This document shows, in pieces, positions 1 to 44,484 of a stretch of 44,484 nucleotides of DNA. The notes under the pieces are model-generated. The model made no database searches and was not told where the DNA came from. It worked only from the letters and a program-made list of their open reading frames with translations. Position 1 is the first letter of the stretch, and every line of letters begins with the position of its first letter. Position numbers and translations under genes: made by a program. The DNA lies in assembly GCF_004305975.1 (NCBI RefSeq), contig NZ_BHZI01000009.1, positions 1 through 44,484 on the forward strand. Reading direction: 5' to 3'. Origin of the DNA: Streptomyces otsuchiensis. GTDB lineage: Bacteria > Actinomycetota > Actinomycetes > Streptomycetales > Streptomycetaceae.

Positions 1-162
1 GGTCGGCAGCACCACCCGCGCCCCCGAGACCTTGCCCAGAACCCGCGCGCAGGCGGCGGCCAGACCGGCGGCGGCCCGCCGCATCAGCGCCCCCTCGGGC
101 AGTCGCGCCATCAACCGCCCTTCGGCGGCCCGGACATCGTGCACGGAGTAAGCGATACGCAT
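1..162 (-). CDS. nnr: Bifunctional NAD(P)H-hydrate epimerase/dehydratase, N-terminal fragment
   Basis: Only the first 54 codons lie in the window; the gene runs off the left edge. The N-terminus MRIAYSVHDVRAAEG followed by an RLPEGALMRRAA stretch matches the start of actinobacterial YjeF-type proteins, which repair damaged NAD(P)H hydrates: the N-terminal domain epimerises and the C-terminal domain dehydrates with ADP. The position just after acpS on the same strand is the usual Streptomyces order. No Shine-Dalgarno sequence is visible before the ATG, but a CAGACT box sits 7 bases upstream, so a leaderless start is likely. Whether the dehydratase domain is fused cannot be seen here. Confidence 0.8.
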   Translation of the reverse strand, partial: MRIAYSVHDVRAAEGRLMARLPEGALMRRAAAGLAAACARVLGKVSGARVVLPT

Positions 163-169
163 GGCACCC

Positions 170-175
170 AGTCTG
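170..175 (-). promoter_or_regulatory. -10 box of a probable leaderless promoter for nnr
   Basis: CAGACT on the minus strand, 7 bases before the ATG at 162. That spacing puts the transcription start at or next to the start codon. No good -35 box is visible. Confidence 0.4.
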
Positions 176-248
176 GCCCGGACCGGCCACCGGCGCCGCC
201 GGGCCGCGCCCGATGGCGCCCAGCGGGCCGCGCCCGACCGCGATGTCC

Positions 249-617
249 TCAGCCCTCGGCGATGACCACGGCCGAGGCGATGCCCGCGTCATGGCTGAGC
301 GAGACATGCCAGGAGCGCACCCCCAGCTTCTCGGCACACGCCAGAACCGTTCCGGTGACCTTCAGGGTGGGGCGGCCGCTGTCCTCGGCGACCACCTCCA
401 CATCCGTCCAGCGCAGCCCTCCCGGCGCACCGAGCGCCTTCGCCAGGGCCTCCTTGGCGGCGAACCGGGCGGCCAGCGAGGCGACACCCCGGGGCTCGCC
501 GTCGGGCAGCCGGAGCTCCGCGTCCACGAACAGCCGGTCGGCCAGTGCCGGGGTGCGGCGCAGCGACTCCCGGAACCGCTCGATCTCCGCCACGTCGATG
601 CCCACTCCCACGATCAC
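249..617 (-). CDS. acpS: Holo-[acyl-carrier-protein] synthase
   Basis: A 122-residue AcpS-type phosphopantetheinyl transferase. It moves 4'-phosphopantetheine from CoA to the conserved serine of acyl carrier proteins for fatty acid (and type II polyketide) synthesis. Visible signatures are VGIDV with the metal ligand Asp8 and the [13 protein letters not shown] motif with Glu56, both hallmarks of the family. Length is typical (about 120). The start is the GTG at 617, preceded by GAGGTGG at a suitable distance. It lies upstream of nnr on the same strand, with an 86-bp gap that has its own -10 box, and is divergent from coaA, another gene of CoA supply. Confidence 0.95.
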
Positions 618-736
618 AGCGCCGCCACCTCGCCCCGCGCGTCGTCACCGGAAGCGGGGTGCGGAACGGCGGCCGCGCGGCGCGCGCGCCCGGCGTGCGC
701 GGGGTGCCCGCCCAGGTGGCCCACCATGCCTGTCAT
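614..736 (-). CDS. Possible 40-residue upstream ORF coupled to acpS
   Basis: An ATG at 736 opens a 40-codon frame, rich in His, Ala and Arg, whose TGA overlaps the GTG start of acpS. A TAGGCT -10 box lies 8 bases before this ATG, so transcription could begin almost at its start codon. I recognise no protein family. The overlap would allow translational coupling. It could equally be untranslated leader that is open by chance in GC-rich DNA. Confidence 0.2.
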
Positions 737-744
737 GGTCAGCG

Positions 745-750
745 AGCCTA
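745..750 (-). promoter_or_regulatory. -10 box of acpS promoter
   Basis: TAGGCT on the minus strand fits the HrdB -10 consensus TANNNT. The best -35 at 18 bp is TGGCCG, which is weak. It sits in the divergent acpS/coaA gap and is the only good -10 seen for acpS. Confidence 0.4.
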
Positions 751-859
751 GCCAGCTCCCGGTCCGCACGGCCACCCGGCACCGGGCCCGGAGGTGACGC
801 GTGCGGCCGGAGCGCGCGACGGCGCGGGGGCGGTGCCCGGGCGGCGCGGGGGTGGCGCG

Positions 860-865
860 CACAAT
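860..865 (+). promoter_or_regulatory. -10 box of probable leaderless promoter for coaA
   Basis: CACAAT stands 7 bases before the GTG at 873. The box overlaps an ATG at 864 that could otherwise be taken as the start, which argues for the GTG as the true leaderless start. Confidence 0.4.
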
Positions 866-872
866 GGGTGAC

Positions 873-1943
873 GTGTCCACGCAATCGCATCCGCGCCCGC
901 CCGTCGACCCGTCGGCCGGATCCGGCCCCGCCCGCCCGGCGGCAACACCCGCCGGGGCCGCGCCCGCCGGGGCCGCCCCAGCCCACGGCGGGACGAGCCC
1001 GTACGTGGACCTCAGCCGCGCCGAGTGGTCCGCACTGCGCGAACGGTCCGCCTCCGCCGCCCCGCTGGCCGCCGAGGAGGTGGCACAGCTGCGCGGCCTG
1101 GGCGACGTCAGCGACCTCGACGAGGTGCGCGAGGTCTACCTCCCGCTCTCCCGGCTGCTGAACCTCTACGTCGGCGCCACCCACGGCCTGCGCGGCGCGC
1201 TCACCACCTTCCTCGGCGACGCCGCCGGCGAAGGCGCCCGCCAGGGGACGCCGTTCGTGATCGGGGTGGCCGGCAGCGTCGCGGTCGGCAAGTCCACCGT
1301 CTCCCGGCTGCTGCGCGCACTGCTGGCGCGCTGGCCCGAGCACCCCCGGGTGGAGCTGGTGACGACCGACGGGTTCCTGCTGCCCAACGCGGAGCTGCGG
1401 CGGCGCGGCCTGATGTCACGCAAGGGGTTCCCCGAGTCCTACGACCGGCGCGCGCTCACCCGGTTCGTGGCGGATGTGAAGGCCGGGAAGCCGGAGGTGT
1501 CCGCGCCGGTCTACTCGCACCTGATCTACGACATCGTGCCCGGCGAGCGGCTGACCGTCCGCCGCCCGGACATCCTGATCGTGGAGGGGCTCAACGTCCT
1601 CCAGCCGGCTCTGCCGGGCGCCGACGGCCGGACCCGGGTGGCGGTCGCGGACTTCTTCGACTTCTCCGTCTACGTGGACGCCAGTACCGCCGACATCCGC
1701 GCCTGGTACCTGGACCGCTTCCGGAAGCTGCGGCAGACCGCCTTCCAGGACCCGTCCTCCTACTTCCGCCGCTACACCGAGGTGTCGGAGGACGAGGCCC
1801 TGGCCTACGCGCGGACCATCTGGGACACCATCAACGAGCCGAACCTGGTCGAGAACATCGCCCCCACCCGCGGCCGCGCCACCCTCATCCTCCGCAAGGG
1901 CGCGGACCACACCGTGCAACGTCTCGCCCTCCGCAAGGTCTGA
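873..1943 (+). CDS. coaA: Type I pantothenate kinase
   Basis: Catalyses ATP-dependent phosphorylation of pantothenate, the first step of CoA synthesis. The Walker A motif [12 protein letters not shown] is near residue 131. It is followed by typical CoaA segments: [23 protein letters not shown], the [12 protein letters not shown] block, and a C-terminal [17 protein letters not shown] block. Residues 1-45 form a Pro/Ala-rich, probably disordered tail. The start is uncertain: GTG at 873 follows a -10 box by 7 bases, while ATG at 864 lies inside that box and has no Shine-Dalgarno site. It is divergent from acpS, which uses CoA. Confidence 0.93.
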
Positions 1944-1968
1944 CCGGCCACCGTTCTGAGCCGCTCCG

Positions 1969-2130
1969 TCAGATACCGGACGGCGGCGGACCCTGCCCCC
2001 GGGCGCGCAGCCGGAATCGTTCCTCGAAGTCGATCTCACCGAGGTTGTGGAGGCGGTCGATCATGGAGGAGACGCTGACCGCGCCGCGCGGCAACGACAG
2101 TCGGCCCGGCCACGGAGTGGCGTCGGCCAT
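1969..2130 (-). CDS. Putative 53-residue protein of unknown function
   Basis: A short frame between glmM and coaA starting MADATPWPGRLSLPRG and continuing with an AVSVSSMIDRLHNLGEIDF segment, an amphipathic-looking stretch, then an Arg-rich and Pro/Gly-ending tail. The residue mix and GC-rich third positions look like a real Streptomyces protein, and this slot between glmM and coaA commonly holds a small hypothetical gene. No strong Shine-Dalgarno site is visible. I do not recognise a domain. It converges on coaA, with 25 bases between the stop codons. Confidence 0.45.
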   Translation of the reverse strand: MADATPWPGRLSLPRGAVSVSSMIDRLHNLGEIDFEERFRLRARGQGPPPSGI

Positions 2131-2173
2131 CACGGGCGGACAGGCGCCACCACCGCGGCCCGACCAAGTTCAT

Positions 2174-2189
2174 TCACCCACACGGGTGA
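2174..2189. promoter_or_regulatory. Inverted repeat upstream of the 53-residue gene
   Basis: TCACCC-ACAC-GGGTGA is a perfect 6-bp inverted repeat about 45 bases upstream of the start at 2130. On the minus strand an imperfect ATGACA -35 and a GTGAAT-like -10 flank it, so it could be an operator over a promoter. Either part could be chance. Confidence 0.3.
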
Positions 2190-2215
2190 GAACGCTCTGT
2201 CATGTCTCACCACGG

Positions 2216-2241
2216 CGCCCCCGCCGAACGCAGCGGGGGCG
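2216..2241 (-). terminator. Hairpin terminator downstream of glmM
   Basis: Perfect 9-bp stem CGCCCCCGC/GCGGGGGCG with an 8-base loop, 22 bases after the glmM stop. It has no U tract, as is usual for actinobacterial terminators. Confidence 0.55.
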
Positions 2242-2262
2242 GAGCACGCGGAACGGACCGGG

Positions 2263-3648
2263 TCAGGGGCCGGCCGGGGCCGGGACCTCGATGGAGAGGC
2301 TGGAGCGCACCACACCGGCGAGCCGTTCGGCGACGGCCGCCGCCCGGTCGGCGTCGGCGGCCTCGACCATGACGCGGACCAGCGGCTCGGTGCCCGAGGG
2401 GCGCAGCAGCACCCGGCCGGTCTCCCCCAGCTCCCGCTCGGCGTCCGCGACGGCGGTGGCCAGTTCCTCGGAGGTGGCCGCGCGGCTCTTGTCGACACCA
2501 CGGACGTTGATCAGGACCTGCGGCAGGCGGCGCATCACCCCGGCCAGGTCGGCGAGGCCGCGGCCGGTGGCGGCCATGCGGGCGGCGAGCAGCAGGCCGG
2601 TGAGGGTGCCGTCGCCGGTGGTGGCGTGGTCCAGCACGATGACGTGCCCGGACTGCTCGCCGCCCAGGGCGAATCCGCCGGCCTTCATCTCCTCCATGAC
2701 GTAGCGGTCGCCGACAGCGGTCTGGCGCAGCGTCAGGCCCTCGGCCTCCATGGCGAGTTTGAAGCCGAGGTTGGACATCACGGTGGAGACGACGGTGTCG
2801 TGGCGGAGCTTGCCGGCCTCCCGCAGGGCGAGGGCGAGCACGGCCAGGATCTGGTCGCCGTCGACGTCGGCGCCGGCGGCGTCGACGGCCAGGCAGCGGT
2901 CGGCGTCGCCGTCGACGGCGATACCCAGGTGGGCTCCGTGCTCGACGACCGCGGCGCGCAGCGGTTCGAGGTGGGTGGAGCCGTAACCGTCGTTGATGTT
3001 GAGGCCGTCCGGGTCGGTGCCGATGGTGATCACCTCGGCGCCGGCGCGGGCGAACGCCTCGGGGGCGACCCGGGAGGCCGCGCCGTGCGCGCCGTCGACC
3101 ACCACCTTGAGCCCGTCGAGGCGGTTGGGCAGCACCCCGATCAGGTGGGAGACGTAGGTGTCCAGCCCGGCGGCGTGGTCGGTGACGCGGCCGACGCCGG
3201 CCCCGACGGGGCGGTCCCACGGCTTGCCCTCGGCCATGTCCCGGTAGACGGCCTCGATGCGGTCCTCCAGCTCGTCGGCCAGTTTGAGGCCGCCGCGGGC
3301 GAAGAACTTGATGCCGTTGTCGGGCATCGGGTTGTGGCTGGCGGAGAGCATCACGCCGAAGTCGGCGCCCAGGGCGCCGGTGAGGTGGGCGATCGCCGGG
3401 GTGGGCAGCACTCCGACGCGCCGGACGTCGACACCGGCGGCGGCCAGACCGGCCACCACGGCGGACTCCAGGAACTCGCCCGAGGCGCGCGGGTCACGGC
3501 CGACGACGGCGACGGGCCGGCGGGATTCGCCGCTGCCGGGCGCCACCAGCACTCTGGCGGCGGCGGAGGAGAGTCCGAGGGCCAGCTCTGCCGTGAGTTC
3601 CACGTTGGCGACGCCACGAACGCCGTCGGTGCCGAACAGTCGTCCCAC
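2263..3648 (-). CDS. glmM: Phosphoglucosamine mutase
   Basis: Converts glucosamine-6-phosphate to glucosamine-1-phosphate for UDP-GlcNAc and peptidoglycan synthesis. Visible signatures are [11 protein letters not shown] at the N-terminus, the catalytic phosphoserine loop SASHNP with Ser104, the metal loop DGDADR, the sugar loop GGEQSGH, and the phosphate-binding [11 protein letters not shown] near the C-terminus. The 461-residue length is close to the family norm of about 450. The GTG at 3648 is fixed by CGGAGGAAAACT directly before it. It lies downstream of rplM-rpsI, as in other Streptomyces, but has its own promoter and sits behind a strong terminator. Confidence 0.97.
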
Positions 3649-3688
3649 AGTTTTCCTCCGAGATAGCCGGGCCGCCCCCACACGATTA

Positions 3689-3718
3689 ACCTTATTAACC
3701 ATATCCCGTGGATTTCAA
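3689..3718 (-). promoter_or_regulatory. glmM promoter, HrdB type
   Basis: -35 TTGAAA (3713-3718), 18-bp spacer, -10 TAAGGT (3689-3694), followed by about 35 bases of leader to the GTG at 3648. The -10 is embedded in a direct repeat GGTTAAT-AA-GGTTAAT (3685-3700), a conspicuously AT-rich island in this GC-rich sequence. Confidence 0.7.
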
Positions 3719-3769
3719 CGCGCCGCTATTCACGCACATGAGTTGTTCACAGGATTTACGCGCACAGCA

Positions 3770-3803
3770 ACGCCCCGCCAGTGAATCGTCACTGGCGGGG
3801 CGT
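3770..3803 (-). terminator. Terminator of the rplM-rpsI operon
   Basis: A perfect 15-bp stem ACGCCCCGCCAGTGA/TCACTGGCGGGGCGT with loop ATCG, 32 bases after the rpsI stop. One of the strongest hairpins in the window. Confidence 0.85.
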
Positions 3804-3835
3804 CAGCGAACGTCGTCAGACGGCGTGAGCCGACA

Positions 3836-4354
3836 TTAACGCTTGCTGTACTGCGTACCCTTACGGGCCTTCTTGAGACCGGCCTTCTTGCGCTCAACGG
3901 CGCGGGCGTCACGGGTCAGGAAGCCGGCCTTCTTGAGCGGGGCGCGGTTGTTGTCCGCGTCCGCCTCGTTCAGGGCGCGGGCCACACCGAGGCGCAGCGC
4001 ACCGGCCTGGCCGGAGATGCCGCCGCCGGAGATGCGGGCGACGACGTCGTAACGCTCGTCGAGCTCCAGCACCTTGAAGGGCTCGTTGACTTCCTGCTGG
4101 TGCACCTTGTTGGGGAAGTACCCCTCGAGGGTGCGACCGTTGATCTTCCACTTGCCGCTGCCCGGCACGATGCGCACGCGGGCGATGGCGTTCTTGCGAC
4201 GGCCGGTGCCGGCGCCCGGCAGCGGGTCGCCGAAGTGCGCGGTGGCGTCGGCGGCGAAGTCCTCGGAGGGCACGCTCTCGGTCGTGTACTCCTGGACGTC
4301 CGGCACGGCGGCGTCGAGGGTCTCGGTCTCGGTCTCAGTGGTGTTCTCGGCCAC
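3836..4354 (-). CDS. rpsI: 30S ribosomal protein S9
   Basis: 172 residues. Residues 1-45 are an acidic Thr/Glu-rich extension ([15 protein letters not shown]) of the kind seen in actinobacterial S9. The S9 body follows: [12 protein letters not shown], then the [21 protein letters not shown]-type core, ending in the basic tail [12 protein letters not shown] that reaches the P-site tRNA in the ribosome. Second gene of the L13-S9 operon, 40 bases after rplM. Confidence 0.98.
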
Positions 4355-4394
4355 GATTTTCCTCAGATTCTCTGTGTCTTAGGGGTGGCCGGGA

Positions 4395-4838
4395 CTACTG
4401 CGCGACCTGGGTGATCTCGAACGGCACCGGCTGCTGGGCACCGTGCGGGTGCTCGGCGCCGGCGTACACCTTCAGCTTGGAAAGCATCTGGCGACCCAGG
4501 CTGTTCTTGGGGAGCATGCCCTTGACGGCCTTCTCGACGGCCTTCTCCGGGTTCTTCTCCAGCAGCTCGTCGTAGCGGATCGACCGCAGACCACCCGGGT
4601 AGCCGGAGTGGCGGTAGGCGAGCTTCTGGGTCCGCTTGTTGCCGGACAGGTGCACCTTGGCGGCGTTGACGATGATGACGAAGTCACCGGTGTCGACGTG
4701 CGGCGCGTAGACGGGCTTGTGCTTGCCGCGCAGGAGGGTCGCGGTCTGGGATGCCAGACGGCCGAGAACGATGTCCTCGGCGTCGATGACATGCCACTGA
4801 CGCTGGACGTCGCCGGGCTTGGGGCTGTACGTACGCAC
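4395..4838 (-). CDS. rplM: 50S ribosomal protein L13
   Basis: 147 residues starting [20 protein letters not shown], with the L13 signatures [18 protein letters not shown] and [15 protein letters not shown]13 is an early 23S-binding assembly protein. The start is GTG at 4838. It heads a two-gene operon with rpsI and is transcribed from a strong promoter at 5011-5040 with a leader of about 165 nt. Confidence 0.98.
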
Positions 4839-5010
4839 GGTCGTAGCCTTCGCTTAAGTGTGAGTGGGTCCTTAACTGGCCGGCAAAAGACTCAGCGGAC
4901 CCGTCGCACCACGGTGACGCAACCGGGTGAGAAGGTCCGATGATCCTCCGGACGACCGGCGCAAGGCCCCTCTCGTGAGATCGAGCAAGCCATACGCATA
5001 TCGACCAGGC

Positions 5011-5040
5011 AGAATACCGGGCTCCACCCGGACGGGTCAA
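5011..5040 (-). promoter_or_regulatory. rplM-rpsI promoter
   Basis: -35 TTGACC (5035-5040), 18-bp spacer, -10 TATTCT (5011-5016), close to the HrdB consensus. Predicted start near 5004, giving a leader of about 165 nt before the rplM GTG. The leader has an inverted repeat (GGTC-GTCCG with CGGACC, about 4935-4960) that may form a structured element. Autoregulation by L13 through its leader is known in other bacteria; here it is only a possibility. Confidence 0.75.
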
Positions 5041-5376
5041 AACGGGTCCCCGCCACCCACCCGGCGACCACCTGCCGCCGGCCCCCGCCGACCACGTCGC
5101 CGCTGGTCGAGCCGCCATCGACCGACTCGACTCCGCCACGTTCGTCAACATCTCACATACTTTCTCCCGTCTGGGCGAATGTGTGTGCGATGAGGGATAT
5201 CCGCCCTGCGGGAAGCCAAGGATCCCGGTGCGGCGCCCACCCACCGCCCCGCCTCCGGGCGGCCCGACCGTGAGGATCCGCAGTGACCCATCTCTCCCGC
5301 ACCCCCACTTCCGCCACCGCGACGGACCCGGCCCCGACGCCGACGGCCGGGCGGCCCGGCTCCGGCGGCGGTCGCC
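5041..5376. other. Non-coding gap upstream of the rplM promoter
   Basis: 336 bases between the rplM promoter and the ABC-F stop codon. Frames open here have no recognisable protein and no Shine-Dalgarno site. No convincing terminator for the ABC-F gene, RNA gene or repeat was found. Confidence 0.5.
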
Positions 5377-7068
5377 TCAGCGGGCGCGGACCACCCTGGC
5401 CTCGTCCCAGACGGGCTCCGGGACCTCCCGCACCACGCCGTCCGAGCCGAAGACCAGATAGCGGTCGAAGCCGCGCGCGAACCAGCGGTCGTGGGTGACG
5501 GCCAGCACGGTGCCCTCGTACGCCTCCAGCCCGGTCTGGAGCGCCTCGGCGCTCTCCAGGTCGAGGTTGTCGGTGGGTTCGTCCAGCAGCAGCGCGGTGG
5601 CGCCGCCCAGTTCCAGGAGCAGGATCTGGAAACGCGCCTGCTGCCCGCCTGAGAGCCGTTCGTAGGGCTGCTCGGCCTGGCGGTCCAGCTCGTACCTGCG
5701 CAGCGCCGACATGGCCGCTCCGCGGTCCTTGGCGTGCTCCTTCCACAGGATCTCCAGAAGCGTCCGGCGCGGGGTGGCCCGGCCCGGGGCGGTCGCCGAC
5801 GGCTCGGCCGTCACCGGGGCGCCCTCGCGCGGCGCCGTCGGCGACGGCGCGGTGAGCGCGTTGGTCTGCGAGAAGTGGCCGGCCACCACACGGGCGCCCA
5901 GCTTCCACTGCCCGCCGTGCGCCACCTGCTCGCCCGCCAGCAACCGGAGGAAGTGCGACTTGCCCGAGCCGTTGGAGCCCAGGACGGCCACCCGCTCGCC
6001 GTAGAAGACCTCCAGCGAGAACGGCTTCATCAGCCCCGTCAGCTCCAGCCCCTCCGCGGTGACGGCGCGCACCCCGGTGCGGCCACCGCGCAGCCGCATG
6101 GTGATCTCCTGCTCGCGCGGCGGCTGCTGGGGCGGGCCGGCCTCCTCCCACTTCCGCAGCCGGGTCTGGGCCGCCTGGTAGCGCGAGGCGAGTCCGTCGT
6201 TGAAGGCGGCCTTCTGCTTGAGCGTGTGGACCAGTTGCTTGAGCTGGGCGTGCTTCTCGTCCCAGCGGCGGCGCAGCTCCTCGAACCGCGCGAACCGCTC
6301 CCGCCGGGCCTGCGGGAAGTCCTCGAAGCCGCCGCCGTGCACCCACACGTCGGAGCCGGCCGGTCCGGGCTCCACGCTGATGATCTTCTGTGCGGAGCGG
6401 GCCAGCAGCTCCCGGTCGTGGGAGATGAACAGCACCGTCTTGCGGGTCTCGCGCAGCTGCTCCTCCAGCCACCGCTTGCCGGGGACGTCGAGGTAGTTGT
6501 CCGGCTCGTCCAGCAGCAGCACCTGGTCGCTGCCGCGCAGCAGCGACTCCAGGACCAGCCGCTTCTGCTCGCCGCCGGAGAGCGTGTTCAGCTTCCGCCA
6601 CTGGGCCTGGTCGTAGGGGACGCCGAGGGCGGCGGTGGTGCAGATGTCCCAGCGGGTCTCGGCCTCGTACCCCTGCGCCTCGGCCCAGTCGGCCAGGGCC
6701 TGCGCGTAGCGCATCTGGTCGGCCTCGGTGTCGGTGGTCATCACGGCCAGCTCGGCCGCGTCCACGGCGAGCGCGGCGTCCCGCAGCCGCGGCGGGGCCA
6801 CGGAGACCAGCAGGTCGCGGACGGTCCCGTCGTCGCGGGTCGAACCGATGAACTGCGGCATCACCCCGAGACCACCGCTCACGGTGACCGTGCCCGCGTC
6901 GGGGCTCAGCTCACCCGCGATCATCCGCAGCAGGGTCGTCTTCCCGGCGCCGTTGGCGCCGACCAGGGCGACGGCGCTGCTCTCCCCCACCCGGAACGAG
7001 ACGTCCTGGAGGAGCGGACGCCCGTCCGGCAGTACGTAGTCCAGATGCGCGACCTCAACATGACCCAT
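5377..7068 (-). CDS. ABC-F family ATPase
   Basis: 563 residues with two nucleotide-binding domains and no membrane segments, so a ribosome-associated or regulatory ABC-F protein rather than a transporter. Domain 1 has GANGAGKTT (37-45), signature LSGGEQKRLV and Walker B LLLDEPDNYLD. A charged, Lys/Gln-rich linker follows. Domain 2 has GSNGSGKSH, LSGGQQARF and LLLDEPTDNLDLES. Between Walker A and the signature of domain 2 there is a Pro/Thr/Ala-rich insertion (TAPSPTAPREGAPVTAEP). Family members rescue stalled ribosomes or protect against antibiotics; which applies here cannot be told. A leaderless-type promoter with TTGGGA and GACAAT precedes it. Confidence 0.92.
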   Translation of the reverse strand: MGHVEVAHLDYVLPDGRPLLQDVSFRVGESSAVALVGANGAGKTTLLRMIAGELSPDAGTVTVSGGLGVMPQFIGSTRDDGTVRDLLVSVAPPRLRDAALAVDAAELAVMTTDTEADQMRYAQALADWAEAQGYEAETRWDICTTAALGVPYDQAQWRKLNTLSGGEQKRLVLESLLRGSDQVLLLDEPDNYLDVPGKRWLEEQLRETRKTVLFISHDRELLARSAQKIISVEPGPAGSDVWVHGGGFEDFPQARRERFARFEELRRRWDEKHAQLKQLVHTLKQKAAFNDGLASRYQAAQTRLRKWEEAGPPQQPPREQEITMRLRGGRTGVRAVTAEGLELTGLMKPFSLEVFYGERVAVLGSNGSGKSHFLRLLAGEQVAHGGQWKLGARVVAGHFSQTNALTAPSPTAPREGAPVTAEPSATAPGRATPRRTLLEILWKEHAKDRGAAMSALRRYELDRQAEQPYERLSGGQQARFQILLLELGGATALLLDEPTDNLDLESAEALQTGLEAYEGTVLAVTHDRWFARGFDRYLVFGSDGVVREVPEPVWDEARVVRAR

Positions 7069-7075
7069 GGCACCG

Positions 7076-7105
7076 ATTGTCAGGGGTCACGGCTGCCGTT
7101 CCCAA
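7076..7105 (-). promoter_or_regulatory. Leaderless promoter of the ABC-F gene
   Basis: -35 TTGGGA (7100-7105), 18-bp spacer, -10 GACAAT (7076-7081), then 7 bases to the ATG at 7068. There is no room for a ribosome binding site, so the mRNA probably starts at the start codon. Confidence 0.6.
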
Positions 7106-7191
7106 CCGTTTTCCGGCGGGCTCCGGCGCGGGCGGCGCCCGTGCGGCCGGATTGTGACCGGCCGGGCGGCGGCCGGTGACCGGCCGCTCCC

Positions 7192-7197
7192 TAAAAT
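7192..7197 (+). promoter_or_regulatory. -10 box for the membrane-anchored protein gene, leaderless type
   Basis: TAAAAT stands 6 bases before the ATG at 7204 and is an AT-rich hexamer in very GC-rich DNA. No clear -35 at 17-18 bp. Confidence 0.5.
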
Positions 7198-7203
7198 GCG
7201 GCC

Positions 7204-8121
7204 ATGAGTTCTTGGCAGGGGGGACCGCAGTGGAGTCCCGGAGATCCACAGTGGGGGCAGCAGCCCCCCACCACGTCCGCGCCGGACTGGGACCAGCTGG
7301 CGGCTGAGGCCGACCAGCGGCGCAAGCGCAAGCGGCTGCTGGTGATCGGGGGCGGAGCCGCGGCCACGCTGGCGATCGGCGCTGCCGTGGCCTTCGGCAT
7401 CGTGCGCGAGAGCGGCGGTGACGACGATGTCGCGGGAGGCCGGAACGCCACGTCCGACCCGGCCGCGGCGGATTCGCCCAGTGACAGCCCCTCCCCGGAG
7501 CCCAGCTTCGAGGAGACCTCGCTGCCCCCGCTGCCCAAGCCGCGGGAGTTCATCACCGACGCCGACAAGGACATCGCGCCGTTCAGCGCCGAGTCCTTCT
7601 TCGCGGGCGAGACCATGGAGATCGACGACCGCGAGTACACGCGCCGGGCGGTGGCGGACTCCGACAGCTGTGTGGACGGCGCGACCGTCGCGCTGGGCGA
7701 GGTGCTCTCCGAGCACGGCTGCTCGAGGCTGGTCCGGGCCACCTTCACCGGGGGCTCGGTCGCGGTGACCGTCGGCGTCGCGCAGTTCCCCACGGAGACC
7801 GACGCACAGGCGGCCAAGGAGGCGGCGGCGTCCCACATCACGGCTCTGACCAGCGGCGACGCCCCGGCGTTCTGTGAGCGCGGCGGCTGCCGGACCACCA
7901 AGAACCAGGTGGGCCGCTACGCGTACTTCACCATCGCGGGCAACAGCGACAACACCCCCGACCGCGGAGACGGGACCCCCGCGCAGCAGGCGGCCCGGGA
8001 CGGCAACCAGCACGCCCACGCCCGGATCGTCCAGCGCGGCGAGAACCAGGCGTCGGAGTCGGCCGACGCGATCATCCGCGAGCGCAACAGCGGCGGCGCG
8101 GGCGAGGAGGCCGAGGACTGA
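7204..8121 (+). CDS. Single-pass membrane protein with extracellular domain, unknown function
   Basis: 305 residues. Residues 1-35 are Trp/Gln/Pro-rich (MSSWQGGPQWSPGDPQWG). A basic RRKRKR stretch at 39-44 precedes one hydrophobic helix at about 45-67, which predicts an inside N-terminus and an extracellular remainder. Residues 72-105 are a Ser/Pro/Asp-rich linker. The C-terminal domain has four cysteines in two pairs (DSC...HGC and FC...GGC), consistent with disulphides outside the cell. No enzyme motif is visible. It diverges from the ABC-F gene across a 135-bp gap and converges on truA. I recognise it only as a conserved-looking actinobacterial hypothetical. Confidence 0.85.
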   Translation: MSSWQGGPQWSPGDPQWGQQPPTTSAPDWDQLAAEADQRRKRKRLLVIGGGAAATLAIGAAVAFGIVRESGGDDDVAGGRNATSDPAAADSPSDSPSPEPSFEETSLPPLPKPREFITDADKDIAPFSAESFFAGETMEIDDREYTRRAVADSDSCVDGATVALGEVLSEHGCSRLVRATFTGGSVAVTVGVAQFPTETDAQAAKEAAASHITALTSGDAPAFCERGGCRTTKNQVGRYAYFTIAGNSDNTPDRGDGTPAQQAARDGNQHAHARIVQRGENQASESADAIIRERNSGGAGEEAED

Positions 8122-8156
8122 GCCACCGGGTTCGGGCCGTGCACCGGCGGTGGCTC
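8120..8156. terminator. Terminator between converging genes
   Basis: GAGCCACCG pairs with CGGTGGCTC (9 bp) around an internal loop, overlapping the stop of the plus-strand gene and 17 bases beyond the truA stop. It can serve both strands. Confidence 0.6.
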
Positions 8157-8172
8157 CTCGCCCCGCCGGTGG

Positions 8173-9078
8173 TCAGCAGCAGCCGCCGGACACCGGGAGC
8201 GTGCGACGGTTGCGCGCCTCCCGGTTACGGGCGGCCAGCAGCTCCGCCGAGGGGTAGCCGACCTCCTCCAGCGTCAGCCCGTGCGGCCGGACCACGTGCA
8301 CCGCGGAGTCGCGCACCCGGGCGGCCAGCACCTCGGACGCCCAGCCCGGAGGCCGGTGACCGTCGCCCACGAACAGCATCGCGCCCACGAGCGAGCGCAC
8401 CATGTTGTGGCAGAACGCGTCGGCCTGGACCGTCGCCTCCAGCACCCCGTCGGGGTGCCGCTCCCACTCCAGCCGCCGCAGGGTGCGGATCGTCGTGGCC
8501 CCCTCGCGCTTCTTGCAGAACGCGGCGAAGTCGTGCTCGCCCAGCAGGCCCGCCGCGGCCTCGTTCATGGCGTCGAGGTCGAGCGGCCAGTTGTGCCACA
8601 GCACGTGCCCGCGCCGCAGCGGGTCCACCCCGCCGGGGTGGTCGCTGACCCGGTAGGCGTAGCGGCGCCACACGGCCGAGAAGCGGGCGTTGAAGTGCTC
8701 GGGGGCCGCCGCCACCCGCCACACCCGCACGTCCTGCGGCAGCCTGCCCGCCAGCCGCCGCAGCAGCTTGTCGTGCTGCTCGGCCCAGACCTCCTCGGGC
8801 AGGTCCACGTGGGCCACCTGCCCACGGGCGTGGACGCCCGCGTCGGTGCGCCCGGCGACCGTCAGCTCGTATCGCTCCGGGGAGCGGGTGACGACGCGCA
8901 GCGCCTCCTCCAGCTCCTCCTGCACCGTGCGGCGGCCGCCCTTCTGCCGCGCCCAGCCGGAGAAGCCGGCACCGTCGTAGGCGAGGTCCAGCCGCACCCG
9001 GACCATGCCGGGCGCCACGTCGTCCCGGTGGCCCCGCGCGGCCCCGTCGGCCGTCCCGTCCTGTTCGTGCCGCTCCAC
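8173..9078 (-). CDS. truA: tRNA pseudouridine(38-40) synthase
   Basis: Makes pseudouridine at positions 38-40 of the tRNA anticodon stem-loop. The family core is clear: [19 protein letters not shown], the catalytic aspartate in [18 protein letters not shown], and [14 protein letters not shown]. The start is ambiguous. GTG at 9078 has CGGAGGAC 6-8 bases upstream and gives 301 residues; GTG at 9102 with GAGGGA gives 309; ATG at 9006 gives 277 but lacks a good ribosome site. Frames open further upstream are Arg/Gly-rich and look non-coding. It follows rplQ, the usual actinobacterial position, but is separated from it by a terminator. Confidence 0.95.
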
Positions 9079-9146
9079 CCCGGCGTCCTCCGCTTCCCGC
9101 ACGTTCGTCCCTCGCCTCGTCACGTCCTGCCCGTCCCGCCCACGTC

Positions 9147-9205
9147 CCGCGCCACCGCGCCCGACCGACCGCCCGCCCGACCGCGCCACCGCGCCCGACC
9201 GACCG
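9147..9205. repeat. Two-copy direct repeat upstream of truA
   Basis: A 25-base sequence (core CCACCGCGCCCGACCGACCG) occurs at 9147-9171 and again, identical, at 9181-9205: a 34-bp period. It lies in the truA leader region between rplQ and truA. Confidence 0.7.
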
Positions 9206-9236
9206 CGCCACACACCCCGCACCGGCCACGGACGGC

Positions 9237-9274
9237 GAACGGGCCCGCCCCCTGGTGTGGGGGCGGGCCCGTTC
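9237..9274 (-). terminator. Terminator after rplQ
   Basis: A perfect 16-bp stem (GAACGGGCCCGCCCCC/GGGGGCGGGCCCGTTC) with loop TGGTGT, 25 bases after the rplQ stop. It closes the alpha operon and separates truA. Confidence 0.85.
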
Positions 9275-9299
9275 GACGAGCGGAGTCCGGGCGCCTGGA

Positions 9300-9794
9300 T
9301 CAGGCGTCCTTCTTCTCCTCGTCCTTGGCCTCGGTGCCCTCGGCCTCGGCGGCGTCGGACTTCTTCGCCAGCGAGTCCTCCTTCACCGCGCGCTGGGTGG
9401 CGGCCTCGGCCTCGCCGACCGCCTCCTGCTGCACGGTCAGGGCCTCCACCAGCTCGATGACCGCCATCGGGGCGTTGTCGCCACGACGGGGACCGATCTT
9501 GGTGATCCGGGTGTAGCCACCCGGACGGTTGGCGAACTGCGGACCGATCTCGGTGAAGAGCGAGTGGACCACGCTCTTGTCACGGATGGTCTGCATCACC
9601 TGGCGGCGGTTGTGCAGGTCGCCCTTGCGCGCCTTGGTGATCAGGCGCTCGGCCAGCGGGCGGAGCCGGCGGGCCTTGGCCTCGGTGGTCTTGATGCGGC
9701 CGTGCTCGAACAGCGCCGTGGCGAGGTTCGCCAGCATCATCCGCTCGTGGGCGGGGCCACCGCCCAGCCGGCGGCCCTTGGTGGGCTTCGGCAT
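9300..9794 (-). CDS. rplQ: 50S ribosomal protein L17
   Basis: 164 residues, start at [12 protein letters not shown] with GGAGAAACACC before the ATG. The L17 core ([39 protein letters not shown]) fills residues 15-55. The C-terminal 45 residues are an acidic, Lys/Glu/Ala-rich extension ([15 protein letters not shown]) usual in actinobacteria and absent from E. coli L17. It follows rpoA as in most bacteria, but two strong hairpins lie in the 173-bp gap between them. Confidence 0.98.
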
Positions 9795-9845
9795 GGTGTT
9801 TCTCCTCCGTGTCTGCACCGGCCGTGTCAGGTACCGATGTCAGGG

Positions 9846-9873
9846 CCCGCGCGGGCGGATCTGCCCACGCGGG
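9846..9873 (-). terminator. Hairpin in the rpoA-rplQ gap (proximal to rplQ)
   Basis: CCCGCGCGGGC pairs with GCCCACGCGGG across a 6-base loop: 11 bp including one wobble on the transcript. It may be an attenuator or RNA-processing site rather than a full terminator, since rplQ follows. Confidence 0.5.
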
Positions 9874-9906
9874 TCTCCGGGCGAGCCCGGAAGTCAGGGT
9901 GCTGCA

Positions 9907-9935
9907 CGGCGGGCGGGCACAGGGCCCGCCCGCCG
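9907..9935 (-). terminator. Hairpin directly after rpoA
   Basis: A perfect 12-bp stem CGGCGGGCGGGC/GCCCGCCCGCCG with loop ACAGG, 32 bases after the rpoA stop. Partial termination here would let RpoA and L17 levels differ. Confidence 0.6.
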
Positions 9936-9967
9936 GCCGCCGCGGACCGGCTCGGGAGCCGGACCGC

Positions 9968-10990
9968 TCAGTACTGCTCGGTCTCGACGAAGCCGGTGTC
10001 GCCGTCGTCGTCGGCGCCGAAGGCGTCGGCGGCGGTGGTCGGGTCGAATCCGGGCGGGCTGTCCTTGAGGGCCAGGCCCATGCCGGCCAGCTTCGCCTTG
10101 ACCTCGTCGATCGACTTGGCGCCGAAGTTGCGGATGTCGAGCAGGTCCGCCTCGGAGCGGGCCACCAGCTCGCCCACCGAGTGGATGCCCTCACGCTTGA
10201 GGCAGTTGTAGGAGCGGACAGTCAGCTCCAGCTCCTCGATCGGCAGCGCCAGATCGGCGGCGAGCGCCGCGTCGGTCGGCGAGGGGCCCATGTCGATGCC
10301 CTCGGCGTCGACGTTGAGCTCACGCGCCAGGCCGAACAGCTCGACCAGGGTCTTACCGGCGGACGCCATGGCGTCACGCGGACGCATGGCCTCCTTGGTC
10401 TCGACGTCGACGATCAGCTTGTCGAAGTCGGTCCGCTGCTCGACTCGGGTCGCCTCGACCTTGTAGGTGACCTTGAGCACCGGGCTGTAGATGGAGTCGA
10501 CCGGGATGCGGCCGATCTCCTGGCCCGCCTGCTTGTTCTGGACGGCCGAGACGTAGCCGCGACCGCGCTCGACGGTCAGCTCCATCTCCAGCTTGCCCTT
10601 GGCGTTCAGCGTGGCCAGGACCAGGTCGGGGTTGTGCACCTCGACACCGGCCGGGGGCGCGATGTCGGCGGCGGTGACCAGGCCGGGGCCCTGCTTGCGC
10701 AGGTACATCACGACCGGCTCGTCGTGCTCCGAGGAGACGACCAGCTGCTTGATGTTGAGGATGAGGTCGGTGACGTCCTCCTTGACGCCCGGCACGGTGG
10801 TGAACTCGTGCAGGACCCCGTCGATCCGGATGCTGGTGACGGCGGCACCGGGGATCGAGGAGAGCAGCGTGCGGCGCAGGGAGTTGCCGAGGGTGTAGCC
10901 GAAGCCCGGCTCCAGCGGCTCGATCACGAACCGCGAGCGGAACTCGTCGACGACCTCTTCGGTCAGGGAGGGACGCTGAGCGATCAGCAT
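9968..10990 (-). CDS. rpoA: RNA polymerase alpha subunit
   Basis: 340 residues. The N-terminal assembly domain (about 1-235) has [31 protein letters not shown] and the [11 protein letters not shown] end. A linker precedes the C-terminal domain (about 250-315; [27 protein letters not shown] and [12 protein letters not shown]), which binds UP-element DNA and activators. The tail is acidic. ATG start at 10990 with GGAG upstream. It lies between rpsK and rplQ; no rpsD is present in this cluster, as is normal in Streptomyces. Confidence 0.99.
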
Positions 10991-11063
10991 GGGTGATGAC
11001 TCCAGTCTCCGGCACCCACTATTTGATGCCGGGCCAGACGACAGCGAGTGTCGTACTCCGTGG

Positions 11064-11120
11064 TGGTGCGAGATGGTGCGGTACTGCGGTACTGCGGTGG
11101 TGCGGTACTGCGGTGGTGCG
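11064..11120. repeat. Short tandem repeats in the rpsK-rpoA gap
   Basis: Units of GGTGGTGCGGTACTGC: copies at 11073-11087 (first base lost, one change), a half unit GGTACTGC at 11088-11095, a full unit at 11096-11111 and a partial one at 11112-11120. On the rpoA transcript they read as repeats of GCAGTACCGCACCACC. Confidence 0.75.
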
Positions 11121-11149
11121 CCGTGGCGGAGCGCCCCGCTCTGCCACGG
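11121..11149 (-). other. Hairpin next to the rpsK-rpoA repeats
   Basis: CCGTGGC-GAGC arms pair through 11 bp with one mismatch around a GGGGC loop. It abuts the tandem repeats on the rpoA leader RNA. Confidence 0.45.
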
Positions 11150-11183
11150 TACGGCCTCCCCCGCCGAACGGGAGAACCCGCGA

Positions 11184-11215
11184 GGGGCGGGCCCGCCTCG
11201 CGGCGGACCCGCCCC
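11184..11215 (-). terminator. Strong hairpin between rpsK and rpoA
   Basis: A 14-bp stem on the transcript, GGGGCGGGUCCGCC with GGCGGGCCCGCCCC, one G-U pair, loop GCGA. As strong as the operon-end terminators in this window, so it should terminate or attenuate transcription before rpoA unless read through. Confidence 0.6.
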
Positions 11216-11247
11216 CGGGTACGAACGGCGTCCCGGTCACCCGGGGG

Positions 11248-11267
11248 CCACCCGGCGGACCGGGTGG
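11248..11267 (-). other. Hairpin just after the rpsK stop
   Basis: A perfect 8-bp stem CCACCCGG/CCGGGTGG with a 4-base loop, about 10 bases past the rpsK stop. It may act with the larger hairpin at 11184-11215. Confidence 0.5.
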
Positions 11268-11276
11268 TGCCGGGCG

Positions 11277-11681
11277 TCAGACGCGGCGGCGCTTGGGCGG
11301 GCGGCAGCCGTTGTGCGGGGTGGGGGTGACGTCCTGGATGGAGCCGACCTCCAGGCCGGTGGCCTGGAGCGAGCGGATCGCGGTCTCACGGCCGGAGCCG
11401 GGACCCTTGACGAAGACGTCGACCTTGCGCATGCCGTGCTCCTGCGCGCGGCGGGCGGCCGACTCGGCGGCCATCTGCGCGGCGAACGGAGTGGACTTGC
11501 GCGAGCCCTTGAAGCCGACGTGGCCGGCAGAGGCCCAGGAGATCACGTTCCCGGTCGGGTCGGTGATCGAGACGATCGTGTTGTTGAACGTGCTCTTGAT
11601 GTGAGCGTGCCCGTGGGCGACGTTCTTCTTCTCCTTGCGGCGCACCTTCTTGGCGCCGGCCGTACGGCCCTTCGGAGGCAT
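11277..11681 (-). CDS. rpsK: 30S ribosomal protein S11
   Basis: 134 residues with a basic N-terminus ([20 protein letters not shown]) and the S11 core: [39 protein letters not shown] and the C-terminal [19 protein letters not shown]11 shapes the platform near the mRNA exit. It follows rpsM by 68 bases and precedes rpoA by 286 bases full of hairpins and repeats. Confidence 0.99.
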
Positions 11682-11749
11682 ATGGATGTACTCCCGTGGA
11701 GGTGGTCGGTCCTGTGCACACGGACCTGAGAATCAGAGACCGGTGAGGA

Positions 11750-12130
11750 CTACTTCTTGCCCGGCTTCTTCTTGCCGGCGATCGCGCGACGCGGGCCCTT
11801 GCGGGTGCGGGCGTTGGTCTTGGTGCGCTGGCCGTGGACCGGCAGGCCCCGACGGTGACGCAGACCCTCGTAGCAGCCGATCTCGACCTTGCGGCGGATG
11901 TCGGCCTGGATCTCGCGACGGAGGTCACCCTCGGTCTTGAAGTTGGCGTCCACGTAGTCGCGGAGCTTGACGAGGTCTTCCTCGTCGAGGTCGCGAACGC
12001 GGGTGTCGGGGCTGATGCCCGTGCTGCTCAGGGTCTCCTTGGCCAGCGTGCGGCCGATCCCGAACACGTAGGTCAGAGCGACCTCGACGCGCTTTTCGCG
12101 CGGGAGGTCAACGCCTGCGAGGCGTGCCAT
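11750..12130 (-). CDS. rpsM: 30S ribosomal protein S13
   Basis: 126 residues beginning [21 protein letters not shown], with the GIGRTLAKE helix-turn region and the [20 protein letters not shown] segment, ending in a Lys-rich tail. S13 contacts 23S rRNA and P-site tRNA through bridge B1. It follows rpmJ with a 192-bp gap that contains two hairpins. Confidence 0.99.
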
Positions 12131-12198
12131 CTACGGCTCCATGTATTCGTCGGAGGTCTTCCGCAGCACCGTTCCCGTAAGTGTGTTACGAGCCGGGT

Positions 12199-12245
12199 CC
12201 CCGGCCTCCGACCGGGGGTGTCGCCGCCGCGCGGACGCGGTGGCG
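12199..12245 (-). other. Two hairpins in the rpmJ-rpsM gap
   Basis: CCCCGG/CCGGGG (12199-12217) and CGCCGCCGCG/CGCGGTGGCG (12222-12245, one non-pairing position, loop CGGA). They are back to back about 70-115 bases upstream of rpsM and could attenuate or protect the transcript. Confidence 0.45.
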
Positions 12246-12322
12246 GGTGTCTGCGTATTAAGGGTGATGTCGCGTGATGCGTGCGTCGCGCGAAGCTGCC
12301 GCGAGAAGTGCGGGCGGCTGCG

Positions 12323-12436
12323 TCAGCCCTGGCGCTGCTTGTGGCGCAGGTTGTCGCAGATGACCATGACCCGGCCGTGGCGGCGGATCACCTTGCACTT
12401 GTCGCAGATCTTCTTGACGCTCGGCTTGACCTTCAT
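12323..12436 (-). CDS. rpmJ: 50S ribosomal protein L36
   Basis: 37 residues, [20 protein letters not shown] and so on. The zinc ribbon ligands Cys11, Cys14, Cys27 and His32 are all present, so this is the zinc-dependent (C+) form. It lies between infA and rpsM in the classic order. Confidence 0.98.
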
Positions 12437-12494
12437 GAGGTGAGGTTCTCCGGGACTTGATGATCTACGGATCTCCCCGCAGGGGCGCGGGGAC

Positions 12495-12716
12495 CTACTT
12501 GTAGCGGTAGACGATCCGCCCGCGGGTCAGGTCGTAGGGAGAGAGCTCCACCACGACCCGGTCGTCGGGAAGAATACGGATGTAGTGCATCCGCATCTTG
12601 CCGCTGATGTGCGCGAGGACCTGGTGCCCGTTCTGGAGCTCCACTTTGAACATGGCGTTCGGCAGAGACTCGACGACGGTGCCCTCGATCTCGATGGCCC
12701 CTTGTTTTTTGGCCAT
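12495..12716 (-). CDS. infA: Translation initiation factor IF-1
   Basis: 73 residues starting [20 protein letters not shown] and ending RGRIVYRYK, a single S1-type OB fold. IF-1 occupies the ribosomal A site during initiation. The ATG at 12716 sets the usual length; an in-frame extension upstream is not conserved-looking. It heads the infA-rpmJ-rpsM-rpsK-rpoA-rplQ cluster and has a promoter candidate about 75 bases upstream. Confidence 0.98.
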
Positions 12717-12790
12717 ACTTGAGCGCTTCACCTTCCGGGATCGGCTACCTGGACAGCCCTCATACATAGGTGTACCAGGACCGACGCACC

Positions 12791-12796
12791 AGTCTA
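12791..12796 (-). promoter_or_regulatory. infA promoter -10 box
   Basis: TAGACT on the minus strand is a perfect HrdB -10. The -35 at 18 bp, TTCGTC, is weak. It lies in the 232-bp gap between map and infA, after a map terminator, which supports an independent promoter. Confidence 0.4.
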
Positions 12797-12911
12797 CGGT
12801 ACGTCGCCCGAAAAGACGAATCCCGTATGTATTCCCCACCGGCCCCCGGGATATGCACGCGATCCCGCGGTCTCCCGCGACGGCGCACACCGTACATCCG
12901 GACGAGGGATG

Positions 12912-12943
12912 AGACGGCGGTGCGGCCCTTGCCGCCCCCGTCT
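12912..12943 (-). terminator. Hairpin after map
   Basis: AGACGG/CCGTCT outer arms and GCGGC/GCCGC inner arms with loop AAGG, starting 6 bases after the map stop. It separates map from the infA operon. Confidence 0.5.
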
Positions 12944-12948
12944 GAGCT

Positions 12949-13785
12949 TCAGGCCAGCGGGTCCGGCGCCACGGTGACGCCCAGCTCGGCCAGCCGCGCC
13001 CGCCCGCCGTCGGGAGCGGTCAGCACCAGCGGACCGTCCTCGGTCAGCGCGACGGAGTGCTCCCAGTGCGCCGCCCAGGTGCCGTCGTCGGTCTTGACCG
13101 TCCAGTCGTCCTCCAGGACGTGGGTCCGGGCGGTGCCGAGCGAGATCATCGGCTCGATCGCCAGGCACATCCCCGGGACCAGCTTCGGTCCCCGGCCGCG
13201 GCGGCGCTCGACGTAGTTCAGCACGTGCGGGTCCATGTGCATCTCGCTGCCGATGCCGTGGCCGCCGTACTCCTCGATGATCCCGTAGCGGCCCGAGGCG
13301 GGCTTGGGGCGGCTGCGGACGAGGTTCTGGACGGCCCGGGAGATGTCCACCAGCCGGTTGCCCTCACGCATCGCCGCGAGCCCGGCCCACAGCGAGTCCT
13401 CGGTGACCCGGCTCAGCTCCAGCAGCTGCGGGTCGTGGCCCTCCCCGACGAAGACGGTCACGGCGGCGTCCGCGTGCCAGCCGTCGACGATCGCGCCGGC
13501 GTCGATGGAGAGCAGGTCGCCGGAGTTCAGCGTCTCGGCGTCGGAGGGGATGCCGTGCACGACGACGTCGTTGACCGAGGTGCAGATGTTTCCGGGGAAG
13601 CCGCCGTAGCCGAGGAAGTTCGGCTTGGCGCCGTGGTCGGCGAGGACCTGGGCGGCGATCCGGTCCAGCTCCCCGGTGGTGGCCCCCGGCACCGCGGCCT
13701 CGGAGCACCGGCGGTGCATCTCCGCCACCACCAGACCGGCGGCACGCATGCTGGCGATCTGCTGGGGGTTCTTGAGTTCCACCAT
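12949..13785 (-). CDS. map: Methionine aminopeptidase type I
   Basis: Removes the N-terminal Met from new proteins. 278 residues from [20 protein letters not shown]. Metal-ligand and substrate motifs visible are [16 protein letters not shown] (Asp ligands), [12 protein letters not shown] (His ligand) and CLAIEPM (Glu ligand). GTGTGAGGAACCCCCG before the ATG gives the ribosome site. It follows adk across a 135-bp gap that carries a strong hairpin; the secY-adk-map order is standard for actinobacteria. Confidence 0.97.
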
Positions 13786-13871
13786 CGGGGGTTCCTCACA
13801 CATTCGGCGGCGTCGGGCGCAAGGCTACGGCCGTGGCGCCCGGCGGGGGCACCACGGCCGGGGCCGTGCGG

Positions 13872-13898
13872 GGCCGGCGGGCACGGGGCCCGCCGGCC
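13872..13898 (-). terminator. Hairpin between adk and map
   Basis: A perfect 11-bp stem GGCCGGCGGGC/GCCCGCCGGCC with loop ACGGG, 22 bases after the adk stop. Very like the hairpin after rpoA (loop ACAGG). Confidence 0.6.
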
Positions 13899-13920
13899 GG
13901 AAGGGCGGTGGTGACGCCGC

Positions 13921-14580
13921 TCAGGCGGCGTCGCCGGAGCGGAGCGCCGCGAGCGCCCGCTGGGTGACCTCGGGGACCGCGCCGAGCGCGGACAGCGTCA
14001 CCACGAGACCCTGCTCGCGGTAGTAGTCGATGATCGGCTCGGTCTCCTGGTGGTAGACCTCCAGGCGCTTGCGAACCGTCTCCTCGCTGTCGTCCTCGCG
14101 CTGGTACAGCTCGCCACCGCAGACGTCGCAGACGTCCTCGACGGCCGGCTTGGAGTACTCGGCGTGGAAGATGTGGCTGCTGTCCTTGCGGCACATCCGG
14201 CGGCCGGCGATCCGGCGGACCACCTCTTCCTCCGGGACCTCCAGGTCCAGCACACCGTCCAGGGCGAGCCCGGCCTCCTCCAGCTGCTTGTCCAGCGACC
14301 TCGCCTGCGCGATGTTGCGCGGGAAACCGTCCAGGAGGAAGCCGTCCTCGGCGTCCGGCTGCGCCATGCGCTCCGTCGCCATCCCCACGGTGATCTCGTC
14401 CGGCACCAGGTTGCCCTCGCGCATGTAGCGCTGGGCCTCGCGCCCGAGCTCGGTGCCCTGGCTGATGTTGGCGCGGAAGAGGTCTCCGGTGGAGATGTGC
14501 GGGATGCCGAGGTTCTCGGCGAGCAGCGCGGCCTGCGTGCCCTTGCCCGCACCGGGCGGTCCGACGAGGACGATTCTCAT
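13921..14580 (-). CDS. adk: Adenylate kinase
   Basis: 219 residues. P-loop GPPGAGKGTQ at 7-16, then DLFRANI, LLDGFPRNIAQA (AMP site), GRRMCRKDSSH and VCDVCGG in the LID domain. The LID therefore carries a Cys/His/Cys2 set suited to zinc, as in many Gram-positive enzymes. It interconverts ATP + AMP and 2 ADP. Its ATG overlaps the secY stop by one base, so the two are translationally coupled. Confidence 0.98.
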   Translation of the reverse strand: MRIVLVGPPGAGKGTQAALLAENLGIPHISTGDLFRANISQGTELGREAQRYMREGNLVPDEITVGMATERMAQPDAEDGFLLDGFPRNIAQARSLDKQLEEAGLALDGVLDLEVPEEEVVRRIAGRRMCRKDSSHIFHAEYSKPAVEDVCDVCGGELYQREDDSEETVRKRLEVYHQETEPIIDYYREQGLVVTLSALGAVPEVTQRALAALRSGDAA

Positions 14581-15890
14581 CAGCGGAGGAACCCTTCGTA
14601 GTTTCGCTGGTGAAGCTGGCTCTCGATCTGCCGGCAGGTCTCCAGACCGACGCCCACGATGATCAGGATGGAGGTTCCGCCGAAGGGGAACTCACCCTGC
14701 GCACCGAACATGATCAGCGCGACCGCGGGGATCAGAGCGATCATGCCCAGATAGAGGGCACCCGGCCAGGTGATGCGGTTGAGCACGTAGCTCAGGTACT
14801 CCACCGTGGGGCGGCCGGCCCGGATTCCGGGAATGAACCCACCATACTTCTTCATATTCTCGGCCACGTCTTCGGGGTTGAAGGTGATGGCCACGTAGAA
14901 GAAGGCGAAGAAGACGATCAGAGTGAAGTAGGTGACCAGGTAGACCGGGCTGTCCATGGACTCCAGGTTGCGCTGGATCCAGTCGGCCCAGGCGGCCTCG
15001 GAGTCGCTGAAGGTCACCAGCAGCATCGGGATGTACAGCAGCGACGACGCGAAGATCACGGGGATGACGCCGGCCTGGTTCACCTTGAGCGGGATGTAGG
15101 TCGAGGTCCCGCCGTAGGCGCGTCGGCCGATCATCCGCTTCGCGTACTGCACCGGGATGCGGCGCTGGGCCAGCTCGACGAAGACCACCAGGAAGACGAT
15201 CGCCAGACCGACCGCGACGACGACGCCGAACTCGATCCAGCCGTCGGCCAGGTCGCCGCCCTGCTTGATGGACCACAGGGCCGCCGGGAAGCCGGAGGCG
15301 ATCGAGACGAACATCAGCATCGACATGCCGTTGCCGATACCGCGGTCGGTGATGAGCTCACCCATCCACATGATGAGCGCGGTCGCGGCGGTCAGCGCGA
15401 TGATCATCAACAGCGTGGTGTAGATACTGTCGTCAGGGATGATGTCCCGGTCACAGCCGCCGAAGAGCGAGCCGCTGCGCGCGGTGGCGACCAGGCCGGT
15501 GGCCTGCAGCACGGCGAGGGCGACGGTCAGGTAGCGGGTGTACTGCGTGATCTTCGCCTGACCCGACTGCCCTTCCTTCTTCAGGGCTTCCAGTCGAGGA
15601 ATGACCACCACCAGCAGCTGGAGGATGATGCTCGCCGTGATGTACGGCATGATCCCCAGGGCGAAGATGGTCAGCTGCATCAGCGCGCCACCACTGAACA
15701 TGTTGACGAGGCCGAACAGTCCGGCGTTGCCGTCGTCGATCCGGTCCATGCAGTACTGGACGTTCTGGTAGCTGACGCCCGGCGTGGGCACATGGGCCCC
15801 GAACCGGAACAGCGCCACAACGCCGAGCGTGAAGAGCAGCTTCTTACGCAGGTCGGGGGTCTGGAACGCCCGGGCGAACGCGGTGAGCAC
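14580..15890 (-). CDS. secY: Preprotein translocase subunit SecY
   Basis: 436 residues, ten predicted membrane helices, starting MLTAFARAFQTPDLRKKLLF. Recognisable parts: FGAHVPTPGV, the GIMPYITASIILQLL helix 2 segment, the helix 5 region GIGNGMSM, and the cytosolic loop with AKRMIGRRAYGG that docks SecA and the ribosome. It forms the protein-conducting channel with SecE and SecG. It heads secY-adk-map and lies 261 bases downstream of rplO behind a strong hairpin. Confidence 0.99.
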   Translation of the reverse strand: MLTAFARAFQTPDLRKKLLFTLGVVALFRFGAHVPTPGVSYQNVQYCMDRIDDGNAGLFGLVNMFSGGALMQLTIFALGIMPYITASIILQLLVVVIPRLEALKKEGQSGQAKITQYTRYLTVALAVLQATGLVATARSGSLFGGCDRDIIPDDSIYTTLLMIIALTAATALIMWMGELITDRGIGNGMSMLMFVSIASGFPAALWSIKQGGDLADGWIEFGVVVAVGLAIVFLVVFVELAQRRIPVQYAKRMIGRRAYGGTSTYIPLKVNQAGVIPVIFASSLLYIPMLLVTFSDSEAAWADWIQRNLESMDSPVYLVTYFTLIVFFAFFYVAITFNPEDVAENMKKYGGFIPGIRAGRPTVEYLSYVLNRITWPGALYLGMIALIPAVALIMFGAQGEFPFGGTSILIIVGVGLETCRQIESQLHQRNYEGFLR

Positions 15891-16100
15891 GGTTCCTCCT
15901 GCGCCCCCCGCGGTACCGCGAGAGGTGACGGTCTTGATGGTTCAACGGATAAGTCGGGTCGGGCACATGGGACGGCCACCGGGGCTGACGGACGTCACGC
16001 GGCCCCGACCCTCGTGCGGGGCGGAACGCATGGCCCGTCAGGCCCCGGAAGTCGGCACCGGCAGACACCTTACCGGCGCAGGCGCTCCGCCGGAACGAGC

Positions 16101-16133
16101 GACCGGGGATGCCCTTGATGGGCATCCCCGGTC
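16101..16133 (-). terminator. Terminator after rplO
   Basis: A perfect 14-bp stem GACCGGGGATGCCC/GGGCATCCCCGGTC with loop TTGAT, 18 bases after the rplO stop. It should end the spc transcript, so secY needs its own promoter within 15891-16100. A TAAGGT -10 candidate near 16066-16071 is present, with no good -35. Confidence 0.75.
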
Positions 16134-16151
16134 ACCTCTGCATCGTTGGGC

Positions 16152-16619
16152 TCAGTCCTCGGCCCGAAGCAGCTCGCTGACGGTACCGCCGGCAGCGGTG
16201 ATCTTCTCCTTGGCGGAGCCGGAAACGGCGTCCACCGTCACCTGGAGCGCCACCGAGACCTCACCGGTACCGAGCACCTTGACCAGCTCGTTCTTGCGAA
16301 CGGCGCCCTTGGCGACCAGGTCGGCCACCGTCACCTCGCCACCCTCCGGATAGAGGGAAACGAGACGCTCCAGGTTGACGACCTGGAACTGCTTGTGGGC
16401 GGGGTTCTTGAAACCCTTGAGCTTGGGCAGCCGCATGTGCAGCGGCAGCTGTCCACCCTCGAAGCCCGCCTTGACCTGGTACCGGGCCTTGGTGCCCTTG
16501 GTACCGCGACCGGCGGTCTTGCCCTTGGACGCCTCACCACGACCCACACGGGTCTTGGCGGTCTTGGCACCCGGGGCGGGGCGGAGGTTGTGGACCTTGA
16601 GCGGGTTGCTCTCGCTCAT
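16152..16619 (-). CDS. rplO: 50S ribosomal protein L15
   Basis: 155 residues starting [19 protein letters not shown]. The glycine-rich basic N-terminal arm ([21 protein letters not shown]) and the [17 protein letters not shown] segment are family hallmarks. Last gene of the spc cluster before secY; its start lies one base after the rpmD stop codon, so translation is coupled. Confidence 0.99.
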
Positions 16620-16620
16620 A

Positions 16621-16803
16621 TCAGTCGACCTCCTCGACCGTCACGAGGTGCCGCACGGCGTTGGCCATGCCGCGGATCTCCGGACGGTCATCCTTCACCA
16701 CCGTGTGGTGGAGACGCTTGAGCCCGAGCGAGCGCAGGGTCTCCCGGTGGTGCTGCTTGCTACCGATGTAGGACTTGGTCTGCGTGATCTTCAGGCGAGC
16801 CAT
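16621..16803 (-). CDS. rpmD: 50S ribosomal protein L30
   Basis: 60 residues, [17 protein letters not shown] and so on, with the L30 motif [18 protein letters not shown]. The ATG at 16803 overlaps the rpsE stop by one base (TGATG). Longer in-frame extensions upstream lie inside rpsE and are not used. Confidence 0.98.
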
Positions 16804-17405
16804 CAGGCACCCACCCCGGCACGCGCCCGCAGCAGAGCGGCGGGAGCCACGTCCTCCAGCGGCAGGCCACGGCGCGCGGCGATCTCCTCGGGGCGCTGAA
16901 GACCCCGCAGAGCCGCCACCGTGGCGTGCACGATGTTGATCGGGTTCGACGAACCGAGCGACTTGCTCAGCACGTCGTGGATGCCGGCGCACTCGAGCAC
17001 CGCACGCACCGGGCCACCGGCGATGACGCCGGTACCGGGGGACGCGGGCTTGAGCAGAACGACACCGGCCGCCTTCTCACCCTGGAACGGGTGAGGAATG
17101 GTGCCCTGGATACGGGGGACCTTGAAGAAGTTCTTCTTGGCCTCCTCAACACCCTTGGCGATGGCGGCCGGAACCTCCTTCGCCTTCCCGTACCCGACTC
17201 CGACGGTGCCGTCACCATCGCCCACCACGACCAGCGCGGTGAAGCTGAAGCGACGACCACCCTTCACAACCTTGGCGACGCGGTTGATCGCGACAACGCG
17301 CTCAACGTACGCGGTCTTCTCGGCAGCTGCGCCGCCGTCACGGCCCTTCCGGTCCCGCCGCTCGCCGCCACCGGCGCCGCCACCGCGGCGCTGGGGTCCA
17401 GCCAT
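16803..17405 (-). CDS. rpsE: 30S ribosomal protein S5
   Basis: 200 residues. A Gly/Arg-rich N-terminal extension (1-30) precedes the S5 domain. [21 protein letters not shown] contains the spectinomycin-contact loop and looks wild type. The second domain has [18 protein letters not shown] and [12 protein letters not shown]5 lines the mRNA entry and supports decoding accuracy. Followed directly by rpmD. Confidence 0.99.
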
Positions 17406-17446
17406 TGGAATTACCTCTCTCTGTTTCCGCTAGCTACGGAACCGGC

Positions 17447-17830
17447 TCAGAACCTGAGCCCGGCTTCGCGGGCGGCGTCCGCGAGAGCGGCGATGCGCCC
17501 CGCGTACCTGTTGCCACCGCGGTCGAACACGACAGCCTCGATGCCGGCGGACTTGGCCCGCTCGGCAAGCAGCGCGCCGACCTGCTTGGCCTTGTCGCTC
17601 TTGTCACCGTCCGCACCGCGGATGGACACGTCCAGCGACGACGCGGAGGCCAGCGTGTGGCCCTGAACGTCGTCGATGACCTGAGCCACCATGTGACGGT
17701 TGGAGCGCGTCACCACCAGACGGGGACGCTCGGAGGTACCCGAGATCCGCTTCCGGATGCGGATGTGACGGCGCTTGGTGGCGGTCCGCTTGCGGGCGTC
17801 ACCCTTCGCGATCTTCACACCGTATGCCAT
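17447..17830 (-). CDS. rplR: 50S ribosomal protein L18
   Basis: 127 residues with [24 protein letters not shown] and the C-terminal [25 protein letters not shown]18 binds 5S rRNA with L5 and L25. Three bases after rplF; 41 bases before rpsE. Confidence 0.99.
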
Positions 17831-17833
17831 GGC

Positions 17834-18373
17834 TTACTTACCAGCCTTTCCGACCTTGCGGCGGATGACTTCGCCCTCGTACTTGACACCCTTGGCCTTG
17901 TACGGGTCGGGCTTGCGCAGCTTGCGGATCCGGGCGGCGACCTCACCGACCCGCTGCTTGTCGATGCCCTCGACACTCAGCTTGGTCGGGGACTCCACCT
18001 TGAAGGTGATGCCCTCGGGGGCCTCGATCAGGATGGGGTGGCTGTAGCCCAGGGCGAACTCCAGGTTGGAGCCCTTCGCCTGGACCCGGTAACCCACACC
18101 GCTGATCTCGAGCCGCTTGACGTAGCCCTCGGTCACGCCAGTGATCAGGTTCGCCACCAGCGTGCGGGACAGGCCGTGCAGGGCCCTGTTCCGGTTCTCG
18201 TCGTTCGGGCGTGTGACGACGATGGCGCCGTCCTCACCCTTGGCGACCTCGATGGGCTCCACGACGGTGTGCGACAGGTTGCCCTTGGGGCCCTTGACGC
18301 CGACCGTCCGGCCGTCGATGGTGACGTCCACACCGGCGGGAACCTGGATGGGGAGCTTGCCGATACGCGACAT
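17834..18373 (-). CDS. rplF: 50S ribosomal protein L6
   Basis: 179 residues from [17 protein letters not shown]. Two repeated RNA-binding folds; visible segments are [31 protein letters not shown] and the C-terminal [22 protein letters not shown]6 lies under the stalk base near the factor site. A GGAACGGAGGAACAGCA region gives a strong ribosome site. Confidence 0.99.
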
Positions 18374-18396
18374 TGCTGTTCCTCCGTTCCCTTCCG

Positions 18397-18795
18397 TTAC
18401 CAGACGTAGGCGAGGACTTCCCCACCCACGCCCTTCTTGTGCGCCTGCTTGTCGGTGAGCAGACCGTGCGACGTGGAGATGATCGCCACGCCCAGGCCGC
18501 CGAGCACCTTCGGCAGGTTGGTGGACTTTGCGTAGACCCGCAGGCCCGGCTTGGAGATGCGCTTGATGCCGGCAATCGAGCGCTCGCGGTTCGGGCCGAA
18601 CTTCAGCTCGAGCACGAGGCTCTTGCCCACAGGGGCGTCCTCGGTCTTCCAGCCGGTGATGTAGCCCTCCTGCTGGAGGATCTCCGCGATGTGCGACTTG
18701 ATCTTGCTGTGCGGCATCACGACGTCGTCGTGGTAAGCCGAGTTGGCGTTTCGCAGACGCGTCAGCATGTCTGCGATCGGGTCGGTCATAGTCAT
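18397..18795 (-). CDS. rpsH: 30S ribosomal protein S8
   Basis: 132 residues from [21 protein letters not shown], the family's exact length. The C-terminal [28 protein letters not shown]-type segment carries the STS(H)G rRNA-binding motif. S8 is a central-domain primary binder and in E. coli represses the spc operon; no such site was identified here. It sits 112 bases after rpsN. Confidence 0.99.
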
Positions 18796-18907
18796 GTGAT
18801 GGCCTTGGGCCTCTCTCGCCGGGGTTTCCTGTCTGCGCCGTCCCTCTCCCCGCACGGTGGCGGGACGGGTGTGGCACGGGGACCTACGGCGTAGTAGTTG
18901 GGGTCCG

Positions 18908-19093
18908 TTACCAGGAGCTCTTGGTCACGCCCGGCAGTTCGCCGCGGTGAGCCATCTCGCGAAGGCACACACGGCACAGGCCGAACTTGCGGTAGACCGA
19001 GTGCGGCCGGCCGCAGCGCTGGCAGCGGGTGTAGGCGCGCACCGCGAACTTCGGCTTGCGGGCGGACTTGGCGATCAGTGCCTTCTTCGCCAT
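18908..19093 (-). CDS. rpsN: 30S ribosomal protein S14, zinc type
   Basis: 61 residues, the short type Z S14. Zinc ligands Cys24, Cys27, Cys40 and Cys43 are intact (TRCQRCGRP and LCRVCLRE). Streptomyces often have a second, zinc-free S14 elsewhere that replaces it under zinc starvation; none is in this window. Three bases after rplE. Confidence 0.98.
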
Positions 19094-19096
19094 GGC

Positions 19097-19657
19097 TCAG
19101 GCCTCCTTGAACGGGAATCCGAGGTGGCGCAGGAGCGCGCGGCCCTCGTCGTCGTTGGTGGCCGTGGTGACCACGGTGATGTCCATGCCGCGGACCCGGT
19201 CGATCTTGTCCTGGTCGATCTCGTGGAACATGACCTGCTCCGTGAGACCGAAGGTGTAGTTGCCGCGACCGTCGAACTGCTTCGGGGACAGGCCCCGGAA
19301 GTCGCGGATACGCGGGAGCGCGAGCGACAGCAGCCGGTCCGTGAACTCCCACATGCGGTCGCCGCGCAGCGTGACGTGCGCGCCGATCGGCTGACCCTCA
19401 CGCAGCTTGAACTGCGCGATGGACTTGCGGGCCTTGGTGACGGCCGGCTTCTGGCCGGTGATCGTGGCGAGGTCGCGGATGGCGCCCTCGATCAGCTTGG
19501 AGTCGCGGGCGGCGTCGCCCACACCCATGTTGACCACGATCTTGGTGAGACCGGGGGTCTGCATGACGTTCTCGTACTTGAACTCGTCACGCAGCTTGCC
19601 CGCGATCTCCTCGCGGTAACGCGTCTTGAGGCGCGGTGCGTTGGTGGTGGCAGTCAT
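19097..19657 (-). CDS. rplE: 50S ribosomal protein L5
   Basis: 186 residues from [18 protein letters not shown]. Core motifs [19 protein letters not shown] and the [22 protein letters not shown] stretch. L5 binds 5S rRNA and forms bridge B1b with S13. Its ATG shares one base with the rplX stop codon. Confidence 0.99.
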
Positions 19658-19980
19658 CAGATGTCCTCACCGGTCCGCTTGGCAACGCGGATCTTGTTGC
19701 CCTCGTCGTCGAAGCGGTAGCCGACGCGGGTGGTGACCTTCTTGCCGTCCTGCTCCACAACCAGCGCGACGTTGCTCACGTGCACGGGGGCCTCGGTCGT
19801 CACGATGCCGCCGGTCTTCGAACCACGGGCGGTCTGGCCGGCCTTGGTGTGCTTCTTGACCCGGTTGACACCCTCGACCAGAACACGGTCGTCGCTGGGG
19901 TAGGCCACGATGACCTTGCCCTGCTTGCCCTTGTCCTTGCCGGTGATGACCTGGACCAGGTCACCCTTCTTGATCTTCAT
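19657..19980 (-). CDS. rplX: 50S ribosomal protein L24
   Basis: 107 residues, [20 protein letters not shown] at the N-terminus with the KOW motif, then [17 protein letters not shown]24 starts 50S assembly. It lies three bases after rplN and overlaps rplE by one base. Confidence 0.99.
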
Positions 19981-19983
19981 CGG

Positions 19984-20352
19984 TTACAGCACCTCCGGCG
20001 CGAGGGAGATGATCTTCATGAACTTCTTCTCGCGCAGCTCTCGGCCGACAGGGCCGAAGATACGGGTGCCGCGGGGGTCGCCGTCGTTCTTCAGAATGAC
20101 GGCGGCGTTCTCGTCGAAGCGAATGTACGAGCCATCGGGACGACGGCGCTCCTTGACGGCGCGCACGATGACCGCCTTGACGACGTCACCCTTCTTCACG
20201 TTGCCACCGGGGATCGCGTCCTTGACGGTGGCGACGATGACGTCACCGATACCCGCGTAGCGACGACCCGAGCCACCGAGGACACGGATGCAAAGGATCT
20301 CCTTCGCACCAGTGTTGTCGGCGACCCGCAGTCGCGACTCCTGCTGGATCAC
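19984..20352 (-). CDS. rplN: 50S ribosomal protein L14
   Basis: 122 residues starting with [23 protein letters not shown], with [21 protein letters not shown] and the C-terminal [25 protein letters not shown]14 contacts 16S rRNA in bridge B8. GATCAGGAGAGAGAC precedes the start. In the classical scheme rplN opens the spc operon, and here a hairpin separates it from rpsQ. Confidence 0.99.
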
Positions 20353-20383
20353 GTCTCTCTCCTGATCGTCTGCCGGTTCCCGA

Positions 20384-20410
20384 CGGGGGCCGGATGAGCT
20401 CCGGCCCCCG
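20384..20410 (-). terminator. Hairpin at the S10/spc operon boundary
   Basis: A perfect 11-bp stem CGGGGGCCGGA/TCCGGCCCCCG with loop TGAGC on the plus strand, in the 113-bp rpsQ-rplN gap. It falls exactly where E. coli ends its S10 operon and begins spc. Confidence 0.65.
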
Positions 20411-20465
20411 CCGAGCCTGGCGGAACTGGTCCCGAGGCATGAGTGGCCTCAGGAATGAGTGCTGG

Positions 20466-20759
20466 TTACTTCGCCTTTTCGAGGATCTCGACGATGCGCC
20501 AGCGCTTGCTCGCGGACAGCGGCCGGGTCTCCATGAGGAGGACACGGTCACCGATACCCGCGGCGTTCTGCTCGTCGTGCGCCTTCAGCTTGCTGGTGCG
20601 GCGAAGGATCTTGCCGTACCGGGCGTGCTTCACGCGGTCCTCGACGGCGACGACGACGGTCTTGTCCATCTTGTCGCTGACCACGAGGCCCTCACGGACC
20701 TTGCGGGCGGCGCGCTCGTCGGTGTCAGTAGTCACGGTGTTCTCGACGTCCTCGCTCAT
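20466..20759 (-). CDS. rpsQ: 30S ribosomal protein S17
   Basis: 97 residues. The first 20 are an acidic actinobacterial extension ([20 protein letters not shown]), followed by the OB fold: [38 protein letters not shown] and the C-terminal [20 protein letters not shown]17 is an early 16S-binding protein. Overlaps the end of rpmC by one base. Confidence 0.99.
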
Positions 20760-20983
20760 CAGGCGCCCTCCACCGTCTCGATGCCCAGCTCGCGCTCACG
20801 CATCAGAGTGTAGATCCGGGCGATGTCCTTCCGGACGGCCCGCAGTCGGCTGTTGTTCTCCAGCTGACCCGTCGCCGCCTGGAAACGGAGCCGGAACAGC
20901 TCCTCCTTGGCCTCGCGCAGCTTCACAACGAGCTCCTCGTTGTTCAGCTCACGCAGCTCGGCCGCCTTGGTACCGGCCGCCAT
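20759..20983 (-). CDS. rpmC: 50S ribosomal protein L29
   Basis: 74 residues from ATG at 20983 (a GTG one codon earlier is also in frame). A two-helix protein with [20 protein letters not shown] and the [16 protein letters not shown] motif. L29 lies at the peptide exit and, with L23, forms the docking site for chaperones. The ATG overlaps the rplP stop. Confidence 0.98.
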
Positions 20984-21402
20984 CACGCCTCACCTGCCTC
21001 GCGCCGAACGATCCGGCACTTCATCGGAAGCTTGTGAGAAGCGCGGATGAGCGCCTCACGAGCAATCTTCTCGTTCGGGTAGGACAGCTCGAACATCACC
21101 CGTCCGGGCTTGACGTTCGCGATCCACCACTCCGGCGAACCCTTACCGGAACCCATGCGGGTCTCGGCCGGCTTCTTGGTCAGCGGGCGGTCGGGGTAGA
21201 TGTTGATCCACACCTTGCCACCACGCTTGATGTGCCGGGTCATCGAGATACGTGCGGCCTCGATCTGCCGGTTGGTCACGTAGGCGGCGGTGACGGCCTG
21301 GATGCCCCAGTCGCCGAATGCCACCTCGGTGCCGCCCTTGGCCATGCCCGAGCGCTTGGGGTGGTGCTGCTTGCGGTGCTTGACCCTGCGGGGGATCAGC
21401 AT
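20983..21402 (-). CDS. rplP: 50S ribosomal protein L16
   Basis: 139 residues, [19 protein letters not shown] at the N-terminus and [21 protein letters not shown] in the core, then [17 protein letters not shown]16 sits near the A-site tRNA elbow. Nothing unusual at the residues linked to evernimicin resistance that I can judge by eye. Three bases after rpsC. Confidence 0.99.
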
Positions 21403-21405
21403 GGG

Positions 21406-22254
21406 TCAGCTCTCCTTTCCGGTGCTCTCAGCCGGAGCGGCGGCCTCGGCCTTGGGGGCCTCGGTCTTCGCGCCGTCGGCGGCGGGAGCCTGCTGCGGCT
21501 TGCGGCCACCACGGCCGCCACGCTCGCCACGCCCACCACGGGCGGGACGGTCGCTGCCGCCGCCGGCGCCACCACGGGACGGGCGGTTGCCCGCACGCGC
21601 CGCGGCGTTCTCGGCGCGGACCTCGGCGATGTTCTTGACGTCGCCCTTGTAGATCCAGACCTTCACACCGATGCGGCCGAAGGTGGTCCGGGCCTCGAAG
21701 AAGCCGTAGTCCACGTTGGCGCGCAGCGTGTGCAGCGGCACCCGGCCCTCGCGGTAGAACTCCGAACGGGACATCTCGGCACCGCCGAGACGACCGCTGC
21801 ACTGGACCTTGATGCCCTTGGCGCCGGCCTTCATCGTCGACTGCATGCTCTTACGCATGGCCCGACGGAAGGAGACGCGGGAGGACAGCTGCTCGGCGAC
21901 GGCCTGGGCCACCAGCTGAGCGTCGGTCTCGGGGTTCTTGACCTCGAGGATGTTGAACTGGATCTGCTTGCCGGTGAGCTTCTCCAGGTTGCCCCGGAGC
22001 CGGTCGGCCTCCGCGCCGCGGCGGCCGATGACGATGCCCGGCCGGGCGGTGTGGACGTCGACGCGCACCCGGTCACGGGTCCGCTCGATCTCCACCTTGG
22101 AGATGCCGGCCCGCTCCATGCCCTGGGTGAGCATGCGGCGGATCGCCACGTCTTCCTTGACGTAGTCCTTGTACAGCTTGTCGGCGTACCAACGCGACTT
22201 GAAGTCGGTGGTGATGCCGAGCCGGAACCCGTGCGGGTTAACCTTCTGGCCCAT
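21406..22254 (-). CDS. rpsC: 30S ribosomal protein S3
   Basis: 282 residues. KH domain and C-terminal S3 domain fill residues 1-212 ([44 protein letters not shown]). Residues about 213-282 are a low-complexity tail, first Arg/Gly-rich with RGG-like repeats, then Ala/Glu/Pro/Lys-rich, ending ESTGKES. Such tails are common in actinobacterial S3 but absent from E. coli. S3 lies at the mRNA entry helicase site. Overlaps rplV by one base. Confidence 0.99.
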
Positions 22255-22601
22255 TACCGGGTTCCTTCCTTGCTGCTGACGACCACGGTGATGTGGCTGG
22301 TCCGCTTACGGATCCGGTAGGCGCGGCCCTGGGCACGCGGCCGGAACCGCTTCAGGGTCGGGCCCTCGTCGACGTACGCCTCAGTGATGACGAGGCTGTC
22401 GGCATCGGTGTGGTCGTAGTTGTGCGCGGCGTTGGCGATGGCGCTGTCGAGCACCTTGCCCACCGGCACACTCGCGGCCTGCGGAGCGAAACGCAGGACC
22501 GCCTGAGCCTCCGTGGCGGGGAGGCCACGGACGAGGTCCACCACCCGGCGGGCCTTCATGGGCGTGACACGCACGTAGCGTGCCTGGGCCCTGGCTTCCA
22601 T
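22254..22601 (-). CDS. rplV: 50S ribosomal protein L22
   Basis: 115 residues from [20 protein letters not shown], the usual actinobacterial start; an ATG eight codons earlier is also in frame. The beta-hairpin that lines the exit tunnel ([20 protein letters not shown]) looks intact, so no macrolide-resistance deletion is apparent. Confidence 0.98.
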
Positions 22602-22647
22602 GGTTGTCCCTTCGGTGTCAGTCATAAGAGTCTTCGCACTCCGCCGA

Positions 22648-22929
22648 TCAGCGACGACGCGACTTGCGGTCGTCCTTCACGTGGCCGCGGAAGGTACGGG
22701 TCGGCGCGAACTCGCCGAGCTTGTGGCCGACCATCGACTCGGTGACGAACACCGGGACGTGCTTGCGGCCGTCGTGCACCGCGATCGTGTGGCCGAGCAT
22801 GGCCGGGACGATCATGGAGCGGCGGGACCAGGTCTTGATGACGTTCTTGGTGCCGGCTTCGTTCTGGACATCCACCTTCTTGCTCAGGTGGTCGTCGACG
22901 AAGGGCCCCTTCTTGAGACTGCGCGGCAT
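22648..22929 (-). CDS. rpsS: 30S ribosomal protein S19
   Basis: 93 residues, [20 protein letters not shown] with [21 protein letters not shown] and the [14 protein letters not shown] motif. S19 pairs with S13 in the 30S head. 12 bases after rplB. Confidence 0.99.
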
Positions 22930-22941
22930 CTAAACCCGCTC

Positions 22942-23778
<837 letters not shown>

Positions 23779-23825
23779 TTCTCAGTCCTCGTCCAAAATC
23801 GGACAGCTCATGGACCCCACCTCCG

Positions 23826-24167
23826 TCAGGAGGTAGGCCCGCCGAAGATGTCGATGCTGTCGCCCTCGGTAAGGGTCACAATCGCGCGCTTGGTGTCAGC
23901 GCGCTTGCCGTAACCGGTGCGGGTGCGCTTGCGCTTGCCCTGCCGGTTGATCGTGTTGACCGCCGCGACCTTGACCGAGAAGACCGTCTCGACGGCCTGC
24001 TTGATCTGGGTCTTGTTGGCACGCGGGTCGACGATGAACGTGTACTTGTTCTCGTCCAGCAGCGCGTAGCTCTTCTCCGACACGACGGGCTTGATCAGCA
24101 GGTCACGGGGGTCCGTGAACGTCTTGCTGGTCACACCCTCTTCGGTGATCGGCGTTTCCTCGGTCAT
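23826..24167 (-). CDS. rplW: 50S ribosomal protein L23
   Basis: 113 residues from [20 protein letters not shown]. The L23 fold begins at [20 protein letters not shown], followed by [19 protein letters not shown] and [21 protein letters not shown]23 is the exit-tunnel platform for trigger factor and SRP. The ATG shares one base with the rplD stop. Confidence 0.98.
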
Positions 24168-24841
24168 CAGGCGTCGCTCCCTTCGAGCTCGCTCTCGGAG
24201 GCGACAGCCTTGCCGCCGGCGGCCGGGCCGGCCACGAAGCGGTCGTAGGCGGCCTTGGTGAAGACCACGTCGTCGGAGACGAGCACGTCGTAGGTGTTCA
24301 GCTGGCCCGCGTCCAGGATGTGCACCTGGGGCAGGTTGCGCGCCGACAGCCACGCGTTCTCGTCGTCCCGCTCGATGACCAGGAGCAGGTTCTTGCGCTC
24401 GCTGATCTTGCCGAACAGGGTCTTGGCGGCCTTGGTGGAGATGTCGCTGTCCACGACGCCGGTCACCAGGTGCACCCGGCCGTGACGGGCACGGTCGGAG
24501 AGGGCACCGCGCAGGGCGGCGGCCTTCATCTTCTTCGGGGTGCGCTGGGAGTAGTCACGCGGCACGGGACCGTGCACGACGCCACCACCGGCGAACTGCG
24601 GGGCGCGGGTGGAGCCCTGACGGGCGCGGCCGGTGCCCTTCTGGCGGTACGGCTTGCGGCCACCGCCGCGGACCTCGCCACGGGTCTTGGTCTTGTGCGT
24701 GCCCTGACGGGCAGCGGCCAGCTGCGCGACGACGACCTGGTGGATCAGCGGAACGCTGACCTGCGCGTCGAAGATCTCCGCGGGGAGGTCGACGGTTCCG
24801 GTCGTCTCGCCGGCCGGCGAAAGGATGTTAACGGTGCTCAT
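24167..24841 (-). CDS. rplD: 50S ribosomal protein L4
   Basis: 224 residues from [20 protein letters not shown]. The tunnel loop [20 protein letters not shown] is intact at the positions of known macrolide-resistance mutations. In E. coli L4 represses its own S10 operon through the leader; whether that happens here is unknown, though the rpsJ leader is long. Confidence 0.99.
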
Positions 24842-24846
24842 TTACC

Positions 24847-25491
24847 TCAGGCCCCCTTGGCCGCGGTGCGGACCAGGACGAGGCCGCCGTTCGGACCAGG
24901 AACCGCGCCCTTGATGAGCAGCAGGCCCTTCTCCGCGTCAACGGCATGGACGGTCAGGTTCTGGGTGGTGACCCGCTCGTTTCCGGCGCGGCCGGCCATC
25001 CGCATGCCCTTGAAGACGCGGCCCGGGGTGGCGCAGCCACCGATGGAGCCCGGCTTGCGGTGAACACGGTGGGCACCGTGGGAAGCCTTGCCACCGGCGA
25101 AGCCGTGGCGCTTCATGACACCGGCGGTGCCCTTGCCCTTGGACTTGCCGGTCACATCGACCTTGAGGCCGGACTCGAACACCTCGACGGTGAGTTCCTG
25201 GCCCAGGGTGTACTCGGCGGCGTCCGTGGTGCGGATCTCCACCAGGTGACGGCGGGGGGTCACGCCCGACTTGGCGAAGTGGCCCTTGATGGGCTTGTTC
25301 ACCTTGCGCGGGTCGATCTCGCCGAAGGCGATCTGGACGGCGTCGTAGCCGTCCGAGTCATTGGTGCGGACCTGGGACACGACGCACGGTCCGGCCTTGA
25401 CCACGGTGACCGGGACGACACGGTTGTTCTCGTCCCAGACCTGGGTCATGCCGAGCTTCTCGCCCAGGACGCCCTTGATCTGCTTAGCCAT
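24847..25491 (-). CDS. rplC: 50S ribosomal protein L3
   Basis: 214 residues, [20 protein letters not shown] at the N-terminus. The loop that reaches the peptidyl-transferase centre ([20 protein letters not shown] then [20 protein letters not shown]) is complete. L3 nucleates 50S assembly. Second gene of the S10 cluster. Confidence 0.99.
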
Positions 25492-25505
25492 CTCTTCCGC
25501 GCCTC

Positions 25506-25814
25506 TCAGAGCTTGATCTCGATGTCAACGCCGGCCGGAAGGTCCAGGCGCATCAGCGAGTCAACGGTCTTGGGGGTGGGGTCGAGGATGTCGATCAGCC
25601 GCTTGTGGGTGCGCATCTCGAAGTGCTCGCGCGCGTCCTTGTACTTGTGCGGCGACTTGATGACGCAGTACACGTTCTTCTCAGTGGGAAGCGGCACCGG
25701 GCCTGCGACCGACGCACCAGTACGAGTCACCGTCTCGACGATCTTCTTCGCCGAGTTGTCGATGACCTCGTGGTCGTAGGCCTTGAGCCGGATGCGGATC
25801 TTCTGTCCCGCCAT
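25506..25814 (-). CDS. rpsJ: 30S ribosomal protein S10
   Basis: 102 residues, [20 protein letters not shown], with the loop [20 protein letters not shown] at wild type for the tigecycline-associated positions. S10 also works in transcription antitermination as NusE. First gene of the S10 cluster; its leader is about 300 nt long and carries an element shared with the rpsL leader. Confidence 0.99.
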
Positions 25815-25871
25815 GGCTACTTAGTAGTCCTGTCTCTCGTCAACGCTCTGGAACTCGGTCTCTGTCGCTCC

Positions 25872-25896
25872 CCGACCCACGCGGTCGGGCGTGTCG
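25872..25896 (-). promoter_or_regulatory. Leader element of rpsJ shared with rpsL
   Basis: 25 bases ending 57 nt before the rpsJ start. Its core on the transcript is CCCGACC-GCGTG-GGTCGGG, a 7-bp hairpin, preceded by CGACACG. The same sequence with one change stands 53 nt before rpsL. Possible roles are ribosomal-protein binding, antitermination, or mRNA protection; none is shown by the sequence alone. Confidence 0.6.
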
Positions 25897-26123
25897 CGCC
25901 GCCGAGCGGATTGATCCGCAGGGGTTTCTCCGGGAGGGAGAGGGGGGAGAACTTCCACCGAGTGCCTGGCCACAGCCCCGCCCACGCTTCCCGGAAGATC
26001 CCGGTACTTCCGTCCCTACCCCTGTGACCAGGGCATACATGGAACGACGAATACGGTGGGACTCGCTTCCGGTCCTCCCGGCGGGAGGCGCGCAGCATCG
26101 GCTGACGACCGAGCAACCCGCCC

Positions 26124-26154
26124 AGTGTGCCATACCGGACACAGCGCCCGCCAA
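26124..26154 (-). promoter_or_regulatory. Candidate S10 operon promoter
   Basis: -35 TTGGCG (26149-26154) and -10 CACACT (26124-26129) separated by 19 bp. The spacing is one longer than ideal. It would give a leader of about 300 nt. The rest of the 508-bp gap 25815-26322 has the shared leader hairpin, a purine/pyrimidine-biased stretch (about 25920-25955), and the terminator candidate for the upstream gene; no gene was seen. Confidence 0.45.
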
Positions 26155-26240
26155 TCGCCTACCGCCCCCTGACCTGGACGTGACGATCATCACCAAGCCC
26201 CGTGTCACGGACGGCAGTCGGGGCACCCCCGTGACCCGCA

Positions 26241-26283
26241 CCGGCGGGACCGCCCACATGGTGACGCGGGTCACGCCCGCCGG
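26241..26283 (-). terminator. Compound hairpin after the first symporter gene
   Basis: Outer arms CCGGCGGG/CCCGCCGG enclose an inner inverted repeat GTGAC-CCGC-GTCAC. It lies 40 bases after the symporter stop. The inner repeat could also be a protein-binding site. Confidence 0.4.
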
Positions 26284-26322
26284 ATGAGGAGTTGGGCCGC
26301 CCGGACCGGACCGGCGCCCCGC

Positions 26323-27810
26323 TCAGCGCCTGGGGTAGCCGTCGCCACCCGGCATGTGCAGCCGCAGCACGGCGCGTTCCGCCCATTCCGGCGGTGTCCC
26401 GAGCCGGGAGACGCCGTACATGACCGTGAAGGCCAGCGGTACGGTCCAGGCGGCCGGTTGGGCGAGCAGGACCGTGAGCCAGCCGTGGGGCGCGTCGACC
26501 GCTACCGAGGCGAGCGCCGCTCCGGTGGAGGCGCACACGCCCGCCGCCAGTCCGGCCGCGGCACCCGCGACCGTCAGCCCGCGCCACCAGATGCCGAGGA
26601 CCAGCAGGGGGCAGAAGGTGGAGGCGGCCACCGCGAAGGCCCAGCCGACCAGCACGTTGATGTCCACCGCGGCGGCGGGCAGGGAGAGCAGTACCGCGAC
26701 CAGTGCCCCGGCTGCCACCGCCAGCCGCAGCCGCCGCACGTCCGTCGCCCCGGTCCGGCTGAGGTCGTGCGAGAGCCCGCCGGCCAGCGCCAGCAGCAGC
26801 CCGGAGGAGGTGGAGAGGAACGCGGCGAAGGCCCCGGCCGCCACCAGCGCCGTCAGCACCGCCCCCCAGGTACCGGGCAGCGCCACCGCCGGGAGCACCA
26901 CCGTCACCGTGTCGGTGTCACCCGTGGTCGCCAGTTCGGGGGTGAAGACCCGGCCCAGCAGCCCGTAGACGGCCGGGAAGAGGTAGAAGAGGCCGAGCAG
27001 CACGATCACCCACACCGCCACCCGCCGGGCGGCACGCGCCGACTGGGTGGTGGTGAACCGCATGATCACGTGCGGCAGTCCGGCGGCGCCCAGCGTGGTG
27101 GCGATCAGCACCGACCAGGTGGCCAGCAGCGGCTGCCCCGAGTTGTCCAGGTCCAGCAGCGGCCTGCTCCACGCGGTGAGGTCCACATGAAACGCCTCGG
27201 CCCGCACCTCGCTCCCGGCCGTCGCCAGCAGCACCAGCGCCGGTACGGCGATGAAGACCAGCTTGACCAGGTAGTGGAAACCCTGGACATAGGTGGCCGA
27301 ACGCATCCCGCCGGCCAGGATCGACACCGAGACCACCAGCCCGGCCAGCACCACGCCCACCCAGTACGGGGTGCCGCTGACCAGGTGCAGCACCACGCCG
27401 GCGCCCTTGAACTGCGGTATCAGGTAGAGCCACATGATCACCAGCAGGATCACGGCGCACAGTTTGCGGATGGTCTGCGAGCCGAGCCGGTAGTCCGCGA
27501 AGTCCGGGACGGTGTAGGCACCCGAACGCCGCATCGGTCCGGCGACCAGGGCGGCCACCGCGACATAGCCGGCCGTGAAACCGACCGCGTACCAGAGGGT
27601 GCCGATGCCGTGCTTGAGCATCAGCCCCGCCAGGCCCAGCACCGACGCGGCCGAGACGTACTCGCCCGCGATGGCCAGCGCGTTCCAGCCCGGCTTGATC
27701 TCCCGGGAGGCGACCAGGAAGTCGGGCGTGGACCGGGCCGCCCGGACCCCGTAGACACCGATCAGCATGCTGACGCCGAGCAGCAGGCCGATGGCGAGGA
27801 GGCCGGTCAC
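26323..27810 (-). CDS. Sodium:solute symporter family transporter (locus A)
   Basis: 495 residues, about 13 membrane helices, SSS family of the acetate/monocarboxylate branch. Visible family segments are DFLVASREIKPGWNALAIAGEY near the N-terminus, SAASVLGLAGL, GAYTVPDFADYRLGS, LYLIPQFKGAGVVL, and the helix with TLGAAGLPHVIMRF. ActP and MctC have similar segments, so the substrate is probably a small carboxylate, but that is inference. It overlaps the upstream small membrane protein gene by 4 bases and is the last gene of the kinase-regulator-symporter operon. Confidence 0.88.
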   Translation of the reverse strand: MTGLLAIGLLLGVSMLIGVYGVRAARSTPDFLVASREIKPGWNALAIAGEYVSAASVLGLAGLMLKHGIGTLWYAVGFTAGYVAVAALVAGPMRRSGAYTVPDFADYRLGSQTIRKLCAVILLVIMWLYLIPQFKGAGVVLHLVSGTPYWVGVVLAGLVVSVSILAGGMRSATYVQGFHYLVKLVFIAVPALVLLATAGSEVRAEAFHVDLTAWSRPLLDLDNSGQPLLATWSVLIATTLGAAGLPHVIMRFTTTQSARAARRVAVWVIVLLGLFYLFPAVYGLLGRVFTPELATTGDTDTVTVVLPAVALPGTWGAVLTALVAAGAFAAFLSTSSGLLLALAGGLSHDLSRTGATDVRRLRLAVAAGALVAVLLSLPAAAVDINVLVGWAFAVAASTFCPLLVLGIWWRGLTVAGAAAGLAAGVCASTGAALASVAVDAPHGWLTVLLAQPAAWTVPLAFTVMYGVSRLGTPPEWAERAVLRLHMPGGDGYPRR

Positions 27811-28460
27811 CCGGGACCGTCCCCGGTGGTTGGGCGGTGGCGGGGGCGACCCTGTCGGGGGCGGTCGGTGGCCGCCGGGGCGCGGGCGGCCGACGGCGCG
27901 ACCAGGCGGGCGGGCGCTGCCGTCTCGCCGGGAACGGTCCCGGCGCCTCCGTCAGCGTCCGCGACCGCGACCGCGACCGCGTGGGTGTCTGTATCGGTGT
28001 CGCCGCCGGTTCCCGGATCGGTGTCGGCGTCGCTGCCCCTGGGCCCCGGCCCGGGTGCGTACCGGGGGCGGCCCGGCGGCGGGGGCTGTCCGTCCTCCAG
28101 CCGCTCCGCGGCCCGGACGTGGAGGGCCGCGATCAGCAGCAGCATCGGGTAGGTGGCCGTCATCAGCAGCAGCCAGGAGGCCGGGGCGGGGCCGATGGTG
28201 AGCCGGTCCAGCACCGGCAGCGCCGCCAGCAGCCCGCTGAGTCCGAGCAACAGCCCGCCGAGCAGCCCCAGCGTGCCGAGGGCGAGCCGGCGCTGCCGGG
28301 CGAACGCTGCCCGCGCCGCGTCCAGCGCGGGGCCGTCCATGGACTCGTCCGCGACGGGCAGCAGCTGCTGCACCGGCCGGTGGTGCCGGGAGAGGGCGAT
28401 CCGCGTCTGCGGGCTGGTCACCCGGACCCGGCGGTTCGGCGGGCGCGAGGGCAGGCTCAC
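27807..28460 (-). CDS. Small two-helix membrane protein paired with the symporter
   Basis: 217 residues from GTG at 28460. Two hydrophobic helices lie at about 78-104 and 110-135 (LALGTLGLLGGLLLGLSGLL; ASWLLLMTATYPMLLLIAAL), giving a hairpin topology like DUF485 or DUF4212 proteins that accompany SSS symporters. Residues 1-60 are basic and probably cytoplasmic. Residues 140-217 are low complexity, with Asp/Thr and Ala/Val dipeptide runs, likely disordered. The stop overlaps the symporter start, so translation is coupled. A role as accessory subunit is inferred from E. coli yjcH-actP and Corynebacterium mctBC. Confidence 0.75.
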   Translation of the reverse strand: MSLPSRPPNRRVRVTSPQTRIALSRHHRPVQQLLPVADESMDGPALDAARAAFARQRRLALGTLGLLGGLLLGLSGLLAALPVLDRLTIGPAPASWLLLMTATYPMLLLIAALHVRAAERLEDGQPPPPGRPRYAPGPGPRGSDADTDPGTGGDTDTDTHAVAVAVADADGGAGTVPGETAAPARLVAPSAARAPAATDRPRQGRPRHRPTTGDGPG

Positions 28461-28470
28461 GGCGTGCCCT

Positions 28471-29259
28471 TCATCGCTGCTCGTCCCGGACGGCGGCGAA
28501 CAGCCGCTCCTTGAGCGCGCGGGCGTGCCGGCGGCTGACCGGGACCTCCCCGGCGGGCGTGCAGGCCAGCAGCCCGGCGGAGCTGGTCACCCGCAGGTCG
28601 CGGACCCAGCGGACGGCGACCAGGTAGCCGCGGTGGGCGCGGACGAACCCCGCGTGCCCCCACGCCTCCTCCAGGTAGGAGAGGGAGAGGCGGATCAGGT
28701 GGCTGTCCTCGGCGGTGTGCAGCCGCACGTAGTCGCCGTGCGCCTCCGCGAACTGGATGTCGTCGCGGTGCACGAAGACGGTGTGACGGCCGGTCTCGAT
28801 CTGCACCACCGACATCTCGTCCACCGCCGGCTCCCCGGAGCCCCCCGGGCCGGCCGCGTCCGGCCCGGGTGCGGGCGGGCGGCGCAGTGCCCGGACCCGC
28901 GCGGCGGCCTCCGCCAGCCGCTCCGGGCGGATCGGCTTGAGCAGGTAGTCGGCGGCGCCGATCCCGAACGCCTCGACGGCGTGCCGCTCGGAGGCGGTGA
29001 CGAAGACGATGGCGGGCGGTTCGGACAGCATGTGGAGCACCCGTGCCACCTCCATGCCGTCCAGGCCCGGCATGGAGATGTCCAGGAAGACGGCGTCGAA
29101 GGTCTCGGTGCCCAGCACGCGGACGGCGGCCTCGCCGCTCTCCGCCTGGCTGACGCTGCCGATCTCGGGGAGTTCCGCGAGCATCTCGGCCAGCTCCTGG
29201 CGGGTGAAGGTCTCGTCCTCGACGACGAGGGCCCGCATCGGGCGCGGTATGTCGTTCAC
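28471..29259 (-). CDS. LytTR-family response regulator
   Basis: 262 residues from GTG at 29259. Receiver domain at 8-130: acidic pair Glu14-Asp15, phosphoacceptor Asp60 in VFLDISMPGLDG, switch Thr in FVTAS and Lys in LLKPI. A Gly/Pro linker follows, then a LytTR DNA-binding domain at about 160-255 (VQIETGRHTVFVHRDDIQF, AHGDYVRLHT, SLSYLEEAWGHAGFVRAHRG, VPVSRRHARALKERL). Its GTG overlaps the kinase stop by 4 bases (GTGA), so they form a two-component pair. The only LytTR-type sites seen in the window are upstream of the second symporter operon (36571-36623). Confidence 0.95.
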   Translation of the reverse strand: MNDIPRPMRALVVEDETFTRQELAEMLAELPEIGSVSQAESGEAAVRVLGTETFDAVFLDISMPGLDGMEVARVLHMLSEPPAIVFVTASERHAVEAFGIGAADYLLKPIRPERLAEAAARVRALRRPPAPGPDAAGPGGSGEPAVDEMSVVQIETGRHTVFVHRDDIQFAEAHGDYVRLHTAEDSHLIRLSLSYLEEAWGHAGFVRAHRGYLVAVRWVRDLRVTSSAGLLACTPAGEVPVSRRHARALKERLFAAVRDEQR

Positions 29260-30446
29260 CCCACTGCCCTTCCCGGACTTCCGTGTGCTGACTCCGACTG
29301 AGGCGGTGCCGCCGGCCGTCCGCGCGCGGTGGCACCGGGACCAGCGGGACCACTGGCACGACCGCCACGACCGGGCCCGCCGGCCTGGACACCGCGCATG
29401 AAGCGTGGGACGCGGATGACCACCTTGGTGCCCTGGCCGGGGGCGGTCTCGATGACCAGCCCGTACTCGGGCCCGTAGACCGTGCGCAGCCGCTGGTCGA
29501 CGTTGGCCAGGCCGACGCTGCCGGCGATGTCCTCGGCGGCGGGACGCTGCCACTGGCCGGCGAGGATGTCCCGGGCCAGTTCGGGGTCCATGCCGACGCC
29601 GTCGTCCTCGACGACGATCACGCACAGCGGGCCCTCGCCGAAGCCGGAGACGGTGATGCTGCCCTTGCCGGGGCGGGGCTCCAGCCCGTGGCGCACGGCG
29701 TTCTCGACGATCGGCTGGACGACGAGGAAGGGCACCGAGACCGGCAGGATCTCCGGCGCCATCCGGACGGTGATCTCCATGCGGTCGTCGAACCGGGCGC
29801 GCTGGAGCTCCAGATAGGTCTGGGTGGCCTGGAGTTCGGCGGCGACCGTGGCGTAGTCGCCCTGGCTGGAGAAGCTGTATCGCAGGTAGTCGGCGAAGTC
29901 GTTGAGCAGGGTGCGGGCCCGGTCGGGGTCGGCGCGGATACGGGCGGCGATCACGGCCAGGGCGTTGTGGAGGAAGTGCGGCGATATCTGGGCGCGCAGG
30001 GTGCGCAGCTCGGCCTGGGCGATGCGGGTCCTGGCGCGGCGCAGCGCCGAGTGGTCCAGTGAGCGGGCGACCAGCCGGCCGGCCGCCTCCAGGTCGCGTT
30101 CGTCGGCACCGGTGGCGGCGAGGGCGCCGGTCAGCTCGCCCGCGACCATCAGCGGGACGGCGGTCCAGGCGGCGTGCCGGGCGGTGGCTCCGTGGTCGAA
30201 GGTGCGGGCCAGCAGGGCGGTCAGCTCGCCGGGCCCGGGCGGGGGGCCGGATATCGCCAGCGGGCGTTCGAGGTCGGCGAGGACCAGGGCGTCGGCGCGG
30301 ATCAGCCGGCGGAGCCGCCGGGCGGCGGAGGCGGTGCCGCGTCCGTGCAGCCCGTCCCGGAGCTGCTCCCCTATATCGTGCGCGGCGTCGAGCACCGTGG
30401 CGGTGTCCCCCACGGGCTGAACGCGTCGTCGCATTCGGAGCGGCAT
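29256..30446 (-). CDS. Soluble LytS-type sensor histidine kinase
   Basis: 396 residues with no membrane helix, unlike most LytS relatives, so it should sense an internal signal. Residues about 20-135 look like a GAF-type input domain. The His_kinase segment has LRTLRAQISPHFLHNAL with phosphoacceptor His157. The ATPase domain has the N box QPIVENAVRHGL and G box VEDDGVGMD, then GLANVDQRLRTVYG. Residues 365-396 are a Gly/Pro/Ala tail. ATG at 30446 is preceded by a -10 box only 6 bases away. First gene of kinase-LytTR-small membrane protein-symporter. Confidence 0.92.
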   Translation of the reverse strand: MPLRMRRRVQPVGDTATVLDAAHDIGEQLRDGLHGRGTASAARRLRRLIRADALVLADLERPLAISGPPPGPGELTALLARTFDHGATARHAAWTAVPLMVAGELTGALAATGADERDLEAAGRLVARSLDHSALRRARTRIAQAELRTLRAQISPHFLHNALAVIAARIRADPDRARTLLNDFADYLRYSFSSQGDYATVAAELQATQTYLELQRARFDDRMEITVRMAPEILPVSVPFLVVQPIVENAVRHGLEPRPGKGSITVSGFGEGPLCVIVVEDDGVGMDPELARDILAGQWQRPAAEDIAGSVGLANVDQRLRTVYGPEYGLVIETAPGQGTKVVIRVPRFMRGVQAGGPGRGGRASGPAGPGATARGRPAAPPQSESAHGSPGRAVG

Positions 30447-30452
30447 GGCCGG

Positions 30453-30458
30453 ACCATA
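30453..30458 (-). promoter_or_regulatory. -10 box for the kinase operon, leaderless type
   Basis: TATGGT, 6 bases before the ATG at 30446. No -35 at 17-18 bp, and no LytTR-like sites in the 209-bp upstream gap. Confidence 0.4.
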
Positions 30459-30549
30459 GCCCAGCGGAGACCCCGGCTGTAGGGTCCGCGTCCCCTGACC
30501 CGGCAACCGTGCCCGCACCGACACCTGGGCGGGCGGGGCCGGCGACGTG

Positions 30550-30600
30550 CCGCCGCCCCCGGCGTCGGCCCTGGTCGGGCGGGCGCGCCGGGGGCGGCGG
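30550..30600 (-). terminator. Terminator after the Ugp-like operon
   Basis: A perfect 15-bp stem CCGCCGCCCCCGGCG/CGCCGGGGGCGGCGG with a 21-base loop, downstream of the substrate-binding protein gene. It separates that operon from the kinase operon. Confidence 0.7.
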
Positions 30601-30631
30601 TGGTGTGGTGACGTCGTGGTGTGGTGACGTC
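30600..30631. repeat. 16-bp tandem repeat, two copies
   Basis: GTGGTGTGGTGACGTC occurs twice in a row (30600-30615, 30616-30631), followed by a degenerate third start. It lies between the terminator and the substrate-binding protein stop. Confidence 0.75.
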
Positions 30632-30655
30632 CGTGTGGTGTGCTCCCCGGCGGGG

Positions 30656-32062
30656 TCAGCCCACGGCGTCGTTGTACTCGTCGATCTTCCGCTGGACGGT
30701 CTCCTTGGCCTTGGTCATCGCGGTCTCGGCGGAGTCGCTGGTGGTGAGGGCGGCCTCCCAGCCCTCCTCCGAGGCCATCCGGGAGTCGGCCATGACGCCC
30801 ATCATGCAGCCGGCGGTGTTGACGTTGGTCTCGGAGTCGGCGAGCTGGGCGGCGGCGACCGCGAACTGCGGGAACTCCGCGGCGCGCTCCTTCGCCTCGG
30901 GGCCGTCGTAGCCGTTGGTGTTGACCGAGAGGTAGCCGGTGCCGGCGTGCCACTTGGACTGCGACTCCGCGGTCATCAGGAACTGCACGAACTCCCAGGA
31001 TCCGCGGATCTGTTCCTGGCTGTGGCCCTCACCGTTGATCCACAGGGAGGCACCGCCGATGATCGAGCCGCCCGGGTCGTCGGCAGAGATCAGCGGGAAG
31101 TAGCCGGCGCCGACCTCGAAGTCGGACTGCTCCAGGAACCCGCCGAGGGAGCCGGTGGACTCCAGCGTCATCGCGGCGCGGCCGGAGGTGAAGGCGGCCT
31201 GGGCGTCGTCGGTGGAGCGGCCGACCTGGACGGCGAGTTCGTCCTCGATCATCGACTGCCACCACTCGACGACCTCGATGATCTCCGGGTCGTCGAAGAG
31301 GACCTCTCCGGCGCGGCCCTCGCGGCCGTTGCCGTTGTCGCAGTAGGGCACGGCGGCGCGGGCCATGAACTGCTCGACGAACCAGCCGTAGACGGCGGCG
31401 CCGAAGCCGTACTGCTGGATCTGGCCGTCGGAGCCCCGGACGGTGAGCTTCTCGGCGAACTCGCGGATCTCGGCGAGGTCCTTCGGCGGCACGTCGGGGT
31501 CGAGGCCGGCCTCCTCGAACGCGTCCCGGTTGACGTACATCAGCGGGGTCGAGTTGTTGAAGGGGAAGGAGCGCAGGTCGCCGTCGACGGTGAAGTAGTT
31601 GAGCAGCGCGTCCTCGAGGTCGCCGGTGTCGTAGTCGTCCTTGTCGATGAACGCCTGCGCGGGGACGGTCTGGCCCGAGTCGATCATGAACTGGGTGCCC
31701 AGGTCGTAGACCATGATCAGGTTGGCGGTGTCGCCCTGCTGGATCGCGGCACGGTGCTGGGCCAGGGTGGTGTCGTAGTCGCCCTGGAAGGTGCCGGTGA
31801 CCTTGACGCGCCCCTCGTTCTCGGCGTTGAACTCGCTGATCAGGCCGTTGAGCACCTGGCCGTTGGTGGAGTCCATGCTGTGCCAGAACTCGACGTCGAC
31901 AGCGCTGTCGAGGTCGTCCAGGACCTCGGCGCCGGGCACGTCGGACGCCGAGGCGCCGCCGCCACCGCCCCCTCCGCCGTCGTCGCTGGAACAGCCGCTG
32001 AGCAGCAGGGCCAGGCCGGCCCCGGCGGCGACCAGCGCGGTGGAGCGTCTGCGTGTCGTCAT
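30656..32062 (-). CDS. ugpB: Ugp-like ABC transporter substrate-binding lipoprotein
   Basis: 468 residues. Signal peptide with lipobox LLLSGC (Cys24), then a Gly/Ser linker and a solute-binding fold. VEFWHSMDSTNGQVLNGLI, TGTFQGDYDTTLAQHRAAI and LIMVYDLGTQFMIDSG align well with E. coli UgpB, the binding protein for sn-glycerol-3-phosphate and glycerophosphodiesters. The mycobacterial homologue prefers glycerophosphocholine, so a phospholipid-derived polyol is the likely ligand. Last gene of permease-permease-binding protein, with a 163-bp gap and hairpin before it. No ATPase gene follows. Confidence 0.88.
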   Translation of the reverse strand: MTTRRRSTALVAAGAGLALLLSGCSSDDGGGGGGGGASASDVPGAEVLDDLDSAVDVEFWHSMDSTNGQVLNGLISEFNAENEGRVKVTGTFQGDYDTTLAQHRAAIQQGDTANLIMVYDLGTQFMIDSGQTVPAQAFIDKDDYDTGDLEDALLNYFTVDGDLRSFPFNNSTPLMYVNRDAFEEAGLDPDVPPKDLAEIREFAEKLTVRGSDGQIQQYGFGAAVYGWFVEQFMARAAVPYCDNGNGREGRAGEVLFDDPEIIEVVEWWQSMIEDELAVQVGRSTDDAQAAFTSGRAAMTLESTGSLGGFLEQSDFEVGAGYFPLISADDPGGSIIGGASLWINGEGHSQEQIRGSWEFVQFLMTAESQSKWHAGTGYLSVNTNGYDGPEAKERAAEFPQFAVAAAQLADSETNVNTAGCMMGVMADSRMASEEGWEAALTTSDSAETAMTKAKETVQRKIDEYNDAVG

Positions 32063-32127
32063 CTGTGGTGTCCGTTCTCGTCGTTGAGCGTCGGCGGGCG
32101 CGGATGCGCGCGCGTCGGTGGTGGTGT

Positions 32128-32147
32128 CCCCGGCTGTACGGCCGGGG
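32128..32147 (-). other. Intercistronic hairpin before the binding protein gene
   Basis: A perfect 7-bp stem CCCCGGC/GCCGGGG with a 6-base loop in the 163-bp gap between the second permease and the binding protein. Such hairpins often shield the binding-protein part of a processed mRNA. Confidence 0.5.
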
Positions 32148-32225
32148 TCGTGCGCCGCCGGGGCGCGGTGAGGGCGTGAACATCGCCGGTCCGGCGGTCG
32201 TCCTCGAACTGGGTTACGGGCGCGA

Positions 32226-33044
32226 CTACTTCACGGCGCCGGCCGTCAGGCCGCGGACGATGAAGCGCTGCCCGAAGATCACCAGGGCGAGGGTGGGGAG
32301 CACCGACAGCGCGGCACCCGCCAGCCAGAGTCCGGGGTTGGCGGACTCGGCGTTCTTGAGGCTGTTCAGCCCGATCTGCAGCGTCTGCATCTCGGTGGTC
32401 CTGGTCATGATCAGCGGCCAGAAGTACATGTTCCAGGAGCTGATGAAGACGTAGACGCCGACGGCACTGAGCGCCGGCTTGTTCAGCGGCAGCAGGATCG
32501 TCCACAGGAACCGCAGGTGTCCCATGCCGTCGACCCGGGCGGCGTCGCGCAGTTCCAGCGGGAACTGCTTGAAGCTCTGCCGCAGCAGGAAGGTGCCGAA
32601 CGCGTACGCCAGGAAGGGCAGTACGAGGCCCAGGTAGCTGTTGTGCATCCCCCACCCGGAGATGGTCAGGTAGTTGGGGATGAAGGTGGCCTCGGCCGGC
32701 ACCATCAGGGTGGAGAGGAAGAGCGCGAAGACCACCGCGCTGCCCCTGAACTTCAGGAAGACGAAGGCGTAGGCCGCCAGTACCGAGGTGGCCAGCTGCG
32801 CGACCGTGATGATCCCGGCCATGACGATCGAGTTGCCGTACATCCGCATCAGCGGTACCGCGTCGAGCACCCGCTGGATGTTGTCCAGGTGGAAACCGGT
32901 GGGTATCAACTGCGGCGGGAAGGTCGAGAGTTCTCGCGGCTCCATGAAGGTGCCCGCGAAGACGTAGTAGACCGGGAAGAGCACCGGGATCAGCGCGAGC
33001 AGCAGCACCGCGTAGATCAGCACCCGTCCGAGCGTGGTCCTCAT
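32226..33044 (-). CDS. ugpE: Ugp-like ABC permease, UgpE/MalG type
   Basis: 272 residues, six membrane helices. The cytoplasmic EAA loop is visible in ELRDAARVDGMGHLRFLWTI followed by LLPLNKPAL. MVPAEATFIPNYLTISGWGMHNSY is typical of the MalG/UgpE group. Its start overlaps the stop of the first permease by 4 bases (ATGA). With the partner permease it would form the channel, powered by an ATPase encoded elsewhere, perhaps a shared MsiK-like one. Confidence 0.9.
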   Translation of the reverse strand: MRTTLGRVLIYAVLLLALIPVLFPVYYVFAGTFMEPRELSTFPPQLIPTGFHLDNIQRVLDAVPLMRMYGNSIVMAGIITVAQLATSVLAAYAFVFLKFRGSAVVFALFLSTLMVPAEATFIPNYLTISGWGMHNSYLGLVLPFLAYAFGTFLLRQSFKQFPLELRDAARVDGMGHLRFLWTILLPLNKPALSAVGVYVFISSWNMYFWPLIMTRTTEMQTLQIGLNSLKNAESANPGLWLAGAALSVLPTLALVIFGQRFIVRGLTAGAVK

Positions 33045-34039
33045 GAGTAGTGCACCTTCCGCTCGATGACGCCGAACTGGACCGCGGTGCAGATCAGCAC
33101 CATCAGCAGCAGGACCAGGGCCTGCGCGCTGGCGCGGCCGAAGTCACTGGTGCCGTAGGCGAAGGCGTTCTCGTAGATGGAGTAGACGAGGGTGGTCGTC
33201 GAGCCGACCGGGCCGCCCTGGGTGAGGATGTGGATCTGCCCGAACCCCTGGAGGGCGTTGATGGTCGAGATCACGATGAGGAAGAAGAGCTGCGGGCCGA
33301 GCAGCGGGATCGTGATGTACCAGGCGCGACGCGGGCCGGCGGCGCCGTCGAGCAGCGCGGCCTCGTTCACCTCCTTGGGTATGGAGCCGACGCCGGCGGC
33401 GAGGATCAGCACCCCGTAGCCCAGGTTCATCCAGACCGTGGTGAGGCAGATCGAGATCAGCGCCATCTCGGTCGAGGTCAGCCAGGCGACCTGGCCGAGG
33501 CCGAGTTGGTAGAGCAGCCCGTTGAGCACTCCGCTTGCCGGGTTGTAGAACACGGCGAAGATGACGGACGCGGAGGCGACGGAGAACGCGAACGGCAGCA
33601 CGAAGGCGCTGCGGAAGAAGCGCTGCGCGCGGATCTGCGACTCCAGCAAGAGCACCACCGCGAGGGCGCCGATCGCACCGGGCACGACCACACCGAGCGT
33701 GAAGAGCGCGGTGACGAGGAGGATCTTGCCGAACTCGCCGGTGAACATCTCCTCGAAGTGGCTCAGGCCGACGAACCGGGACGGGCGCCCGATGATGTCG
33801 TTGCCGTGCATCGACAGGTAGACGGTGCGGCCGAGCGGATAGAGGAGGAAGAGCAGGAAGACGACGATGGAGGGGGCGAGGAAGCCCCACGCGAGCATGG
33901 TTTCCCGGCGGGGACCCGTGGCGCGGCTGGCGCTCGGGATCTGCCGGCGGGCAGCGGTCGTGGCCGTGGAGGCGGGGGCGGCGTCGCCGTCCGCCCGGTC
34001 ACTGGCCTGGGTTGTTGGTGTGGGCACGGTCGGCAGCAT
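33041..34039 (-). CDS. ugpA: Ugp-like ABC permease, UgpA/MalF type
   Basis: 332 residues from ATG at 34039. Residues 1-45 are a Thr/Ala-rich cytoplasmic tail, then six helices. FLAPSIVVFLLFLLYPLGRTVYLS is the typical first helix, and the EAA loop is in EVNEAALLDGAAGPRRAWYI. TQGGPVGSTTTLVYSIYENAF is the usual UgpA-like C-terminal signature. The ribosome site CTGAGG lies 5 bases before the ATG and is inside an inverted repeat that may hide it. First gene of the ABC operon. Confidence 0.9.
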   Translation of the reverse strand: MLPTVPTPTTQASDRADGDAAPASTATTAARRQIPSASRATGPRRETMLAWGFLAPSIVVFLLFLLYPLGRTVYLSMHGNDIIGRPSRFVGLSHFEEMFTGEFGKILLVTALFTLGVVVPGAIGALAVVLLLESQIRAQRFFRSAFVLPFAFSVASASVIFAVFYNPASGVLNGLLYQLGLGQVAWLTSTEMALISICLTTVWMNLGYGVLILAAGVGSIPKEVNEAALLDGAAGPRRAWYITIPLLGPQLFFLIVISTINALQGFGQIHILTQGGPVGSTTTLVYSIYENAFAYGTSDFGRASAQALVLLLMVLICTAVQFGVIERKVHYS

Positions 34040-34044
34040 GTACA

Positions 34045-34073
34045 CCTCAGGTGAAGCCGTCAATCCCCTGAGG
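34045..34073 (-). promoter_or_regulatory. Inverted repeat over the ugpA ribosome binding site
   Basis: CCTCAGG (34067-34073) and CCTGAGG (34045-34051) on the minus strand, 15 bases apart; the second arm contains the ugpA Shine-Dalgarno bases. As RNA it could block initiation; as DNA it could be an operator. Confidence 0.45.
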
Positions 34074-34299
34074 AGAATCGAACGCCAACAGTGTTCACCC
34101 AGCCGGTGTCGCGGCTGACGCCGCTCGCACGGACGGTGGCGCAGGACACGTCGTCGCGGGCCACGGCGACAGTGGTCCGACCACCCGCGGGCGGAGAACG
34201 GGCTTGTGGCACCAGGCGGTTGGGCAACGGGCGGTCGAACACCGCCGGTGCGGCCCGGTTGTCGCCGTTCACCGGGAGCACGTTCGGCAGCGCCCCCAC
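34060..34299 (-). CDS. Possible 79-residue protein or gene remnant
   Basis: A GTG at 34299 opens a frame ending at 34060, 20 bases before ugpA. Third positions are mostly G or C in the first half, and the residue mix (VNGDNRAAPAVFDRPLPNRL; TVAVARDDVSCATVRASGV) is not the usual Arg/Pro noise of antisense frames. No domain, signal or good ribosome site was recognised. It could be a remnant of a longer gene, or chance; if it is not real, this 290-bp gap holds only the inverted repeat and the symporter terminator. Confidence 0.28.
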   Translation of the reverse strand: MGALPNVLPVNGDNRAAPAVFDRPLPNRLVPQARSPPAGGRTTVAVARDDVSCATVRASGVSRDTGWVNTVGVRFSSGD

Positions 34300-34331
34300 G
34301 GCCGCTCACCCGGACAGGCCGCCCAACCGGA

Positions 34332-34363
34332 CGGGCCGGCCACCCGGGTGGGCGGCCGGCCCG
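34332..34363 (-). terminator. Terminator after actP
   Basis: CGGGCCGGCC/GGCCGGCCCG arms (10 bp) around an inner self-complementary CACCCGGGTG, directly after the symporter stop at 34369. Confidence 0.7.
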
Positions 34364-34368
34364 GTGGA

Positions 34369-36069
34369 TCAGTGCTTGCTGGCTCCCTCCGCACCGGCGC
34401 CGGTGAGGGCGCGGACCTGGAGCTCGGCGAACCTCACGGCGTCGTTCTCCCGCGAGGTCAGCGTGCCGATGACCGCGCAGAGCACACCGATGGGCACCGA
34501 CACCAGGGCGGGGTTCTCCAGCGGGAACCAGGCGAAATCGATGTTCTCGGGGAACAGCGACAGGCTGTTTCCGTCGGCGTCGGTCTTGCCCGACACCACC
34601 GGCGAGAAGAAGACCAGTCCCACCGCGGCGATCAGACCGCCGTAGATGCCGGCCAGCGCGCCGTTCGTGTTGAACCGCTTCCAGAACAGGCTGAGCAGGA
34701 TCGTCGGAAGGTTCGCGGAAGCCGCGATGGCGAATGCCAGCGCCACCAGGAACGCCACGTTGAGGTTCTGGGCGAAGACCGCCAGCACGATCGCGATCGT
34801 CCCGACGCCGAACGCCGCGAACTTCGCCACCCGGATCTCGTCGCGCTCGCTGGCCTGTCCCTTGCGCAGCACGTTGTTGTAGAAGTCGTGCGCCAGTGAC
34901 GAGGAGGAGGCGATCGTGAGGCCCGCGACCGTCGACAGGATCGCGGCGAACGCGACCGCGGCGATCAGGGCCAGCATCACAGCGGCGAGGAAGTCACCGC
35001 CGAAGTGGGCCCCGACCTGCTCGGCGAGCTGTGGCGCGGCGGTGTTGCCCGCGGCGTTCTGCTCGACGATCGCGTCCCGGCCCACCATGGCGGCGGCACC
35101 GAAGCCCAGCACCAGGGTCATCAGATAGAAGGTGCCGATCAGGCCGATTCCCCAGTTCACCGACTTCCGCGCGGTCTTGGCGTCGGGCACGGTGTAGAAG
35201 CGGATCAGGATGTGCGGCAGGCCCGCGGTGCCGAGCACCAGCGCCAGCCCGAGACTGATCAGGTCCAGCTTGTTGATCATGGTCTGCCACGCGTCGCCGA
35301 CGACTTCTCTGCCGTAGACCTGGCCGGGTTCGAGGAACGCCGCTCCCGCCCCGCTCGCGTCGGCCGCGTCGTTCATGAGCGCCGCGAGGTCGAACTTGTA
35401 GACCGCCAGCACCATGATGGTCAGCAGGGCTGCGCCGCCCATCAGCATGCCGGCCTTGATGATCTGTACCCAGGTGGTGCCCGTCATCCCGCCGAAGGTG
35501 ACGTAGACGATCATCAGGATGCCGACCACGACGATGCCCGCGATCTTCGCGGTGTCGGCGCTCATCCCCAGATAGGTCTCGCCGGGCTGGATTCCGAGGA
35601 GCAGTGCGATCAGCGCGCCGGCACCGACCATCTGCGCGAGCAGATAGAAGATCGACACGGTGAGCGTGGAGACCGACGCCGCCGTCCGCACCGGGCGTTG
35701 CCGCATGCGGTACGAGAGCACGTCCGCCATGGTGTAGCGGCCGGAGTTGCGAAGTAGCTCGGCGACGAGCAGCAGCGCCACCAGCCAGGCGACGAGGAAG
35801 CCGATCGAGTAGAGGAAACCGTCGTAGCCGAAGAGCGCGATCGTGCCGGCGATGCCGAGGAAGGACGCCGCGGACATGTAGTCACTGCCGATGGCGAAGC
35901 CGTTCTGCACCCCGGAGAAGCCTCGGCCACCGGAATGGAAGTCGCTGGCGGAGTTGACCCGCCGGCTGGCCCACACCGTGATCAGCAGGGTCACCGCGAT
36001 CATCACGGTGAAGAGGATGACGGTGATCAGGCGGCTCTCCGCGGAGACGCCCTGCGCGAGTACGTTCAT
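34369..36069 (-). CDS. actP: ActP-type cation/monocarboxylate symporter (locus B)
   Basis: 566 residues, 13 to 14 membrane helices, SSS family. Close to E. coli ActP in the order of its segments: SDFHSGGRGFSGVQNGFAIG, SDYMSAASFLGIAGTIALF, GYDGFLYSIGFLVAW, LRNSGRYTMADVLSYR, YLLAQMVGAGALIALLLGI and GGMTGTTWVQIIKAGMLMGG. Likely substrates are acetate, propionate or pyruvate, as for ActP and MctC. Its ATG overlaps the stop of the DUF485 gene by 4 bases. Upstream of that pair stand a promoter and LytTR-type repeats. Confidence 0.92.
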   Translation of the reverse strand: MNVLAQGVSAESRLITVILFTVMIAVTLLITVWASRRVNSASDFHSGGRGFSGVQNGFAIGSDYMSAASFLGIAGTIALFGYDGFLYSIGFLVAWLVALLLVAELLRNSGRYTMADVLSYRMRQRPVRTAASVSTLTVSIFYLLAQMVGAGALIALLLGIQPGETYLGMSADTAKIAGIVVVGILMIVYVTFGGMTGTTWVQIIKAGMLMGGAALLTIMVLAVYKFDLAALMNDAADASGAGAAFLEPGQVYGREVVGDAWQTMINKLDLISLGLALVLGTAGLPHILIRFYTVPDAKTARKSVNWGIGLIGTFYLMTLVLGFGAAAMVGRDAIVEQNAAGNTAAPQLAEQVGAHFGGDFLAAVMLALIAAVAFAAILSTVAGLTIASSSSLAHDFYNNVLRKGQASERDEIRVAKFAAFGVGTIAIVLAVFAQNLNVAFLVALAFAIAASANLPTILLSLFWKRFNTNGALAGIYGGLIAAVGLVFFSPVVSGKTDADGNSLSLFPENIDFAWFPLENPALVSVPIGVLCAVIGTLTSRENDAVRFAELQVRALTGAGAEGASKH

Positions 36070-36434
36070 CGGTCACGCCCTCCGTTCTCCAGTTCCTCGC
36101 GGAGCTCGTCCGCCAGCGGGTCGAACCGGCGGTTGGCGAAGCGGGAGTAGGCGATGGCGATACCGAAGGTCGAGACGAACTGGAGCAGTCCGAAGACCAG
36201 CGCCAGGTTGAAGTTGCCCACCAGCTGGGTGGACATGACGCCGCGGGCGTAGGCGGACATCACCACGTAGAGGAGGTACCAGGCGAGGAACGCGATCGTC
36301 ATGGGGACCACGAAGCGCAGCAGTCGGCTCCGCAGCTCCAGGAACCGGGGGTCCTCGTGCATGGCCACCGAGCGGGTCCTGAGATCGTCTTCCGGTGGCT
36401 CGCTGGCCTCCGTTGTCGCTGGCTGGGTCGTCAT
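36066..36434 (-). CDS. DUF485 family membrane protein
   Basis: 122 residues with two helices at about 42-62 and 75-97 (VVPMTIAFLAWYLLYVVMSA; NFNLALVFGLLQFVSTFGIA). The segment LRSRLLRFVVPMT-AF and the C-terminal YSRFANRRFDPLADELREEL are typical of DUF485 partners (YjcH, MctB) that sit next to acetate symporters. CAGGAG lies before the ATG. First gene of the operon with actP. Function is not firmly known; an accessory subunit of the symporter is the usual assumption. Confidence 0.92.
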   Translation of the reverse strand: MTTQPATTEASEPPEDDLRTRSVAMHEDPRFLELRSRLLRFVVPMTIAFLAWYLLYVVMSAYARGVMSTQLVGNFNLALVFGLLQFVSTFGIAIAYSRFANRRFDPLADELREELENGGRDR

Positions 36435-36500
36435 GACCGGCTCCTGTGTCGGGGACGTCTCACCCGGGGGGCGCCCGGATGAAGGGGGTGCGTTCGCGCG

Positions 36501-36530
36501 AATGTAAGGAACGTCACTCGCACATGGCAG
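36501..36530 (-). promoter_or_regulatory. DUF485-actP promoter
   Basis: -10 TACATT (36501-36506), 18-bp spacer, -35 CTGCCA (36525-36530). The -35 is imperfect, as expected for an activated promoter. A perfect palindrome TTCGCGCGAA (36493-36502) sits at the predicted start of transcription and may be an operator. Confidence 0.5.
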
Positions 36531-36567
36531 TGGGCCTACCTGCCGAGTCGCTGAAAGCGGAGTACCC

Positions 36568-36623
36568 GCGCCGAACGGTCACCCGGTGTGCGACGAACGG
36601 TCTACGAACGGGCGACGAACGGT
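36568..36623 (-). promoter_or_regulatory. LytTR-type binding-site array upstream of DUF485-actP
   Basis: On the minus strand ACCGTTCGT occurs at 36615-36623 and 36593-36601 and ACCGTTCGG at 36571-36579: three 9-mers at exact 22-bp steps (9 + 13). CCCGTTCGT at 36604-36612 lies between the first two at 11 bp. The first three fit the published LytTR consensus [TA][AC][CA]GTTN[AG][TG] at every position, and ACCGTTCGTC is the core of Pseudomonas AlgR sites. The array starts about 40 bp upstream of the -35 box. The rest of the gap up to 36715 shows nothing else. Confidence 0.65.
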
Positions 36624-36715
36624 CGCCGCGCACGTCACGGCCGTCCCCGGTCGCCGGCCCGCGGACGCGGCCCGGCGCTCGACCGCCTGCCTGTCCCACC
36701 CCGTTCCGGACATGC

Positions 36716-36762
36716 GACAGGGCCCGGTCCCACCGCACGAAGCGGTGGGGCCGGGCCCTGTC
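36716..36762 (-). terminator. Terminator of the str operon after tuf
   Basis: A 21-bp stem (arms 36716-36736 and 36742-36762, one G-U type pair) with loop ACGAA. The longest hairpin in the window. Confidence 0.88.
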
Positions 36763-36777
36763 AAGGCCGTTCACGGC

Positions 36778-36797
36778 CGCCCCTGCGAACAGGGGCG
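36778..36797 (-). terminator. Small hairpin at the tuf stop
   Basis: CGCCCCTG/CAGGGGCG, 8 bp, loop CGAA on the plus strand, 5 bases after the tuf stop codon and just before the main terminator. Confidence 0.6.
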
Positions 36798-36802
36798 TCA
36801 GA

Positions 36803-37996
36803 TCACTTGAGGATCTTGGTGACCTGGCCGGCGCCCACGGTCCGACCACCCTCACGGATGGCGAACTTCAGGCCCTCCTCCATGGCGATGGGCTGGATCA
36901 GCTCAACGCGCATCTCGGTGTTGTCGCCCGGCATGACCATCTCGGTGCCCTCGGGGAGGTGCACCACACCGGTCACGTCGGTGGTACGGAAGTAGAACTG
37001 CGGGCGGTAGTTGTTGAAGAAGGGGGTGTGACGGCCACCCTCGTCCTTCGACAGGATGTACGCCTGCGCCTCGAACTCCGTGTGCGGGGTGACCGAGCCG
37101 GGCTTGATGATGACCTGGCCGCGCTCGACGTCCTCGCGCTTGATGCCGCGGAGCAGCAGACCGACGTTCTCACCGGCCTGACCCTCGTCCAGCAGCTTCC
37201 GGAACATCTCGATGCCGGTGACCGTGGTGGTGGTCTTCTCTTCCTTGATGCCGATGATGTCGACGGTCTCGTTGACCTTGAGGACACCACGCTCGATGCG
37301 GCCGGTGACGACCGTACCGCGACCGGTGATGGTGAAGACATCCTCGATCGGCATGAGGAAGGGCTTCTCGACGTCGCGCTCCGGCTGCGGGATGGCGTCG
37401 TCGACGGCCTTCATGAGCTCCAGGACGGACTTGCCCCACTCGGCGTCGCCCTCCAGCGCCTTCAGCGCGGAGACCTTGACGACGGGAACGTCGTCGCCGG
37501 GGAACTCGTACTCGGAGAGCAGCTCACGGACCTCGAGCTCGACGAGCTCCATGATCTCCTCGTCGTCCACCATGTCGGCCTTGTTCAGCGCGACGACGAT
37601 GTACGGAACGCCGACCTGGCGGGCCAGGAGCACGTGCTCCTTGGTCTGCGGCATCGGGCCGTCGGTGGCGGCGACCACGAGGATGGCGCCGTCCATCTGG
37701 GCGGCACCGGTGATCATGTTCTTGATGTAGTCCGCGTGACCCGGGCAGTCGACGTGGGCGTAGTGACGGCTCTCCGTCTGGTACTCGACGTGCGCGATGG
37801 AGATGGTGATACCACGCTGACGCTCTTCGGGCGCCTTGTCGATCTGGTCGAAGGCCGAGGCCTCGTTCAGGTCCGGGTACGCGTCGTGCAGCACCTTGGT
37901 GATCGCCGCGGTAAGAGTGGTCTTACCGTGGTCGATGTGACCGATGGTGCCGATGTTGACGTGCGGCTTAGTCCGCTCGAACTTCGCCTTCGCCAC
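36803..37996 (-). CDS. tuf: Elongation factor Tu
   Basis: 397 residues from GTG at 37996 with CAGGAGGACC before it. G domain: [24 protein letters not shown]; then domains 2 and 3, ending [21 protein letters not shown]-Tu brings aminoacyl-tRNA to the A site. Residues known to change in kirromycin or GE2270 resistance look normal by eye. It is tuf1-like: last in the str operon, as in Streptomyces, where tuf1 is also known to have its own promoter in the fusA-tuf gap. Confidence 0.99.
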
Positions 37997-38196
37997 TGGG
38001 GTCCTCCTGATGGACTGGTGCTGGACGCCCCTCCGCGTCTTACGGAGAGGGTCAGGTGGTCTTACCGAAGCGGCCAGGACCCCGAGGGGGACGCCCTTGG
38101 CCGGTTCGCTGGGGGTCTGGCGGTCCGGGGCACCCCGGCCGACCGTCCTCTCGGACGATCCGGCCGGGACAAAGGCCCCGTTTGCCGTTTTGCTCC

Positions 38197-38202
38197 AGCT
38201 TA
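38197..38202 (-). promoter_or_regulatory. Candidate tuf-specific -10 box
   Basis: TAAGCT in the 233-bp fusA-tuf gap with no good -35. The gap also has several GC-rich inverted repeats, including TCCGGGG-A-CCCCGGA at the fusA stop. A second tuf1 promoter in this gap is documented in Streptomyces ramocissimus; this box is only a candidate for it. Confidence 0.25.
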
Positions 38203-38229
38203 ATGGGTGAGTGATCCGGGGTCCCCGGA

Positions 38230-40341
<2,112 letters not shown>

Positions 40342-40379
40342 AAGGCTTCAGTCTTCTCTCGGTCTCGATGGGGTAGCGA

Positions 40380-40850
40380 CTACCAGCGGTAGTGCGCGAA
40401 GGCCTTGTTGGACTCGGCCATCTTGTGAGTGTCCTCACGCTTCTTGACGGAAGCGCCAAGGCCGTTCGACGCGTCGAGGAGCTCGTTCATGAGCCGCTCG
40501 GTCATCGTCTTCTCACGGCGGGCACGGGAGTAGCCCACGAGCCAGCGCAGGGCCAGCGTCGAGGAGCGGCCCGGGCGAACCTCCACCGGAACCTGGTAGG
40601 TGGCGCCACCGACTCGGCGGGAGCGGACCTCCAGGGTCGGCTTGACGTTCTCCAGTGCGCGCTTGAGCGTGATGACCGGGTCGTTGCCGGTCTTCTCACG
40701 AAGCCCTTCGAGGGCGCCGTACACGATGCGCTCGGCGGTGGAGCGCTTGCCGTGCAGGAGCACCTTGTTGATCAGGGACGTCACCAGAGGAGAGCCGTAG
40801 ACCGGGTCGATGTGGACCGGGCGCTTCGGGGCAGGGCCCTTACGAGGCAT
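40380..40850 (-). CDS. rpsG: 30S ribosomal protein S7
   Basis: 156 residues, [20 protein letters not shown], with [20 protein letters not shown] and [29 protein letters not shown]7 nucleates the 30S head and contacts E-site tRNA. Two bases between rpsL and rpsG. Confidence 0.99.
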
Positions 40851-40852
40851 TC

Positions 40853-41224
40853 TTACTTCTCCTTCTTGGCGCCGTAGCGGCTGCGAGCCTGCTTGCGGTT
40901 CTTGACGCCCTGGGTGTCGAGCGAGCCGCGGATGATCTTGTAACGAACACCCGGCAGGTCCCTGACCCGACCGCCACGCACGAGCACGATGGAGTGCTCC
41001 TGCAGGTTGTGGCCCTCACCCGGAATGTAGGCCGTGACCTCGATCCCGCTGGTCAGACGCACACGCGCGACCTTACGCAGGGCCGAGTTCGGCTTCTTCG
41101 GGGTGGTCGTGAAGACACGCGTGCAGACGCCACGCCGCTGGGGCGAACCGTCGAGCGCGAGAGTCTTGTTCTTCTCGGTCTTGTCCTGCCGGCCCTTTCG
41201 GACCAGCTGCTGGATCGTTGGCAC
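40853..41224 (-). CDS. rpsL: 30S ribosomal protein S12 with Arg at residue 88
   Basis: 123 residues from GTG at 41224 (GGAGAGACT upstream). [15 protein letters not shown], then [19 protein letters not shown] with Lys43 intact, then [15 protein letters not shown]. In nearly all bacteria the last motif reads GGRVKDLPG; here residue 88 is Arg, codon AGG at 40961-40963. Lys-to-Arg at 88 is a classic streptomycin-resistance change in S12. AGG is a rare codon in Streptomyces and is one base from AAG, the usual Lys codon. First gene of the str operon. Confidence 0.98.
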
Positions 41225-41277
41225 AGTCTCTCCGGTTTCTGTGTGCCGTCTCGGTACTACTAACCTGGGCCACATCG

Positions 41278-41302
41278 CCGACCCACGCGGTCGGGTGTGT
41301 CG
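41278..41302 (-). promoter_or_regulatory. Leader element of rpsL shared with rpsJ
   Basis: 25 bases ending 53 nt before the rpsL start, CGACACA followed by the hairpin CCGACC-GCGTG-GGTCGG. It differs from the rpsJ copy at one position. Confidence 0.6.
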
Positions 41303-41431
41303 TAGCTGCCGACCCCACCACGAACGGGTTCCCGTCAGGGGCGGGGGTGCAGATGCGGGGTCCGGCGACGCGAACACGGTCCGCGGGACGGATCGGGACG
41401 CGCGCAGGGGACACCCCAGGCACGAGGTCAG

Positions 41432-41460
41432 AGCCTACCCAGCACACCGGCCACGGTCAA
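41432..41460 (-). promoter_or_regulatory. str operon promoter
   Basis: -35 TTGACC (41455-41460), 17-bp spacer, -10 TAGGCT (41432-41437), near the HrdB consensus. Predicted start near 41425 gives a leader of about 200 nt. Confidence 0.75.
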
Positions 41461-41515
41461 AAAAGAAGGCACGCGCAGCAGGCCCGCGGTGCTTCTCCGG
41501 CCGGTCCCCGAGCGG

Positions 41516-41521
41516 CAGAAT
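41516..41521 (+). promoter_or_regulatory. -10 box for the LCP gene, leaderless type
   Basis: CAGAAT, 6 bases before the ATG at 41528, about 55 bp from the divergent str promoter. No good -35. Confidence 0.35.
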
Positions 41522-41527
41522 GACCGC

Positions 41528-42877
41528 ATGAACAGCGGAGGGGACAGCCCCGGCGACGCCGAGGGTGACATAGCGGGCGAGAGACGGGCAGCGGGAGACC
41601 GCCCCGGGAACGAGCCCACGGGCGGTACCGACGACTCGGCCACGGGTGGTTCCGGAGCCGAGGCAGACATACCCAACGGCGACAGCGCTGACACACCCGG
41701 CGCAGCCGATTCCACCACCGCGCCCCCGGCAGAGCCCGGGGGCGCGAGCGGTACGGACCACGAGGACGCCGGCGAACGGCCCCGGCCGTCTCGGTACGAC
41801 GGGACGCCCGGAGAGGAACCCGGGAGCGGCGCCCCGGACACCGGCGGCGACGGCACGGCACCCGCCGCCGCCCCACCCTCCAAGCGCCGACGGCGGCGCT
41901 GGCTACGCGTGTTGACCGCTGCCCTCGTCGGCGTCCTGCTGATCGGCGCGGCCGGCGCCGGCTGGGCGTACTGGCGCACCGAGCAGTCCCTCGACTCCAT
42001 CCAGCGCATCCCGCAGGCGATGCCCACCGTCCCCGAGGAGCAGCAGCCGACCCGGATCGAAGGCGACTCGCTGGTCTTCCTGCTGGTCGGGCTCGACGCC
42101 GAGTCCGCCGACACCGGTGTCGGGGACACCGAGATCAACGCGGAGGGCGAACCGGAGGAGTGGAAGGCGGGCGAGGCCCGCAGCGACACCATGATGCTGC
42201 TGCAACTGCCCGCCGACCGCTCCACCGCGACCGTAGTCTCCCTCCCCCGCGACAGCTGGGTGGAGGTGCCGGGCCGCGGCAGCGCCAAGCTCAACGCCGC
42301 CTACTCCTGGGGCGGTCCGGCGCTGATGGTGGAGACCGTCCAGAACCTCACCGACCTGCGCGTCGACCATCTCGCGGTGATCGACTGGGCCGGCTTCCGG
42401 GAGCTGACCGACGCGGTCGGCGGCGTCCGCGTCGACGGCGAGCGGATGGACGGGCGCGCCGCCCTGGACTACGTCCGCGAGCGCAAGGGACTCCCGGAGG
42501 GCGACCTCGACCGCACCCGCCGGCAGCAGCACTTCCTCCGTTCGCTGCTGAACCAGACCCTCAGCTCCGACACCCTCTCCAGCCCCTCGCGCCTCAACGG
42601 CCTGCTCAACACGGTCGGGGACGTCGTCAGCGTGGACGAGGGCCTCAGCAACGGCGACATCCGCGAGCTGGCCTGGGCTCTGCGGGGCCTGCGCGGCGAC
42701 GAGGTGCGGTTCATGAACGCGCCGGTCCTCGGCACCGACACCATCGACGGCCAGTCGGTGGTGCTGCTGGACGAGGAGTCCGCCGCACCGCTCTGGAAGG
42801 CGATGAAGGAGGACGAGGTCCAGCGGCTGATCGACAGCGGGGAAGCCCCCGACGACCTCGGCGACGACGTGGCCTGA
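41528..42877 (+). CDS. LytR-CpsA-Psr (LCP) family cell-wall glycopolymer ligase
   Basis: 449 residues. Residues 1-115 are acidic, Gly/Pro/Thr-rich and probably disordered in the cytoplasm. A basic RRRRR stretch precedes one helix at about 122-145. The extracellular LCP domain (about 175-350) shows RSDTMMLLQLPAD, VVSLPRDSWVEVPG, KLNAAYSWGG and the RTRRQQHFLRSLL motif, with the conserved Arg and Asp residues that bind polyprenyl pyrophosphate and metal. These enzymes attach teichoic acids or other glycopolymers to peptidoglycan. It is divergent from the str operon. Confidence 0.93.
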   Translation: MNSGGDSPGDAEGDIAGERRAAGDRPGNEPTGGTDDSATGGSGAEADIPNGDSADTPGAADSTTAPPAEPGGASGTDHEDAGERPRPSRYDGTPGEEPGSGAPDTGGDGTAPAAAPPSKRRRRRWLRVLTAALVGVLLIGAAGAGWAYWRTEQSLDSIQRIPQAMPTVPEEQQPTRIEGDSLVFLLVGLDAESADTGVGDTEINAEGEPEEWKAGEARSDTMMLLQLPADRSTATVVSLPRDSWVEVPGRGSAKLNAAYSWGGPALMVETVQNLTDLRVDHLAVIDWAGFRELTDAVGGVRVDGERMDGRAALDYVRERKGLPEGDLDRTRRQQHFLRSLLNQTLSSDTLSSPSRLNGLLNTVGDVVSVDEGLSNGDIRELAWALRGLRGDEVRFMNAPVLGTDTIDGQSVVLLDEESAAPLWKAMKEDEVQRLIDSGEAPDDLGDDVA

Positions 42878-42935
42878 CGGGACGCGGGGAACCGGACCGC
42901 CCGGCTCCCCCACCCCCGCTCCGACCCGCACCCGC

Positions 42936-42963
42936 GTGGCCGGCCGCCTCCCGGCCGGGCCAC
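42936..42963 (+). terminator. Terminator after the LCP gene
   Basis: GTGGCCGGCCG and CGGCCGGGCCAC pair with one bulge, about 60 bases after the stop. Confidence 0.55.
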
Positions 42964-43062
42964 AGCCCTGTCACACCCCGGCAACAGCCCCTGCCGTCCT
43001 ACCGGTTCGCCGCATAGCGTGAGAAGGCCGGACAGGTACACGGACGACGGGCGGAACACCAG

Positions 43063-44457
43063 ATGACGGGGCGGACACGCCGCGCGCTCACCGGCGCGGC
43101 ACTGATCACCATGCTCGCGGCCACCGCGTGCGGCGGAGGCGACGCCGACCGGGCCGAGGACGACGGCCCCGGCACGGGCGCTGGCGCTGGCACGGCGGCC
43201 ACCGTGCTCAGCCCGCTGTGGGAACAGCCGTCGGACGCCCGCGGCTTCGGCGCCGTGTGGACGACCACCGACGCGCTGGTGCTGCGGGCCGGGGACGAGG
43301 TACGGGCGCTCGACCCCGCCGACGGCGCACCGCTGTGGACCCTCGACCACCCGGACGGCGCGGGCCGGATCTGTCAGCTGTCCCGTACGGCCGGCGGCTC
43401 CGGGATCGGGGGCGTCCTCTTCGCCACCGCCCCGGAACCGGCGGACGACGAGACCGCGGCGGGGAGCCCGGAAGAGTGCTCCCTGGTCGCCGCCGTGGAC
43501 ACCGCGACCGGCGACATCCTGTGGACCGACACCCCCGGCACGGAGACGAACACCGGCACCGACACCGACGCCCCCGACGCCCGCCCCGCGCAGCCGGTCG
43601 GCGTCTCCGCCGGTGAGAGCGTGCTGACCGTCAGCACCGGTGACGGCGGACTCCACCGCTACGCCCTCACCGACGGCGCCCACCTGCCCGCCCTCTCCGG
43701 CCCGGACGACGCGTGCACCCGTGGGACCGTCCACGACGGCACACTCGTGGCGGCGGTGCGCGACCCGGCCGAGACCGGGACCGACTGCGCGGAGCGGGCC
43801 GGCGGCTCACCGCTGCGGCTGGACATCCACGACGCGGAGACCGGCGCGTTGAGCTGGTCGGCCGAGATCGAGCACGAGGCGTTCGCGCTGCGCAGGGTGC
43901 TGGCCGGTGACCCGCTGGTGGTGGAGGCCACCGGCGCGCCCTGGGACGGCGCGGCGGTGCTGTCCTTCCCGGACGACGGCGATGGCGCCCGGACGCTCGG
44001 CCCCGCCGAGGGCCACATCGGCACGGTGCAGTCCGGCGGCCAGCAGGCCGTGAGCGACCCCGCCCAGCAGCTCCCGGTGTCGGTGGACGGTGTGTTCGTC
44101 GCCGCCCATGACGTGCGGACCGGGCTGACGGCGCACGACACGCGGACCGGCGAGGAACTGTGGGCGCGCCAGCAGCCGGACGCCACTCCGGTCGGCGCCC
44201 GCGGAACGTCGCTGCTGGCCACCGGCGTGCTCGACGGCGAGCAGCACCTGCTGCTGAGCGACCCCCGGGACCAGGAGTCCACCGAGAGCATCGGGGCCCT
44301 GGAGTGCGCCGACTGCGTGCCGCCCGGGCAGGGCGCCGCCGGCGCCCCGAGCAGGCTGTGGGTGGTCGGCACCGACGGCGAACGGTTCTACGCCCTCGTC
44401 GACGCCCCGCAGGGCGACCACCTGGGCCGCCTCGTCGCCTACCCCGTCCCCGACTAG
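43063..44457 (+). CDS. Lipoprotein with PQQ-type beta-propeller repeats
   Basis: 464 residues. Signal peptide MTGRTRRALTGAALITMLAA with a lipobox-like ATAC (Cys23), then a Gly/Asp/Thr linker. The remainder has PQQ-like repeat units: VRALDPADGAPLWTLDHPDG, VAAVDTATGDILWTDTPG, LDIHDAETGALSWSAEI and AHDTRTGEELWARQQ, which suggest a propeller outside the membrane. No catalytic PQQ residues are evident, so it is a binding or scaffold protein of unknown partner. A TAGCGT box (43015-43020) may be its -10. Translation begins at ATG 43063 after GGGCGGAAC. Confidence 0.85.
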   Translation: MTGRTRRALTGAALITMLAATACGGGDADRAEDDGPGTGAGAGTAATVLSPLWEQPSDARGFGAVWTTTDALVLRAGDEVRALDPADGAPLWTLDHPDGAGRICQLSRTAGGSGIGGVLFATAPEPADDETAAGSPEECSLVAAVDTATGDILWTDTPGTETNTGTDTDAPDARPAQPVGVSAGESVLTVSTGDGGLHRYALTDGAHLPALSGPDDACTRGTVHDGTLVAAVRDPAETGTDCAERAGGSPLRLDIHDAETGALSWSAEIEHEAFALRRVLAGDPLVVEATGAPWDGAAVLSFPDDGDGARTLGPAEGHIGTVQSGGQQAVSDPAQQLPVSVDGVFVAAHDVRTGLTAHDTRTGEELWARQQPDATPVGARGTSLLATGVLDGEQHLLLSDPRDQESTESIGALECADCVPPGQGAAGAPSRLWVVGTDGERFYALVDAPQGDHLGRLVAYPVPD

Positions 44458-44484
44458 AGCCCGGCACCGCCGGCCCGGCACCGC

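Follow-up and report, generated by a model that had tools for sequence, protein, structure and literature searches.

A probable LytTR operator array upstream of the monocarboxylate symporter gene mctC in Streptomyces otsuchiensis, with counterparts before other transporter genes

The window analysed here, a 44,484-nt stretch of Streptomyces otsuchiensis DNA, carries upstream of the DUF485-mctC genes an array of direct repeats that is very probably the docking place of a neighbouring two-component regulator. We assign a probability of roughly 0.83 to the more specific reading that the array serves as operator for the LytTR regulator whose gene lies 8 kb away, this regulator being a BtsS/BtsR-like activator of DUF485-MctC with cstA as a second target. 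In the proposed circuit, the kinase would phosphorylate the LytTR regulator, and the phosphorylated protein would bind RCCGYTCRNCG half-sites that lie on one helix face, 20-22 bp apart, with extra half-sites one turn (11 bp) off. The bound regulator would activate a promoter with a poor -35 and a -10 at a fixed distance from the sites, the output being the DUF485-MctC monocarboxylate symporter and, in this genome, cstA as the second target. Operation would be like that of E. coli BtsS/BtsR, where sensing of pyruvate turns pyruvate uptake on. The sites, their conservation and geometry, their link to the regulator and the families of the target genes can be read from the sequence; from these we infer that the regulator binds the array, that it activates and does not repress, and that it responds to pyruvate or to a monocarboxylate close to it.

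On the minus strand, the window runs from fusA and tuf through an inverted repeat and the array to DUF485 (36066..36434), mctC (34369..36069) and three UgpA/E/B-type ABC-transporter genes, and continues with a histidine kinase gene (29256..30446), the regulator gene (28471..29259), a small gene (27807..28460), a second SSF symporter gene, SSFb (26323..27810), and then the S10 ribosomal operon. The inverted repeat (36716..36762, 21-nt arms), located between tuf and the array, is a probable tuf terminator. The first-pass annotation had correctly positioned the regulator, the second symporter and the DUF485-symporter pair; the name actP that it gave to the latter symporter is better replaced by MctC, as the product matches the monocarboxylic acid symporter equivalog NF058657 with 824.1 bits, above the cut-off of 670. 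SSFb is 29.7% identical to MctC and keeps the SAAS and FLSTS motifs of what we take to be TM1 and TM8, respectively, whereas the small protein encoded between the regulator and SSFb has hydrophobic stretches and no Pfam match. The regulator consists of a receiver and a LytTR domain; its best NCBIfam model is BtsR (NF008677; 136.4 bits, below the cut-off of 246), and in direct comparison it is 31% identical to E. coli BtsR. A PF04397 profile search of the 6.15-Mb genome yielded one LytTR domain, at 28501-28782 of the window. The product of 28471-29259, as the only LytTR protein found in the genome, would be the one to bind the array, provided that the array is an operator of the LytTR type. The UgpB/E/A-like genes (30656-34309) separate mctC from the kinase gene; elsewhere, matches to UgpA/UgpB occur at only one (L006) of the 80 loci described below.

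The array lies on the minus strand, the same as DUF485-mctC, a point left unstated in the first-pass annotation. Half-site 1, ACCGTTCGT (36615..36623), half-site 2, CCCGTTCGT (36604..36612), interleaved at 11 bp, half-site 3, again ACCGTTCGT (36593..36601), and half-site 4, ACCGTTCGG (36571..36579), stand 117, 106, 95 and 73 nt, respectively, before the -10-like TACATT of the putative mctC promoter (36501..36506, minus strand), with start-to-start spacings of 11, 11 and 22. The earlier description of three 9-mers at exact 22-bp spacing with a fourth interleaved at 11 bp thus holds. A fifth, degenerate site, CGCTTTCAGCG (36549..36559, minus strand), lies 20 bp further downstream of the intact array and 53 nt before TACATT; it was recognised from relatives, as it aligns with the intact ACCGTTCG[GT]CG sites of L097-L099.

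The bare 9-mer count alone is unremarkable: ACCGTTCGK occurs exactly three times in the window versus 1.03 expected, and 11 of 100 shuffles reach three, an ordinary figure that would suit a repeat arisen by chance in GC-rich intergenic DNA. The striking part is the spacing. At a lag of 22, the three copies are identical in 9/9 columns, and when the 370-bp region upstream was dinucleotide-shuffled 4000 times, 8/9 at lags 20-23 was never reached; given, furthermore, that the repeat is conserved at 61 of 64 related loci, which refutes a chance origin, we rejected that explanation, to which we attach a negligible probability. Across the whole genome, RCCGYTCRNCG-N8..11-RCCGYTCRNCG has two matches, both within the array, and none in the control. 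By contrast, the looser 8-mer pair RCCGYTCR-N12..14-RCCGYTCR is commoner in the control (18 matches) than in the genome (six, two of them in the array), so that only the longer 11-mer pair is specific. The pair MCCGTTCG-N3..14-MCCGTTCG has nine matches in this genome, six of which fall outside the array, at spacings of 12, 13, 18, 18, 18 and 21. One study defines a LytTR-regulated operator as a pair of repeats, direct or inverse, each 9-11 nt long and separated by 11-13 nt (PMC4847170); the window array, with steps of 22 and 22 plus 11, and the 20-22 bp pairs at the 61 of 64 loci correspond to this arrangement.

Conservation was assessed at 80 loci around relatives of the regulator, taken from 483 confirmed relatives among the matches listed. 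SSFb occurs at 77 of these loci, the kinase gene at 75 and DUF485 at 53; the other 27 have no DUF485 match in the sequence examined, partly owing to contig ends, several contigs ending early. Streptomyces genomes were divided into the window's clade (group A1), a second group with the cluster beside mctC (A2), genomes with a remote regulator (B; 20) and genomes without the regulator (C; 18). A motif-free lag scan of the 400 bp upstream of DUF485 peaked at 21 bp (34/53 loci; z 4.4), and the same scan upstream of SSFb, the regulator, the kinase and MctC in the 80-locus set gave no such peak. In Nocardia the repeats read ACCGTTCGTCGC-N9-ACCGCTCACCGC; Saccharopolyspora and Actinoplanes have related versions, and Streptomyces has the version seen in the window. 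For counting, we used a same-strand pair of RCCGYTCRNCG, 20-22 bp apart, with at most two mismatches, a consensus drawn up after inspection of these very loci, whereas the lag scan is independent of it.

Where the regulator cluster is nearby, this pair precedes DUF485 at 61 of 64 loci, comprising 8/8 in A1, 3/3 in A2, and 5/5 Streptomyces and 45/48 other actinobacteria of the 80-locus set. In groups B and C, which have one to seven DUF485 matches per genome and for which the best copy alone was examined, the pair is absent (0/20 and 0/18; 0/38 together), and control upstream regions contain it in 3/309 cases. None of the 18 group C genomes has a LytTR domain. The association of the pair with a nearby cluster has a Fisher p of 7e-25, a value that ignores kinship between loci; since the loci are related, the p-values given here overstate independence. 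Among the 53 loci of the 80-locus set, 50 pairs are in forward and none in reverse orientation relative to the gene. The three non-Streptomyces loci without a pair at up to two mismatches are L048, L051 and L059, the first of which has a perfect 12-nt repeat of different sequence at 21 bp. We also considered whether the promoter of the regulator gene has a regulatory array of its own and rejected this, because regions upstream of the regulator, kinase, SSFb and MctC genes contain pairs (at most two mismatches) at the background level (3/309). A lag-21 signal upstream of SSFb in 7/20 group B loci was likewise discarded, as it lies within coding sequence and has no common site.

We searched 50 genomes with the paired 11-mer. 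The background was about one match per genome, similar to the control in many of them, and one genome (G124) has a low-complexity run with 16 reverse matches and 17 in the control; because of this background, matches were counted only when a conserved gene stood behind them. A near-identical match recurs in 10 of the 20 group B genomes, where an MFS gene follows it after about 90 nt. The product of this gene scores 314.9 bits against the SfMCT L-lactate transporter model, just under the cut-off of 320, also matches the oxalate/formate family (OFA type hereafter), and shares 24.7% identity with YhjX of E. coli (E 8e-32). The site is present at 11 of the 15 OFA genes of group B (10 exact, one with one mismatch) versus none of eight copies in seven LytTR-less genomes (p 0.0013); it is missing at the other four, and five of the 20 genomes lack the gene. 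A stricter OFA-type pattern was found in 47/199 genomes and in 0/199 controls. Cross-tabulated by hand, it occurs in 46/159 LytTR-bearing genomes, called by a regulator match with an E of 2e-41 or better (151 genomes) or by a LytTR domain check (the other eight), versus 1/40 LytTR-less ones (p 1e-4). The single exception, G079, is 78% complete, and nearly complete LytTR-less genomes score 0/37 (p 2e-5). No OFA-type site at up to one mismatch was found in 113 of the 159 LytTR-bearing genomes. Twenty of 37 further sites were fetched; 19 of them stand 87-99 nt ahead of the start of the same MFS gene, the exception being the site in G059. In total, 29 of the 30 OFA-type sites examined precede an OFA-type MFS gene. 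Matches in A1 relatives at L178 and L179 stand before unrelated genes and were taken as chance. In G136 (C1:5530449-5530481), three half-sites 11 bp apart read ACCGCTCGACG ACCGTTCAACG ACCGCTCAACG, and the OFA gene of that genome lacks the site; the triple half-site may possibly mark another target.

Control of DUF485-mctC by the regulator at 28471-29259, as proposed in the first-pass annotation, is supported by these comparisons, with the pair found at 61 of 64 nearby-cluster loci and in none of the 18 LytTR-less genomes, and we regard the link between array and regulator as well supported. The comparison asked for in the first-pass annotation, whether the array occurs only where the regulator is present, comes out in favour of the proposal for relatives that have both nearby. 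Absence of the array from relatives having both the regulator and the symporter had been named as counting against the proposal, and it is formally seen in the 20 genomes of group B (0/20), in which the regulator is remote; there, however, the regulator is a 43-47% identical relative in another cluster. Given that the same site stands before another transporter gene in 11 of the 15 group B genomes having that gene, the circuit appears to have been re-targeted there, not to have vanished.

Of the 34 genomes with a match, 28 were examined in the search for cstA sites, the other six belonging to group B. Two relatives (G135 and G113) have an exact pair upstream of cstA (NF011590), and a third, G089, has a 2-mismatch pair. 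The cstA of S. otsuchiensis itself (contig C46, 12516-14738) is preceded by ACCGTTCGTCG, ACCGCCGGGCG (two mismatches) and two copies of ACCGCTCGGCG, at steps of 20, 20 and 11, the last ACCGCTCGGCG being 73 nt ahead of TAGATT. Its 2-mismatch pair is backed by the 22-mer tandem ACCGCTCGGCG-ACCGCTCGGCG, which, at zero mismatches, occurs once in the genome outside the array, namely here. Overall, four of eight window-clade genomes with cstA carry such sites, two of them (this genome and G089) as 2-mismatch pairs only; no pair at up to two mismatches was found before cstA in the other four clade genomes, three A2, 8 of 14 B and 9/9 C genomes examined. Thus, as in BtsS/BtsR, a BtsR-type operator sequence stands upstream of a CstA-family gene.

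Promoter geometry was counted from the most promoter-proximal pair of the 61 mctC loci to TAnnnT words in the next 100 nt. Of the 59 such -10-like words, 57 begin at a distance of 51-54 or 73-75 nt from the proximal site, two classes that are one repeat unit apart. Within the window, site 4, which is intact, stands at 73 nt and the decayed CGCTTTCAGCG at 53 nt, where L097-L099 have intact sites; because of this decay, the window array lacks its most proximal member. OFA sites have TAnnnT at 53-55 nt in 14/19 and at 63-64 nt in 5/19 cases, again a helical step, and those seen earlier have it at 54-55 nt in 11/11. The window promoter has no good -35, and sites lie upstream of the -10, never over it. 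Sites upstream of the -10 and in helical phase are the usual layout for activation.

That a LytTR system can control the uptake of pyruvate is known from work on E. coli. In the open-licence PubMed Central papers searched, we found no description of such a circuit in actinobacteria, of its kinase or of its switching of targets. The picture of a BtsR-like site before three transporter families goes further than the first-pass annotation. Upstream of E. coli K-12 btsT, GCCGCTCA, ACCGCTTA and ACCACTCA follow each other at steps of 20 and 21 bp. Compared with BtsS/BtsR, the regulator is a LytTR protein of 31% identity, and the half-sites, RCC[GA]CT[CT]A at btsT and RCCGYTCR here, form direct repeats on the strand of the gene at 20/21 bp. 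The CstA family, to which btsT belongs, supplies a target in this genome and three relatives, the L177 protein being 49.6% identical to BtsT. Unlike in E. coli, the system here mainly targets the gene of an SSF symporter (mctC) or of an OFA MFS transporter, the kinase corresponds to the GAF-to-ATPase half only, without the membrane receptor, and the operon includes a second symporter. AlgR is presumably more distant than E. coli BtsR/btsT from both the regulator and the site. E. coli YpdA/YpdB (PyrS/PyrR)-yhjX is also a LytTR system with two direct repeats and an MFS target, YhjX; however, the YpdB site given in PMC4847170, GGCATTTCAT, differs from the site found here. The YehT/BtsR site seen upstream of btsT is also given there as an oligonucleotide. 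In Sinorhizobium fredii, the RpuS/RpuR two-component system with its symporter-type sensor turns on the pyruvate symporter gene mctP via a direct repeat (PMC9100948). RpuS/RpuR, CrbS/CrbR and CbrA resemble the present system as two-component systems with a symporter-type sensor part, but theirs are STAC-fused symporter-kinases with a LuxR-type regulator, whereas here the genes are separate and the regulator is of the LytTR type. A review table lists S. coelicolor SCO1220 (LytTR) as an orphan regulator and SCO1217 as an orphan kinase (PMC9739842). From the group B order regulator-small gene-SSF-kinase (20/20 loci) and the locus numbers, the two are a probable pair flanking an SSF gene; unlike the window regulator, SCO1220 is remote from mctC, and its probable target is an OFA MFS gene.

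The kinase departs from the LytS-type membrane receptor kinase suggested at first. Starting at the ATG at 30446, it is 396 aa long, with Pfam matches to His_kinase and HATPase_c only and no membrane segment found. It aligns with BtsS residues 209-556 (26.6% identity), the membrane part of BtsS not being covered, and a GAF-like region is suggested by this similarity to BtsS. The 5TMR-LYT membrane domain, described as characteristic of all LytS-type kinases (PMC10653868), has no Pfam match in the kinase, and the membrane segments seen in its family do not look like such a receptor. The idea that the whole family is cytosolic was nevertheless rejected: 80 of 99 kinases have a single N-terminal hydrophobic anchor about 190 aa before the H-box, whereas the window's clade has none, and in three others the segment lies further upstream, in ORF extensions that may be non-coding. 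The kinase alignment excludes 9 of 33 rows (stops in the matched stretch or fewer than 250 aa). Since the kinase lacks a LytS-type membrane receptor, the signal might enter via its cytosolic GAF-like region or via SSFb, which is the most speculative part of the scheme.

Three other explanations accept the array as a binding site and differ in what binds, with which effect or in response to what. The LytTR regulator might bind as a repressor, or the array might serve as a sink; the several additional sites outside the core pair might allow looping or oligomerisation, and E. coli annotation terms BtsR a dual regulator. This is improbable in view of the -10 distances (51-54/73-75 nt for mctC, 53-55/63-64 nt for OFA genes), the helical phase and the lack of a good -35 in the window. 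That a transcription factor of another type binds the repeats, and its gene merely travels with the cluster, appears more improbable still: Nocardia promoters do have a conserved GTGA-N-CCACA beside the sites (22/53 loci), but direct repeats at 20-22 bp with a BtsR-type half-site suit LytTR proteins, and the OFA-type site is missing in 37/37 nearly complete LytTR-less genomes. A signal other than pyruvate, such as acetate, propionate, lactate or an internal metabolite, deserves much more weight, although we hold it to be the lesser prospect. MctC-type proteins carry several monocarboxylates, and the transporters concerned share such broad substrates; moreover, the model that comes nearest to the OFA protein is that of an L-lactate transporter (314.9 bits, cut-off 320), and the membrane pocket in which BtsS binds pyruvate (PMC10653868) is missing from the kinase. 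Pyruvate, on the other hand, is indicated by the BtsR-like site and by the CstA-type targets of four genomes. The LytTR activator reading is in line with all targets falling in three families that include pyruvate/lactate transporters.

The absence of a 5TMR-LYT-like receptor from the kinase, the near-constant presence of SSFb beside the regulator (77 of the 80 loci drawn from 483 relatives among the matches listed, and 20/20 in group B) and the SSF motifs kept by SSFb lead us to the tentative suggestion of a split transceptor. SSFb might read external pyruvate or a related monocarboxylate and signal to the membrane-less or single-anchor kinase, and the BtsR-type operator would connect this input to the lineage's own transporter, be it MctC, OFA MFS or CstA. 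The one-chain layout of SLC5/STAC kinases is not what we see, the symporter and the kinase being separate genes, and such a system, if true, would be the unfused counterpart of the CbrA/CrbS/RpuS kinases, with a BtsR-type regulatory site of ancient origin that is retained across phyla although different transporter genes follow it. If the activator reading is right, it would provide a function for a regulator family present in about four-fifths of the sampled Streptomyces genomes (159/199, hand count), and for regulators of Nocardia, Saccharopolyspora, Actinoplanes and others, along with a small regulon predicted from sequence. It would also mean that an operator nearly alike in E. coli and actinobacteria has switched among three unrelated transporter families, and would offer a sharp test of how a LytS-like kinase senses without a membrane receptor.

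Several mctC promoters contain additional elements. In group C (L106-L123), 13 of 18 have a palindrome GTGA-N6-TCAC, often GTGATCCGGATCAC, just after a -10-like TACGAT, compared with 3/20 in group B and 0/11 in groups A1 and A2, and control there seems to have passed to a different regulator, perhaps a repressor. At the Nocardia loci (L021-L078), a conserved GNGTGA-N6..9-CCACA, which we take to be CRP/GlxR-like, lies between the operator and the -10 (22/53 loci). Upstream of DUF485 in L101, L102, L098, L099 and L010, the -10 contains TTAC (CTCCTTACATT and relatives), and in most window-clade promoters GTGAC occurs a few nucleotides upstream of the TTAC-containing -10.
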